Source: Candidatus Zixiibacteriota bacterium
GTDB lineage: Bacteria > Zixibacteria > MSB-5A5 > GN15 > FEB-12
Direction of reading: 5' to 3'
NCBI GenBank assembly: GCA_022571845.1
Contig: JACZXB010000001.1
Location: 541,953 to 605,952, forward strand
DNA: 64,000 nt
Part shown: piece after piece, positions 1-64,000 of the stretch
Position numbering within the stretch: position 1 is the stretch's first letter
Layout: each line of letters begins with the position of its first letter
The notes under the pieces: model-generated
What the model saw: only the letters and a program-made list of their open reading frames with translations
Databases searched by the model: none
What the model was told of the DNA's origin: nothing
Made by a program: the position numbers and the translations under genes

Positions 1-455
1 CCAAAAAATTCGTCGGTCATCTTCTCGCATAATTCCCACCAGTGAATTACTGCAATATTGGCGTCCTGCTGGTAGTGGAACTCGTAAGCTACCTGTTTTA
101 GTGCAGCATTATTGCCGCCATGTCCGTTTAAAAGAATCACGTTATGGAATTTTGAATCAATAAATGAATCCAGAATATCTCTGATAAACATCTGATAAGT
201 TTCCGGCTGGATGGTAGAGCCGCCGTTGTACCTGTAAAGCGAGCGGGTGATGCCGTAGTTCACTATCGGCGCTACCAGCGCGTTTATTCGCTCGGCGATG
301 CCGAAAGCTATCTCATTGGGAATATAGTTGTCAGTGCCCAGACAAGATGAGCCGTGTGCCTCAACAGTACCAACCGGCAGTATTACGGTATCAATCTGTT
401 CCGGAACAAGTTTCTGGACTTTGAGCCAGCTTAATTTTTGAAGCTCCCGTTCCAT
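1..455 (-). CDS. Creatininase family protein (creatinine amidohydrolase-like), 3' part cut by window edge
   Basis: Reverse-strand translation MERELQKLSWLKVQKLVPEQIDTVILPVGTVEAHGSSCLGTDNYIPNEIAFGIAERI...NVILLNGHGGNNAALKQ has the creatininase motifs PVGTVEAHG and LNGHGGN; ATG at 455; runs off the window. Confidence 0.85.
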   Translation of the reverse strand, partial: MERELQKLSWLKVQKLVPEQIDTVILPVGTVEAHGSSCLGTDNYIPNEIAFGIAERINALVAPIVNYGITRSLYRYNGGSTIQPETYQMFIRDILDSFIDSKFHNVILLNGHGGNNAALKQVAYEFHYQQDANIAVIHWWELCEKMTDEFF

Positions 456-467
456 ATCTATATCAAA

Positions 468-1217
468 TCAATTTTCCAGCTTACTCAAAAGTCGTTCCAT
501 GACCAACTCAGTCTCGTGGGCGGTTGATTCATCTCCCTCAATCCTGAACTGATTAATATCCCGCACCATTACTTCCAGATAATCCGGTGTCTCCACGGCA
601 TACCAGATTTCAAGTTCAGACCAGACCAGTCCTTTGTCTTCGAGTGCTCTGGCCACCTCGTTATATATCGAAGGAGATTTCCAGTCAAATTCCGAAAGCT
701 TTATATGGTAACATTTTGACATACCTATAACATAGTAACGGCCGTCGGGAGTCGGGCCGAAAACCGCATCAGATTTTTTTAAGAGCTGCAGGGCCGTCTC
801 TATTTTTTGCCGGGATACGGTTGGGCTGCGGCTGCCTATTACTAACACGCTATCATAACCACATGAAAAGCAGTCTTCAAAAAGTTTCTCGATCCTGATC
901 CCCCAGCGCTCTTTGGACATTTCAGATAACTTAAGCCGGCCTTTAATCTCAGATAATATATTTGCTGGCGCTTTTTTCTTTACGTATTCAGTTACAATTT
1001 TTACCAGCTTGCTCCGTTCGGAGCTGCCAATATAGTACAACCGAATATCAGTATCTTCTACTTTGAGCGCATTAAAAATTGTGTCGGTGATAAAAGCCTG
1101 ATGCAAATACTTCAGGTCAGTACCTTGTATAGCGCCGAAGTCCATTGATGAACCATCCTCAAATGGTTCCTGAATGCAAACTGCGATTACCTGTCCTTTT
1201 TTCTTCTTTGGAGTCAT
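468..1217 (-). CDS. DUF2064 / TIGR04282-type glycosyltransferase-like protein
   Basis: ORF with VLVIGSRSPTVSRQKIETALQLLKKSDAVFGPTPDGRYYVIGMSK, resembling the DUF2064 'D-x-P-x-L ... DVVLGPA-DGGYYLIG' core. Confidence 0.65.
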   Translation of the reverse strand: MTPKKKKGQVIAVCIQEPFEDGSSMDFGAIQGTDLKYLHQAFITDTIFNALKVEDTDIRLYYIGSSERSKLVKIVTEYVKKKAPANILSEIKGRLKLSEMSKERWGIRIEKLFEDCFSCGYDSVLVIGSRSPTVSRQKIETALQLLKKSDAVFGPTPDGRYYVIGMSKCYHIKLSEFDWKSPSIYNEVARALEDKGLVWSELEIWYAVETPDYLEVMVRDINQFRIEGDESTAHETELVMERLLSKLEN

Positions 1218-1327
1218 ATTTTTTCACGCTACAGCGTTAATTAATTAGTAATATACTGAAAGCAAGAGCGGACAGTCAAGGCGACCTGCGAAAAATAATC
1301 TGAATATTTTTATAAGGGAAAAACTGA

Positions 1328-2071
1328 TTAGCCGACATTTTGCAAGGCAGGGAATAAATCTAACATAAAGTTTGAGATGACCACCAGTAAGTTAAAGAAT
1401 ATTAACACACCAACTATCATCAGCAAGCCGCCCGAGATAATCTCAACAGCTCTGAAATGACGTTTGATAAAACTAAAAGCGCCAATAAAATAGTTGAACA
1501 AAAGAGCAGTAAGTATAAACGGTACACCCAGTCCGGCAGAATAGAAAGCCAGAAGCATGACGCCGGAAGTGACCGAGTCTTGCTGAGCGGCCAGAGTCAA
1601 AATAGAGCCGAGAATAGGACCGATGCAGGGCGTCCATCCAAAAGCGAAAGCAATACCAATAACTACAGAACCGATTATCCCCATCTTTTTGCTGCCGGTG
1701 TTAAATTTCATTTCATAATTGAGAGCTTTTATCTTAAACACTCCGGCTACGTGCATCCCAAACAAGAATACCAGGGCGCCCGCCACTTTGTTAAACCAGC
1801 CCATATATTGCTGCAACATTTCACCTATCCAGGTTGCCGTAGCTCCCAAAAGAATGAATACCAGAGAAAACCCGATTACAAAAAAGAAAGTGTTGATAAC
1901 AACTCGAAACATGTGTTCTTTTGATTTTTCCTTTGAACTCAAATCTTCAATTGATACGCCGGAAATAAAAGACAAGTAGCCCGGGATAAGGGGCAATACA
2001 CAGGGAGATATAAAGGACAGGAATCCGGCAAATATCGCGGTTGGAATTTCTATGGTCGGCTGTTCAAACAT
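1328..2071 (-). CDS. ccdA: Cytochrome c biogenesis protein CcdA family (thiol-disulfide transmembrane reductase)
   Basis: FISPCVLPLIPGYLSFISG and FGWTPCIGPILGSIL with the conserved Cys pair; multiple TM segments. Confidence 0.9.
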   Translation of the reverse strand: MFEQPTIEIPTAIFAGFLSFISPCVLPLIPGYLSFISGVSIEDLSSKEKSKEHMFRVVINTFFFVIGFSLVFILLGATATWIGEMLQQYMGWFNKVAGALVFLFGMHVAGVFKIKALNYEMKFNTGSKKMGIIGSVVIGIAFAFGWTPCIGPILGSILTLAAQQDSVTSGVMLLAFYSAGLGVPFILTALLFNYFIGAFSFIKRHFRAVEIISGGLLMIVGVLIFFNLLVVISNFMLDLFPALQNVG

Positions 2072-2152
2072 TATTTTATCATAATCAAATATAAATCAGT
2101 TAGTCAATCAAATGTAATTGACAAAGAGACAAAGATTAGAACACCAAATAGC

Positions 2153-3348
2153 CTACTTGGAGTTCCTGGCTTTGGAAACTATTTCATTTTTTAAAAGAGA
2201 CATTAATTTTTGAGCGTCGATTTTGCTGGCTATCCTCTCAGCTACCCGGTCTGCCAGATCTGAAACAAACTGGCGCGTAAAGACTTCGACCTGGTCGATA
2301 GTTATATTCTCAATAGGGTCGCTCGAAACATTTGCCGACTTAGCAGTTGCTGCCGGTTTGCTTCTGGTGTCAATTACATTCCTGGAGCTTTCATTGCCAA
2401 AGCTCTCAACCTCTTTTTTGAAGTCTTCAATAAATTTCTCAACTCCGCCCGTCTTGCCACCTGCGACTTTTTTTGAATCCGAAGATTTCTTACTTGGAAC
2501 TGAAATCCGTTCAATCTGGTCGGCCGGTTTTGTCACTTTCAGGCTTTCCGATTGGGAAGCAGCTTTAGGTTTCTGGCCGCTTTTCGGGTTTATGACATCA
2601 TTTTTCATCTCATTTACGAACCAGTCATAGTCATGGTCTGCGTTCTCATTAACATTTTCCAGAAGAGACTCGTCCCCCAGCCCAAACTGATCGTGACCGC
2701 TTACGATATCAAGTTTACCTGTTTTTGATGGAGCCGGCTTGCCGGACTTTTTGATTTTGCCGGACTTTGCGCCCAAATTAACCGAACCAATCTGACCGGA
2801 AATATTAGTATCATCTTCAACATGATCAATCCCGATCATTTTCTCAACTACCTTTTTCTTCTTTCTCATTTTGGCAGTCCCGAACTGATCCATGACTTCG
2901 GAACCAGTCACATCTATCTCGTCCAGTCCCAGAGCCTGGTCAAGGAGTTCATCTTCCAAGCTTTCGTTTTGGGAATTATCAGCTTCCTCTTCGGGCTTTT
3001 TTGAATCCTTTGCCATATTATTTATTTTCGACAATAAATCGTTCAGGTCAAGGGGTAAATTCACTTTAATTTTATGAGGAATTCCGGGCTCATTTTCATC
3101 AGCCAAAAGTATTACAGGAATAGTGGCAAGCGCCGGTTCTGCCTGCCAACCCTGGATAAACCTGGACTTGTTTTTCCCGGAAAAGAGCTATTGGCAATAA
3201 TCAGATGGGGTTTGCTATGCTCCAGAACCTGAAAGGCCTTATCCCCGGATGAGACAGCAGTAACTTCAAAACCATTCTGTCTTAAAACTGTTTCTGCGGC
3301 AACTCTAGTGATATCAAACAGCTCTGCTATTAATACTCTTTTTCTCAT
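2153..3348 (-). pseudogene. Pseudo-receiver domain protein with long polar C-terminal region, split by a -1 frameshift (tracks 3112..3348 and 2153..3106)
   Basis: 3112..3348 encodes MRKRVLIAELFDITRVAAETVLRQNGFEVTAVSSGDKAFQVLEHSKPHLIIANSSFPGK. Receiver homology continues in the -1 frame as NKSRFIQGWQAEPALATIPVILLADENEPGIPHKIKVNLPLDLNDLL, running directly into ORF 2153..3106. Could be an indel or programmed frameshifting. Confidence 0.7.
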
Positions 3349-3383
3349 TGTTTAGTGTTTATTGTCTAGTCGGAACTCTTTTC

Positions 3384-4193
3384 TCAGGACATATGAGAAG
3401 AGGCGTCTTCAAGAAATTTTCGATCTTCCTCCGATATATTTTCGATACCAACATCGTTTATTTTATCAAGAATCTCATCAACCCGTTTCATTGTATCCTC
3501 TGCTTTAAGGCGGTTTTTCTCGAATTTTGCCTCTTGTTTTTTGTGCCGAAGCTTTTTGAGCGTACTGCCAAATCTGGCAATTCGCCAGTCAGCTTTGACA
3601 AAAATAAGCCCAAAAATTGCACCCCCAAGATGAGCAAAATGTGCAATATTTCCCCCGCCCGCCAAAAAGCCTAAAATCATGAAGCCTGGTATGGCCCACT
3701 TTACTTTGACAGGAAACAAGAAATAAATGTAAAGGTATCTATGTGGAAACAGGAGCCAGTAGGCTATCAAAACGCCGTATATTGCTCCTGAAGCCCCTAT
3801 TACAGGAACTGGCAGCTCGGACTGAAAAATAAGCGTCAGTATTGCCCCCGACAGACCGGCTAAGATATAGAACTTTGCAAAGGATTTTTTTCCCCAGCTA
3901 AATTCTATTTCTGTCCCAAACATCCATAAGACAAACATATTAAAAAAGACATGCCAGAAATTTGCGTGCAAAAACATGTAGGTAAATGGCTGAAAAAGCA
4001 GGTTTGGAAATTCGGCAAAAAACCTGGCCGGAGTCAAACCCAAAAGCTCTGCTAAAGGAAAGTTAACCAGCGTCTGAATCATGAATACCGCAATGTTGGT
4101 AAGCAGCATCAGCTTTATGAACGGAGATACTGCCCCCGGGCCAATACTGAGCCTACGGTAACCACCGCCCCCGCTGTAATTATTAAAACGCAT
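3384..4193 (-). CDS. Rhomboid family intramembrane serine protease
   Basis: HVFFNMFVLWMFG, GASGAIYGVLIAY and HLGGAIFG motifs; multiple TM segments. Confidence 0.93.
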   Translation of the reverse strand: MRFNNYSGGGGYRRLSIGPGAVSPFIKLMLLTNIAVFMIQTLVNFPLAELLGLTPARFFAEFPNLLFQPFTYMFLHANFWHVFFNMFVLWMFGTEIEFSWGKKSFAKFYILAGLSGAILTLIFQSELPVPVIGASGAIYGVLIAYWLLFPHRYLYIYFLFPVKVKWAIPGFMILGFLAGGGNIAHFAHLGGAIFGLIFVKADWRIARFGSTLKKLRHKKQEAKFEKNRLKAEDTMKRVDEILDKINDVGIENISEEDRKFLEDASSHMS

Positions 4194-4242
4194 ATCTATT
4201 ATTATCGGCTGTTAGGTCTGCCAGATGTAAATTTTATTTCCG

Positions 4243-4440
4243 TTAGTCAGCTCTGTCTGAAGAGCTTTTACATTGATCATTGCATTTAGTTTGCTTCCTG
4301 TTTTGTTCATCTTCCACCGGAAGATACTCTGCCGAAGGTTCTCAGCCACCGCCAAGCCCCATTTTGGGGAAAACCCTTGTTGTCAGCAAATACCAGGCGA
4401 TTAGGAATATCAGCAGAAATACTATGTCAGTCCAGTTCAT
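4243..4440 (-). CDS. Putative small single-TM protein with an in-frame TGA (32 aa to the TGA, 65 aa if read through as Sec); candidate selenoprotein
   Basis: ATG at 4440: MNWTDIVFLLIFLIAWYLLTTRVFPKMGLGGG[TGA]EPSAEYLPVEDEQNRKQTKCNDQCKSSSDRAD*. TGA followed 16 nt later by the perfect hairpin ATCTTCC-GGT-GGAAGAT. Not in the supplied track. Confidence 0.35.
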
Positions 4441-4553
4441 TATACTCTCTCGTTAAAGTTCAGCTAAGTCAATATAATATAGAAGCTTCTAATAAATTAA
4501 AACAATTTGCAGCTGTAAAGTTCCTGACACAAAAACATCTGCTAAAAAGTAAT

Positions 4554-4589
4554 AAAAAACCGGCAGAGATTGGTTCTCTTGCCGGTTTT
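4554..4589 (-). terminator. Rho-independent terminator of trxA
   Basis: Reverse strand ACCGGCAAGAGAACCAATCTCTGCCGGTTTTTTATT: GC stem followed by a T-run just after trxA. Confidence 0.8.
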
Positions 4590-4608
4590 CTAAAAAATAT
4601 ATTGAACT

Positions 4609-4935
4609 TTAAGCCAGTACTTTTTCTAATCTGGAAGTCAATTGCGACTTGCCCAATGCACCGACTACCTGGTCGACTACTTCTCCATTCTTGAAAAATA
4701 GCAGCGACGGAATAGACAAAATATTATATCTGCCGGCGGTCTTATTATTAGAGTCAACATCAACTTTGGTAATCTTGACCCGGCCTTCATACTCAACCGC
4801 TAATTCATCCAGAATTGGTGCAATCATTTTGCAGGGACCGCACCACTCAGCCCAGAAATCTACAATAACCGGAGTATCGGATTTTAGAACTTCTGCTTCA
4901 AAAGAATCATCTGTTACTTCTAAGGCTTTTGACAA
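4609..4935 (-). CDS. trxA: Thioredoxin
   Basis: VIVDFWAEWCGPCKMIAPILDELA, full-length 108 aa thioredoxin. Confidence 0.97.
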   Translation of the reverse strand: MSKALEVTDDSFEAEVLKSDTPVIVDFWAEWCGPCKMIAPILDELAVEYEGRVKITKVDVDSNNKTAGRYNILSIPSLLFFKNGEVVDQVVGALGKSQLTSRLEKVLA

Positions 4936-5146
4936 CTTATCTCCTCCATTTTTCTTTCTTAATCTATTTCCAAACTATAACTATCAAAATAACCGGCGGT
5001 TCCCAACCTGCCAAAACTATTATACATATTGCAGATAAAATATCCAGCGAAATCTGCAATCATTTGCTAACTCTCTTTTGCACCTTTATGTATCTGTCCG
5101 GATATGCTATATTTGTAAGTATATGAGAGGTTATTCGGAGTAAATT

Positions 5147-5590
5147 TTGAGATTATTAGTTCAAAGAGTAACAAATTGCGAAGTTTGGATTGAGGAAAAG
5201 CTCCACAGTTCAACAGGCAAGGGACTGCTGATATTTCATGGCACCAAAAAAGAGGACAAAGAAAAATCCTGTGGAATCCTGGCTGACAAAATTTTGAATT
5301 TGAGAATTTTCGAAGATAGCGCCAGCAAAATGAACCTATCGGCGCTGGATGTAGAGGCCGAAATCATGATAGTCTCTCAGTTTACTCTATATGCCGATAC
5401 CAAAAAAGGGCGCCGTCCGGCGTTTACCGAAACTATGGAGCCTGAAGAGGCCGAAAGACTGTACTCTAATTTTGTAGATTTGGTCACTGCTTCAGATCTG
5501 AAAACCGCCAGCGGTATCTTTGGGGCTAAAATGGAAATAAAACTAACCAACCACGGGCCGGTGACAATTCTACTTGAAAATGACCTATAA
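5147..5590 (+). CDS. dtd: D-aminoacyl-tRNA deacylase
   Basis: MRLLVQRVTNCEVWIEE (TTG start), MIVSQFTLYADTKKGRRPAF, and C-terminal LTNHGPVTILLE. Confidence 0.95.
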   Translation: MRLLVQRVTNCEVWIEEKLHSSTGKGLLIFHGTKKEDKEKSCGILADKILNLRIFEDSASKMNLSALDVEAEIMIVSQFTLYADTKKGRRPAFTETMEPEEAERLYSNFVDLVTASDLKTASGIFGAKMEIKLTNHGPVTILLENDL

Positions 5591-6188
5591 TAATCTTAAA
5601 AAACTGTCCCAAAAAAAAGAGATAATACTCGGTTCGGCCTCGCCCAGAAGGTTTAAATTACTGGAGGAAACAGGCATCGATTTTCGACAGATTATCTCTG
5701 ACCTCAGAGAATCCGATAATCCGGCCGGAGATCCCTTTGAGCACGCCTTAAGTCTTGCAAAGATGAAAGCCCTGGCAGTTTCTTCTGAGTCAGGAGCTGA
5801 CAAATTGGTAATTGGTGCAGATACCATTGTAGTACTGGACAATGTGCTGATCGGCAAACCTGAAGACGAAAATGAAGCCAGGCAGATTCTCTCGCGTTTA
5901 TCAGGTAATAAACATGTCGTTTGCACCGCCCTGGCGCTGGTCAGCTCGACTCAGCTTTTGGCCTCCGGCTATGAACTAACTGATGTCTATTTCAATCTTG
6001 TATCAGAGGATACAATCGCAGATTATGTCAGTAGTGGCGAACCGATGGACAAGGCAGGAGCCTACGGTATACAAGGCAAAGGAGGCTTTTTGGTTGACAG
6101 AATAGAGGGGGAATTGGATAATGTTATTGGTTTACCTCGCTCTCTGCTGGACAAACTGGCCGGTGAGGTTTGCTTAAAAATGGAGTAA
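5574..6188 (+). CDS. maf: Maf family nucleotide pyrophosphatase
   Basis: IILGSASPRRFKLLEETGIDF, VIGADTIVVLDN, DKAGAYGIQGKGGFLVDRIEGELDNVIGLP. Confidence 0.95.
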   Translation: MKMTYNNLKKLSQKKEIILGSASPRRFKLLEETGIDFRQIISDLRESDNPAGDPFEHALSLAKMKALAVSSESGADKLVIGADTIVVLDNVLIGKPEDENEARQILSRLSGNKHVVCTALALVSSTQLLASGYELTDVYFNLVSEDTIADYVSSGEPMDKAGAYGIQGKGGFLVDRIEGELDNVIGLPRSLLDKLAGEVCLKME

Positions 6189-6207
6189 ATATTACTTTTA
6201 GTTAGTT

Positions 6208-7137
6208 ATGGATAGTTTAGAGAAAAAACTAGGAAAAGTTTTGCGGCAGGAAAGAGAGCGTCGCCAGCTTGATATTACAGAGCTAAGCGAAAGGCTCAAA
6301 ATTCCTCTTGAAAATCTTGAGGGAATTGAAAGAGGTGACCTGTCGAAACTTCCCTCCGAAGTTTACTACAATCTTTTTGCGCGCTCCTATTCTACTTTTT
6401 TGGGGATAGATTTCTCAATGACGGTTGATGCCATCAAGTCTGATATTGAAAGGGCTGAGATGGATAAAGCTGCACAGGCCAAGCAAGCCTCAGGGACAGA
6501 AGACGACTATGAGGTTGATCCTGAGACAGAAAAGAAACCCTTAAGGAGAATGCTGGGGATAGCGGCTATTTTGGTTCTTCTGCTTTTGGCCTACGTTGCC
6601 ATCGACATGCTGTTTGTTAAAGATTCCACTGCAAAAAATGAACAGGACACTTACCTTCAAGATATAGACAAGAACCGCCTTGCGGAATTTGACAGTTTTG
6701 ACTGGGACAAGACATCGTATCTGCCTCCCAAAGAAATCAAGATTCGGCTTATACCAAGAAAAGAAAGCTGGGGTTCTGTCATGACTGACGGTGATACGGC
6801 CATCTTCCGCAAACTTGTTCCGGGTAGAATATATGAAGCAAGCGCCAAATACAGAATGGTTGTTACAATAGGGGATCCAGCGGCGGTCGATATAGAACTC
6901 AATGGCAGACTGGTCAATCTTCGTGATCGACAGTCGCGCAGAATCTCAAGAGTGAACATAGATCAGACAAACTTTGAATCGTTTTTTAACAGAACCGGCA
7001 AATCACCAACTGCTCAAACTAAACAGAGCTATAGCGAAATCAGTTCTCCACCTGCTGAGAAGACGACCAAACAGGAAACTCTGGATAAACATAAGGCTCA
7101 AAAAGATGCTGTTATAAACGAAGATGGCGGGCAGTAG
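6208..7137 (+). CDS. RodZ-like protein: N-terminal Cro/HTH_25 domain, single TM, DUF4115-like C-terminus
   Basis: LGKVLRQERERRQLDITELSERLKIPLENLEGIERGDLSKLPSEVYYNLFARSYSTFLG; TM GIAAILVLLLLAYVAID. Confidence 0.75.
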   Translation: MDSLEKKLGKVLRQERERRQLDITELSERLKIPLENLEGIERGDLSKLPSEVYYNLFARSYSTFLGIDFSMTVDAIKSDIERAEMDKAAQAKQASGTEDDYEVDPETEKKPLRRMLGIAAILVLLLLAYVAIDMLFVKDSTAKNEQDTYLQDIDKNRLAEFDSFDWDKTSYLPPKEIKIRLIPRKESWGSVMTDGDTAIFRKLVPGRIYEASAKYRMVVTIGDPAAVDIELNGRLVNLRDRQSRRISRVNIDQTNFESFFNRTGKSPTAQTKQSYSEISSPPAEKTTKQETLDKHKAQKDAVINEDGGQ

Positions 7138-7716
7138 ATGAAATTAAAAAAATTCCTGGCCAACATTAAACTTTATCAGCAAAAGGGGAAAATGGAGTCA
7201 GAAATGTTCGACTTTCCTGAAAGCCTGCAGTCCCCCAAACAGATTCTAGTCTGTCTTCCCGAAGGTCTCAGAGAACTGACAGTGGTCAAGCAGTTCTTAC
7301 CAACGCTTACCAGTTTGTTTAAGTCATCGGATTTTACTTTGCTCTCGATGCCCGGGGTGCGGGTTGCGGATATTTACCCCCGCAAAGGATTTAATATTGT
7401 ATCTCCCTCGTCCGATCAAGTGACCTGGTCCGGTGTGGCTAAACCTTCCTTTCTGTCTACCTTGAGCCAGTACAATTTTGACATGATATTGGATTTAAAT
7501 TTTGAAAATTCGGCGTTTACATCTTCCATATTATTGAATTTCCCGAAAGCGCTTCGAGTCGGTAAAGGGAACCATCGGGGAAATCCGTTTTATAATTTAG
7601 AAATAAAAACCAGATATTTAAGAGACGAAAGAAACATTTACCGCTCATTATTCGATACCTTAGCGCTGCTTAAAACCGGCCGGTCATCTAAGACTCCGGC
7701 ACAATCCGGAATTTAA
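7138..7716 (+). CDS. Hypothetical protein (possibly a remote glycosyltransferase-9-like N-terminal fold)
   Basis: Tightly packed ORF between rodZ-like and smc; segment FDMILDLNFENSAFTSSILLNFPKALRVGKGNHRG only faintly resembles heptosyltransferase-type proteins. Confidence 0.5.
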   Translation: MKLKKFLANIKLYQQKGKMESEMFDFPESLQSPKQILVCLPEGLRELTVVKQFLPTLTSLFKSSDFTLLSMPGVRVADIYPRKGFNIVSPSSDQVTWSGVAKPSFLSTLSQYNFDMILDLNFENSAFTSSILLNFPKALRVGKGNHRGNPFYNLEIKTRYLRDERNIYRSLFDTLALLKTGRSSKTPAQSGI

Positions 7717-7728
7717 CCTGGAGGCAAT

Positions 7729-10700
7729 TTGTACTTAAAGCAACTGGAGCTGGTAGGCTTTAAATCTTTTCCCAACAAGACCGTCATAAAATTTTCACAG
7801 GGAAAAACATCGATAGTCGGACCAAACGGCTGCGGCAAAACCAATATCCTTGACGCTATCCGCTGGGTAATGGGAGAGCAGAAAACTTCGCTTTTACGCG
7901 GAAGCAGTATGCAGGAAGTGATATTTAACGGCAGCCGCGATATGGCACCATTGGGTATGGCCGAAGTTTCTCTGACTATGATTAATAACCGCGGTGTGCT
8001 GCCGGTCGAATACAGCGAAGTTCAAATAACCCGCAGGCTTTTTAGAAGCGGCGAAGCCGAGTATTTATTAAACAAAGTCCCCTGTCGTCTGAAGGACATT
8101 ACCGAGCTGTTTTTTGATACGGGCGCCGGGGCGCACTCTTATTCGGTAATTCAGCAGGAGATGATTGACTCGATAATATCTGACAAGGCTGAGGAGCGGC
8201 GGTTTCTTTTCGAAGAAGCTGCCGGTATTACCAAGTACAAGCAGAGGAAAAATGCTGCCCTTCGCAAACTCGATGCCACCGACCAGGACCTTCAGAGGCT
8301 AAGAGATATTTATTCCGAAGTGAAAACTCAGGTAAATTCTCTTAAACGTCAGCAGCGTAAAGCAGAAAGATATCAAATTTTAAGTGACGAAGTCCGCAAC
8401 TGGGAGCTGTTCTTTACTTCTAAGAGAGTCAAAAAGATTGAAACAGAAAAGCGCCTCTTAAAAGAACGATTCGATGAGTTATCCGGCAATCTGACAGCCA
8501 ACGAAGTCGGAGTAGACAGCCTGGGGGCCGAGGTTGAATCCAAACGGGAAATACAGCTTGAAATAGAAAAAGAACTGAGCAGGGTAACCAACGAATTGTT
8601 TGAAACGACAGAAACTGCCCACAAATATGAAAAAGAAATTTCCGTTCTGACTGAGAAAAAGTCTAATGCAACTAATCTGATAGAGCGGAACGAAAAGGAA
8701 ATTGAGGCTCTTAATCTCCGCTCTCAGATTCTCTCAGAGCAGGCCGTAGACACCGGCGCTGAGATAAATGAACATCGGGCAAAATACGAAGCGGTTGACA
8801 ACAACCTCAATGAAGCCCAGAACAGACAAGCTCTGGTTGATAAGCAACTTCTGGATATGCGCAGTTCCAAAGACGGTGAGAACTCTAAGTTAATTGAACT
8901 GGAAAGCAGATTATCTTCAGGCAAAACAGAAGACGACAATATTCAAACTCAGATTGAAGACCTTACTATTCACCTCGAGGAATTAAACAAGAGCAAGATA
9001 GAGCTGTCAGAGAAAAAAACTGAATTAGCTGCCAATCTGGAAAAACTAGGCACCATAACAGACGAACTGTCACAGAGCAGAATCTCGGCACAGACTGAGT
9101 TGAGCAAAACTACCCAACAACAAGCGACAAAGAAAAACGTTCTTGAACAGACCGGAAAAGAAATTTCTAAGAGCTATGCCTCAATTGAAGCCAGCCAGGC
9201 GCAGCAAAAAATTTTGAGTGAACTAATATACTCATTCGGAGGCACCCACGCCGGCGTAATAAAAGTCCTTGAGTTCAAGGATGAAATAAAAGGAATTCAA
9301 GGAACTGTAGCGGACCGCTTCAAACCAGCTGCAGGAATGGAAAAAGCTGTTGAGTCAGCTCTGGGTGATATCTCGCACTATGTCATTTGCGACAGCAAAG
9401 ATACTGCAGAAAAAATAATCGAGCGACTCAGAATAGAAAACAAAGGCCGGGCAGGATTAATTGTTCCTAACGCCGGCAGCTTGAACCCTCAGATCAAACG
9501 TCCGGAACTGAGCTCTTCAGGATTTGTTGGCTGGCTTGATGAGTTCGTATCGACAGCTGAGAATTTGAAACCATTAATGCAAACTGTTCTGTCGCAGACT
9601 GCCGTCTTCGAAGCCGGCAGCGACCCCAAATCAATTCTGGAGCACCTCCCCTATGGCTTCAAAGCGGTCTCTACCGATGGACTTCTCTACACCAGAAACA
9701 CTATTGTCGGTGGCTCAGCAGAGGCTCTTCAGCTGTTTCGCCGTAAAGATCAGCTTACAGAACTTTCCAAACAAATTGACGAGCTTAAATTAGTAGCTGA
9801 AACTCAGAAACAAACCGAGCACAATTTAGCAAAGCAGATTAGTGACGCCGAGCAGTCAATCAACAGCCTGAATGACAAACTGGAAAGAAACGAACGGGAA
9901 ATTGCCTCTAATCAGAAACAGATTGATGAATTAAATTATGAGCTGCGACTTTCTGAAACCGAGCTCTCTCGTCTGACCAAAGAAATCGACCTGGCCAGTG
10001 AAAAGCAAACGCAGCTGCAGCAAAAGCAATACTCCTTAAATCTTGGCTATGGTCAGTTGAGCGAACAAAAACAGAGTTTAGTAAATGAACTAAACCTGTC
10101 TTCAAAGAAACTCGAAGAGATAGAGCGCTTATCCGGAGAATCGCAGTCGCTGGTGAGCAAACTCCAGGTCAAAGCAGTAAGGACACAGAGCAAAATTGAC
10201 CAGTGCGACAACAAATTAAACTATACCAAAGAGTTGTTGGATGAAATATCCAGTACTATAGTGACAAAATCCGCAGAGATAGAAGATGCTCAGGAAGAAA
10301 TAGAAATTTCTGTCAAGAGATCAGCTGAACTTGAAACCAAGCTTAAACTTACTTTTGAGTCACGCACTGAAATCAGCGAATCTCAAAGTACACTTAGACA
10401 AAAGTTCGATGAACTGCAGGGACAAACATTCAGTTCTGAGAAGCGTCTAAAAGAGCTGCGCCTGGTTAAAGACAAGCTCAGCAAAGAGAGTCATACTATT
10501 GAGATGCAAACGAGCGCTCTCGAAAACGAGCTCAAAGGCAGTACCGAGCGGATGCTAGAGGACTACAACGTAAATATCCGGGAGTTTGAAAGCCAGAACC
10601 CCATCCCCGAAATGCCCGCAAGCGAGGCCGTTGCCCATCTTACCAGGCAAAAAGAGCTTTTGAAAAATTTCGGGGCAGTCAATCTCCTGGCGCTGGAAGA

Positions 10701-11436
10701 ATACCAGTCAACCAGCAACCGCAAAGAATTTCTGGAAAAACAGCTTACCGACCTTGAAACGGCGCGTGATGATCTCCTGGCCACCATTACCAAAATAAAC
10801 AAAACCGCCCGGACACTTTTTGAAGAAACATTTGAGAAAGTTAAAGATAATTTTCAGATGCTGTTCACCGAATTGTTTGAAGGCGGCGAAGCCAGCATAT
10901 ATCTCGAAAACCCCAACGACTCACTTGAATCAAATATTGAAATTACTGCCCGCCCCCGCGGCAAGAAACTTATTGCTATTACCATGATGTCCGGTGGAGA
11001 ACGGGCGCTGACGGCTATCGCACTGTTGTTTGCGCTATACCTGGTAAAACCGTCTGCTTACTGTATTCTCGATGAGATAGACGCACCTTTAGATGATGCC
11101 AACTGCCGCCGATTTTTGAAATTGATTGCTCGCTTCGCAGATAACACCCAGTTCATTATTATTACGCACAACAAAATCACTATGGAAGCTGCTGATAATC
11201 TCTATGGTGTGACAATGTCCAGCCCCGGTGTTTCTCAAATTGTGGCGGTCAAGTTCAGCCAGGTTAACTCAGAAACCGGCGAGGTTAGGCTGGAAACCCC
11301 AGCTGATATTATCGAAACCGACGAGGCTGCAGAAAAAACAACTATAGCAGAAACAGACGATCTGATTCCACAACCGGTAGTTGATAGAATTAGTCCGAAA
11401 ATCGAATCTCCGGTAAAAAACAGAGAAGATAATTAG
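7729..11436 (+). CDS. smc: Chromosome segregation protein SMC
   Basis: Walker A [21 protein letters not shown], long coiled coils, hinge, signature [18 protein letters not shown], Walker B [15 protein letters not shown]. Confidence 0.97.
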   Translation: [1235 protein letters not shown]

Positions 11437-11450
11437 TTCTCTATTCACAA

Positions 11451-12365
11451 ATGTCCGGCGTTCTAAGTAAACTTAAAAGTTCACTATCTAAGACCAGAGC
11501 TAATATCTTTGGCAAAATCTCCAGACTGGTTTTAAACAGGAAAATCGATGACGATCTTCTGGAGGAGATTGAAGAGACGCTTATCGAAGCCGATGTTGGC
11601 ATTAAGGCTACCGGGCGGCTGATAGAAACTGTCAAAGCAAAAGCCAAAGAGCAGAATCTTACCCGGGCAGAAGATATAATTCCTCTATTAAAAGATGAAA
11701 TTGCGACTCTGCTATCATTCGAGAATCGTGACGTTCCCCAAAAAACTGGGGAAAGACCAGAGGTCTGGCTTATTATGGGAGTAAACGGGGCCGGTAAAAC
11801 AACCACTATAGGGAAACTTTCGACTATTATGTCGTCGCAAGGCAAAAAAGTAATTATTGCAGCCTGTGATACTTTTAGGGCAGCCGCTATTGACCAGATA
11901 GCAATCTGGGCTGAGAGAAGTAATGTTGATATTGTCAAATCTCAGGAAGGCTCCGACCCGGCAGCAGTAGCCTTTGACGCCGCAACTGCTGCCAAAGCAC
12001 GAAAGGCCGACTTTCTTCTGGTAGACACTGCCGGCAGACTGCACACAAAAACAAATCTGATGGAAGAACTAAAAAAAATTAAACGCACGATAAACAAGGC
12101 CCTGCCTGATGCAGCAGTTTATTCAAAGTTAGTTATCGATGGTTCCACCGGTCAGAACGCTGTCAGTCAGGTGAAACAGTTCGGTGAAGCTGTAGGCTGC
12201 GACGGTATCATTATTACAAAACTCGACGGTACTGCCAAAGGAGGAGTGGTAATTGCCATAGCAGCAGAGCTGCAAGTGCCTATAGAATATATTGGCATTG
12301 GTGAAGGAATCGAGGACTTGCAGATTTTCGACGCCAGAGAATTTACTGAGGCACTTTTTTCTTAG
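11451..12365 (+). CDS. ftsY: Signal recognition particle receptor FtsY
   Basis: GVNGAGKTTTIGKL, ACDTFRAAAIDQ, DTAGRLHTKTNLMEEL, TKLDGTAKGG. Confidence 0.97.
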   Translation: MSGVLSKLKSSLSKTRANIFGKISRLVLNRKIDDDLLEEIEETLIEADVGIKATGRLIETVKAKAKEQNLTRAEDIIPLLKDEIATLLSFENRDVPQKTGERPEVWLIMGVNGAGKTTTIGKLSTIMSSQGKKVIIAACDTFRAAAIDQIAIWAERSNVDIVKSQEGSDPAAVAFDAATAAKARKADFLLVDTAGRLHTKTNLMEELKKIKRTINKALPDAAVYSKLVIDGSTGQNAVSQVKQFGEAVGCDGIIITKLDGTAKGGVVIAIAAELQVPIEYIGIGEGIEDLQIFDAREFTEALFS

Positions 12366-12386
12366 CATAAATTCAAGGAATCAGTT

Positions 12387-12857
12387 TTGGTCAAATTAGA
12401 AATTGTCGCGGTTGACAAATCCAAAGATAGCTGGCTGGACGAAGCTGTCGCTCATTATGAAAAACTCCTCTCAAAATATACCAGAATCAAGTGGACAGTT
12501 ATTACTTCGCCGGCAAAATCATCTTCGCTCTCTCCTGCTTAAATAAAACGACTGGAAGCCGATAAGCTCGAAAAAAATCTGGGTGACTGCTATCTGTTAG
12601 CCCTGGCAGATAGTGGAATAAAGATTTATCGTTTTACATTCGCAAAAAACTTAGAGAAGCTCTCTGTCAGAAGCAGCAACTAATTCAAAATAGTTATCGG
12701 CGGACCTTACGGACTTGACCACAGCATACTAAAAGAGGCGAACGAAGTTTGGTCATTATCCGGACTCACATTTTCTCATCAAATTATAAAAATAGTTTTG
12801 CTGAAGCAACTTTTCCGAGCCTTTTCAATTTTGCAAAACAGAGACTACCACAAGTAG
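12387..12857 (+). pseudogene. rlmH: RlmH (23S rRNA pseudouridine1915 N3-methyltransferase) reading frame with two in-frame TAA codons
   Basis: Frame from TTG 12387: LVKLEIVAVDKSKDSWLDEAVAHYEKLLSKYTRIKWTVITSPAKSSSLSPA*IKRLEADKLEKNLGDCYLLALADSGIKIYRFTFAKNLEKLSVRSSN*FKIVIGGPYGLDHSILKEANEVWSLSGLTFSHQIIKIVLLKQLFRAFSILQNRDYHK*. TAA at 12540 and 12681; no frameshift; full RlmH length. Confidence 0.9.
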
Positions 12858-12879
12858 ATAGATTATCAGAATTTTGAGT

Positions 12880-12915
12880 AAAAAAAGCGCCCGCAAACAA
12901 GCACGCGGACGCTTT
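12880..12915 (-). terminator. Rho-independent terminator of the giant repeat-protein gene
   Basis: Reverse strand AAAGCGTCCGCGTGCTTGTTTGCGGGCGCTTTTTTTA. Confidence 0.75.
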
Positions 12916-12938
12916 GAGGAAAGATAAGAGGGAAAATT

Positions 12939-15900
12939 TTATTTTAGCATCATCATCTTTCGAGTTCTCTTAAAATCACCGGCTTCGAGTCTGTAGAAAT
13001 AAACACCACTGGCGACCTGATTCCCGGTCTGGGAAGCGCCATCCCATAGCACCTCAACCATACCGGTTTCATTTGAGCCGGATATCTGTCTTACAAGACT
13101 GCCGTTTACATTGTATATATTGATCTTCCAGTCTGACTGGTCAGGCAGATAGAAACTAATGTTAGTGCTGGGATTAAACGGATTCGGATAATTCTGATAA
13201 AGCTCAAAATCTGTAGGAAGTTCAATTTCACTAAAGCTTGACCTATATGGCCTGCCATCTCCGTCCGCAAACTCGCTCTTTATAAGCTCCGGCTGCTGGC
13301 CGTTTACGAATCTCAGTTTTATTAACTGGCGATTGCCTGATTCAACAGTATTGCCATTCATGCTGAATACCAGAATGCGAAGTTCGTCATCAGCTATGTG
13401 GTAGCGGAGATCCATATGTTCGGCATCTGCGGCTAGCTCTGGGACTATGTCCGTTTCTGATGAATTAAGTTTGAAGACCAGATAGGCGCCGCCAATGCCA
13501 TTGGAGGAATTAGAAGATATTACTAGACCATCTTTGTTTCGAACTAACTGCAACAGAAGCTCTTGATCATGAGGATTTAGTTTTGGTATCGGGTCGGCAT
13601 CGCCAAGAATAATTCGAATGAGCAGGACCAAATCAGCAACCGAAAGCGTGATTCCATCGGCGTTAATATCTGTTGCTGCAATCTGAGCAACAACATTGAT
13701 AGTGAAAACTCTCAAGCCATAGATGAAGTAGTTGGTGAACACAATCGCATCTGCAACTTCATAAGGCACGGAGTTAAGGTTTATATCACCCCGGTCGTTA
13801 AAAGAGACCTGATCGAGTATACAAATACCTCCGTTAAAGAACTCAACACATCTTCTTGGTGCTACTTCGGCTTCAGGTCCTATGCAGGAGTCAGGTGTAC
13901 CCATTCCCTGCGGCCTGCTGCTTTCAGGAAAACTTATGCTGTCTTCTTCGTCCCAGATTAAGATACCTTCTCCATTATAAATCTTATTGTCAATGAACAA
14001 TTCGTTACCCGAAGGGTTACCAAAAGTATTATCGCTGCAGTCAAACCAGATAAAGTTTATCGGCAGGAACAATCCGCTAATGTTCTGGTTGTTAGAAACC
14101 TGGAACGTAATTTTTATAAATCTTCCGTTAGGCGATAGCGCTTCGACCGGCGGATGGGCCGCGCCGTTGCTGATATCTGCAATACCGATGAAACGAATTG
14201 TTCCCGAAGGACAGGCGCTGCCGCAGGAGGCTGAGTTGAGTCTATAGGTAAAGAACTCCCAGCTTTCTATTTCTGTTCCTTCTTTGGTGGCGTTGCTAAA
14301 GGACGTCACCGTAGCATCATAGCCAACTAGAAGATCAAAACCGCCGATTGCACGATTTGTCTCTATATTTATAAAAACATCATGCGTTCTTCCCACCGGG
14401 ATACATTCACCCGGATCAATTACAAGTACTACACACTTATCGCAGTCGGGGCCAGGCACAACTTCTACTGTAAATGAATCTACTACCTGGTTACAGCCGT
14501 CATCGACTTGAATGCAGAAAGTATAAGTACCGAACACATTTTCGTCTGGCTCAAAACAGACCTGACCGCTGTCTAATGTGGCAAGTTCCAGTGTACCCGG
14601 GCCGCAAATTTTTGTGATATTCAGAAGTGAATCATCTGTTGCAAAAATTCCCGGAATGCAAATCTGCCCGGTATCAAAATCACAGCGTTCAACAACGACA
14701 CCTTGCGGAAGTGACAAAACGGGCGGTTCATCTACATCGAAATTGATTGTTGTAACACAGCTGTCTGATCCGCATGTGCCCTGGGCATAAGTAATAACTT
14801 GAATTGTGCCATCCTGACTGACAGTTACGCATATCGTACTATCGGTGAGGACTGCATTATCACTTACAGAAAGCTCGACATCCGAACCTGTAACAGATAC
14901 CGGGAAGCAGATAAAATTTCCGTCATTAAGACAGATGCTGGTGTCAATTTGGATCGGACAGCTAATAACAGGAGGCTCCAGGACTGTGGCATTAAGGACG
15001 AATAAGCAGGTATCAGTATTGCATATTGCTTCGGCAACTACCATCACATCATGTGCACCTGATACTTCCGGGAAAACCACAACCAGCCCCAAATCGTGAT
15101 TATAATACCCATTAAGCTCTCCATTTAAGAACACTGTTACGGTTACATCAAAAGGAGTAACTAGTACTGATACCGTGGCAGAATCTCCAATACAGATCGT
15201 ACGAGACTGCGCTCCTGAAGGACAGGTTATATTTGCTACTGATATCGAAATTCTTATAGCCGTAGTATCAGAGCCAATTGCACCGCAAGAATCGTAGGCA
15301 GTAAAAATAAGATTGTACAAACCCTGAGCCGGCGGAGTAAAGCAGTATTCATTGCCGGTCAAAATGCCGTCCGGACCTACGACACTATCTATATTATTGT
15401 CTGCGTCTGTTACTGTAAACGGCACGCAAATTTCCGGAATTTCACAGACATCATATGTTGTATCAGGCGCTGAGACTAAGGCCGGAGGTGAATTAGCTTC
15501 GACTCTGATGCTGAAGTCGCAAGTATCTGCGCCGCATGCACCAATGCCAATAATCGTTAAATTATAGGTTCCGGCTTCGGACACCGGCAAACATACTGAA
15601 TCGCCAGAAATAAAGGCCGGAGCAGTAACGCTCAGAGACTGTACCGAATTAGATTTTATTATCGGATAACAAAGTGTATCCGGCCCGCAGATTGTAACTG
15701 AATCGTCTGCCGGACAGGATATGAAAATTGAATCTACAATTGTAACATCGAAGTACAACTGGCAAGTCAAGGTACTGCATGGAGAGTAAACGCTTAAATC
15801 AATGGTATAGAATCCGCTGGTGTTTGCCGTGAAAAAGATCTCGCTTTCATCAAAATAACCAAAACTCGTTATTATACTATCAGGCTGCCCGGAAATGTCT

Positions 15901-18900
15901 ATGAATCTGCTTACTAAACCGGGGAAACATAAACTGGAAATAAGAGTGTCCAGCGGACAGTCAAGGCCAATAGCCTGATCATTTTCTATGCTAATGCACT
16001 TAGTCGTTGTGTCAGCCAGACCGCAGGAATCTGTTGCTATTACGTCGATGCAATATAGACCAACCGTATCTGTCGGCGTAAAGCAAATCTGCTGATTTTC
16101 GGAATCGAAATAACCTAAAGATGGTACCACGCTGACGATGTTGTTTTCGCGGTCAAAAATATCAAGCGGCAAGCAGATTTCGCCAAATACACAGATTACG
16201 TAGACTGAATCCGAAACAGCAAAACTTATTTCCGGCGCCTCATTTATAAATACTGTTACCGTTATCTGAGCAGAGGCCTGGGCGCCGCATGAATCGGTCG
16301 CCGAGACCTGCAGGATATAGACACCTTCGGTATCTGCTGCGAAGCTTAACAGACTGCTAAACGGCTCATAGGAAGCCCAGCTATCGGTATTGATTGAAAC
16401 GATATTGTTATCAGGGTCACCGATTGCGACCGGGAAACTTACAAAATCCGGTCCGCACAGCACAAAAGTAGTATCACCGGGCAAATGAACTACCGGTGCT
16501 TGGTTACAAACAACATTGACAGTAAACTGACAGATTATAGTATCGCAAGGTGTAACAGCCCTGACAATTATCAGGTTGCGAACACCGCATTCGGCATAGA
16601 AGCAAACTTGGTTATTCTCTGCATCATACCAGGTTGCAATTCCACTAACGCTTATGTCGGCCCAGACAGGAATATTTCCCAGAGGGAAACAAAGAGTTTC
16701 CGGCTGGCAAATGAAGATAGAAGTATCGTTCGGGCAACTGAGGTCAATAAACTGGTCTGTAAGTACAGTGACGACAGCCGTATCGGCGACAACTTTGCCG
16801 CAAGAATCTGTGACAGAAGCAATTATAGTGTAAGTTCCGCTGTCATACGGCACAAAACAAATTTCGCCATTCGAATAATTTCCGTAATTGACCGAAATAT
16901 CACCATCTGCAAACTGCTCTTCAAAGTCTGAGAATAAAAGCGGCAGGCAAATATAAGCTGGTCCGCAGAGATAAACCGTGGTGTCGGACATTGAAACTTC
17001 CACGACCGGTGCAGTATTGAGTATGATATCAAACCACAAGCTGTCTCTGGCTACGCGACCACAGGAGTCGGTTATTTCTACAATCAAGTAATCCGAAATG
17101 CTGTTTTCAATAGTGACACAGAATAGATTGGTGAGCGGGTCAAACTGTCCGTAATTGACTGTTATCGAATTGAAATTTGCTATAGTATCAGGGTCAATAC
17201 AAAACTGGGTCGGCTCGCAAATTACAGCCGCAAAATCTTCACCAAGTTCCACGAAAGGTGCCGGTAGAAAAGTAACCGTGACATAGACAGTATCAGCAGC
17301 TTCCACTCCGCAGGAATCGACCGCAGAAACCCATACTTCATAGACGCCGGCTGTATCTGCGCTAAAGCAGACGACGTTATTGGTCAGTTGATAGTTTGAT
17401 GATACCGAAGAAATATTGTCGTCATCTATTGTGATAAAGAGACAAACAGAATCCCCCGGACATATCTGACGGGTCGTGTCCGGTCCAAGACTGACTATTG
17501 GAGGTGTATTAAGAGTAACTGTAACATTAATTGTATCAACATCCACTGCACCGCAGGAGTCAATTGCTGTAACGATTATTTCGTAGACCCCTGAACCGTC
17601 CGCTATAAAGCAGAGGCTGTCCTGTCCTACTATCAAGCCGATATTTGAGAACAGAACCTCGAGATTATTATCGGGGTCATTCGCAGAGAACCCAAAACAG
17701 ATTTCCTGTTCGTTACAGCCTTCGACTGAAAAATCATCACCAAGAATGACAACGGGATCAGAATTAACAATAATGTTTATCGACAAGAAATGAGTGGAAC
17801 TGTTGCCGCAAGAATCCGATCCTTTTAGTCCAATGTCATAAGCTCCGCTCGTATCGGGCACTATACATACCAGGCTGTTATTGGTAACTGTAGCAGATCC
17901 AGAAATTATTTCAATTGTTACCGGGTCACCGTCGCTGTCTGAAGCAGACACTACGAAGCAGACCGTGTCTCCGATACAAGCAAAGAAATCCAGGTCAAGG
18001 GGAATTTCCAATTCCGGTGCCTGATTGAGAATAACCGTTATTGTAACGGTTTGAGTATAGGTTGCAGCAGAATCAAGCGAACCGTCCTGGCACAAATCAG
18101 AAACCTGATAGACAAACAAATAGGCAGCTGAATCAGTTTTTACCGGAGTAAAGCACTGCATTCCAGAATTATCTGTCAGCTGAGTAAACTGACCCGGTCC
18201 CTGACTGAGAATAATTTCCAATGAATCGCCATCAGGGTCAAAGGCAAAGACATCGAAACAGATTTCTTCTAATCCACAGAGATAAATTGTCGAATCAAAC
18301 CCAATAATTTCAGGCGGACGGTTAATGATTACGCTATCGCTGATTAGAGCAGTATCGCTGCCGCAACTGTTTGATGCTGCTACTTCGAAACTATATACGC
18401 CTGGTGTATCCGGCAGATAAGTAATTATACCCGACAGAGAATCGACTGAACCGGCTCCCGAGAGAAGTTCAAAAATTGTCGGGTCAGCAGAATCACTAGT
18501 AGCGAATATATTAAGTTCTCTATTAAAAGCTTCTGTGCAATATTTGAATGAGAAGAACTGGTCTGCGATAGTCGGCGCTACACCGGCATCAATTATTACT
18601 CTGAAAGACGACTCACAGAACTCTCCGCACTCATCGGTACAACGGAAAGTAACATCGACAGTATCATTCGCTTGCGGCGTATAGCACCAGAATCCATTTT
18701 CGATTACGCCAGGACCGCTTACGACTTCGCAGCTGATGAGATTTCCGTCAATATCTGAGCCACCAACGGGCAGACAAATTTGCTGGGTAACGCAGCTGGT
18801 AATTGTCGTATCGCCTATCAAATCGCAAACCGGAGCGCTGTTGGTATCGACTATCACCAGCGTCTGACAAGTATCTGAGATGCCGCATGAATCCGTCGCA

Positions 18901-21900
18901 ATAAATGTGATAAGATTTTCACCAACGACCGGGGTAAAGAACAACGTATCCCCGGAGAGCAGTCCTAAATCTACTGAGAGCGTAAGTTCATCGCCATTTA
19001 TATCAGTAGCCGTAAAACCTGTCAGGAAAATTTCCGATAGATTACACAGCAGCATTGAGGTGTCTGCAGGACAGAACACTTCAGGGGCTTGGTTCAAGTT
19101 GATAGTGACGTTAAAACTGCTTTCACAGAAAGCACCGCAACTATCGCTGCAGCGGATGACAACTTCAAAAGTCGTATCATTGGTTGGTGTATAGCACCAT
19201 AATAGACTGGTCGTATTTGAAGATAGTTGAGAAGCAATGGCATTCTTGCCGGTCGCTCCTGCTAAACTTCCAGGCCCGGAGACAATTTCGCAACCTATCA
19301 GATTGCCGTCGGCGTCAGTACCGAATATTGGCAGGCAAATTTCTGTAACATCGCAAAGGTTAAAGACGGTATCTGATGGAACATCGCAGACAGGTGCTTC
19401 ATTAATATTAATTGTTACTCTGAAACTATCAATACAGACATTATCACAATCGTCACGGCACTCTATTACAACATCAAGTACGGCATCGGAATCGGCTTGA
19501 TAGACCCAGTAGCCGTCGACAATTGAACCAGCGCCGCTTATAACAGTACAAACTGGATCGGACTGGTCGATGTCGTAAGCAGAAATCGGTAGTGTAATCT
19601 CGGCCGGACCACAGATAAAGAAACTAGTATCGGACGGAAGCTGGCAAATTGGGGGTTCATCAATTGTTATGCTTACTAATATACGGTCAGTCCGCGAGGC
19701 CTGGCAGCTATCAGTTACTGTGACGATTATTTCATAGAGGCCGCTGGTATCAGCCATAAATAAAATTAAACCGGCAAATTCATCATAACTTGCCCAATCC
19801 GGCAACTCTATACTGCTGATATTGCCATTGGGATCGGTTATTCCAACAGGAATACCAACTGTGTCCGCCATGCACAGGGAAATCGAGGTGTCACCGGGCA
19901 GAAATACCAGAGGCGCTAGATTGCATACGACATCAACAGTAAACTCACAGCTTATAGTATCGCAGGGCGTGATTGCCTTAACGATAATCCGGTTGCGAAC
20001 ACCGCATTCAGCATAAAAACAAACCTGGTTATTCTCTGCATCATACCAGGTAGCAATACCGCTAACCTGGATATCCGCCCACTCTGGAATATTACCCAGA
20101 GGGAAACAGAGTGTTTCAGGCTGACAGATGAAAATCAACGTGTCCGGCGGGCAGGCCAGATCAACAAACTGGTCGGTCAGAATTCTTACCACTGCCGAAT
20201 CGGCGACTATGTTACCGCAGGAATCCGTAGCAGTTGCAATAATGGTATAATTACCGCTGTCATAGGGCACGAAACAGACGAAGCCATTTTCATATTGGCC
20301 TATATTGACTGTAATGCTTGAATCCGGCAAACTGATATTATCATAACCAATTTCAAGCGGTAGACAGACGTAACTTGGCTGACAGAGATAAATGGTCGTG
20401 TCTGGCATAGCTATTATTACTTCCAGCGGACTGCCGTTGTTAATTACGGTTATGATAGTGGTGCAACTGTCAGAGAGTCCGCAGCTGTCTGTGACTATCA
20501 AAGTTATGACATTGTCACCCTGTATTGGATTAAAGCAAACAGTGTCTCCAGAAAGACTTCCGCCAACTACTGTTATATCAGCAATGTTTCCATCCTGGTC
20601 AGTCGCAAAAAATCCCGGCAGACAAATCTGCCCGGGTTCGCAGGAGGTTATTGTATCATTCGGAGGACAAACAGCTACCGGCGGATAATTGACGACAACA
20701 TCAATACAGTAAGAAATAGTGTCCGACAACCCGCAGCTATTAGTAATTATGACATAATCGCAGTAGCGGCCAGAACTGTCGACATAAAAGCAAACCGTAC
20801 TGTCTGAGGCATTAAACACGCCCAGATTGCTACTGCCGGTCAATCCGCCATTCGGATTGTCGATTGTTAGTTTTACGCAAACTTGGTTGGCGCCCTCGCA
20901 GAAATAGATGTCTGTAGTATCTATGTCAACTATTACAGGTGGTTCGTTAATATTTATGAAAATTTCAAAACTATCTACTGCACTCAATCCGCAGAAATCC
21001 ACGACTGACAATACTATCTGATAGACAGCCGAACTGTCAGCTTGAAAACAAACTTTATCATTGTCTATGATTTGGCCAAAATTCGTCCAAATGGAGTCAA
21101 TGTCATTATCCGGGTCACCAACAGCAAAGTTAACGCAAATGGTTTCAGGCAGACACAGATTGATTTCTGTCGGCGCACTGGCGGTAATGAACGGCGGCTG
21201 CCCCAATGAGACAGTTACGATAGTAATACAAGTATCAGCCTTACCACAGCTATCTGTGGCAATCAACGTAATAGTGTTAGCACCTTCGACAGGCACAAAG
21301 CAGACTGTATCGCCACTCAATACGCCGCCTGAAATTTCAATCGTGGCTAAGTTATTATCCGGGTCAGTCGCACCGAATCCGGTTAAACAAACTTCCTGAA
21401 GTTCACAGAGAAAAATACTGGTATCTGCAGGGCAATATGCGGCGGGTGGAATGTCGCCAAAACATGGGTCCTCCAGTCCTTCACAGAAAACTGAAGGGCC
21501 GCATATTGTAGCAATATTTTTATTAACACCTGCTTTGGGAGCAAATTGGGTATGATCAAGGGCCAGCAGCTGATCCAAAGTGAAGCTGAACGTGAATGAA
21601 GTATCAGCTGGAAAATTTTCAATGTCATCCCACTTTATGCCCCATAGCTTTAAATTACCATTTTTGCCAATAGTGCCTAAGCTCGGTTCAACTGCAACCA
21701 AATTCTGTTCTGTAATTAATGAGCAGAGTTCTATGAAGAAGTAGCTCAGCTCAGGCGGCTGCCCGTCCCATCGCAAAGAATAATCCCACTTGGAGGTGCT
21801 TGCTACCGTATCATAGGTCACCTCCTCAAAAATAAGAGTGAAATGACTGGTGACTTTAATAGTGTCACAATCAAGGTTTATTGCAGAAGAGCTCCCAGCA

Positions 21901-21968
21901 AATGGCACTACCAACACAAAAGCTAAGACTATGGCAAATTTCAAATTTTGGCCAAAATTCTCTCTCAC
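12939..21968 (-). CDS. Giant (3009 aa) secreted Cys-rich repeat protein: about 27 Ig/HYR-like repeats, cohesin-like domain, dockerin-like segment and T9SS/FlgD-like C-terminal tail
   Basis: Signal peptide FAIVLAFVLVVPFAGSSSA; repeating unit 'P-x-C-P-x-D-T-x(n)-LC-x(n)-ICLP...DPDNN...CF-P...ATDSCG'; cohesin-like CDKCVVLVIDPGECIPVGRTHDVFINIETNRAIGGFDLLVGYD; DINADGITLSVADLVLLIRIILGDADP; tail YQNYPNPFNPSTNISFYLPD...ASGVYFYRLEAGDFKRTRKMMMLK. Confidence 0.9.
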   Translation of the reverse strand: MRENFGQNLKFAIVLAFVLVVPFAGSSSAINLDCDTIKVTSHFTLIFEEVTYDTVASTSKWDYSLRWDGQPPELSYFFIELCSLITEQNLVAVEPSLGTIGKNGNLKLWGIKWDDIENFPADTSFTFSFTLDQLLALDHTQFAPKAGVNKNIATICGPSVFCEGLEDPCFGDIPPAAYCPADTSIFLCELQEVCLTGFGATDPDNNLATIEISGGVLSGDTVCFVPVEGANTITLIATDSCGKADTCITIVTVSLGQPPFITASAPTEINLCLPETICVNFAVGDPDNDIDSIWTNFGQIIDNDKVCFQADSSAVYQIVLSVVDFCGLSAVDSFEIFININEPPVIVDIDTTDIYFCEGANQVCVKLTIDNPNGGLTGSSNLGVFNASDSTVCFYVDSSGRYCDYVIITNSCGLSDTISYCIDVVVNYPPVAVCPPNDTITSCEPGQICLPGFFATDQDGNIADITVVGGSLSGDTVCFNPIQGDNVITLIVTDSCGLSDSCTTIITVINNGSPLEVIIAMPDTTIYLCQPSYVCLPLEIGYDNISLPDSSITVNIGQYENGFVCFVPYDSGNYTIIATATDSCGNIVADSAVVRILTDQFVDLACPPDTLIFICQPETLCFPLGNIPEWADIQVSGIATWYDAENNQVCFYAECGVRNRIIVKAITPCDTISCEFTVDVVCNLAPLVFLPGDTSISLCMADTVGIPVGITDPNGNISSIELPDWASYDEFAGLILFMADTSGLYEIIVTVTDSCQASRTDRILVSITIDEPPICQLPSDTSFFICGPAEITLPISAYDIDQSDPVCTVISGAGSIVDGYWVYQADSDAVLDVVIECRDDCDNVCIDSFRVTININEAPVCDVPSDTVFNLCDVTEICLPIFGTDADGNLIGCEIVSGPGSLAGATGKNAIASQLSSNTTSLLWCYTPTNDTTFEVVIRCSDSCGAFCESSFNVTINLNQAPEVFCPADTSMLLCNLSEIFLTGFTATDINGDELTLSVDLGLLSGDTLFFTPVVGENLITFIATDSCGISDTCQTLVIVDTNSAPVCDLIGDTTITSCVTQQICLPVGGSDIDGNLISCEVVSGPGVIENGFWCYTPQANDTVDVTFRCTDECGEFCESSFRVIIDAGVAPTIADQFFSFKYCTEAFNRELNIFATSDSADPTIFELLSGAGSVDSLSGIITYLPDTPGVYSFEVAASNSCGSDTALISDSVIINRPPEIIGFDSTIYLCGLEEICFDVFAFDPDGDSLEIILSQGPGQFTQLTDNSGMQCFTPVKTDSAAYLFVYQVSDLCQDGSLDSAATYTQTVTITVILNQAPELEIPLDLDFFACIGDTVCFVVSASDSDGDPVTIEIISGSATVTNNSLVCIVPDTSGAYDIGLKGSDSCGNSSTHFLSINIIVNSDPVVILGDDFSVEGCNEQEICFGFSANDPDNNLEVLFSNIGLIVGQDSLCFIADGSGVYEIIVTAIDSCGAVDVDTINVTVTLNTPPIVSLGPDTTRQICPGDSVCLFITIDDDNISSVSSNYQLTNNVVCFSADTAGVYEVWVSAVDSCGVEAADTVYVTVTFLPAPFVELGEDFAAVICEPTQFCIDPDTIANFNSITVNYGQFDPLTNLFCVTIENSISDYLIVEITDSCGRVARDSLWFDIILNTAPVVEVSMSDTTVYLCGPAYICLPLLFSDFEEQFADGDISVNYGNYSNGEICFVPYDSGTYTIIASVTDSCGKVVADTAVVTVLTDQFIDLSCPNDTSIFICQPETLCFPLGNIPVWADISVSGIATWYDAENNQVCFYAECGVRNLIIVRAVTPCDTIICQFTVNVVCNQAPVVHLPGDTTFVLCGPDFVSFPVAIGDPDNNIVSINTDSWASYEPFSSLLSFAADTEGVYILQVSATDSCGAQASAQITVTVFINEAPEISFAVSDSVYVICVFGEICLPLDIFDRENNIVSVVPSLGYFDSENQQICFTPTDTVGLYCIDVIATDSCGLADTTTKCISIENDQAIGLDCPLDTLISSLCFPGLVSRFIDISGQPDSIITSFGYFDESEIFFTANTSGFYTIDLSVYSPCSTLTCQLYFDVTIVDSIFISCPADDSVTICGPDTLCYPIIKSNSVQSLSVTAPAFISGDSVCLPVSEAGTYNLTIIGIGACGADTCDFSIRVEANSPPALVSAPDTTYDVCEIPEICVPFTVTDADNNIDSVVGPDGILTGNEYCFTPPAQGLYNLIFTAYDSCGAIGSDTTAIRISISVANITCPSGAQSRTICIGDSATVSVLVTPFDVTVTVFLNGELNGYYNHDLGLVVVFPEVSGAHDVMVVAEAICNTDTCLFVLNATVLEPPVISCPIQIDTSICLNDGNFICFPVSVTGSDVELSVSDNAVLTDSTICVTVSQDGTIQVITYAQGTCGSDSCVTTINFDVDEPPVLSLPQGVVVERCDFDTGQICIPGIFATDDSLLNITKICGPGTLELATLDSGQVCFEPDENVFGTYTFCIQVDDGCNQVVDSFTVEVVPGPDCDKCVVLVIDPGECIPVGRTHDVFINIETNRAIGGFDLLVGYDATVTSFSNATKEGTEIESWEFFTYRLNSASCGSACPSGTIRFIGIADISNGAAHPPVEALSPNGRFIKITFQVSNNQNISGLFLPINFIWFDCSDNTFGNPSGNELFIDNKIYNGEGILIWDEEDSISFPESSRPQGMGTPDSCIGPEAEVAPRRCVEFFNGGICILDQVSFNDRGDINLNSVPYEVADAIVFTNYFIYGLRVFTINVVAQIAATDINADGITLSVADLVLLIRIILGDADPIPKLNPHDQELLLQLVRNKDGLVISSNSSNGIGGAYLVFKLNSSETDIVPELAADAEHMDLRYHIADDELRILVFSMNGNTVESGNRQLIKLRFVNGQQPELIKSEFADGDGRPYRSSFSEIELPTDFELYQNYPNPFNPSTNISFYLPDQSDWKINIYNVNGSLVRQISGSNETGMVEVLWDGASQTGNQVASGVYFYRLEAGDFKRTRKMMMLK
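16240..17000 (-). repeat. Higher-order intragenic repeat, copy A (about 3 domains)
   Basis: Encodes MSDTTVYLCGPAYICLPL...LTDQFIDLSCPNDTSIFICQPETLCFPLGNIPVWADISVSGIATWYDAENNQVCFYAECGVRN; near-identical block at 19660..20415. Confidence 0.8.
19660..20415 (-). repeat. Higher-order intragenic repeat, copy B (about 3 domains)
   Basis: Encodes MPDTTIYLCQPSYVCLPL...LTDQFVDLACPPDTLIFICQPETLCFPLGNIPEWADIQVSGIATWYDAENNQVCFYAECGVRN; DNA strings such as 'aaacctggttattctctgcatcataccaggtagcaat' nearly identical to copy A. Confidence 0.8.
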
Positions 21969-22491
21969 TTACTTTCCTTTTTTGGTAAAGCTCGTCTCTA
22001 TATTATTTAGAAAAGTGGAATTCATCTTTATGATTCAGATAAGTTGCTATTGGTAAACAGTTGCAGGCAGAATTTCACAGCCCTGCAAATAATACCCTGG
22101 CAAAGGCATCACCTCTTGCCGTTTTCTTTCCTCCACATTGGTTGACTTAAGTTTATTAAGTCTTTAACCCTAAGGCGGCCAAATATTAAGCAAACCTGCT
22201 TATCGGATCAGCGCTAATTGCGCTCTTTGATTATTCATCCGGCCAGCCCGGTGCCAGTACTTTAACTCTTTTTTATCAAAAGAATCAGGTGATGTAAGGT
22301 AGAAGCCTTGTGTAGTACGCTTGTTACCTGTTGTACACCCAAAATATATCCTTTCAGCCCTGATTGTCAAGGAAAGACAGGGCATTGTCCCCCAATGCAA
22401 TATGCAGACCAATTGAAAGTAGAATTTAAAGCGCAGAAACTACTCTTGTTATTAAACAGAATGGCTTTTCAGCCGTCTCTTGGGTGAACAA

Positions 22492-22543
22492 AATAGGCCA
22501 AAATATGACTACTTTTGCAGCCTCCCCTCAATTTTGGCCTATT
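22492..22543. promoter_or_regulatory. Perfect 13-bp inverted repeat (AATAGGCCAAAAT ... ATTTTGGCCTATT), possible operator or RNA hairpin
   Basis: Arms at 22492..22504 and 22531..22543, 26-nt spacer, about 100 bp upstream of the 22643 start codon. Confidence 0.5.
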
Positions 22544-22642
22544 AGGTAGGTGTTCTTAGAACCTCTGACAAATAGGGCTTTCGGAATTCTAAAATTATCT
22601 TAGATTCAATAATGGGAGTAATTTCTACCTCAGGAGAGTAAA

Positions 22643-24871
22643 ATGAAACGCATACAAAACTTACTAATCCTGTTGCTGCTTATCTCTTTGAGCGCAGTCA
22701 CTATTGTAACAGCAAGAGACCTGAGAAACCTGGGCAAGGAAGCCTTTATTGAACGATCTGCCCTGAGCGCTTCAGACACAATCCCAACTCACTTAATCAA
22801 CTGGCCGCTGTTTTTTGGTGTTCAGCAAACCGGTGAAATTGATGCCTCTTTTGATTGCTTTGGTAACTTTGGCAGAGCTTTCGGTCTTGGTCCATATGAT
22901 TTTATATACGCTCCCCATTTCCCGTCGTACGTTACTCCACCTACTACGGGAATAGAACATCTTTTTGGCGGAGCAATCTGGATTGGGGGTATTGTCGGGG
23001 ACGACACATTAGTAAGTATTGGTGCTGATGGCTGGCAGTTTATAAACGAATTGTTTCCACCTGAATATCCCAATAGCGGGTCAATTACTCTTATAGAGGA
23101 TTACCCGGCAGATTTTTCAATGAGAGCCGAGTTTACTGACAGCAATTCTTCGACGGGCAGCTATACTGGTTTCGATCCTTTCGGACACAGGCCGCTGAAT
23201 ATTAAAGTCTCAAATCGATCTCACGCCTGGCATTCAGATCCGGAAAACGGCACAATAATATACGATATTGTCGTTACCAATATTGGCTATGATACTATAA
23301 ATGATGGCTACGCTGGTTTTTATTTTGACTGCGATGTTGGGAACGATCCTCAGGGATCCTATTGGGATGACTTCGCCGGCTCTCTTAGGGACTACGGAAT
23401 TGGATACGCTATTGATAACGACGGAGATTTTAATGTACCAACGACCAGCCCTGCAACGAAGATATTCGCTCTGAAAATTCTTGAAACTTCATTTCTGGCC
23501 TCCGACACAAACTTCAACTGGTGGGTTCCCAATGGTGATGCTTTGCGTGATTATGGACCGAGACAAAGAGGGACAACAGAAAATCCATTCAGAGATTTTG
23601 GTACCGGTGGTACTGGTACGCCCGAAGGCGACGCCAACAAATACTATATGATGAGTTTCAATGAATGGGATTATGACTTAATCTATTCTACCACCGTTGG
23701 CGATTCAAGCGAAATATGGCAGCCACAAGAGTTTCCGGATGCTGACCTGAGCGGCAGTTTTGATATACGTTTTTTGATGTCCATCGGACCTTTTCAGTTG
23801 AAACCTGACTCCAGTATACGAATATCATTTGCTACGTTTACAGGGGATTCTGTTCATAATTTGCCTGAAAATTTCCAAGACAATCTGCCGTATGACCCTG
23901 ATTTGTACCTGTCTAATCTGAACTTTGATGACGTACTGGCTAATAGCGCTATATCCGACAGCCTCGGACAACTTCTGCTCGACCCCAATTTGCCTCCATT
24001 AGGATTTCAGATCGTGAATAAAAACACTCAGCAGCCAGAGCTTCAGTGGGACCCCTGGGTATACAGGGAAGTCACCGGGTACAAAATATTAATTGAGGAA
24101 GCAGACCTAAGTCAATTGCCACAACCCGGAGCAATTCCACCCTGGTGGAGTCCCTCTTTAAACACTTTACCAATTGTTACCCGAAGAATTCATCGATATT
24201 CCCTATCCAATTTAAACCGCAACTCATATTATCTTGCTTCTATACAACATAAAATTAGCAGGAGAACAGGCCAAAGGAGTGAGCCACTCCAATTTCGAAT
24301 AAATCCTAGGGAATTTGCTCCGCAACCCCTGCCCAATATCATTCCGGTAAGAAAGAATAAACCCTTTAGGTTCGGATGGAGACATAGGAGACCAGACATC
24401 GTAGACCATTTCAATATATATAAGTTCGACGATTCCGAGAGTGCGGCCAGAGCCTTTCACCCAAGATATGACCAAGGATACCTTACTCAATTCCAGCAGC
24501 CGAAAGATTCATTTAATATTGATGACAAAACTTATTATTACTACGCCATGGAACCTTATGCCACTATTTCTGGACATCAATTTTTCTTTTACGACACAAC
24601 TTTTCAATCTGGAAATGCATATGTAATAACTTCATCCGACCAATATGGTATGGAGTCTGAATTTTCGGAAGCAATTATGGGTTACTTGCTGGGCGATGTA
24701 AATGCTAACGGCAATATAGACGTTCTTGATTTAATTTTGCTTATTGACATATTATTTACAGGTCAACATCTGCCTATTCTTAAAGAAGCAGCCGACCTAA
24801 ACGGAGACGGTCTAATAAGCATGTTGGATATTAAAGAACTTGTTGCAATTATATATTTGGGTGCTTGCTAA
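22643..24871 (+). CDS. Secreted protein with C-terminal type I dockerin-like domain
   Basis: Signal peptide NLLILLLLISLSAVTIVTA; C-terminus LLGDVNANGNIDVLDLILLIDILFTGQHLPILKEAADLNGDGLISMLDIKELVAIIYLG has two Ca-binding dockerin repeats. Confidence 0.85.
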   Translation: MKRIQNLLILLLLISLSAVTIVTARDLRNLGKEAFIERSALSASDTIPTHLINWPLFFGVQQTGEIDASFDCFGNFGRAFGLGPYDFIYAPHFPSYVTPPTTGIEHLFGGAIWIGGIVGDDTLVSIGADGWQFINELFPPEYPNSGSITLIEDYPADFSMRAEFTDSNSSTGSYTGFDPFGHRPLNIKVSNRSHAWHSDPENGTIIYDIVVTNIGYDTINDGYAGFYFDCDVGNDPQGSYWDDFAGSLRDYGIGYAIDNDGDFNVPTTSPATKIFALKILETSFLASDTNFNWWVPNGDALRDYGPRQRGTTENPFRDFGTGGTGTPEGDANKYYMMSFNEWDYDLIYSTTVGDSSEIWQPQEFPDADLSGSFDIRFLMSIGPFQLKPDSSIRISFATFTGDSVHNLPENFQDNLPYDPDLYLSNLNFDDVLANSAISDSLGQLLLDPNLPPLGFQIVNKNTQQPELQWDPWVYREVTGYKILIEEADLSQLPQPGAIPPWWSPSLNTLPIVTRRIHRYSLSNLNRNSYYLASIQHKISRRTGQRSEPLQFRINPREFAPQPLPNIIPVRKNKPFRFGWRHRRPDIVDHFNIYKFDDSESAARAFHPRYDQGYLTQFQQPKDSFNIDDKTYYYYAMEPYATISGHQFFFYDTTFQSGNAYVITSSDQYGMESEFSEAIMGYLLGDVNANGNIDVLDLILLIDILFTGQHLPILKEAADLNGDGLISMLDIKELVAIIYLGAC

Positions 24872-25033
24872 CACCATCAGGGAAATCCTCTGTAAGACAG
24901 TAGAATGCCAAAATGCTGATTATGGCAGATTGCATTAATTCTATCTTGCAATTCTTGTCTGCCTAAGCGCTTGCCTACTCGGGCTCAATTTTCTAAATTC
25001 CGTTCTTACCTATAGAAGAAACAGAGGATTCAG

Positions 25034-26188
25034 ATGGATTTTGGTTTCACTGAAGAACAGCAATATGTAAGAGATGTCGCCCGCAAATTTGCCGACGAAA
25101 GGCTCTTTCCTCATGCCGGGGAATTTGACAAAAACGCTCAATTAGACCGTAGCGTTATAAAAGAGATGGCCGAGCTGGGGCTGATGGGCGTCAAAGTACC
25201 CGAAAAATACGGCGGAACCGGGCTGGACGGCCTGGCCTATGTGATTTCGATAGAAGAACTTGCCCGTGGCTGTGCCTCTCATGCTTTAGTGGCGGCGGTA
25301 CATGGTTCCCTGTTTACTTTTCCTTTACTGGAATACGGAACCGAAGAGCAGAGAACAAAATATATCCCTCCTGTTTGCGCCGGCGATAAAATGGCAGCCT
25401 ATTCGTTATCCGAAGCAGGCTCTGGTTCTGACGCCGTATCTCTCAGGCTTCTGGCTACCGAAGACGGCGATAGCTATGTCCTAAACGGCACCAAGCTCTG
25501 GGTAACTCATGGAGCCGATGCAGATTACATTATCCTCTTCGCCACCGTTAATCCCGAATTGCGCACCAAAGGTATTGTAGCCTTTGTGATAGAAACTGAT
25601 AGACCTGGTTTTGCTGTCGGTAAAAATGAAGATAAAATGGGCTATAAGGCCTCGCCTACCAGCGAAATTATTTTTACTGATTACAGAGTGCCCAAAGAGA
25701 ATCAGATAGGCGAAGTTGGCAAAGGCTTCAACATTGCTATGGAGACTCTGAACCATGGCCGCATTTCTATCGGGGCGCAAGCGGTCGGCATGGCTCAAAG
25801 AGCTCTTGAAATTGCCGCCAAATACTCCACTGAGCGCAAGCAGTTTGGTAAAGAGATATCTGAATTTCAGGGGCTGCAGTTTATGATGGCAGATATGGAA
25901 TCCAAAATCCACACCGCCAGATTAGCTGTATATCAGGCCGCCTGGCTTAAATCTGAAGGCAAAGCTGCCATCAAAGAAGCAGCCATAGCCAAAATGATGG
26001 CGTCTGAAATGGGTACCGAAGTTGCCCACAGTGCTATTCAGATACTCGGCGGTTATGGTTACACTCACGAATATAATGTAGAAAGAATTTATCGTGATGT
26101 TCGCTTATGCGAGATTTTTGAAGGAACCAACCAGATTCTGCGAATAGTTATTGCCCGCGAACTGTTAAAAGAATACACAGATAATTAA
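25034..26188 (+). CDS. Acyl-CoA dehydrogenase
   Basis: MDFGFTEEQQYVRDVARKFADERLFPHAGEFD, AYSLSEAGSGSDAVSL, RKQFGKEISEFQGLQF, QILGGYGYTHEYNVERIYRDVRLCEIFEGTNQI. Confidence 0.95.
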   Translation: MDFGFTEEQQYVRDVARKFADERLFPHAGEFDKNAQLDRSVIKEMAELGLMGVKVPEKYGGTGLDGLAYVISIEELARGCASHALVAAVHGSLFTFPLLEYGTEEQRTKYIPPVCAGDKMAAYSLSEAGSGSDAVSLRLLATEDGDSYVLNGTKLWVTHGADADYIILFATVNPELRTKGIVAFVIETDRPGFAVGKNEDKMGYKASPTSEIIFTDYRVPKENQIGEVGKGFNIAMETLNHGRISIGAQAVGMAQRALEIAAKYSTERKQFGKEISEFQGLQFMMADMESKIHTARLAVYQAAWLKSEGKAAIKEAAIAKMMASEMGTEVAHSAIQILGGYGYTHEYNVERIYRDVRLCEIFEGTNQILRIVIARELLKEYTDN

Positions 26189-26203
26189 AAGAGCATCTAC
26201 CAT

Positions 26204-26238
26204 AAAAAACGGCAGCATTTACAACTGCCGTTTTTTTT
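26204..26238. terminator. Bidirectional Rho-independent terminator between convergent genes
   Basis: AAAAAACGGCAG catttacaa CTGCCGTTTTTTTT. Confidence 0.9.
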
Positions 26239-26259
26239 CGTTCAATTTCTAACTCAGAC

Positions 26260-27078
26260 CTATTTCCCGACATCCCCTCCCAATATAATCGGAAGACCCG
26301 CCTTGCCGCTGCCAATAATTACCACCTTGGTGTTGTTGGATTTGGCAATTTCCAACGTTGCTTCTATCCCTTTCCACTTTAGCAGCGACTGCGTAATACC
26401 GGCGCTGACAATCTTCTGGAAATCAGCAATACCCCTGGCTTCGATACGTTTTCTGTCCGCCTCAAGCCTTTCTTTGGCAATGGTAAACTTCATCCGCTGA
26501 GCTTCCTGGTCGGCTGTCAGCTTGAAATTGATAGCCCGCGAAATTTCCTCAGGAATGGTAATGTCCCGAATCAACACATTCGTAATTTCAATGTGGTTAG
26601 GGGCCATAGCCTCTCTTAATCCTTGTTCAATCTCTTCATTCATCTGTTCCCGTTTGGTAGAATAAATTTCTTCCGGCTTGTACCTGCCCGCAATTCCACG
26701 AGCGATTCCCCTTATGGTCGGGGCAACTTTTACATCATAGTAATTTTGGCCGATTTCCACCTGCAAAGAATCTAACTTGGTGACATTTGGACGATATAAA
26801 ATCGAAACATCCATACGTATGGTGGCGCCGTCGGATGACAGCACCGTCAGGTTTTCCTTTCGTTCCTGCAGCTGAATTTTATAGACAATCATCCGGTTCC
26901 ACGGCAGATGCCAGTTGAAACCTTCCGGGTAAATTGTTCCGAACTCGGTACCGGAACCGAAAGTAGCATAGAAAACTCCCCGGTGACCCGATGAAATTTT
27001 TGTGCCGCAGCCAACTGCTGTTAAGGCCATTACCATAATCAGTAATAGCGGCAAGAATTTAATCTTTTGCTTCTGCAT
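26260..27078 (-). CDS. Prohibitin / SPFH (band 7) domain lipoprotein
   Basis: Lipobox-like ALTAVGCG; GHRGVFYATFGSGTEFGTIYPEGFNWHLPW, IRGIARGIAGRYKPEEIYSTKREQMNEEIEQGLREAMAP, ITIPEEISRAINFKLTADQEAQRMKF. Confidence 0.92.
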   Translation of the reverse strand: MQKQKIKFLPLLLIMVMALTAVGCGTKISSGHRGVFYATFGSGTEFGTIYPEGFNWHLPWNRMIVYKIQLQERKENLTVLSSDGATIRMDVSILYRPNVTKLDSLQVEIGQNYYDVKVAPTIRGIARGIAGRYKPEEIYSTKREQMNEEIEQGLREAMAPNHIEITNVLIRDITIPEEISRAINFKLTADQEAQRMKFTIAKERLEADRKRIEARGIADFQKIVSAGITQSLLKWKGIEATLEIAKSNNTKVVIIGSGKAGLPIILGGDVGK

Positions 27079-27180
27079 TTTTACTCCCTGTTAAATATTT
27101 TGAATTCAGTTCAATATAATGTGCCTAAAGATACCCGCTAAGACAACAAGAAAAGCTCAATAACTGACTATAAGCGGCTT

Positions 27181-29319
27181 TCAGTGCTTCTTCTGACTTT
27201 TTTTACCCGGCCGGCCCTGCAGGAGCTTGATTTCATCACGAAACAGCACGGCTGTTTCAAAATCAAGGTTCTCGGCAGCTTTCATCATTGAACCCATAAG
27301 AAACGAAATCTTGCCGTCCCGGCTGAGATCGTCATAGTGCCCCGGTATTTCAAATTTCTTCTCTTTGGCTGTGCGAGTGTCGGCGAAACCGGTACTTTGC
27401 AATATTTCATCTCGAGTCTTAAAAATTGTCTCAGGGTTAATATTATGCTCTTTGTTATAGGCTGCCTGCTTTTCTCGGCGGCGGTCGGTTTCGTCGATAG
27501 CTTTTTTCATAGAGTCAGTAATTTTATCCGCATAAAAAATGACTTCACCATTCTTATTACGGGCGGCACGTCCGGCCGTCTGAATTAGCGCCCTGGCCGA
27601 GCGCAGGAATCCTTCTTTGTCAGCATCCATTACCGCCACAAGTGAAACTTCCGGCAAATCAAGCCCCTCCCTCAATAAATTAACTCCAATCAGCACGTCA
27701 AATTCCCCCAGCCGAAGATCCCGGATAATTTCAGTTCTTTCTATGGTAATAATTTCACTATGAAGATAGCGGACTCTGATTCCGGAACGGTCCAAGTAAT
27801 CGGCCAGGTCTTCGGCCATCTTTTTAGTCAAAGTAGTAACCAGCGTTCTCTCGCCTCGCTCCAGACGCAGCCTGACCTGCTCCATCAAATCATCGACCTG
27901 CGTAGAAAGAGGCAGGACTGTTATCTTCGGGTCTAATAGACCGGTCGGGCGGATTACCTGCTCTACCACTACCCCTTCGGACTGTTCAATCTCGTAATCA
28001 GCGGGAGTGGCCGAGACATAAATAACTTTTTTTATCATGCCGTCAAATTCGTCAAATTGCAAAGGCCGGTTATCAAGAGCCGAGGGCAGCCGGAAACCAT
28101 GTGCCACCAGCGTCTCTTTGCGGCTGCGGTCACCGGCGAACATGCCTCTCACTTGAGGAATTGACTGGTGCGATTCATCGATAAATGTCAGAAAATCATC
28201 CGGGAAAAAATCAATCAGAGTAGACGGCCGTTCTCCGGGCTGGCGCTCGGCCAGATGCCTTGAATAGTTTTCGATGCCGGCGCAGTAACCAATTTCTTTG
28301 AGCATTTCCAGATCGTAATTGGTGCGACTCTCTATTCGCTGGGCCTCCAGCAGCTTATCTTCAGAAATAAATCTATCGTGTGTTTCCTTCAGTTCGATTT
28401 CTATATTTTTGATAGCTCTCTCTAAAGCCTCGCGAGAAGTTATAAAATGCTTGGCCGGGTATACGGCAATCTTCTCTTTTTCGCAGATTATTTCGCCGGT
28501 CAATGGATCAATTTCTGTAATTCTTTCAAGTTCATCGCCAAAGAATTCCAGGCGTAGAGCCTTATCATAATAAGCCGGAATCAGTTCTATGGTATCCCCC
28601 CTGACCCGGAAATTGCCGCGGGTAAATTCTATCTCATTGCGGTTGTAGTGGGTAGCTATCAGTCTGTCGATTACGTCGTCGCGGTCTATCTGCTCTCCCC
28701 GACTCAGCATAACCATCTGCTTTTTATATTCTGATGGCGAGCCCAGCCCGTAAATGCAGGATACCGAGGCGACTATTATTACATCTTCGCGCTCCAAAAG
28801 CGATGCAGTTGCTCTAAGCCGCAGCCGGTCAATATCTTCGTTTATCTTAGTATCTTTCTCGATGTAAGTATCTGTTGTAGGCAGATAAGCCTCAGGCTGA
28901 TAATAGTCGTAATAGCTGATAAAGAATTCGACCGCATTTTCCGGGAAAAAGGCTTTGAATTCTCCATATAGCTGGGCGGCTAACGTTTTATTATGTGAAA
29001 TGACCAAAGTCGGCCGGCCGTAATTGGCTATCACATTGGCCATTGTAAAAGTCTTGCCGGAGCCGGTTACTCCCAATAATGTCTGCTTGCTACTGTCATG
29101 AGCAAGCCCCTGGCATAGTTCCCTGATGGCACTGGGCTGGTCGCCTTTGGGAGTCAGGCTGGCAGTAAGCCGGAATTTGGAGCCATTTTTTGAGTTCACT
29201 ACTGCCTGGCCGCTATTTGTAATTTGAAGGTAAGTATCAATTTTCTCATAAGTTAATATTTGGGATAAATAAGCAAAATTTTCAATCACAATCAACCGGA
29301 CCTGACTAAGTTTCAACAA
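27181..29319 (-). CDS. uvrB: UvrABC system protein B (true start probably internal to the ORF)
   Basis: [81 protein letters not shown]-terminal UVR motif. Confidence 0.97.
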
Positions 29320-29466
29320 TGGAACCGGTTTAAGGCTCGGCAGTTTAATATTTTGACTAAAGATGCCATAAACGGGAAAAATTGTCTTGACTGAAGTTCT
29401 GATTCTATTAGCTTAGTTGGCTTAACTATAAGCTGACTAACAACTTTAGCATTTTCGGAGGATTAG

Positions 29467-29814
29467 ATGTACGCCGTATTTCAGATAGCTGGCAAACAGT
29501 TTCAAGTTGAGAAAGGAGACGTTTTGCGCGTCCCTCTGCTGGGCAAAGAAAAGGGCGCCAAGATAGAGATTACTGAAGTTCTTTTACTTAAAGACAAAGA
29601 CAAAGTCGAAATTGGCAATCCTTTTGTTGCCAGCGCCAAAGTCGTGGCCGTAGTTCAGGACCAGGGCAAAGACGACAAAGTAAGAATTTACAAATATAAA
29701 CGGCGCACCAAATACCGCCGCAGCCAGGGGCACCGTCAGGATTATACGGAAATAAAAATTAGCAAAATTGAAACAGCTGCCAAAAAAACAAAGAGTGAAG
29801 AAGTATCTGCTTAA
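29467..29814 (+). CDS. rplU: 50S ribosomal protein L21
   Basis: MYAVFQIAGKQFQVEKGDVLRVPLL...VRIYKYKRRTKYRRSQGHRQDYTEIKI. Confidence 0.97.
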   Translation: MYAVFQIAGKQFQVEKGDVLRVPLLGKEKGAKIEITEVLLLKDKDKVEIGNPFVASAKVVAVVQDQGKDDKVRIYKYKRRTKYRRSQGHRQDYTEIKISKIETAAKKTKSEEVSA

Positions 29815-32281
29815 GCGTTTGCTCTTTCTAACCAGTCTTATCCTGCTTGTCGCCTTGCTGGCGTCAACTCCTGCAGCTCAAACCACACCGGGTTACAATA
29901 TTGTTGAAGTAGTTGTCGAGGGAAACAAGATTGCTACTGCTTCTTTGATAACTGGTGTCGCTGCTTTAGAGCCGGGCATGTCCCTGGCGCCCAATTTAAT
30001 ATCAGACATTATCCGCCGTCTTTACAGGCTGGGTATTTTTTCAGACATTTCAATCGAAGCCGAACAAGTGACCGGCGGCCTGAAGGTTTTCATAGTGGTC
30101 GATGAACTCCCCCGTTTATCGGGCATAGAATTTTCTGGCAATAAGAAAATTAATTCTTCGGAATTGAAAGAAAGTCTTGGACTGGGAATCGGCGGTTATG
30201 TCTCACCCTACCTGACTCACCGCGGCCAGCAAAAGATAACTGAAATGTATGCTGACAAAGGTTATTTTCAGGCAGAGATAAAATCCACTCTCCAGTACAG
30301 CACAGATTCTAGCGAAGCAATCTTAAAGTATGAGATAGACGAAAAGTCTAAGGTCAAAGTCACAGAAGTCATAATATCCGGCTGCCAGCGAGTCGAGCCA
30401 AAACGGCTTGTCAATAAAATGCGAAACCGCAAGCGCGGCTTCTTAAAAAGCTCGGACTTTGCTCAGGAGAAATATGCAGAGGACAAAGAAAAGGTAATTG
30501 CAGAACTGCACAAACGTGGATTCACCGATGCCTACTTGATTTCTGATTCAATCTCAATTGACACCACCAGTAACCTGATGACCATTTATATCGATCTCTA
30601 CGAAGGTCCGCTGTACTACTTTGGCAAGCTGGAAATCAAAGGAACCGAAAAGCTGCCGAATGGCTATCTTTACAGCAAAATGAAGTTTAAAGAATCTGAC
30701 ATTTTTAATGCAGAAAAGTATCAGGAATCAATCGTAGAACTTTATACCGCCTATCAGGATATCGGCCATCTTCACATTCAGGTTATCGACGAAAAGAAAA
30801 CCCGCAATGATTCCATAATCGACGTTTCTTACGAAATTTCCGAAGGCTTGCCGTCGCTTATAAATCTGGTAAAAATAATCGGCAACACCAAGACGAAAGA
30901 TAAAGTTATCCGGCGCGAGATTTCTTCTTTGCCCGATCAAGTCTTTAACCGGACAAAGCTGATCAGATCGGTACGTGATGTAATGGCCCTCAACTACTTT
31001 GCTAATGCCATACCTGACTTAGTTGATTTGCCAAACGGCGATGTCGATGTAGTTTTCGATATTAAGGAAAAACAAACGGGCGAAATCATGGCAGGTGCTG
31101 GCTACAACAGCCAGGACAGATTAGTTGGTAATGTTGGCATGGCCATACCAAATTTCAGAGGCATAGGACAAAGGCTTTCTTTTAATATAGAGTTTGGCAG
31201 CCGCAGAAATTCATTTTCACTGTCTTTCACAGAACCCTGGCTTTTTGACCGCCCGACTCTGCTGGGCTCCGATATCTTCGCCTTAAACCGGAGGTGGTTC
31301 AGCGACTACACCGAAGGCAGGCGCGGAGGTTCTTTAAGACTCGGTCGCAGGCTGCGCTGGCCGGACAATTATTTCAGAGTGTTTGCAACCTACCGACTCG
31401 AAGAAACCCGATTCAATGATTTTGCTCAAAATTTTGTCGAAAGAAACTCCTACAAGACTATCGACCTTTACAGTTATACTGACACTCTCGGCAATCCGAC
31501 GCAGGAAACAATTGTCAAAATTGGTGATGCCTATCCGGGTTCTATTCTTCAATACAACGAAGTATGGAACGCCTCTTCGAGATTTTCTTTTACCGTCCGC
31601 CGGGATTCCAGAAATCTGCCTGAGTTCGCCACAGCAGGTGCGGATTTGTCCTACACTTTCTCTCAGAACGGAGGCTTTCTGGGTGGCTTCTGGGAATTTC
31701 AGAAGCACACCATAAGTATTGCCAAGTTTTTCCCCCTCATCGGTAAGTTGGCTCTGGCGGCAAGAGTTCAATACAATGTGATTACCTCTCCCCGGGGAGA
31801 TAACAGAATACTAATTTCAGAAAGATTTACACCTGGTGGAACAGCCTACGACGGGGTAGTAAGAGGCTATAGCGACGGCACTTTGACACCTGACTCAATA
31901 GTTACAAATTCAGACGTTACTAACTACTATACTGGTGAACCACCGAAAGATAGTGCTCAATTCGACAGTACCTTTGTCGCCGGAGGGTTTGAGACCAGAG
32001 TTCGCGGCAAATACATGCTGATTACAAATCTCGAGCTGCAGTTTCCATTGGTTGAAAGACAGATATATGCTCTGGCATTTTTTGATGCCGGAAATTCCTG
32101 GCTGCACAAAGACGACATCAAGCTGCCAAAGACTCTTTATAAAAGTTACGGATTCGGATTTAGAATAGCAGTGCCCGGAATCGGGACTATAGGGTTTGAC
32201 TTCGGCTACCCGCTGGACAATCTTGACGGGCAGGAAAAGAAATGGAGACCACATTTCCAGCTTGGCACAACTTTCAGATGA
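29795..32281 (+). CDS. bamA: Outer membrane protein assembly factor BamA (POTRA repeats plus barrel); ORF opens at 29768, GTG at 29795 preferred
   Basis: GTG start gives signal peptide VKKYLLKRLLFLTSLILLVALLASTPAAQ; POTRA repeats, then GEIMAGAGYNSQDRLVGNVGMAIPNFRGIGQRLSFNIEFG and GFGFRIAVPGIGTIGFDFGYPLD. Confidence 0.93.
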   Translation: MKKYLLKRLLFLTSLILLVALLASTPAAQTTPGYNIVEVVVEGNKIATASLITGVAALEPGMSLAPNLISDIIRRLYRLGIFSDISIEAEQVTGGLKVFIVVDELPRLSGIEFSGNKKINSSELKESLGLGIGGYVSPYLTHRGQQKITEMYADKGYFQAEIKSTLQYSTDSSEAILKYEIDEKSKVKVTEVIISGCQRVEPKRLVNKMRNRKRGFLKSSDFAQEKYAEDKEKVIAELHKRGFTDAYLISDSISIDTTSNLMTIYIDLYEGPLYYFGKLEIKGTEKLPNGYLYSKMKFKESDIFNAEKYQESIVELYTAYQDIGHLHIQVIDEKKTRNDSIIDVSYEISEGLPSLINLVKIIGNTKTKDKVIRREISSLPDQVFNRTKLIRSVRDVMALNYFANAIPDLVDLPNGDVDVVFDIKEKQTGEIMAGAGYNSQDRLVGNVGMAIPNFRGIGQRLSFNIEFGSRRNSFSLSFTEPWLFDRPTLLGSDIFALNRRWFSDYTEGRRGGSLRLGRRLRWPDNYFRVFATYRLEETRFNDFAQNFVERNSYKTIDLYSYTDTLGNPTQETIVKIGDAYPGSILQYNEVWNASSRFSFTVRRDSRNLPEFATAGADLSYTFSQNGGFLGGFWEFQKHTISIAKFFPLIGKLALAARVQYNVITSPRGDNRILISERFTPGGTAYDGVVRGYSDGTLTPDSIVTNSDVTNYYTGEPPKDSAQFDSTFVAGGFETRVRGKYMLITNLELQFPLVERQIYALAFFDAGNSWLHKDDIKLPKTLYKSYGFGFRIAVPGIGTIGFDFGYPLDNLDGQEKKWRPHFQLGTTFR

Positions 32282-32307
32282 TAATTGATTTTCAAATGGA
32301 GAATAGT

Positions 32308-32847
32308 ATGAGGAAAGAAAAAAGATTCTTACTGGTTTTGCTTCTGGGGCTGATGCTTCTGCCTCTTATGGCTGACAGTCTGTCAGCACAGGGGATGAAG
32401 GTTGGGTACGTCCGTGACGAACGCATTCAAAAGGAGTTCAAGACATGGGCCAAAGCAAAAGAGCAACTTGAGATCGAATTCAAAGCTTGGGAAGATGAAG
32501 GTCTGGCCAAACAGCAGGAACTCGCAGAACTGATGGATGAATATGAAAAACAAAAACTAATCCTCTCTGATGAAAAGAAGCAAGAAAAAGAAGCAGCTTT
32601 CAATGCCAAGAAAGATGCACTTGATGCATTTACCAGGCAGATCTTCGGTCCCAACGGTAAGGCCGAAAGAAGACAAATCCAGCTTTTGGAACCGATAAAC
32701 GTGAGCGTAACCAATGCTATCGAAGCTGTAGCGGTTGAAGGTAACTATGACGTCATATTCACAATGCAGAGTGGACTGGCCTATATCAAAGAAGAGTTTG
32801 ACGTTACAGACAAGGTAATCAAATACCTTGAAGACAACCCGGAATAA
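32308..32847 (+). CDS. OmpH/Skp family periplasmic chaperone (ORF opens at 32242; ATG at 32308 preferred)
   Basis: [58 protein letters not shown]; coiled coil; between bamA and lpxD. Confidence 0.85.
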
Positions 32848-33877
32848 TGTCAGCCTGACAACCGCTCAGCTTGCTGAAAAAATAGGCGCAAGACTTGAGG
32901 GTGACAAGACGCTTTTGATTTGCGGCGCTGCCCCTGTTGAAACGGCAGAGCCAAATCAAATAAGTTTTGTAGCCAATAGTTTGTATGAAAAGCACCTCTC
33001 TTTTTCAAAGGCAGGTGCCGTTGTCTTAAATAACGAAATGGACAGCCAGGGCAAGACTGTTCTGCGCCATCCCGACCCTTATCTGGCCTTTGCCAGGATT
33101 CTTGATCTTTTGTACCCGAATGACCAAACCGGCGCCACCGGTATTCACCAAAGCGCGATTGTTGATGAGTCAGCAGAAGTAGCTAAAGAGGCAGCTATCG
33201 GACCTCATTGCCATGTGGAGTCTGACGCCTCAGTTGGTGAAGGCTCCCGTCTTATGACTTCAGTCTATCTCGGTAAAAACGCTTCGGTAGGCAAAAACTG
33301 CCTTATCTACCCCGGGGTTGTTATCATGAACGATTGCAGGATAGGAAACAACGTCATCATACATTCTTCGACTGTCATAGGCTCTGACGGATTTGGCTAT
33401 ACCCCATCTGAAACAGGGATTAAGAAAATTAAGCAGGTCGGCCGGGTTGAGATAGAAGATGATGTTGAAATAGGCTCCAATGTTTCAATCGACCGAGGTG
33501 CTCTTGGAGCGACCAAAATTGGACGCGGAACCAAGATTGATAATCTGGTCCAGATAGCTCACAATGTTCAGATAGGACAAAACTGTTTTATCGTTTCACA
33601 GGTTGGCATATCAGGATCTACTATAATAGGAAATAATGTAACCCTGGCCGGGCAGGTTGGCGTCAGAGGACACATTTCTATAGGAGAAGGCGCTACAGTA
33701 GGGGGACAGTCTGGCGTCACCAAATCTATCCCCGCCGGCGATAAAATATATTTTGGCTGCCCCGCCAGAGAGATGAGAAGCGTTATGAAAAAAGAAGCTT
33801 CTTTGTCGAAAGTTCCCGATCTAATTAAGCGGGTCAGAGAGCTCGAAAAAAAATTAAAAGACAAATCAGGTCGATAA
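32828..33877 (+). CDS. lpxD: UDP-3-O-(3-hydroxyacyl)glucosamine N-acyltransferase
   Basis: Left-handed beta-helix hexapeptides; [68 protein letters not shown]. Confidence 0.95.
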
Positions 33878-34441
33878 CTGATCTTCTATCTTGGAGGCTC
33901 TTTTCCAGTTTTCTTCCATCTGATCAACAGCCTGCAGTACAATAGTAAAATCTCCTTTTTTGGCTGACATTCTGATAGTTTCAGCCAGATCCCACTGCTT
34001 GTGGTTTATCGCTTTCAGCTGAGAAACTCTACTGGCCAGATGGTCAACTGCATCATTAAGAGTATGCGCTACTTTGGCAGCCTGTCCCCGCCCGGCAGGA
34101 ATTTTTGAGCAAAGGTCACCTTTGGCCAAAAGCTCCAGGCGGTTGTGGACCTGGGCCTGGACGGAAAGAATCTTAAAGAATGGAATAATTGTATTTATCG
34201 ACGAGGCCGTTATGGCTGCGATGACGGCTGATATCAAATAAGGCATGACAGATGTTGTCAGCAGCTCTATTTGCCCCATGACATCTATAATACCGTCGTT
34301 GGAAAAAAGTCCATTGAAATAAGCTATCACAGCAGCTGAAAGAGTAACCGCCGAAAAGCCAAGAATTCCTATGGTTCTAAAAAGCGCCCTTGTCTCTATG
34401 GGCATTTTACCTGAAATGGCTTGAGCCAATCCTATAGACAT
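33866..34441 (-). CDS. Membrane protein with two TM segments and a HAMP-like helical region, function unknown
   Basis: [20 protein letters not shown] and [19 protein letters not shown]; then [42 protein letters not shown]. Confidence 0.6.
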
Positions 34442-34570
34442 TAGTCATCTCCTTAAATAAAAAAATTCAATAAAATCAGGCGTTTACCCGCCTATTAGAT
34501 ATAAAATCGGAATTTGAGACCCGAAAAATTAGATTAATCTTTGCAACGGCCTGTTCAATTTTTGAACAGC

Positions 34571-34601
34571 AAAAAGCCCCCTTATAAGGCACAAGGGGGC
34601 T
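34571..34601 (-). terminator. Rho-independent terminator downstream of ssb
   Basis: AAAAAGCCCCCTTataaggcacAAGGGGGCT on + strand, giving T5 on the - strand transcript. Confidence 0.85.
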
Positions 34602-34623
34602 AGATCTCTGTTGCTTGTCAATT

Positions 34624-35055
34624 TTAGAACGGCAGGTCGTCGTCGGATTGACCGGAACCAGCATCAGGAGCCGTTTCAGCAGTCGATTCAGCCGCTGCTG
34701 TTTCTCCGCCGCCATTGCCGGAAGAACCCTTGCTACCAATAAAGCTGAATTGCTGAACGACAACTTCAGAAACATATTTCTTGTTCCCCTCTTTATCCTC
34801 GTAAGAACGATTGGCTATCCTGCCTTCGATATACACCTGTTGGCCCTTTGCCAAGTACTCTTTCATCGTTTCAGCCTGCTTGCCCCAGGCTACGATGTTG
34901 TGCCAGGTAGTGTTCTCCTGTTTCTGACCGTCCTGAGAAGTCCAGCGCTCATTTGTGGCCAGAGAAAATGTCGCGACCGCCTTGCCCGATGGGGTATAAC
35001 GTAAATCGGGATCTTTACCAAGGTTGCCCAGTAGAATTACTTTGTTTACACTCAT
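34624..35055 (-). CDS. ssb: Single-stranded DNA-binding protein
   Basis: MSVNKVILLGNLGKDPDLRYTPSGKAVATFSLATNERW...YIEGRIANRSYEDKEGNKKYVSEVVVQQF, acidic tail DDDLPF. Confidence 0.97.
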   Translation of the reverse strand: MSVNKVILLGNLGKDPDLRYTPSGKAVATFSLATNERWTSQDGQKQENTTWHNIVAWGKQAETMKEYLAKGQQVYIEGRIANRSYEDKEGNKKYVSEVVVQQFSFIGSKGSSGNGGGETAAAESTAETAPDAGSGQSDDDLPF

Positions 35056-35167
35056 AACTAACCTCTTTTAAATATGTGAACCTATAATATGAGGGAAATC
35101 CTGGCTTCTGGCAACCCCATAATTCACTTGAATCAAAACTTGTGATATCATATAGTTGGCAATCATC

Positions 35168-35992
35168 ATGAACGAAGCTAAAAAGCAAAATATAATCGAT
35201 CTGGAAACGGCCAGAACCACCATTAGACGCTTCATTAAAGGGAAGCTTTTGCAGGCTGGTTCAAAGGGCTATGTGCTGGGACTTTCAGGCGGAGTTGACT
35301 CTTCGCTGGCAGCAGCTCTGGCCGTCGAAGCTGTTGGACCTGAAAAAGTTCTGGGCGTTTTGATGCCTTATAAGACTTCCTCAGAAAGCTCGATAACCGA
35401 CGCTGAACTCTTAGCTAAGCATCTGGGAATAGAGCACCGCCAGGTTGATATATCAGCAATGGTCGACGCTTACTTTTCCAATATTGATGATTCACTGAAA
35501 ATCCGTGCCGGCAACAAAATGGCCAGAGAGCGGATGGCGATCCTCTTTGATATCGCACAAGAAACCGGTCGCTTGGTTCTTGGAACCGGTAATCGGACTG
35601 AGTCTTGCTTAGGTTACACTACCTGGTATGGAGATTCTGCCTGTTCAATAAATCCTGTCGGAGAATTATACAAAACCGAAATCCGGGCGATGGCTGAACT
35701 GGTCGGTCTGCCGGAGCAAATCATAACCAAGATTCCATCAGCCGATCTTTGGGTGGGTCAGACCGACGAAGATGAAATAGGCGTGACTTATGACACCATT
35801 GATAAAATATTGAAAAGAATTGTGGATGAAGATTTTTTATCTATCTCATTGCTGGTTAAAGATGGCTTCGACAGCCGAGATATAAGCCGGGTTGTCTCGC
35901 TTTTAAATCTAAATTCGTTTAAGCGCCGCCAGCCCGACGTGGCTCCTTTGGGACGCGGCTTAGTACCTGATTACATCGAGCTTTCAGAGTAA
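35168..35992 (+). CDS. nadE: NH3-dependent NAD+ synthetase
   Basis: YVLGLSGGVDSSLAAALAVEAVG, GTGNRTESCLGYTTWYGDSACSINPVGELYKTEIRAMAELVGLPEQIITKIPSADLW; ATG at 35168. Confidence 0.94.
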   Translation: MNEAKKQNIIDLETARTTIRRFIKGKLLQAGSKGYVLGLSGGVDSSLAAALAVEAVGPEKVLGVLMPYKTSSESSITDAELLAKHLGIEHRQVDISAMVDAYFSNIDDSLKIRAGNKMARERMAILFDIAQETGRLVLGTGNRTESCLGYTTWYGDSACSINPVGELYKTEIRAMAELVGLPEQIITKIPSADLWVGQTDEDEIGVTYDTIDKILKRIVDEDFLSISLLVKDGFDSRDISRVVSLLNLNSFKRRQPDVAPLGRGLVPDYIELSE

Positions 35993-35995
35993 GTA

Positions 35996-36718
35996 ATGCA
36001 TTCCAAAGGAATTCTTTATTTAGTACCAACTCCGATTGGAAATCTCGAGGATATCACAATCCGGGCGATGAAAATTTTGGGCGAAGTTGACATCATCGCC
36101 TGCGAGGATACCCGCCGCACCGGACAGCTGCTGAGCAAGCTTCAGATTAAAAAGAAGAAGTTTATCAGCTACCATGATTTTAATGAAAGCGGCAGAGCGG
36201 ACCAGCTGCTTAATAGTCTAAACCAAGGACAATCTGTGGCGGTAGTGACCGATGCCGGCTCTCCCGGAATTTCAGACCCGGGCTATCGAATTGTACGAAC
36301 TGCCATTGAACATGATATTGAAATTGTACCGCTGCCGGGACCAAGCAGCGTCATTCCTGCCCTGACGGCGTCGGGACTGCCGACTAACCGCTTCTTTTTT
36401 GAGGGCTACCTGTCGCACAAGTCTTCCGGGCGAAAAAAAAAGCTGGAAGAAATAAGAGAACTCTCTCACACGTTAATATTTTTTGAATCGCCACACAGGC
36501 TTATAAAATCATTAAACGATATGCACGAAATTTTGGGTGACCGCCGAGCTTGTGTTGCCCGGGAAATGACCAAAATACATGAACAGTTTGTACGGGGTAA
36601 AATTTCTGAAATCTTAGAAAAATTTTCAAACCTGACAATTAAAGGTGAGATAATTATTGTTGTTGAAGGAAAGATTGAGCTAAAAGGTTCGAAAAAGAAA
36701 AATGACTTTGGTAAATAA
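35996..36718 (+). CDS. rsmI: 16S rRNA (cytidine1402-2'-O)-methyltransferase
   Basis: LYLVPTPIGNLEDITIRAMKIL, ACEDTRRTGQLL, VTDAGSPGISDPGYRIV, PLPGPSSVIPALTASGLPTNRFFFEGYL. Confidence 0.95.
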   Translation: MHSKGILYLVPTPIGNLEDITIRAMKILGEVDIIACEDTRRTGQLLSKLQIKKKKFISYHDFNESGRADQLLNSLNQGQSVAVVTDAGSPGISDPGYRIVRTAIEHDIEIVPLPGPSSVIPALTASGLPTNRFFFEGYLSHKSSGRKKKLEEIRELSHTLIFFESPHRLIKSLNDMHEILGDRRACVAREMTKIHEQFVRGKISEILEKFSNLTIKGEIIIVVEGKIELKGSKKKNDFGK

Positions 36719-37616
36719 ATTCTATCCCTTCGATAAAATTATAATCATCTATGCCCTTTTGATGGTCCTCATAATCATCACCTTCGGACGACCTCTGACA
36801 GATTATACTGATGAGATATTATTGTACTTGCTGGCAGCAGCTGTCTCTTTTCTGATAGCAATGTTTGTAGATGAGTCAAAAGGGCGCTGGGCTATGCTGG
36901 TCAGGCTGATATATAGCGGTGTTTTATTCGCTTTTTTTTACAGGATTACCAGCGGAACTATGTTTCTGCTCTTTGATCGGTTTTTGGATTATCAAATAGT
37001 CGGTCTGGAGCAAGCTATCTATGGAGTAAGCCTGACATTATACATTGATGAACATCTGCTGACACCGGTTGTGACCGAAATCTTATCTTTCAGTTATTTC
37101 TGCTACTATCCCATGGTTCCGGTATTCATGTTTACCCTGTTTTTTAAGAGAGATTACGATATTCTCAAACATTTTTTGGCAGCAGCATCTCTGACCTATT
37201 TCGTTTCTTATCTGCTTTTCTTTTTATATCCGGTCGAAGGACCGCGCTGGCATTTTGCCGGACAATATCTGAATCAAATCGACGGCTACTTCTTTCGCTA
37301 TCTGGTAGAAGTTGTAATCGATAACAGCGCTGTCAGAGGCGGCTGCATGCCCTCATCACATACCGGAATCGCTATTTTGATAATGATGTACTGTTTCAAA
37401 CATTACCCGCTCTGGGGACGAATCCTGCTGCCGATTGTAATCGGACTCTCTTTAGGAACTATTTGGGGGCGGTTTCATTATGTAAGCGATGTTTATGTTG
37501 GCGCGGCCATAGCGATAGCCGCTTATTACTTAGTGCAAAAAAAATATCCGGCCTGGACTGCTGACGAGTATAAGTTGTTGAACGAACAAAAACTGAAAGC
37601 TGATTATGTGTCCTGA
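36702..37616 (+). CDS. PAP2 superfamily phosphatase (inositolphosphotransferase/AUR1-like)
   Basis: Multiple TM segments; GGCMPSSHTGIAILIMMYCFKHYP and GRFHYVSDVYVGAAIA match PAP2 motifs PSxH and SRxxxxxHxxxD. Confidence 0.85.
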   Translation: MTLVNKFYPFDKIIIIYALLMVLIIITFGRPLTDYTDEILLYLLAAAVSFLIAMFVDESKGRWAMLVRLIYSGVLFAFFYRITSGTMFLLFDRFLDYQIVGLEQAIYGVSLTLYIDEHLLTPVVTEILSFSYFCYYPMVPVFMFTLFFKRDYDILKHFLAAASLTYFVSYLLFFLYPVEGPRWHFAGQYLNQIDGYFFRYLVEVVIDNSAVRGGCMPSSHTGIAILIMMYCFKHYPLWGRILLPIVIGLSLGTIWGRFHYVSDVYVGAAIAIAAYYLVQKKYPAWTADEYKLLNEQKLKADYVS

Positions 37617-38415
37617 ATTATTTAGCATTGGCCCCTTTCCTATCCGAAGTTTTGGTCTGGCCCTGGCGATTTCTTTTTTTCTCGCTGTTTTCTATGTCAA
37701 AAAAACGACTACGCGGGACAATATACCGTTCGACCCGTTTCTAAATATCGCTTATATCCTGATAATCGGCGGAATAATAGGGGCGCGGCTATCATATATT
37801 CTATTGCATTTGAGTGACTTCTCGGGGCGATGGCTGGATACTTTTAATCCCTTCAGTTCGGACGGATTCGGTATTACCGGATTAAATCTGTACGGCGGCG
37901 TGCTACTGGCAATAGTCGCCTCATGGGGTTACTGCCGTATGAAGAAGATGAATGTCCTGGAAGTCTTCGACTATTTTGCACCTACTCTGGGACTCGGTCT
38001 GGGCATTACCCGCATCGGCTGTTTTCTAAACGGCTGCTGCTTCGGGACGCCGACTGATTCTTTTCTGGGAGTCTCTTTCCCCGACGGTTCTCTGCCGTTT
38101 TATGTTTTTGGAAATCAACACTTGCACCCGGCGCAAATTTATTCATCCATTTACGGACTGATACTGTTTGGTGTTCTCCACTACATTTTGAAAAATAAAA
38201 AATTCCATGGACAGGCGGTAGCAATTCTCTTTATGGTCGAGGCTCTGTTCAGATTTGGAATAGAGTACGTGCGCTACTACGAAGACGCCATGTATTTCAG
38301 CCTGGGCTCTCTTGAGCCTACTTATAATCAAGTTGTGTCAATAGCCCTCTTCATACTTGGTGCGGCCATTTATTACTATCGCAGTAAAAAAGCCAAAGAG
38401 CAGATCAGAGAGTAA
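37606..38415 (+). CDS. lgt: Prolipoprotein diacylglyceryl transferase
   Basis: FSIGPFPIRSFGLALAISF, GGIIGARLSYI, GLNLYGGVLLAI, GITRIGCFLNGCCFGTPTD, HPAQIYSSIYGLILFGVL. Confidence 0.94.
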   Translation: MCPELFSIGPFPIRSFGLALAISFFLAVFYVKKTTTRDNIPFDPFLNIAYILIIGGIIGARLSYILLHLSDFSGRWLDTFNPFSSDGFGITGLNLYGGVLLAIVASWGYCRMKKMNVLEVFDYFAPTLGLGLGITRIGCFLNGCCFGTPTDSFLGVSFPDGSLPFYVFGNQHLHPAQIYSSIYGLILFGVLHYILKNKKFHGQAVAILFMVEALFRFGIEYVRYYEDAMYFSLGSLEPTYNQVVSIALFILGAAIYYYRSKKAKEQIRE

Positions 38416-38516
38416 GGTGACGTACCAGAAGATGGGGCAGATGAGGACACGCCATAGGCGGCCACCCACAGAGAGCAGATCAGAGTTTAAGCGCTTACTG
38501 AAAAAGTTCCATATCA

Positions 38517-38595
38517 GTCATTGCGAGCGTAGCGCGGCAATCTCAATCGTTGAGGCACTGAAGATTGCTTCGTCACTTCGCTCCTCGAAATGACG
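38517..38595. repeat. Palindromic intergenic repeat of the 'GTCATTGCGAGCG.AGCGCGGCAATCT ... AGATTGCTTCGTCACTTCGCTCCTCG' type
   Basis: Sequence at 38517: gtcattgcgagcgtagcgcggcaatctcaatcgttgaggcactgaagattgcttcgtcacttcgctcctcgaaatgacg; ends complementary. Confidence 0.85.
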
Positions 38596-38619
38596 TAACG
38601 GAATTTTTTTAACAGCGCC

Positions 38620-40416
38620 TTAAGCGCTGACCTGCTCCTCAAGTTCATAGCGGTGATAGATTTTGGCGTACTCGCCGCCGCTGCTAATCAGCTGGTCATG
38701 CTTACCTATTTCAATAATGTGTCCATTTTCAAAAACATATATCATATCCACACTCTGCAGAGTGTCAGGGCGGTGGGTAATCAGTAATGCCGTCATATCC
38801 GGCATTACCTGATGTAAGCGGTCCCATAAAGCGGCTTCGGTGGCAGAATCAAGCGCCGAAGTACAGTCATCGAGAATCAGAATCCTCGGTTTTCCGACCA
38901 AAGCCCTGGCCAAGGCCAGCCGCTGCTTTTGCCCGCCGGAGATAGCCATGCCGCGAGTGCCAATGGCAGTATCTATTCCGTCAGGGAATGATTCGATATC
39001 ACTCTTTAGCTGAGATATATCTATGGCCCATTCTAACAGTGTATCACTGATTCCTTGGCGGCCAAATGTAATATTGTTTCTGACACTGTCGCTAAACAAA
39101 GCCGGTTCCTGTGGAACATAACCGACGACGCGCCTGAGATCTTCGAGCTTATATTCACGCAAATCTCTGCCGTCCAGTTTGACAGAGCCCTCTGTCGGGT
39201 CAACTAACCGAGGCACTAAGTTTATCAGCCAAGTTTTGCCGGAGCCGACCCGTCCGACTAAGGCTACTGTCTGACCGGCTTTGATTTCAAAATTGATGTT
39301 GCTCAAAATCGGATTTCTTGAATCAGGAAAGGCAAAATGGACAGATTCAAAAGAAAGCTGCGCTTTCACATCCGGGCCGATTGTTTCCGTTCCTCTATCT
39401 TCAATCATAGCCGGTACATTTTCCAGCTCTAACAACCGATTAATTGAAACAGCCGACTGCCGGGATTTTACCAAAAACTGTCCGATATCAAACATCGGAA
39501 ACACTAACCAGACCACGTAATAAATAAATGTCGCCATTCCGCCCAGAGTCAAATCGGAATAAAGCACTTTGTAGCCGCCGGCCAGCAGTACTATGACTAC
39601 CCCCAACTGCCAGATATAGCCATAGAGCGAATCGACAACTGTGGTCGCCTTTACAGATATAATTTCAGCGTTGCGGCGTTCCAAGGCTGTACCAGCGAAC
39701 TTTTTCTTTTGCACGTTCTCCCTCACGTAGGCTTTGACAACTCGTATTCCGGAAAAGCAAGCCTCCATGACATCATTAAATTTAGAAATCGAGGCCTGCA
39801 GCGCGTCATAACGCTTTTCCAAAATGGAGCTGGTGAAAAAGAAAATTAAAATCAAAAGAGGCAAAGGACCGGCTGTCCACAAAGTCAAAACCGGATCGAT
39901 TGTCAGCATCATGGCCAATATAAATGTTACCTGAAGCAGCGCTTCGTAAGTACGAAATATCCCTGAACAGGCGAACCAGGAAAGTTTGTCGGCCACATCG
40001 TCGGTCATACGGGTAATCAGGTCTCCGGTACGAAAGCGGCCAAAGAAATCCGGCCCCTTTTTAGTTACACCGTCAAAAGAATATTGACGAAACTTCCACT
40101 CCAGACGGCAGTTCATCCAGGCTCTGGCCGACTGAAAGCAGGCATAAAGGCTGAAAGTAATCAATCCTCCGATAATAAAGACCAGCCCGAACGAAGTCCC
40201 CGGCTCAAAATCCAGACAACCGCCCCAGTCGACAACCAGCTGCGCCAGCCAATGTGCCGGAACCTGTCCGCTGCGAGTGTAGTCCACCGAAAATCCGAGC
40301 ATCAGCGGAATGCCAACATTGATAAAGGCGTGCAGCGGCGTTAGTATTAATAGAATTGACAGAATCAGTGGGTGACCGCGATAGAATTGCAGCAGCCACT
40401 TTAATTTATGTAACAT
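38620..40416 (-). CDS. ABC exporter half-transporter (TMD-NBD), subunit with degenerate catalytic Glu
   Basis: Walker A GRVGSGKTWL, signature ISGGQKQR, Walker B ILILDDCTSALD (Asp in the catalytic Glu position), LITHRPDTL. Confidence 0.93.
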   Translation of the reverse strand: MLHKLKWLLQFYRGHPLILSILLILTPLHAFINVGIPLMLGFSVDYTRSGQVPAHWLAQLVVDWGGCLDFEPGTSFGLVFIIGGLITFSLYACFQSARAWMNCRLEWKFRQYSFDGVTKKGPDFFGRFRTGDLITRMTDDVADKLSWFACSGIFRTYEALLQVTFILAMMLTIDPVLTLWTAGPLPLLILIFFFTSSILEKRYDALQASISKFNDVMEACFSGIRVVKAYVRENVQKKKFAGTALERRNAEIISVKATTVVDSLYGYIWQLGVVIVLLAGGYKVLYSDLTLGGMATFIYYVVWLVFPMFDIGQFLVKSRQSAVSINRLLELENVPAMIEDRGTETIGPDVKAQLSFESVHFAFPDSRNPILSNINFEIKAGQTVALVGRVGSGKTWLINLVPRLVDPTEGSVKLDGRDLREYKLEDLRRVVGYVPQEPALFSDSVRNNITFGRQGISDTLLEWAIDISQLKSDIESFPDGIDTAIGTRGMAISGGQKQRLALARALVGKPRILILDDCTSALDSATEAALWDRLHQVMPDMTALLITHRPDTLQSVDMIYVFENGHIIEIGKHDQLISSGGEYAKIYHRYELEEQVSA

Positions 40417-42223
40417 TAGTCAGTGCTCCGTTCTTATTTTTAAATTGCAGATGGAACAGTTTTGAATAGTAGCCATCGGCAAGTATCAACTCTGTATGCG
40501 TGCCTCGTTCGACAATTTCACCTTTGCGAATCACCAGAATCTGGTCAACATCGAGAATCGTCGACAAACGGTGCGCGATAATAATTGAAGTGCGTCCGCT
40601 GGTTAATTTTTTAAGCGAATTCTGAATCGTTCGCTCTGTTTCCGGGTCAACCGAACTGGTCGCTTCGTCTAATATCAGCAGCTCCGGGTCAAACGCCAGA
40701 GCCCGGGCAAATGACAGAAGCTGCCTTTCGCCACGGCTGAAATTGGCGCCTTTTTCGGAAACTTTAGTCTTATACCTGTCTGGCAGCTTTTCGATAAACT
40801 TGTCAGCTGCTACTGTTTTGGCAGCGGCTTCTATCTGGCTGCTGCCGATTTCTTCAGCCTCAAGACCAATATTTTCGGCGATGTCCCCCGGAAAAAGAAT
40901 TATGTCCTGAAGCACCAAAGCAAATCTCTTACGCAGCTCCGAGGTAGCGATAGTCCTGATATCAACACCATCGATAGTGATGCGTCCTTCTTGAGGGTCA
41001 TAAAACCTGAACATCAGATTAACAACCGTGCTTTTGCCGCCTCCGGTAACACCTGCCAGCGCTACCCGGGAACCGGCTGGTATTTCAAAGCTGACATCTC
41101 TTAGCACATAGTTGTCATCATCGTTATAAGAAAACGAAACGTTCTCAAACCGAATCGCATCTTTTAGTCCCGGCCAGGCTACTGGATTAGCCGCATCAGT
41201 CAGGCGAGGTTCTATCTCCAGCAGCCCGAATATTCTTCTGGCGCCAGCCAGGCCTTTCTGGAAATTCCCCAGTTGGTCGGCGGTTCTGGCTATCGGGTCA
41301 AACTCGCGCCAGATTAGCAAAATAAACAGGACGATGATTCCGGGAGAGACTGCCAGCCAGGCGCCCAAAAGAAGCGTGATGCCAATCTTTACGTACTCCA
41401 AATAAAAAAGCAGATTAAAAAAGAGCACTACCGATACATTCACGAAAGCATCTTCTTTGAATTTACGCTGGTTGGCGTCGTAGACTTTCTTCTTGGTGTA
41501 ATCGCCACGGTGGAATATCTGAACGATTGACATCCCCTGCAAAAATTCTGTAAGAGTAGCGGTAACTTCGGCCATCCTTCGCCTGACTATCAAAAAGCGA
41601 TGGCTGGTTAATTTATGAAAAACCCAGATCATAATGATTAGCACAGGCATGACAGTTAGTAAGGCCAGCGCCAGCCGCCACTCTTTGTAAAACATGACCG
41701 CAAAAATTCCGAATATCAAAAGCAAATCTCCGATTACTAACACAACTGTATTGGTGAACAAGAGACGCAGCGATTCTGTGTCAGATTCTATGCGGGACAT
41801 CAGCCGTCCGACCGGATTCTTGTCAAAAAATGAAACATCAAGTGACAGCACATGGTCAAACAGCTTCTCTTTTAAATCGAGCATGATGTCCTGGCCGACA
41901 GTCTCAAGCTTCACCCGCTGATAATATTGCATCACTATTGTTGCTAGCTGAATTGCGACAATCGCCAGGCCGAGCACTATGATAGGCTTGAACTCTCGCA
42001 AGGCCGGCTCCAGCTCCAGCTGCCTTACTAGCTGACCGTCTATCACCTGCTGTACCAATATCGGCCAGAGCAGCGAAAGACCGGTCACTCCACCAAGAAG
42101 AGCCAGAGCAGCGTACAGCCTTTTTTTATGTGCTCTTAAGAACGGCAGCAAATTCTTGAAGGCAGCGACAATGCTTAAGTCGCTGCTGTGAATCTGTTCG
42201 TCTTCGTATAATTCCCTACTCAT
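40406..42223 (-). CDS. ABC exporter half-transporter (TMD-NBD), partner subunit
   Basis: Walker A GVTGGGKSTVVNL, degenerate signature FSRGERQLLSFARAL, Walker B LLILDEATSSVD, IIAHRLSTI; overlaps the downstream subunit. Confidence 0.93.
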   Translation of the reverse strand: MSRELYEDEQIHSSDLSIVAAFKNLLPFLRAHKKRLYAALALLGGVTGLSLLWPILVQQVIDGQLVRQLELEPALREFKPIIVLGLAIVAIQLATIVMQYYQRVKLETVGQDIMLDLKEKLFDHVLSLDVSFFDKNPVGRLMSRIESDTESLRLLFTNTVVLVIGDLLLIFGIFAVMFYKEWRLALALLTVMPVLIIMIWVFHKLTSHRFLIVRRRMAEVTATLTEFLQGMSIVQIFHRGDYTKKKVYDANQRKFKEDAFVNVSVVLFFNLLFYLEYVKIGITLLLGAWLAVSPGIIVLFILLIWREFDPIARTADQLGNFQKGLAGARRIFGLLEIEPRLTDAANPVAWPGLKDAIRFENVSFSYNDDDNYVLRDVSFEIPAGSRVALAGVTGGGKSTVVNLMFRFYDPQEGRITIDGVDIRTIATSELRKRFALVLQDIILFPGDIAENIGLEAEEIGSSQIEAAAKTVAADKFIEKLPDRYKTKVSEKGANFSRGERQLLSFARALAFDPELLILDEATSSVDPETERTIQNSLKKLTSGRTSIIIAHRLSTILDVDQILVIRKGEIVERGTHTELILADGYYSKLFHLQFKNKNGALTNVT

Positions 42224-42256
42224 TATCTGAAAGCCTTTATTTTATCAAAATTTAAC

Positions 42257-42293
42257 AAAAAAAATCCCGCTTTAACCATCTGGCAAAAGCGGG
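42257..42293 (-). terminator. Rho-independent terminator between the 39-aa ORF and the ABC exporter
   Basis: Reverse strand CCCGCTTTtgccagatggttAAAGCGGGATTTTTTTT. Confidence 0.85.
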
Positions 42294-42319
42294 CTACAAA
42301 GAACTCTTTGTGAAATTTT

Positions 42320-42439
42320 TTACAAAGTAAATCCTTCTCCCCCGCTCGTTGTCAGGCCAAACGGCGATGCTGCTCTAATGCGCAGTTGATTCATACTATT
42401 GGCCACCTCCGTTACGGGTTGTGAAAGGAATTTTTTCAT
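42320..42439 (-). CDS. 39-aa small peptide, function unknown
   Basis: MKKFLSQPVTEVANSMNQLRIRAASPFGLTTSGGEGFTL*; AGGA 10 nt upstream, TTGACA about 48 nt upstream (42487..42492 on - strand), followed by a strong terminator. Not in the ORF track. Confidence 0.5.
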   Translation of the reverse strand: MKKFLSQPVTEVANSMNQLRIRAASPFGLTTSGGEGFTL

Positions 42440-42649
42440 CTTATTATCATCCTAATTGATATAAATAAGGTCAGTTCTTGAAAAGATGTCAAGATTAAAT
42501 TTTTGACTGAATTAAATATTTTGTAGGAGTGAAACAGTCCGAATTGATATCCTGACATCGCTTACTGATTAGAGTTTGCCTGCATGGATTGTATGACCTA
42601 TCTTGTAAAACGTTGTTAAGATAGCGCTCACTCCAAGCTAAGGAAAATT

Positions 42650-45238
42650 TTGATGACAGCACAGGGTTTTGACGATGGTCAAACCAGATCTTTCACCCCG
42701 CTGACTGCCGGTACGAGAGTAGCGCACTACGAGATTATTTCGAAAATCGGCGCCGGCGGCATGGGCGAGGTCTATCTGGCTCATGACACCAAGCTGGACC
42801 GCAAAGTTGCACTCAAGTTTCTTTCTTTTCACCTCAGTCAGGACAAAACAAGCCGCGCCCGATTCACCCGTGAGGCCAAAGCCGCTGCCAAACTTGACCA
42901 TCCCAATATAGTGCCGGTCCATGAAGTCGGAGAGTACAAGGGTAGGCCGTTTTTTGCCATGGCTCATATTGAGGGGCAGTCGCTTCGTGAAGTTATAAAA
43001 CAGGGCAAACTATCTGTACAGGGAGCAATAGACTATTGCATGCAAATCTGCGAGGGCTTAAATGAAGCCCACACCGCCGGTGTTGTACATCGTGATATCA
43101 AACCGGGCAACATCATTATCGACACGAAAAATAAACCTCGAATATTGGATTTTGGCCTGGCGACTCTGTCGGGTGAAGAGAAATTGACCAAGACCGGTTC
43201 TACTCTTGGTACGGTTGGCTATATGTCGCCAGAGCAGATAACGGGAAAAGACGTAGACCATCGTTCTGATATTTTCTCAATCGGAGTGATTCTATATGAG
43301 ATGTTGACCGGCCGCCGTCCGTTCGAAGGAGACAACGATACTGCGGTGGCTCGTTCAATTACCGATACTACCCCAGAACCTGTCTCCCGATATAAATCAG
43401 GCGTATCAGGCGAGCTTCAGCAGGTCGTAGATAAAGCCTTATCCAAAGACCCGACGCTTCGCTATCAGACAGCGGATGGTTTGCTGTCCGATTTAAGGAG
43501 GCTGAAAACAGACGCGGGACAACTAAAAACAAGTAAAATCGGCCTGTGGGCTGGAGCCGCCATAATGGTACTGGCGGCGGTAGCCGCACTGTATTCCTTC
43601 TGGCCGAAGGGCGCACCTGTGGAAGAGGATGCCGTTAAGATGCTGGCTGTTTTGCCCTTCGAGAATCTCGGCAGCGCGGAGGATGAATACTTCGCTGATG
43701 GTATCACCGATGAGATTACATCGCGTCTGGCGAAACTCTCCGGACTTGGTGTGATATCCCGCACCAGCGCCATGAAGTACAAAAATACTGACAAGACGAT
43801 TCCGCAGATAGGGAAGGAACTGGGTGTGGACTTTATTCTCGAGGGGACGATTTTCTGGGATAAATCGGGTGACACAGACAGGGTACGCATTATTCCGCAG
43901 TTGATTCAGGTTTCTGATGACCGGCATCTCTGGTCTGAATCCTATCAGCGAGCGCTAACTCAGATTTTTGCGCTTCAGGCGGACATCGCTATTTCTATTG
44001 CAAATGAGCTCGATGTCACCTTGTTACAGCAGGAACATGAATCCCTTCGGAAAGCACCGACGGCCAACATTGAGGCATATAGACTCTATCTGAGGGGACG
44101 GTCGCTGTTCTACACATACTCGCGCTCGGAAAATGAGCAGGCAATAGAAATCTTCAAGACTGTTGTTGGGATGGACTCTTTGTTTTCACTCGCCTTCGCT
44201 GGTTTGTCTTTGTGTTACACACAGTATCACAATTTAGGATGGGATCAGGACGAACGATGGATGCAACTTGCAGAGGAATCGGCCCGGCGTGCCATCTCAT
44301 TAGACGGAGGGTCTGCTGAGGCGCACTTCGCGTTGGGCTTTTTTTTCGAGCAAAGGGCGGACTTCGAAAATATGGAAAGGGAAATGCAGAAAGCTTTGGA
44401 AATCAATCCCAATCACGCCCACGCGCATGACGGTCTCGGTGATATTCATTCGATCAGAGGTGAGCTTGATGACGCGATCCGGGAATTCTCTGCCGCTTTG
44501 ACAATCGATCCATTCTTGCTGCCATCCTTTTGGGGCAAAGCTGAGGTCCGTCGCAAGCAAGGTCGGTTTCGCGATGCCAGGGCCACAATACAGAAGGCGT
44601 TACTCATCGACCCGGAAAATCCATGGTCGTTCTCCATGTTGGGAAACACTTATCGAATGATGGGTAAGTTCGGCCAATCGTTAGAGGCGTTGAAGAATGC
44701 TGCAGAACTGTGGCCTGATCGCTCCGATTTCCGTCTTCTCCTTGGACTCACTCACCTGGAACACGGTTCGTTTCAGAACGCGCGACGTGAAGCAAACAAG
44801 ATTCACGAGCTGACAGGTTCAGAGTCGTTTAATTTCGAGTGGAATTACCTGCGGGGGCGGATCAGCCTTAAGCAAGGGGAGTATGCTGATGCTATGAAAC
44901 AGTTCAAGTTAATACTCGCTTCAGAGACAATCAGCGCGGTGGAGCGCTCGCATGCCCACTTCGCACTGGGGGAGAGTTTTCTACAGATGTCAGACTATCG
45001 TGCGGCCATTGCAGAATTCAACAGGGTAGGAGGCATACCAATCGGTCGATTTCAACATGATTATCCTTGGGCAAGAAGACGCTACAAGTTGGGAATCTGT
45101 TACGAGGCATTGGGAGAAATAGACAGCGCAATGGCACAGTACGGTGCCTTTCTGGATATCTGGCGAGACGCCGATGATGGCATAAAAATGATAGAAGATG
45201 CTAAAGCGAGGCTGGCAAAGCTAAAGGCATCCTTGTAG
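42650..45238 (+). CDS. Ser/Thr protein kinase with TM, TolB/FlgO-like domain and C-terminal TPR array
   Basis: IGAGGMGEVYLAHDTKLDRKVALKFL, HRDIKPGNIII, LDFGLATLSG; TM IGLWAGAAIMVLAAVAALY; LAVLPFENLGSAEDEYFADGITDEITSRL...ILEGTIFW; TPR repeats. Confidence 0.93.
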   Translation: MMTAQGFDDGQTRSFTPLTAGTRVAHYEIISKIGAGGMGEVYLAHDTKLDRKVALKFLSFHLSQDKTSRARFTREAKAAAKLDHPNIVPVHEVGEYKGRPFFAMAHIEGQSLREVIKQGKLSVQGAIDYCMQICEGLNEAHTAGVVHRDIKPGNIIIDTKNKPRILDFGLATLSGEEKLTKTGSTLGTVGYMSPEQITGKDVDHRSDIFSIGVILYEMLTGRRPFEGDNDTAVARSITDTTPEPVSRYKSGVSGELQQVVDKALSKDPTLRYQTADGLLSDLRRLKTDAGQLKTSKIGLWAGAAIMVLAAVAALYSFWPKGAPVEEDAVKMLAVLPFENLGSAEDEYFADGITDEITSRLAKLSGLGVISRTSAMKYKNTDKTIPQIGKELGVDFILEGTIFWDKSGDTDRVRIIPQLIQVSDDRHLWSESYQRALTQIFALQADIAISIANELDVTLLQQEHESLRKAPTANIEAYRLYLRGRSLFYTYSRSENEQAIEIFKTVVGMDSLFSLAFAGLSLCYTQYHNLGWDQDERWMQLAEESARRAISLDGGSAEAHFALGFFFEQRADFENMEREMQKALEINPNHAHAHDGLGDIHSIRGELDDAIREFSAALTIDPFLLPSFWGKAEVRRKQGRFRDARATIQKALLIDPENPWSFSMLGNTYRMMGKFGQSLEALKNAAELWPDRSDFRLLLGLTHLEHGSFQNARREANKIHELTGSESFNFEWNYLRGRISLKQGEYADAMKQFKLILASETISAVERSHAHFALGESFLQMSDYRAAIAEFNRVGGIPIGRFQHDYPWARRRYKLGICYEALGEIDSAMAQYGAFLDIWRDADDGIKMIEDAKARLAKLKASL

Positions 45239-45417
45239 ATACAGCCCATTATCGGTTTTTCTCATCCAAATGTTTTAATATCAAAAACCTTGCGCCTGCC
45301 TTATAGTACAATTATTATTAATAAACCGGCTTATTCAGGTGCGCATAGAGCAATGGAACCGCTGCCCTGATAAGTAGTTATAAATTATAGTAACGCTTAG
45401 AGTTATGGAGTTTAGAT

Positions 45418-46557
45418 ATGAGTGATAATATGGGAATCAGAGGCTATGATTACGTAGAGTTCTACGTCGGCTCGGCCAAAGCCACGGCCTATTTCTTTGC
45501 CAAGGCTCTGGGCATGAATATAACCGCCTACTCCGGGCCGGAGATGAATGTCCGCGACCGGATGTCTTTTTACCTGACTAAGAACAATCTCAAGATTGTA
45601 GTGACTTCGCCTCTTGAGCCCTCATGCTGGGAAGTCTACGATTTTATCACCCGCCATGGTGATGGTGTCAAGCGCTGGGCGATTGAAGTTGACGATGTGG
45701 AGAAAGCCTTTAGACACGCCACCAAGCGAGGCGCTATAATGGTTAGTAAACCCAAAAGGACGGAAAACCATCATGGCTACGTCGATGAAGCGGCCATTCG
45801 TCTCTACGATGATACAGAACTGGTTTATGTCAACCGCGACAACTACCGGCATTTGTTCCGCCCGAATTTCTGTGAACCAAAGCGGCTGATAAATGTGGAC
45901 AGCGATGAGACGGGCATTCAGGGAATTGACCACATCGTAGGCAACGTCCGCGAGAACGAAATGAATCTCTGGGCGGATTATTTCAACAACACCATGGACT
46001 TTGAAACGTTTGTGGATTTCAAAGCAGGAGATATCGGCACCAAATATTCATCACTATTATCCAAAGTTGTGCGTTCCAAAGACAATGTGATCAAAAACCC
46101 AATAAATGAACCGTATGAAGGCATGAAGAAATCACAGATTGAAGAATTCATAGAGCAGTATAACGGCTCTGGGGTGCAGCATATTGCAATTACGACCAAG
46201 GATATTGTCAGCACAGTTGAGGCACTTAGAAAAAATGGAATCGAATTTCTTGAAATTCCAGACACCTACTATGACATGCTCCGCAAGCGCGAAGATGTAA
46301 AAATAGATGAAAACATAGATGACCTGCAAAAGCACCGGATTTTGTGCGATATAGAAGGCAATGGCTACCTGCTGCAGCTGTTCACCAAACCGATAGGTGA
46401 CCGTCCTACTTTCTTCTTTGAATTCATTCAGCGTGTAGGCGATAGCCAGGGATTCGGTAAGGGGAATTTCAAAGCTCTGTTTGAGTCAATAGAGCTTGAC
46501 CAGAAACTCCGCGGCGCTCTGGATGAAGAAGTTCAGGAAGTCTTGCCGCCTTGCTAA
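45418..46557 (+). CDS. hpd: 4-hydroxyphenylpyruvate dioxygenase
   Basis: YDYVEFYVGSAKATAYFFAKALGM, IDHIVGNV, GVQHIAITTKDIVSTVEALRKNGIEFL, PTFFFEFIQRVGDSQGFGKGNFKALFESIE. Confidence 0.95.
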   Translation: MSDNMGIRGYDYVEFYVGSAKATAYFFAKALGMNITAYSGPEMNVRDRMSFYLTKNNLKIVVTSPLEPSCWEVYDFITRHGDGVKRWAIEVDDVEKAFRHATKRGAIMVSKPKRTENHHGYVDEAAIRLYDDTELVYVNRDNYRHLFRPNFCEPKRLINVDSDETGIQGIDHIVGNVRENEMNLWADYFNNTMDFETFVDFKAGDIGTKYSSLLSKVVRSKDNVIKNPINEPYEGMKKSQIEEFIEQYNGSGVQHIAITTKDIVSTVEALRKNGIEFLEIPDTYYDMLRKREDVKIDENIDDLQKHRILCDIEGNGYLLQLFTKPIGDRPTFFFEFIQRVGDSQGFGKGNFKALFESIELDQKLRGALDEEVQEVLPPC

Positions 46558-46587
46558 TTTACGCATTTAAAAATAGGGGAATATATT

Positions 46588-47751
46588 ATGCCGTTTTATC
46601 ATAAACTTGGAGACCTCCCGAAAGTAAAACATACTACTTTCTATAAACCTGACGGAAAATCGCTATATCGCGAAGAGCTGGCTTCCAGTAAGGGTTTCAG
46701 CGGCGTCTATTCCAACAAATATCACCACTTCCTGCCTACAGCTCTCAAAGAGTCGCGGCCGATTCCCAGCCCAAACAACGATCGAGAATGGAAAGACGCT
46801 CAGGTGCTTTTTTATCATTTCTTCACTTACGATAAAGAAAGTAGTGGCGACTTTATTAAGAGCAGAACGGTCTTCCTTCAGAACGAACATACTACCATGG
46901 CTACTGCCAAAGTAACCGAAGATACAGACATCTTTTTCCGCAACGCCTTTCACAACGAGTATATTTTTATACATCATGGCCAGGGAGAATTCTTAAGTGA
47001 GTATGGCTCGTTCAAATTTGTCGAGGGTGACCAACTAATAATCCCGCGCTGCACCACCTACCAGTTGAAATTTGATAACTATGATAATATCCGTCTGTTA
47101 CTGGTCGAAAGCGATACCGCTTTTGAAATACCAAAGAATTACCGCAATGACTATGGGCAGCTGACCGAGAACGCACCCTACTCCGAGCGGGATTTTATTA
47201 TTCCTGACAATCTGCCTGCAATTTGCGAAAAAGGTGATTTCAAAATGATTCTCAAAGCAGGTAAAAAATATTTTGAGCATCTCCTCCCCCACCATCCTTT
47301 CGATGTCGTCGGCTGGGACGGTTTTTTGTATCCCTTTGCTCTTAATATTAAAAGCTACCATTCCAAAGTAGGCCGTATTCATCTGCCTCCACCAACTCAC
47401 CTCTGTTTTAAAACGCAAAATTTTGTTTTGTGCAATTTCGTTCCGCGTCCGTTTGATTTTCATCAGGAAGCAATTCCTACGCCTTATTTTCATTCAAATA
47501 TCGACAGCGATGAAGTCATCTACTATGTCGCGGGTGATTTTATGTCAAGAAAGGGAGTCAAAGAGGGTTCTATCACGCTCCACCCGGGCGGAATGCCCCA
47601 TGGTCCGCAGCCGGGCAAGACCGAAGAATCAATCGGCAAAAAGGGAACCGACGAGTATGCGGTTATGGTAGATACTTTTACGCCGCTCCGGCCGACCTTA
47701 AATGTCAAAGATACTCTTGATGAAGGCTACTCCCGGTCATGGCTGGAATAA
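46588..47751 (+). CDS. hmgA: Homogentisate 1,2-dioxygenase
   Basis: IFIHHGQGEFLSEYGSFKFVEGDQLIIPRCTTYQL, PHHPFDVVGWDGFLYPFALNI, ITLHPGGMPHGPQPGKTEESIG. Confidence 0.93.
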   Translation: MPFYHKLGDLPKVKHTTFYKPDGKSLYREELASSKGFSGVYSNKYHHFLPTALKESRPIPSPNNDREWKDAQVLFYHFFTYDKESSGDFIKSRTVFLQNEHTTMATAKVTEDTDIFFRNAFHNEYIFIHHGQGEFLSEYGSFKFVEGDQLIIPRCTTYQLKFDNYDNIRLLLVESDTAFEIPKNYRNDYGQLTENAPYSERDFIIPDNLPAICEKGDFKMILKAGKKYFEHLLPHHPFDVVGWDGFLYPFALNIKSYHSKVGRIHLPPPTHLCFKTQNFVLCNFVPRPFDFHQEAIPTPYFHSNIDSDEVIYYVAGDFMSRKGVKEGSITLHPGGMPHGPQPGKTEESIGKKGTDEYAVMVDTFTPLRPTLNVKDTLDEGYSRSWLE

Positions 47752-47763
47752 CGGGGGCAGCAC

Positions 47764-48900
47764 TTGGTTGATGTCCCTGAATATATTCGCGCGCTGAAAG
47801 CTTATGTGGCCGGTAAACCGATTGATGAACTAGCCCGCGAAAAACATCTCAAACGCATCGTCAAGCTGGCTTCAAATGAAAACCCGCTGGGTCCGTCGCC
47901 AAAAGCACTGCTGGCTCTGCAAAATATTTTGGCAGAGTCGCATCGCTATGTTGACCCGTCATCGCACCAGCTCGTTCAGGCCATCGCAAAAAAGTATGAC
48001 AAAAACCCCGAACAAATTGTCTGTGGGCATGGTACTGATTCGATATTAGCCTATATCGTTAGCGCTTTCACAGACCACAACGACCAGGTCTTGACCAGCG
48101 AGGGAACTTTTATCGGGATTTATGTAAATGTTTTGAAATTCGGTCGTAATTTAGTCAAAGTTCCTCTTAAAAATTACGCCTATGACCTTGAAGAAATTGC
48201 AACAGCTATTACAGAAAAAACCAAGCTGATTTATCTGGCTAATCCAAATAACCCGACCGGCAGCATGTTCAGTAAAACTGAATTTGAAAAGTTTATGAAT
48301 ACTGTGCCAGATTCGATGCTGGTTATTCTGGACGAAGCCTACACTGCTTATGCCGAAGAAAACAGCGACTATCCCAACGGCTTTGAATACAACTACCAGA
48401 ACCTGATAGTCACCCGCACTTTTTCCAAAGCCTACGGACTGGCCGCTCTAAGAGTAGGTTTTGCAGTAGCGCCGCCGGCAATTATAAAAGAAATCTACAA
48501 AGTGAAACTTCCTTTTGAACCAAACTATCCGGCTCAGATTGCAGCCGAAGCCGCACTTGCTGATGATGACTTTTTGAGACAGACAGTTGACACCAATAGA
48601 AAGTCATTGCAAAAGCTAATAACCTGCTTCGATAAGCTTGGCATAAAGCATTTGCCAACGGCAGCAAATTTTATTCTGATCGTATTTTCTTCGGAACAGT
48701 TTGCTACGACTTTTAACGAGCAATGCCTTGAGTACGGTCTGATTGTCCGTCACGTGAAATCTTTTGGAATTCCCGAAGCGATCAGAATAAATTCCGGCAC
48801 AGAAGATGAAACAGAATTTGCTGTTTCAGTAATTGAAAAAGTTTACGAAAAGATTTCAGAACAATTTGGTATTGAAAATCAGAAAACAGTAAGGACTTAA
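47764..48900 (+). CDS. HisC-type PLP aminotransferase; by context likely the Tyr/Phe aminotransferase
   Basis: KLASNENPLGPSPKAL, YLANPNNPTGSMF, ILDEAYTAYAEENSDY, VTRTFSKAYGLAALRVG; TTG start. Confidence 0.9.
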   Translation: MVDVPEYIRALKAYVAGKPIDELAREKHLKRIVKLASNENPLGPSPKALLALQNILAESHRYVDPSSHQLVQAIAKKYDKNPEQIVCGHGTDSILAYIVSAFTDHNDQVLTSEGTFIGIYVNVLKFGRNLVKVPLKNYAYDLEEIATAITEKTKLIYLANPNNPTGSMFSKTEFEKFMNTVPDSMLVILDEAYTAYAEENSDYPNGFEYNYQNLIVTRTFSKAYGLAALRVGFAVAPPAIIKEIYKVKLPFEPNYPAQIAAEAALADDDFLRQTVDTNRKSLQKLITCFDKLGIKHLPTAANFILIVFSSEQFATTFNEQCLEYGLIVRHVKSFGIPEAIRINSGTEDETEFAVSVIEKVYEKISEQFGIENQKTVRT

Positions 48901-48904
48901 GTCA

Positions 48905-49939
48905 ATGAAATTAGTCTCGTTTAAAAACGATGTCGGCGAAAAACGAGCCGGCCTGTATATCAATGAACAAATTGTAGACTTAAATAACAGTGCAGAAAAA
49001 TTGTCGTTGTCTCTGCCAACAGATATGAACAGCTTTCTTGATGGTGGCGACAAAAATATGGACATAGCCAGAAAAGTTGAAGATGCATTCTTAGCTGGTA
49101 AGCTTGATGCCGGAATCAGCCTGAGCGAGGCAACGCCGCTGCTGGCCCCTGTGCCGCATCCACCCTCCTGCCGTGACGCTTACGCTTTCCGCCAGCATGT
49201 TGCCACCGCCCGACGCAACCGCGGAGTAGAGATGATTCCGGAGTTTGACCAGTTTCCGGTTTTCTATTTTACCAATCATAATGCTGTTTTTGGTGAAGGC
49301 AACATAACGGTCGAAAGCGACCATTTGCATAAACTGGATTTTGAACTCGAAGTCGCTATTGTAATCGGCAGACGCGGCAAAAATATCTCAAGCTCAGAGG
49401 CTGACGACTATATCGCCGGCTATACTATTATGAATGACCTTTCGGCCAGGAAACTTCAGATGGAAGAGATGAAACTAAGCCTGGGTCCGGCCAAAGGAAA
49501 AGATTTTGCCACTACTATCGGTCCCTGGCTGGTGACACCGGATGAACTGGAAGAATACCGCATCAGTTCTGATTTTGGCAACAAGTACGAGCTAAAGATG
49601 ACTGCCCATCACAACGGCAAGCAGATCTCCGAAGGTAATTTCAAAGATATGAACTGGACTTTTGCAGAAATAATCGAACGCGTTTCTTACGGAGTTGAAA
49701 TTCACCCCGGCGATGTCATAGGTTCAGGCACAGTTGGCACCGGCTGCTATCTGGAGCTAAACGGAAGCGCTGCTCTAAAAGCCAAAGAACGTGGTGAAAC
49801 AAGCAGTCCGGTCTGGCTTGCAGACGGTGACGAGATTGAGCTTAAAATAAGCGGCCTGGGCAAACTCAAGAACCTGATTGTCAAAGCATCTGATGATCGT
49901 TCCATACTTGCCAAAAAGAAAGAATCTGCCTTAGCCTAA
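48905..49939 (+). CDS. Fumarylacetoacetate hydrolase family protein
   Basis: DLEFELEVAIVIGRRGKNISSSEADDYIAGYTIMNDLSAR, GPAKGKDFATTIGPWLVTPDEL, IHPGDVIGSGTVGTGC (FAH fold motifs). Confidence 0.93.
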   Translation: MKLVSFKNDVGEKRAGLYINEQIVDLNNSAEKLSLSLPTDMNSFLDGGDKNMDIARKVEDAFLAGKLDAGISLSEATPLLAPVPHPPSCRDAYAFRQHVATARRNRGVEMIPEFDQFPVFYFTNHNAVFGEGNITVESDHLHKLDFELEVAIVIGRRGKNISSSEADDYIAGYTIMNDLSARKLQMEEMKLSLGPAKGKDFATTIGPWLVTPDELEEYRISSDFGNKYELKMTAHHNGKQISEGNFKDMNWTFAEIIERVSYGVEIHPGDVIGSGTVGTGCYLELNGSAALKAKERGETSSPVWLADGDEIELKISGLGKLKNLIVKASDDRSILAKKKESALA

Positions 49940-49948
49940 ATCCAAAAT

Positions 49949-50923
49949 ATGAGCGATAAGATGCGACATATCGAACCAAAAAATGTAGAGGTTCGTGAAG
50001 TCTTTTCTTATCTGTTAGGCGGCGTAGTACCGCGGCCGATTGCGCTGGTTTCAACGCTTTCTGCCGACGGAATCAGAAATCTTTCTCCCTTTTCTTTTTT
50101 TAATGCCTTCGGCGCCAATCCTCCCATGGTAGCGTTCGCCCCCAGCCGTCGCGGACGAGACGGCACCAACAAAGACACCTACCATAATCTGTTAGCCACC
50201 AAAGAATGCGTGGTGCAGATGGTTTCTTATGATATGGTAGAGCAGGTTTCATTGGCTTCGACAGAATACGATGTCAGCATAGATGAATTTACGAAGTCCG
50301 GCTTAACACCAATAGCTTCAGATATTGTAGGACCGCCCAGAGTTGCCGAGTCTTTGTTTCAGATGGAGTGCAAGATGCAGCAGATGATTGAGCTGGGCGA
50401 TGGACCTTCGTCAGGCAATCTGGCAATCTGTGAAGTTGTCAAGTTTCATATCGCAGAAAGAATATTTGATGGCAATCAAATCGACCCGCAAAAAATTGAT
50501 CTGGTAGCTCGCATGGGTGCAGATTTTTATTGCCGCGCTTCGGGTGAAGCAGTTTTTGAAGTTGAAAAGCCGGGATTAAAAATCGGCGTCGGCTATGACC
50601 AGATTCCAGACGTGATCAAAGAATCAAAGATTCTATCAGCCAATAACCTCGGTCAGCTCGGCGGAATCGAGACGATTCCTGCTGAGAACGAAGTTGAATC
50701 ATTGAAAAAAGAACTAATGCAAATTGAAGTAGACGATAGCAAATTTGAAGAGTACCTCTCAAGTGCTGACTACAAGAAAATGCTGGCTCTGGCAATCAAT
50801 TCTTGTGGTGAAAACTCTGATGAACTTGGTAATAAAATTGAGCAAAGTGTAAAAGTCGCTTTAGCAGAAAAAGATTTAAACTTTGCCTGGAAAGCTCTGC
50901 TGATTCGGGCAGACAACAGCTAA
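49949..50923 (+). CDS. Flavin reductase-like FMN-binding domain protein
   Basis: YLLGGVVPRPIALVSTLSADGIRNLSPFSFFNAFGANPPMVAFAPSRRGRDGTNKDTYHNL. Confidence 0.9.
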   Translation: MSDKMRHIEPKNVEVREVFSYLLGGVVPRPIALVSTLSADGIRNLSPFSFFNAFGANPPMVAFAPSRRGRDGTNKDTYHNLLATKECVVQMVSYDMVEQVSLASTEYDVSIDEFTKSGLTPIASDIVGPPRVAESLFQMECKMQQMIELGDGPSSGNLAICEVVKFHIAERIFDGNQIDPQKIDLVARMGADFYCRASGEAVFEVEKPGLKIGVGYDQIPDVIKESKILSANNLGQLGGIETIPAENEVESLKKELMQIEVDDSKFEEYLSSADYKKMLALAINSCGENSDELGNKIEQSVKVALAEKDLNFAWKALLIRADNS

Positions 50924-50930
50924 TTCTAAG

Positions 50931-52898
<1,968 letters not shown>

Positions 52899-53017
52899 AA
52901 TTTCAGCGCTTTACAAGACAGCCGTAATCATAGTTGCACCTCTCCTCAACAACTCATATATTTGACGCTGATGAAATTGAACCTGCCAACGTTTGATAGA
53001 TTGAACTTTAAAGGAGC

Positions 53018-54829
53018 GTGAATATGGCCACACAGGTTGAAGAAGTAACAAAAAGCAGCCCGCTTGATGCAAACGAAGTCCTCGCCAGCCTTCCGCTTTA
53101 CTTAAAACAGTTCGTAGTCGATCAAAACTACGCTTCCTACACTCCGCAGGATCACGCTATCTGGCGTTATGTTATGCGCCAGAATATTGATTTCTTAAAA
53201 AACCATGCTCACCGCGCTTATCTTGAAGGACTTTCCCAGACGGGTATCGACCTCGGCAAAATTCCCAGTATTGAGAATATGAACAGGATACTTGGCAAAA
53301 TTGGCTGGGCGGCCGTTAATGTTGACGGTTTTATTCCGCCGGCAGCATTTATGGCATTTCAAGCCTTTCGGGTACTGGTTGTAGCTGCAGACATCAGGCA
53401 GATAAATCATATTGAATATACGCCGGCTCCGGATATTATTCACGAAGCTGCCGGACATGCGCCCATTATTGCAGAGCCGGAATATGCCGAATACCTGCGC
53501 CGTATCGGAGCAGCCGGCGCCAAAGCTATGTCTTCGCGCAAAGATTTTGAGCTGTACGAAGCCATAAGAAGACTTTCTATCATAAAAGAAACGCCGGACG
53601 CCGACCCCAAAGTAGTCGAAGAGTCTGAAAAAGAAGTCCATTACAAACAGGACAATTTGGGTGAGCCGTCGGAGATGGCGCTTTTGTCCCGCCTGCACTG
53701 GTGGACTGTTGAATATGGACTCATAGGCGATCTTGATGATTTCAAAATTTACGGAGCAGGTCTGCTTTCTTCTATTGGCGAATCGTATCGCTGTCTGTCT
53801 CCTGATGTAAAGAAGATTCCTTACAATCTTGATACGGCCAACTATGTCTTTGATATCACGGCCGAACAGCCGCACCTGTTTGTGACGCCGAGTTTCCAGC
53901 ATCTGACAGATGTGCTCGAAGATTTCGCCAAAGATATGGCTTATCGGAAAGCTGATGTCGAAAGTATTAACAAAGCCATCGAATGCAAAAACCCCAGCAC
54001 CTGCCAGTACAGTTCCGGCGTTCAGCTCTCCGGTGTCTTTACCGAAGTACTGACCGACAATGCCAATCAGCCGATGTATTTGAAAACCAGCGGACCCTCC
54101 AGTCTGGCCTTTGCGGACGTTGAACTTCCCGGACACGACAAAAATTACCACAAAGACGGCTTTGGCTCACCTGTCGGAAAACTAAAGAACAGCGCCCAGC
54201 CGCTCGAAGATATGACTGATGGCGACTTGTCTGAGCTTGGGATTGCAACCGGCAAGACTGTCACGCTTCATTTTGAAAGCGGCGTAGTGGTCAAAGGCCG
54301 CCTTGATAATTGCCAGCGCAGAGAGGCCAAACTTATTCTGATGGTATTTAATGACTGCAGTGTTAAAAATAACGGCGCGGTCCTGTTTGACCCCTCCTGG
54401 GGAACCTATGATATGACAGTCGGTGAAAGAATTGTCTCGGTCTTCCACGGCGCCGCCGACAAAGACGCCTATGAGCAGCCCTCGATAGTTTCCCGCTCCC
54501 GCACGGTCAAAGCTGAGAAAGGCGAAAAAGACCGCAAACTATATGAACTTTATCAGACTATCCGCGACTGCCGCGATAACGATGCCGATTATTCCAAACT
54601 TCCGCAAGTCTGGGAAACTTTGCGAGACGAATATTCTGACAAATGGCTCTCACCGCTGGAACTATTGGAATTATTATTGCAGAACGAATTATATCCTGAA
54701 ATCCAGAAAGAAATACGGGAGTTCCTGGAAAATTTGGCCAAATCCGATAAAGAAATTACCAAGTTGATTAACGACGGCTTGAGGATTATATCTACATCCT
54801 ATTCCGCCAGCGAATTCGCCGCGAAGTAG
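53018..54829 (+). CDS. Aromatic amino acid (phenylalanine 4-) hydroxylase, long form with about 250-aa C-terminal extension
   Basis: YTPAPDIIHEAAGHAPIIAEPEYAEYLRRIGAAG (His-His-Glu iron motif), RLHWWTVEYGLIGDLDDFKIYGAGLLSSIGESYRCLS; extension from about residue 330. Confidence 0.92.
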   Translation: MNMATQVEEVTKSSPLDANEVLASLPLYLKQFVVDQNYASYTPQDHAIWRYVMRQNIDFLKNHAHRAYLEGLSQTGIDLGKIPSIENMNRILGKIGWAAVNVDGFIPPAAFMAFQAFRVLVVAADIRQINHIEYTPAPDIIHEAAGHAPIIAEPEYAEYLRRIGAAGAKAMSSRKDFELYEAIRRLSIIKETPDADPKVVEESEKEVHYKQDNLGEPSEMALLSRLHWWTVEYGLIGDLDDFKIYGAGLLSSIGESYRCLSPDVKKIPYNLDTANYVFDITAEQPHLFVTPSFQHLTDVLEDFAKDMAYRKADVESINKAIECKNPSTCQYSSGVQLSGVFTEVLTDNANQPMYLKTSGPSSLAFADVELPGHDKNYHKDGFGSPVGKLKNSAQPLEDMTDGDLSELGIATGKTVTLHFESGVVVKGRLDNCQRREAKLILMVFNDCSVKNNGAVLFDPSWGTYDMTVGERIVSVFHGAADKDAYEQPSIVSRSRTVKAEKGEKDRKLYELYQTIRDCRDNDADYSKLPQVWETLRDEYSDKWLSPLELLELLLQNELYPEIQKEIREFLENLAKSDKEITKLINDGLRIISTSYSASEFAAK

Positions 54830-54836
54830 GGCTTTG

Positions 54837-54893
54837 TCATTCCCGCTTTAGTCCAGTGCGAAGACACTGGGAGTAGTCGGGAATCCATCTTTG
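54837..54893. repeat. Palindromic intergenic repeat GTCATTCCCG...CGGGAATCCATCTTT, copy 1
   Basis: gtcattcccgctttagtccagtgcgaagacactgggagtagtcgggaatccatcttt. Confidence 0.8.
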
Positions 54894-54976
54894 CTTTCAC
54901 TGTGCTGAATTGACTCTTTGAGTCAAACGGCAGATAGAGGAACCAGTATTCGCTGGCCGCGCACAGGAATAAATTT

Positions 54977-55015
54977 TGTCATTCCCGAATGTTGTTGTCG
55001 GGAATCCATCTTTTC
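54977..55015. repeat. Palindromic intergenic repeat GTCATTCCCG...CGGGAATCCATCTTT, copy 2
   Basis: gtcattcccgaatgttgttgtcgggaatccatcttttc. Confidence 0.8.
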
Positions 55016-55097
55016 TTTGCATATGATTATGGTTCACAGCATTACGGCAAATCCGCCACGGCCGATAAAAGGACCACGGTCCCTTGACGCTTCGCGC

Positions 55098-55231
55098 AAA
55101 TGGCTTCGTTTTGTCATATTTAACATCCTTTTTTCTACTTTGATTTGCCGTTGCGCAGGGTCACACGCCCGACGAGCCGGACGCAAGACCCTGCGTAACA
55201 GAAAAAATGGGTTCGTTTTGTTACATTTTAC
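55098..55231. repeat. Composite repeat: about 27-bp direct repeats flanking a GC-rich inverted repeat
   Basis: Direct repeats aaatggcttcgttttgtcatatttaaca (55098) and aaatgggttcgttttgttacattttac (55205); inverted repeat TTGCGCAGGGTC (55151..55162) / GACCCTGCGTAA (55187..55198). Confidence 0.7.
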
Positions 55232-55525
55232 TTTTCGGTTAATAAGTATTGTAGTGATTTTGCAATACGCAGACAGAGAAAAAGACAAAACTATAGATTG
55301 ATGGGGATGATCGGGGTAAAATTGTTTTCTAATCACGGTAACTAAGGCCGGGCGAAGTAATTTGCAGTGATTTGGGAGTGAATTTGTAATTAGTTAATAT
55401 TCTACCCTCTCTTCTGTCTTTCCAGCTTGAGTCCCGAGCGGAGGGACAAAGGCTGGAATCCATTTTTCTTTTGGGTCTAGGCCCTTGCAGATTTGAGAAC
55501 ATTTGTAGATATTTATATAAGGAAA

Positions 55526-56605
55526 ATGAAACAGATACTATCAATCCTAGCGGCCTTTTTGCTCTTGTTGCCAGCGACATCGTGTGTGTCAGAGCAAGGC
55601 GCAGGAAGTGAATGGGAGAACCTCAATCGAGAAGTGGAGTCGCTATATCAGCTGGGACAATACGACAGCGCTGTCGTTGTCGCCAGGAAAGCACTCGAAT
55701 TAGCGGAGAAAAACGTCGGCCCGGACTATCCCAATGTGGCCAGGAGCCTGAACAATCTGGCTTCACTCTACTATACTCAAGGTCAGTACGTGCAGGCCGA
55801 GCCGCTTTACAATCGTGCCCTGGCGATTGACGAGAAGGCCCTCGGCCCGGACCATCCCGATGTGGCCACAAGCCTGAACAATCTGGCGGAGCTATACAGA
55901 GCTCAGGGTCAGTATTCGCGGGCTGAGCCACTTTACAGTCGTTCGCTGGCAATTTACGAGAAAGCCCTCGGCCCGGACCATCCCGATGTGGCCGCGAACC
56001 TGAACAATCTGGCGGAGCTATACAGAACTCAGGGTCAGTATTCGCGGGCTGAGCCACTTTACAGTCGTTCGCTGGCGATTGTCGAGAAGTCCCTCGGCCC
56101 GGACCATCCGTCTGTGGCCACGAGCCTAAACAATCTTGCTGTGCTCTACCATGACCAAGGTCAGTACGCGCAGGCTGAGCCGATTTATAAGCGCGCTCTT
56201 GCGATAAGAGAAAATGCCCTCGGACCAAACCATCCCGATGTGGCTACAAGCCTGAACAATCTGGCTTTGCTCTACTATGATCAGGTTCTGTACGAACAGG
56301 CTGAGCCGCTTTACAATCGTGCCCTGGCGATTGACGAGAAGGCCCTCGGCCCGGACCATCCCGATGTGGCCACGAGCCTGAACAATCTGGCTTTGCTCTA
56401 CTATGATCAGGGCCAGTACGCGCAAGCTGAGCCACTTTACAATCGTTCGCTGGCGATCAAAGAAAAGGCCCTCGGCCCGGACCATCCCGATGTGGCCCAG
56501 ATCCTGAACAACCTGGCAGTGTTATATCGAGCTATGAAACGTGACAAAGAAGCCGAAGAGCTGGAATTACGGGCGGCTGCGATTCGTTCCAAACGCGAGT
56601 GCTAA
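55526..56605 (+). CDS. Lipoprotein with kinesin-light-chain-type TPR repeats (42-aa period)
   Basis: ATG at 55526: MKQILSILAAFLLLLPATSC (lipobox); repeated QYxQAEPLYNRALAIDEKALGPDHPDVATSLNNLAxLYxxQG. Confidence 0.9.
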   Translation: MKQILSILAAFLLLLPATSCVSEQGAGSEWENLNREVESLYQLGQYDSAVVVARKALELAEKNVGPDYPNVARSLNNLASLYYTQGQYVQAEPLYNRALAIDEKALGPDHPDVATSLNNLAELYRAQGQYSRAEPLYSRSLAIYEKALGPDHPDVAANLNNLAELYRTQGQYSRAEPLYSRSLAIVEKSLGPDHPSVATSLNNLAVLYHDQGQYAQAEPIYKRALAIRENALGPNHPDVATSLNNLALLYYDQVLYEQAEPLYNRALAIDEKALGPDHPDVATSLNNLALLYYDQGQYAQAEPLYNRSLAIKEKALGPDHPDVAQILNNLAVLYRAMKRDKEAEELELRAAAIRSKREC

Positions 56606-56634
56606 GACGCTTTAAACAAGAATTCTCTCGTGAT

Positions 56635-56735
56635 CTACAGCGTCCCTGCCAAATTTCCTAAAGTTATATCTTCGATCAACACGCCCGGCGGGCAGGAGAC
56701 TGCAAATGCAACAGCCCCCGCTACTTCTTCAGTAG
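56635..56735 (-). pseudogene. Truncated 3' relic of an SDR gene, paralogous to 56833..57525
   Basis: Reverse strand encodes TEEVAGAVAFAVSCPPGVLIEDITLGNLAGTL*, matching AEEVAKAVAFAVSCPSSVLIEDITMGSLSGSM* of the intact SDR. Confidence 0.85.
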
Positions 56736-56737
56736 AA

Positions 56738-56812
56738 GTAGGTCAGGCCCCTTGTGGTCCTGACTATTAAATCTGTCGCATATTAGTCAGGCGTACAAGA
56801 CGCCTGACCTAC
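56738..56812. repeat. REP/MITE-like palindromic element with GTAGGTCAGGC ... GCCTGACCTAC termini and two internal hairpins
   Basis: gtaggtcaggccccttgtggtcctgactattaaatctgtcgcatattagtcaggcgtacaagacgcctgacctac; perfect 11-bp terminal inverted repeats. Confidence 0.8.
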
Positions 56813-56832
56813 AATGGATAATGGAAAAGTCC

Positions 56833-57525
56833 CTACATGCTCCCGGACAAACTGCCCATGGTGATATCCTCGATCAAGACACTCGACGGGCAGGAGACTG
56901 CGAAGGCGACTGCTTTCGCGACTTCTTCAGCTTTCATCATTTTCTCTCTGGGCCAGTCGCCGGGGACAGAATCCCAGATAGGCGTGTCTACAGCGCCGGG
57001 GTAAACTGCAATAACCCGGATACCGCGCGGCCGGAGTTCTTCGCGCAGTGTCTCAGAAAAGCCACGCAAAGCGAACTTGCTCATACAGTAGCTGCTCCAG
57101 TCAGGGAAAGCATTTTTAGCAGCAGTTGATAAAATATTTACTATCGAGCTGCCTTTTTTCATTTGAGGCAGTAATTCTTTGGTCAGAATAAACGGCGCGG
57201 TGATATTTACTGCTATGGTCCTGTTCCAGTCATCGAGTGTCAGCTCTTCGACCGGCTTGACAATTCCCACCGCCGCATTATTGACAAGCACAGCAAGTGT
57301 CTCCTGTCCGACCGCCTCTATGAGCTTATTGCAGCCACTGGTGGTGCTTATATCTGCAATAATTTGACTGCAGTTGCTGCCTTTTTCTTTGACCAGCTTT
57401 TCTGTTTCAGCCATCGCTTTTTTATCGCGTCCGTGAATGAAAAGATGAGTTTTATCAGAGGCAAGTGCGATTGCTATGGCCCGCCCTATGCCTTTACTTG
57501 AACCGGTGACTAATATGTTCTGCAA
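56833..57525 (-). CDS. Short-chain dehydrogenase/reductase; by context candidate sepiapterin reductase
   Basis: NILVTGSSKGIGRAIAIALA, VLVNNAAVG, NILSTAAKNAFPDWSSYCMSKFAL (S-Y-K); directly downstream of folE and PTPS. Confidence 0.88.
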   Translation of the reverse strand: MQNILVTGSSKGIGRAIAIALASDKTHLFIHGRDKKAMAETEKLVKEKGSNCSQIIADISTTSGCNKLIEAVGQETLAVLVNNAAVGIVKPVEELTLDDWNRTIAVNITAPFILTKELLPQMKKGSSIVNILSTAAKNAFPDWSSYCMSKFALRGFSETLREELRPRGIRVIAVYPGAVDTPIWDSVPGDWPREKMMKAEEVAKAVAFAVSCPSSVLIEDITMGSLSGSM

Positions 57526-58770
57526 TTACTTACTATCCAATTCCCCGTTCGGTTTTTCACGATGTATCTGAAACAAATTGCTTTCTGTCTCCCATAAGCC
57601 GACAGACCAGAGTTCAGCGGAGAGGGTATCAGTCAGTTTGTTCCACAAGACAGAGACGATATTTTCACCAGTACTGGGAATTGTTTTGAACTCTTCGGTC
57701 TCTAAATCAAGATGTTTAAAATGCCAAAGAGATAATACTTTATCCAGGCCTGTTTGTAATTTTACAAGATCGTAAAGTGTTCCTGATTTTTCGTCCAGCT
57801 TTCCGGTCACCACACACTCGACATCGTAATTGTGACCATGCCCCTCAGGGTTGTTGCACTTGCCATACAACTCAACATTTTCTCTGTCTGTTAAATCACT
57901 ACTGTGCAGGCGGTGGGCGGCATTAAAGGAAGCTTTGATACCCATCGTAAATCGACCGCCCCGGTGATACTCGGCAAAAAAATCGCTCCGCTCATACAAA
58001 CGTACTTTTTTAAGCGGCAGCTTGACTGAGAGTTTTTCAAATATGACTCTGGCCATGCACTCGGTAGTTATAGGGATATTTTTGAAATCGCTGACTTCTT
58101 TATTTAAATTCTTGTGATCCCAGCCTTTGACGAATTCATTTAGCGCCTGCCAGGTCTCTACTTCGCTCTTTATCAGCCCGTGTTTTGAATCCGGCTTACC
58201 TGCCAGAGTAATTTCGATTCTATAATTATGCCCGTGCCCTTCAGGATTGGCCGACAGTCCAAACATCCGGCGGTTTTCTTCTTCTGAGAGATGCGGCGAA
58301 CAGGTCACTCTGGCGGCTGAAAAACAGGCGGCAAAAGTCCGCTGGCAAGTCTTATCATCGAAACTTACGGCGCTACTTTCGGGAATATCAATAAGCTGAC
58401 ATTGAATAAGTTCATAAGGTTCATCAGTCAAAATAGGGGCGACTTCGGCTAACAGCTGCCCTGCTATATTTTCCGGGGTGGGGTTAAGTCTGTGAAACGG
58501 CAGCGTGTCGACATTGAGATACTTGTGGTCATAGCGCGAGTCAATGAGCGTGTTGATTTTTTCTTTGAGCGCCCCCAGCTCTACAATCATGCCGGTTTTT
58601 TCATCGACCTGACCATGAATGCCCATCCAGGTTTCAAAATTATGACCGTGGCCATATTTGCCGCCGTTCTCTCCGCCAAAAAAACGGGTGTTTTCTTCGT
58701 CAGACCAGCTCTCTACATGAAGCCTGTGCGAAGAAGAAAAACGGAACCTTTTGTTTAAAATCAAATACAT
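57526..58770 (-). CDS. Triple-domain 6-pyruvoyl-tetrahydropterin synthase (PTPS/QueD-like) fusion
   Basis: Three tandem PTPS domains: FSSSHRLH...YGHGHNF...YDHKYLN; FSAARVTC...EGHGHNY...WDHKNLN; FNAAHRLH...GKCNNPEGHGHNY...LWHFKHLD. Confidence 0.92.
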   Translation of the reverse strand: MYLILNKRFRFSSSHRLHVESWSDEENTRFFGGENGGKYGHGHNFETWMGIHGQVDEKTGMIVELGALKEKINTLIDSRYDHKYLNVDTLPFHRLNPTPENIAGQLLAEVAPILTDEPYELIQCQLIDIPESSAVSFDDKTCQRTFAACFSAARVTCSPHLSEEENRRMFGLSANPEGHGHNYRIEITLAGKPDSKHGLIKSEVETWQALNEFVKGWDHKNLNKEVSDFKNIPITTECMARVIFEKLSVKLPLKKVRLYERSDFFAEYHRGGRFTMGIKASFNAAHRLHSSDLTDRENVELYGKCNNPEGHGHNYDVECVVTGKLDEKSGTLYDLVKLQTGLDKVLSLWHFKHLDLETEEFKTIPSTGENIVSVLWNKLTDTLSAELWSVGLWETESNLFQIHREKPNGELDSK

Positions 58771-58773
58771 GGT

Positions 58774-59331
58774 CTATTCCGCATGCAGACCCAGTCTCAG
58801 CAGACTGAAAAACTCTGAGCGCGTTTTGGGGTCTGTTCTGAAATCGCCCAGTACGCAGGAAGTAGTCATGACCGAGTTTTGTTTTTCCACTCCGCGCATC
58901 ATCATGCACAGATGCTGCGCCTCAATTACTACAGCCACACCGGAGGCATCGGTAAATTTCTGAATCGTTTCGGCAATTTCCTTAGTCAGCCTTTCTTGAA
59001 TCTGAAGCCTCCGTGCAAAAACATCAACAATCCGCGCGATTTTTGACAAGCCCAGCACTTTGCCGTTAGGAATATAGGCCGCATGGCATTTGCCGATAAA
59101 AGGCATCATATGATGCTCGCAAAGTGAATACATCTCTATGTTCTTGACCAGTACGATTTCGCTGGTGTCCGACGGAAAGACCGCGTTATTGACAATCTTT
59201 TCGATATCTTCAGAGTAACCCTTGGTCATAAATTTCATGGCCTTAGCAGCCCTTTCGGGAGTTTGGTCAAGACCGGGACGTGTTATATCCTCGCCGATCT
59301 CTTCGATAATTTTTCTGTACAGATCTTCCAT
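58774..59331 (-). CDS. folE: GTP cyclohydrolase I
   Basis: [79 protein letters not shown]. Confidence 0.97.
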
Positions 59332-59482
59332 TATATTTCTCCGCTTTTTCTTTCAAATATCTATCAAGCTGCTAAATATGAACAATCGAACAGCTATTTC
59401 AACTGATTTTTTGCTTTGGGAGAAATTGCTTGATATTTGAACCGAATCGCTAAATTTTGATGAGTAACAGTCTTAAACAGTT

Positions 59483-60265
59483 ATGATAGAACTTCAAAAA
59501 GTAACCAAATCATACGGTAGCAGCCACAGTGAGGCGGTCAAAGATATCTCCTTGAAAGTCGCCGAAGGGGAGCTGCTGGCGCTGCTGGGAGAATCCGGCT
59601 GCGGCAAAACAACTACCCTGAAAATGATAAATCGCCTGATTGAGCCGACCAGCGGCACGATATCGGTAAAAGGCAAAGATATAACGTCGCTTGATCCGGT
59701 AACTCTGAGGCGGCAGATTGGCTACGTCTTTCAGGGAATTGGCCTTTTCCCGCATATGACAATCGCCGAAAATATTTCTATCGTGCCGGAACTGCTGAAC
59801 TGGGAGAAAGACAAAATAAGAGAGAGAACCGCTGAACTTCTGGCCTTAGTCGGTCTGGAAGCTTCCCAATACAAAAACAGAAAACCGGCTGAACTTTCCG
59901 GCGGACAAAAACAACGTGTCGGCGTGGCACGGGCGCTGGCCGCGGGTTCGAAAATCATGCTGATGGACGAACCGTTTGGTGCCCTTGACCCCATAACCCG
60001 CAACGAACTTCAACAGGAATTCAGCAAGCTCCGTCAGGAACTTAAGCTGACAGTTGTTTTAGTCACTCATGATATTATGGAAGCACTGCTTTTGGCAGAC
60101 AGGATAGCGGTCATGCAAAAGGGGCGGCTTGTAGCTGTCGGCACACCGCATGAAATGATGTCGCTGAAAGACGACCCCTATGTCAGCAGCCTGATGCAGA
60201 CACCGCGCTCACAGTTTGAAAAACTCGATCAGTTGTTAGACAGAAAAGATGCCGGCCATGAGTGA
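59483..60265 (+). CDS. Glycine betaine/choline-type (OpuCA-like) ABC transporter ATP-binding protein; candidate EgtV
   Basis: LGESGCGKTTTLKMINRLIEPTSGTI, ELSGGQKQRVGVARALAAGSKIMLMDEPFGALDPITRNELQQEF. Confidence 0.93.
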   Translation: MIELQKVTKSYGSSHSEAVKDISLKVAEGELLALLGESGCGKTTTLKMINRLIEPTSGTISVKGKDITSLDPVTLRRQIGYVFQGIGLFPHMTIAENISIVPELLNWEKDKIRERTAELLALVGLEASQYKNRKPAELSGGQKQRVGVARALAAGSKIMLMDEPFGALDPITRNELQQEFSKLRQELKLTVVLVTHDIMEALLLADRIAVMQKGRLVAVGTPHEMMSLKDDPYVSSLMQTPRSQFEKLDQLLDRKDAGHE

Positions 60266-61769
60266 AAATCTTATGCGGCAGTTGCAGCTTTTGCCGGATT
60301 ATCTGGGCAGCCATCTGCTTATTACGATATCGGCTCTATCTCTGGGTATTATTGTCTGTCTACCTACTGCTATTGCCGTCACACGGATAAAAAAACTGCG
60401 CTGGCCGGTACTTTCGTTTGCAAGTGTCATGCAGACAATTCCCGGTATCGCCCTATTGGCTCTGATGGTGCCGCTTTTGGGGCAGATTGGGTTTGTTCCG
60501 GCTTTGGTCGCGCTCTTTCTATACAGCATGCTGCCGATACTGCGCAACACCGTCACAGGAATTTCCGAAGTTGACCCCTCGTTAATCGAGGCTGCCCGCG
60601 GTCTGGGTATGACCTCGAATCAGATGCTCTGGAAAGTTGAACTGCCGGTAGCCCTGCCGATAATTATTGCCGGCATAAGAACCTCGACTGTCTGGGTGGT
60701 AGGCACGGCTACTCTATCCACTGCTGTCGGGGCCAAAAGTTTAGGTAACTATATTTTCAGCGGTTTGCATATTCAAAATCACACCTCGGTGCTGGTCGGC
60801 TGCATCGCCGCAGCTTTGCTGGCCATGATTCTTGACAGCTTGATTCGGCTCAGCGAAATTGCAGTCACTCAAAGAAACGCTTTTAAAGGCGGCCTGGCCG
60901 CGCTTGGTCTGATAATCGTACTTTTTGGCGGTCTGTCATCGTACGCTTTCAAATTTGACTCCTCCGAATCCAGGCCAATAATATCCATCGGCGCCAAGAC
61001 TTTTACCGAGCAATATATTTTGAGCGACCTGATGGCGACCATGCTTAAAGACGCCGGTTTTAATATAGACACCCGCTCGAGCATGGGCTCAACTATTCTA
61101 TTTGACGCCTTAAAAAATGGCGAGGTTGACTGCTACATAGATTACAGCGGCACCATCTGGGCCAACCATATGAAGCGCAGCGACACCAAGTCAGCCGATA
61201 TCGTATTGCAGGAGATGACAGACTGGCTGAAAGAAAAACATGGCGTTCTCTGCCTGGGCGCAATCGGTTTTGAAAACACTTATGCTCTGGCGGTTAAAAA
61301 GGGACTGGCTAAATCACTCGAACTTGAATCGATTGCAGACTTGTCAAAACATTCTCCGAATTTGCTTATAGGCAGCGACTACGAATTTTTCTCTCGTCCG
61401 GAATGGTTTGCCATACGCGACAACTACAATTTAAATTTTGACGAAACGGTTTCGATGGACCATGCTCTGATGTATGCGGCTATCGACGCCAACAGAATCG
61501 ACGTAGTCACTGCCTACTCTACCGATGGCCGCATTGCAGCGCATGATTTGGTTATTTTACGTGATCCCAAGCAAGCTTTGCCGCCCTACGACGCGGTCTT
61601 GCTTTTGTCCCCGCAAGCTGCCGAAAATAAGAATTTAATTAAAGCCCTGATGCCAATAATAGGGAGTATTAATAACCAGCTTATGCAACAGGCTAATATG
61701 ATGGTAGATATTGACAAAGAACCTACCCAAAAAGCCGCTAACTACTTAGCAGAAAACATTATCGAATGA
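60249..61769 (+). CDS. Fused betaine-type ABC permease plus substrate-binding domain (OpuCB-OpuCC fusion); candidate EgtU
   Basis: Permease EAARGLGMTSNQMLWKVELPVALPIIIAGIRTSTVWVVGTATLSTAVGAKSLGNYI fused to SBD ISIGAKTFTEQYILSDLMATMLKDAGFNIDTRSSMGSTILFDALKNGEVDCYIDYSGTIW. Confidence 0.93.
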   Translation: MPAMSENLMRQLQLLPDYLGSHLLITISALSLGIIVCLPTAIAVTRIKKLRWPVLSFASVMQTIPGIALLALMVPLLGQIGFVPALVALFLYSMLPILRNTVTGISEVDPSLIEAARGLGMTSNQMLWKVELPVALPIIIAGIRTSTVWVVGTATLSTAVGAKSLGNYIFSGLHIQNHTSVLVGCIAAALLAMILDSLIRLSEIAVTQRNAFKGGLAALGLIIVLFGGLSSYAFKFDSSESRPIISIGAKTFTEQYILSDLMATMLKDAGFNIDTRSSMGSTILFDALKNGEVDCYIDYSGTIWANHMKRSDTKSADIVLQEMTDWLKEKHGVLCLGAIGFENTYALAVKKGLAKSLELESIADLSKHSPNLLIGSDYEFFSRPEWFAIRDNYNLNFDETVSMDHALMYAAIDANRIDVVTAYSTDGRIAAHDLVILRDPKQALPPYDAVLLLSPQAAENKNLIKALMPIIGSINNQLMQQANMMVDIDKEPTQKAANYLAENIIE

Positions 61770-61798
61770 AGCATAGAATCACAATCTCTCCTATATAG

Positions 61799-61826
61799 TT
61801 GACACTGTTTTTTGGTGTGCTATAAT
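61799..61826 (+). promoter_or_regulatory. Consensus sigma70-type promoter upstream of egtD
   Basis: TTGACA (61799..61804), 16-bp spacer, TATAAT (61821..61826). Confidence 0.75.
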
Positions 61827-61929
61827 AATTCCAGATTAGAAAAATAGTTCTGCGGCAAAAACATAGGTGTAATCATGCTGACCGAGGAAAAAAGACAATT
61901 AAATTCAAAAGAATCAGACTTAGATTATA

Positions 61930-62931
61930 ATGCCGGCAAATTATAAAATTCTTCAGGAAAAAGATTACGCCGAATCATTCGGCCCGACGCACGCCTTTGC
62001 GCTGGATATTCTGGTAGGTCTCTCAGATAAACCGAAACGAATTCCCTCAAAATATCTCTATGATGATAACGGCAGCAAACTCTTCAGCGAAATTACGTTC
62101 GTGCCCGAATATTACTTGACCGACTGCGAAATAGATATTCTTTCCAACCAAGCTGACAAAATTATCGATACGGTAAAAGATGAACCGTTCAATTTAATAG
62201 AACTCGGCGCCGGATTCGGGCGGAAAACAAAAATTCTGCTGGAGAAGTTTTCTGAGGCAAATCTCGATTTCCAGTATGTCCCCATAGACATCTCCGAATC
62301 AGCTATGATTGGCCTGAGAGACTCCATGAACGAGTCCTTTCCGGATATAGAAGTCAACGGACTGGTCTCTGACTATTTTGTGGGCATGAAATGGTTCAAC
62401 GAGCGTTTCACGGAGCGCAATCTGGTTACTTTTTTAGGCTCAAGCATCGGCAATTTTACTTACGCCGGAGCCAGATTCTTTTTGCGTAATGTCTGGACCT
62501 GTCTTAACCGAGATGATTTGTTTTTGATCGGTTTTGATTTAAAAAAAGATATTGAACTGCTGCTGTCGGCCTACAATGACCCTAAAGGGATTACCAGCCG
62601 CTTCAATCTGAATGTCCTTGACCGCATTAACAAAGAACTGGGCGGACAGTTTGATAAATCCAGATTCCGGCATTTTGGCACCTACGATGTTTTCTCAGGC
62701 GCTATGGAAAGTTATCTGGTCAGTTTAGAAAGTCAGGAAGTGCCGATTAACCAGATAGGCCGCTCGTTTCACTTTGACGAATGGGAACCGATTCATACCG
62801 AGTATTCTTACAAATATCTGCTTTCAGATATTCGAGAACTGGCCAGCGATACCGGCTTTAGCGAGGTAACAAACCTGTTTGATTCAAAGAAATATTTCTG
62901 CGACGCCATCTGGCGGGTTAACAAGAGCTGA
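61930..62931 (+). CDS. egtD: L-histidine N-alpha-methyltransferase (EgtD family)
   Basis: IPSKYLYDDNGSKLFSEITFVPEYYLTDCEIDIL, NLIELGAGFGRKTKILLE, FLGSSIGNFTYAGARFFL; EgtD/Methyltransf_33 pattern. Confidence 0.88.
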   Translation: MPANYKILQEKDYAESFGPTHAFALDILVGLSDKPKRIPSKYLYDDNGSKLFSEITFVPEYYLTDCEIDILSNQADKIIDTVKDEPFNLIELGAGFGRKTKILLEKFSEANLDFQYVPIDISESAMIGLRDSMNESFPDIEVNGLVSDYFVGMKWFNERFTERNLVTFLGSSIGNFTYAGARFFLRNVWTCLNRDDLFLIGFDLKKDIELLLSAYNDPKGITSRFNLNVLDRINKELGGQFDKSRFRHFGTYDVFSGAMESYLVSLESQEVPINQIGRSFHFDEWEPIHTEYSYKYLLSDIRELASDTGFSEVTNLFDSKKYFCDAIWRVNKS

Positions 62932-62955
62932 TTACTTAGTCTAAAATTCTTGTAG

Positions 62956-62975
62956 GGGCTGAATATATTCAGCCC
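62956..62975. repeat. Perfect 20-bp palindrome GGGCTGAATATATTCAGCCC in a TGTAGGGGC...GCCCTAA-type intergenic repeat
   Basis: tgtaggggctgaatatattcagccctaata at 62951. Confidence 0.7.
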
Positions 62976-63221
62976 TAATAGACGACTTCCCGAGCGTACT
63001 GAAAAAGTCCACCTGTCCGCCTTGTTGCTTGACAGAAGTGTGATACCTTGTATATTTTAGCCTATAATCATCTTTATAGATGAGCAACGCTTATATATTT
63101 GATTGATAGCGCTTTCCTAATTTGATGCGCTAATCTTCATCGGTTTTAGTAAGTTCAGACTGCAGTCAAGGAAAGCATACTATTAGTCAATCAAATGCAA
63201 TCTGAATGTAGGTATTAAATT

Positions 63222-64000
63222 ATGAAGACTTTTTCAATCTTGGTATTCAGCGCCAGCCTGCTGCTGTCAATTTCAAGTAAGGCAGAGGATAGTGCAGATG
63301 ACTCTGCTGGGAAAAGAAGTATCGAAGAATTCGTTTCTCCGGATGGTCGTGTTGATATCGAAGCGGTGAGAAAAAGCGGCTATCAGGGCACTCTTGATTT
63401 GGACGGATTTAACGTTCGTATCGACCCAAAGACAGGTGAACCATTAGTACAGGTCTCGGCGTCGCCGGCAGACCCGGATGACATTTACTGGGACAATAGC
63501 ATTTCTCCCTCTCTTTTGGGTCTGGGCGATATCGTTTTTGCGTTAGCAGTTTATGATAGCAATCTAATTGTGGCGGGACAGTTTACTGCTGCCGGGGTTG
63601 TGTCTGCCGGTCGTATTGCTTCCTGGGACGGCACATCCTGGTCGGCACTGGGAGCGGGGATGAATAGAACTGTTTGGTCCCTTACTGTCTATAACAACCA
63701 GCTGATTGCAGGGGGGGAGTTTACCACTGCCGGGGGTGTGCCTACCGGTCGTATTGCTTCCTGGGACGGCACTTCCTGGTCGGCTCTGGGAACGGGGATG
63801 AATGGTTTTGTTCATGCCCTCACTGTCTCTGACAACCAGCTGATTGCCGGGGGACGGTTTACCATTGCCGGAGGTGTGTCTGCCAGTCGTATTGCTTCCT
63901 GGGACGGCACATCCTGGTCGGCTCTGGGAACGGGGATGAATGACCGGGTTTCTGCCCTCACTGTCTATAACAACCAGCTTATAGCAGGGGGATTTTTTAT
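63222..64000 (+). CDS. Secreted beta-propeller-like tandem repeat protein (46-aa period), truncated by window edge
   Basis: ATG at 63222, signal peptide MKTFSILVFSASLLLSISSKA; repeats RIASWDGTSWSALGxGMNxxVxALTVYNNQLIAGGxFTTAGGVxxG at exactly 138-bp spacing (63612, 63750, 63888). No stop in window, so absent from the track. Confidence 0.85.
   Translation, partial: MKTFSILVFSASLLLSISSKAEDSADDSAGKRSIEEFVSPDGRVDIEAVRKSGYQGTLDLDGFNVRIDPKTGEPLVQVSASPADPDDIYWDNSISPSLLGLGDIVFALAVYDSNLIVAGQFTAAGVVSAGRIASWDGTSWSALGAGMNRTVWSLTVYNNQLIAGGEFTTAGGVPTGRIASWDGTSWSALGTGMNGFVHALTVSDNQLIAGGRFTIAGGVSASRIASWDGTSWSALGTGMNDRVSALTVYNNQLIAGGFF

Follow-up and report, generated by a model that had tools for sequence, protein, structure and literature searches.

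A tiny gene on the minus strand of the window (the whole stretch of 64,000 nucleotides analyzed here) appears to represent a new, widespread selenoprotein family. Its in-frame TGA is almost certainly read as selenocysteine (Sec), and we consider it likely that the product is a minimal selenoprotein in which the UGA is decoded by means of a SECIS hairpin, a single helix serves as membrane anchor and the selenol is recycled by thioredoxin.

More specifically, the minus-strand frame 4440-4246, closed by TAA at 4245-4243, translates as MNWTDIVFLLIFLIAWYLLTTRVFPKMGLGGG-TGA-EPSAEYLPVEDEQNRKQTKCNDQCKSSSDRAD*, and the TGA splits the ORF 4440-4243 into 32 codons before and 32 codons after it. An initial reading of the letters without database searches (the sequence-only reading) had proposed a one-TM, redox-active selenoprotein on the basis of this ORF, its TGA and a 7-bp hairpin (ATCTTCC-GGT-GGAAGAT) with a GGU loop 24 to 26 nt after the UGA; all of these were recovered at the same positions. 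The reading had named two observations that would speak against it, a genome devoid of selA, selB, selC and selD and homologs that end at the TGA. Both were looked for and neither was made, and the one-TM selenoprotein reading is supported. The features of the locus are collected in Table 1.

Table 1. Features of the selenoprotein locus and its neighborhood (f1, f2 and f4, families in the phylum; SEC, selenoprotein gene)
Feature	Position	Strand	Evidence
Small membrane selenoprotein gene	4243..4440	-	65 codons, codon 33 = UGA/Sec, plus TAA; same-frame homologs inside and outside the phylum
In-frame UGA, almost certainly selenocysteine, residue 33	4342..4344	-	TGA in 69/69 distinct in-phylum and 28/29 out-of-phylum homologs
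Bacterial SECIS hairpin, 7 bp, GGU loop +24..+26 after UGA	4309..4325	-	Covariation
Predicted transmembrane helix, residues 3-23	4372..4434	-	AlphaFold2, pLDDT about 90; hydropathy and charge across members
Possible ribosome-binding site GAGAGAG, 5' of ATG	4445..4451	-	Inferred from sequence only
trxA, thioredoxin with WCGPC, directly upstream, likely redox partner	4609..4935	-	PF00085 1.9e-34; adjacency conserved in phylum, recurs outside
Rhomboid protease, directly downstream, GASG and HLGG motifs	3384..4193	-	PF01694 9.6e-31; trxA-SEC-rhomboid order in f1, f2, f4
Short receiver-like domain	3112..3348	-	PF00072 below cut-off; neighborhood conserved across f1, f2, f4
Hypothetical protein, 317 aa	2153..3106	-	No Pfam match; neighborhood conserved across f1, f2, f4
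CcdA/DsbD-type membrane electron carrier (ccdA)	1328..2071	-	PF02683 5.7e-15; synteny

Conservation of the in-frame UGA

A loose-threshold search of 61 relatives returned matches in 54 of them, nearly all of the good ones with exactly one internal TGA. Combining a phylum-wide profile search with reading of the loci, we assembled 69 distinct in-phylum members; the family is present in most members of the window's order and in about half of its phylum, Zixibacteriota. TGA stands at the same column in 69/69 of these homologs, which are related and do not represent independent events, and which span many genera and families. Far from ending at the TGA, the homologs keep frame, hairpin and UGA. At least 12 codons remain open in frame after the UGA in all 69, and a stop falls within 10 codons of it in 0/69 in frame vs 12/69 and 37/69 in the other two frames. 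The base 3' of the UGA is never T across 97 members.

These counts bear on a rival explanation that takes the TGA for the normal stop codon of a conserved membrane peptide of 32 residues and regards the hairpin as an RNA element without connection to it. In its favor, the N-terminal half is conserved better than the tail, which shows little sequence conservation past the hairpin, and part of the family does end on UGA (TAA 30, TGA 21, TAG 18 among the 69 genes). Despite this mixture of terminal stops the internal column is invariably TGA, and only the UGA-containing frame is open in all members. Substitutions after the UGA in close relatives show little synonymous excess, and the amino-acid conservation of the tail (LPxED) may in part only reflect the hairpin.

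The same data address the idea that a frameshift into an overlapping frame, or a genome-wide reassignment of UGA, explains the open frame. As the sequence-only reading had stated, the overlapping frame is open to 4212 in the window, but the homologs do not conserve it as open, both alternative frames being interrupted at the frequencies given above. Reassignment is contradicted by the use of UGA as terminal stop within the same gene family, and the conserved feature is only the in-frame UGA with its SECIS. We regard both versions of this explanation as having a practically negligible probability.

A wider profile search detected the family in 29/252 out-of-phylum genomes, belonging to 27 unrelated families. 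Members are single-helix proteins of 50-65 residues, and those outside the phylum share the core LPK/RLGVxTUMxxxC, the consensus of the U form being LPKLGVxTUMxxxC. At the Sec column the out-of-phylum codon is UGA in 28/29, Arg (CGA) in 1/29 and Cys in 0/29. A recurrent second thiol of the wider family is a Cys at U+5, found in 55/97 members and absent from the window's genus. The CxxxC-like tail pair noted in the sequence-only reading (KCNDQC) is changed even within the genus (KCNDELK, KCNDERK, NGNDEPK) and, unconserved there, was dropped as a family feature.

The sequence-only reading had suggested looking for alternation of UGA and Cys codons. None was found: among the family matches in 386 genomes there is no Cys form, and the family is Sec-only apart from the Arg variant. 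Between trxA and rhomboid, no TM-Sec or TM-Cys gene was seen in the five in-phylum genomes that keep both neighbors and give no HMM match. Cys homologs are the usual, not an obligatory, criterion for a selenoprotein, and their absence is unusual.

Two loci near the edge of the family deserve description. The Arg variant (L220, match near 3075-3191, in the SelA-positive genome G376) has CGA at the Sec codon and TAA seven codons on, with no SECIS-like hairpin apparent; natural decay after loss of the UGA is possible. The other locus, in family f3, is a short Cys-rich ORF with one helix (L151:313-390, genome G038; ..ILPRLRHEPVGCEKC..), which matches the family profile weakly and lies downstream of a GTPase gene readable as FeoB. 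This ORF may be a distantly related Cys form or a mere look-alike.

The hairpin and the selenocysteine machinery

According to the bacterial SECIS model, a G is found within the first two loop positions and the loop lies 16-37 nt from the UGA (PMC13188914). The window's hairpin, placed 3' of the UGA with its GGU loop at +24, agrees with this description, and its stem covaries across homologs. Folded alone it is unremarkable (z = -1.1; 31/200 shuffles fold equally well), a lack of significance that the ordinary-stop explanation can claim for itself, and the SECIS question therefore had to be decided by comparison.

The apical loop is GGN or GUN, beginning at +24, in the majority of in-phylum members, AGUU forming a second loop class. 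In the first class, the 44 sequences free of gaps show pairing in 92.9% of cells, a percentage somewhat flattered because the sets were chosen by loop letters and register and four members with the hairpin elsewhere were excluded by hand. Such selection does not explain the double-sided changes, of which the same 44 sequences show 53, vs 14.2 in shuffles (0/500 shuffles equal). Sliding the register abolishes the signal, and the AGUU class, with fewer sequences, also covaries. Codon resampling, run as a control of how stable the hairpin is, showed no more than a modest effect (mean z -1.05), covariation being the stronger evidence. Both the SECIS-type loop and the covariation argue against an ordinary stop followed by an unrelated RNA element.

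The position of the hairpin varies in family f2 (L029, L068, L070, L072, L079, L082), where a GGN/GUN-loop hairpin lies about 15 nt further 3'. Its loops, at +36 to +39, reach or exceed the upper bound of the published model, which allows 16-37 nt (PMC13188914).

Searches of the window's own genome, which is 98.8% complete, recovered selA (1.1e-122), selB (6.3e-99) and selD (1.6e-116), together with a tRNA-Sec with TCA anticodon (71.3 bits vs a 47-bit cut-off); all four components of the Sec machinery are present. The selD gene carries its own in-frame UGA (G000:C2:167049-167969, L048), with a GUU-loop hairpin at +21.

Across the phylum SelA was found in 122/134 genomes. Five family-positive in-phylum MAGs (G005, G043, G057, G058, G105) gave no SelA match; all are <95% complete and the missing SelA probably reflects assembly gaps. 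Outside the phylum SelA is present in 29/29 carriers vs 114/252 of all genomes sampled there (hypergeometric 1.1e-11), and the restriction of the family to SelA genomes is a further point against an ordinary stop. Conversely, of the SelA-positive genomes sampled there, roughly a quarter carry the family (29/114). The selA match of one relative (G086:C64:9957-11036) itself contains a TGA in frame, which may be an error of assembly.

Membrane topology, gene neighborhood and proposed function

AlphaFold2 predicts a helix at residues 3-23 and disorder beyond, a model too weak for a fold search. The helix is clearly hydrophobic across members, about 7 residues separate the helix window from Sec, and the net charge between the two is positive in 91/96 scored members. 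By the positive-inside rule, the positive flank on the Sec side (TR..PK) suggests that the Sec tail is cytoplasmic, that is, N-out/C-in.

Both trxA and ccdA, which the sequence-only reading had noted nearby, were confirmed by profile matches (Table 1). In families f1, f2 and f4 the gene order is trxA, SEC, rhomboid, short receiver, hypothetical protein, often ccdA, then DUF2064; f13 keeps trxA nearby, plus a CoA-binding protein and OsmC. Outside the phylum, thioredoxin is encoded directly upstream of the selenoprotein gene at L201, two genes upstream with a TlpA-like protein encoded in between at L199 and L200, directly downstream at L209 and L228, and about 2 kb away at L210, where OsmC is adjacent. 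This proximity is not universal there: it was seen at 6 of the 28 loci read, the 6 falling into five distinct families, and additionally at L228.

A fusion is found at L223, where a single ORF reads TM-LPKMGVPTU-Trx: a whole thioredoxin domain (WCAPC, PF00085 6.2e-29) follows in frame behind the UGA, and the fusion has its own GGUC-loop hairpin. The fusion is evidence both for readthrough of the UGA and for a link between the protein and thioredoxin. With a thioredoxin domain in frame behind the UGA added to the evidence above, we judge it very improbable that the TGA is an ordinary stop. The 'redox-active' character proposed in the sequence-only reading gains indirect support from this fusion and from the thioredoxin neighbors across distant families.

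Other neighbors were also recorded. Two unrelated lineages, L142 (f13) and L210 (G236), have OsmC-like genes next to the selenoprotein gene, which mildly favors (organic) hydroperoxide chemistry. At L139 and L140 (f16) the gene is directly downstream not of trxA or in company with rhomboid but of two acyl-CoA dehydrogenase-like genes and one 3-hydroxyacyl-CoA dehydrogenase-like gene.

The adjoining rhomboid gene raises another possibility, namely that the selenoprotein is a substrate or partner of this protease, like single-TM N-out rhomboid substrates. The conserved trxA-SEC-rhomboid order in f1, f2 and f4 is what one would expect of such a pair, and the predicted topology would fit rhomboid substrates. 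The link, however, extends over a single order: the f13, f15 and f16 neighborhoods lack this rhomboid (at L139 there is no more than a weak match, of 29%, 3 kb off), as do the out-of-phylum loci tested, and the rhomboid remains where the small gene is missing. We consider this role quite unlikely.

In the model that we favor, SelB and Sec-tRNA(TCA) would read the UGA (4344-4342) as selenocysteine under the direction of the hairpin at 4325-4309. The N-terminal helix would be the anchor in the inner membrane, with an N-out and C-in orientation as judged from charge, and Sec would lie in the conserved juxtamembrane motif LPKxG..U, about 7 residues past the helix end, at the cytoplasmic membrane surface. 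The tail after Sec would be flexible, its first ~12 codons doubling as SECIS. The selenol would act as a thioredoxin-recycled redox center on a membrane-associated oxidant or a protein thiol, with hydroperoxide, quinone and disulfide as candidates. Cys at U+5, where present, would resolve the oxidized selenium; elsewhere thioredoxin, or the fused thioredoxin domain, would do so directly.

We hold this redox mechanism, a thioredoxin-recycled selenol at the membrane surface, to be moderately probable. More tentatively, we hypothesize that the protein may be a foldless selenoenzyme, in which one helix and one juxtamembrane Sec make a thioredoxin-fueled reductase of membrane (lipid or quinone) oxidants. 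Such an enzyme, Sec-only and present in many bacterial lineages, could have been overlooked as a product that is tiny, truncated at the UGA by gene callers and devoid of Cys homologs.

Comparison with known systems

No significant match was obtained in NCBIfam, none above cut-off in Pfam (57 members scanned: 30 in-phylum, 27 out-of-phylum) and none in a PDB profile search. A catalog of 119 prokaryotic selenoprotein families has been published (Zhang et al. 2026, PMC13188914); compared by description, none of the 119 is a one-helix juxtamembrane LPKLGVxTU protein (PMC13188914). In the open-licence papers searched we found no report of the motif or of small membrane or thioredoxin-linked selenoproteins of this kind, an absence that is not proof of novelty. 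Because the family is Sec-only, homology methods that rely on Cys relatives can miss such cases. According to its authors, deep-Sep may miss selenoproteins without Cys homologs (PMC12013277), and the present family fits this stated blind spot.

Among Pfam families, PF12669 (FeoB-associated Cys-rich membrane protein) offers a likeness: it too is tiny, with one N-terminal helix and a short chalcogen-bearing tail (E about 0.1). The score, however, is 13.3 vs a cut-off of 27 bits, and the window's gene has one Sec, not a Cys cluster, with trxA and rhomboid, not feoB, as neighbors. This weak similarity, and the f3 profile match to a Cys-rich ORF beside a P-loop GTPase reading as FeoB, are consistent with a selenoprotein that binds metal, or delivers selenium or metal at the membrane, and is not recycled by thioredoxin. 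Against such a role, no FeoB-like gene was seen next to the members inspected, a single conserved chalcogen residue provides too few ligands, and the thioredoxin neighbors and fusion indicate redox. We regard metal binding or delivery as unlikely and retain the thioredoxin-recycled selenol.

Eukaryotic SelK and SelS (SELENOK, SELENOS) are small single-helix proteins with Sec in a flexible cytosolic tail, and are partners of Derlin rhomboid pseudoproteases. The resemblance to a small single-helix protein with a tail Sec and, here, an adjacent rhomboid gene is an analogy only and implies no membership. The bacterial members, by contrast, need a post-Sec tail for the SECIS, and their rhomboid link is limited to one order. 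As to topology, helix and disorder are predicted here by AlphaFold2, with orientation assigned by the charge rule only. No member matched SelK_SelG (PF10961) in the Pfam scans, and homology to SelK/SelS, lacking support there, was dropped. A PF10961 search of the window's own genome gave no match, the control matching nowhere either.

Thioredoxin-family selenoproteins and membrane-tethered thioredoxins share with the present family a functional neighborhood and, at L223, a thioredoxin-domain fusion. They differ in the placement of Sec, which here occupies a foldless juxtamembrane segment instead of a thioredoxin fold. With so little protein surrounding a selenol that would sit at the membrane surface beside thioredoxin, the family would offer a compact test of the capabilities of selenocysteine outside an enzyme fold.
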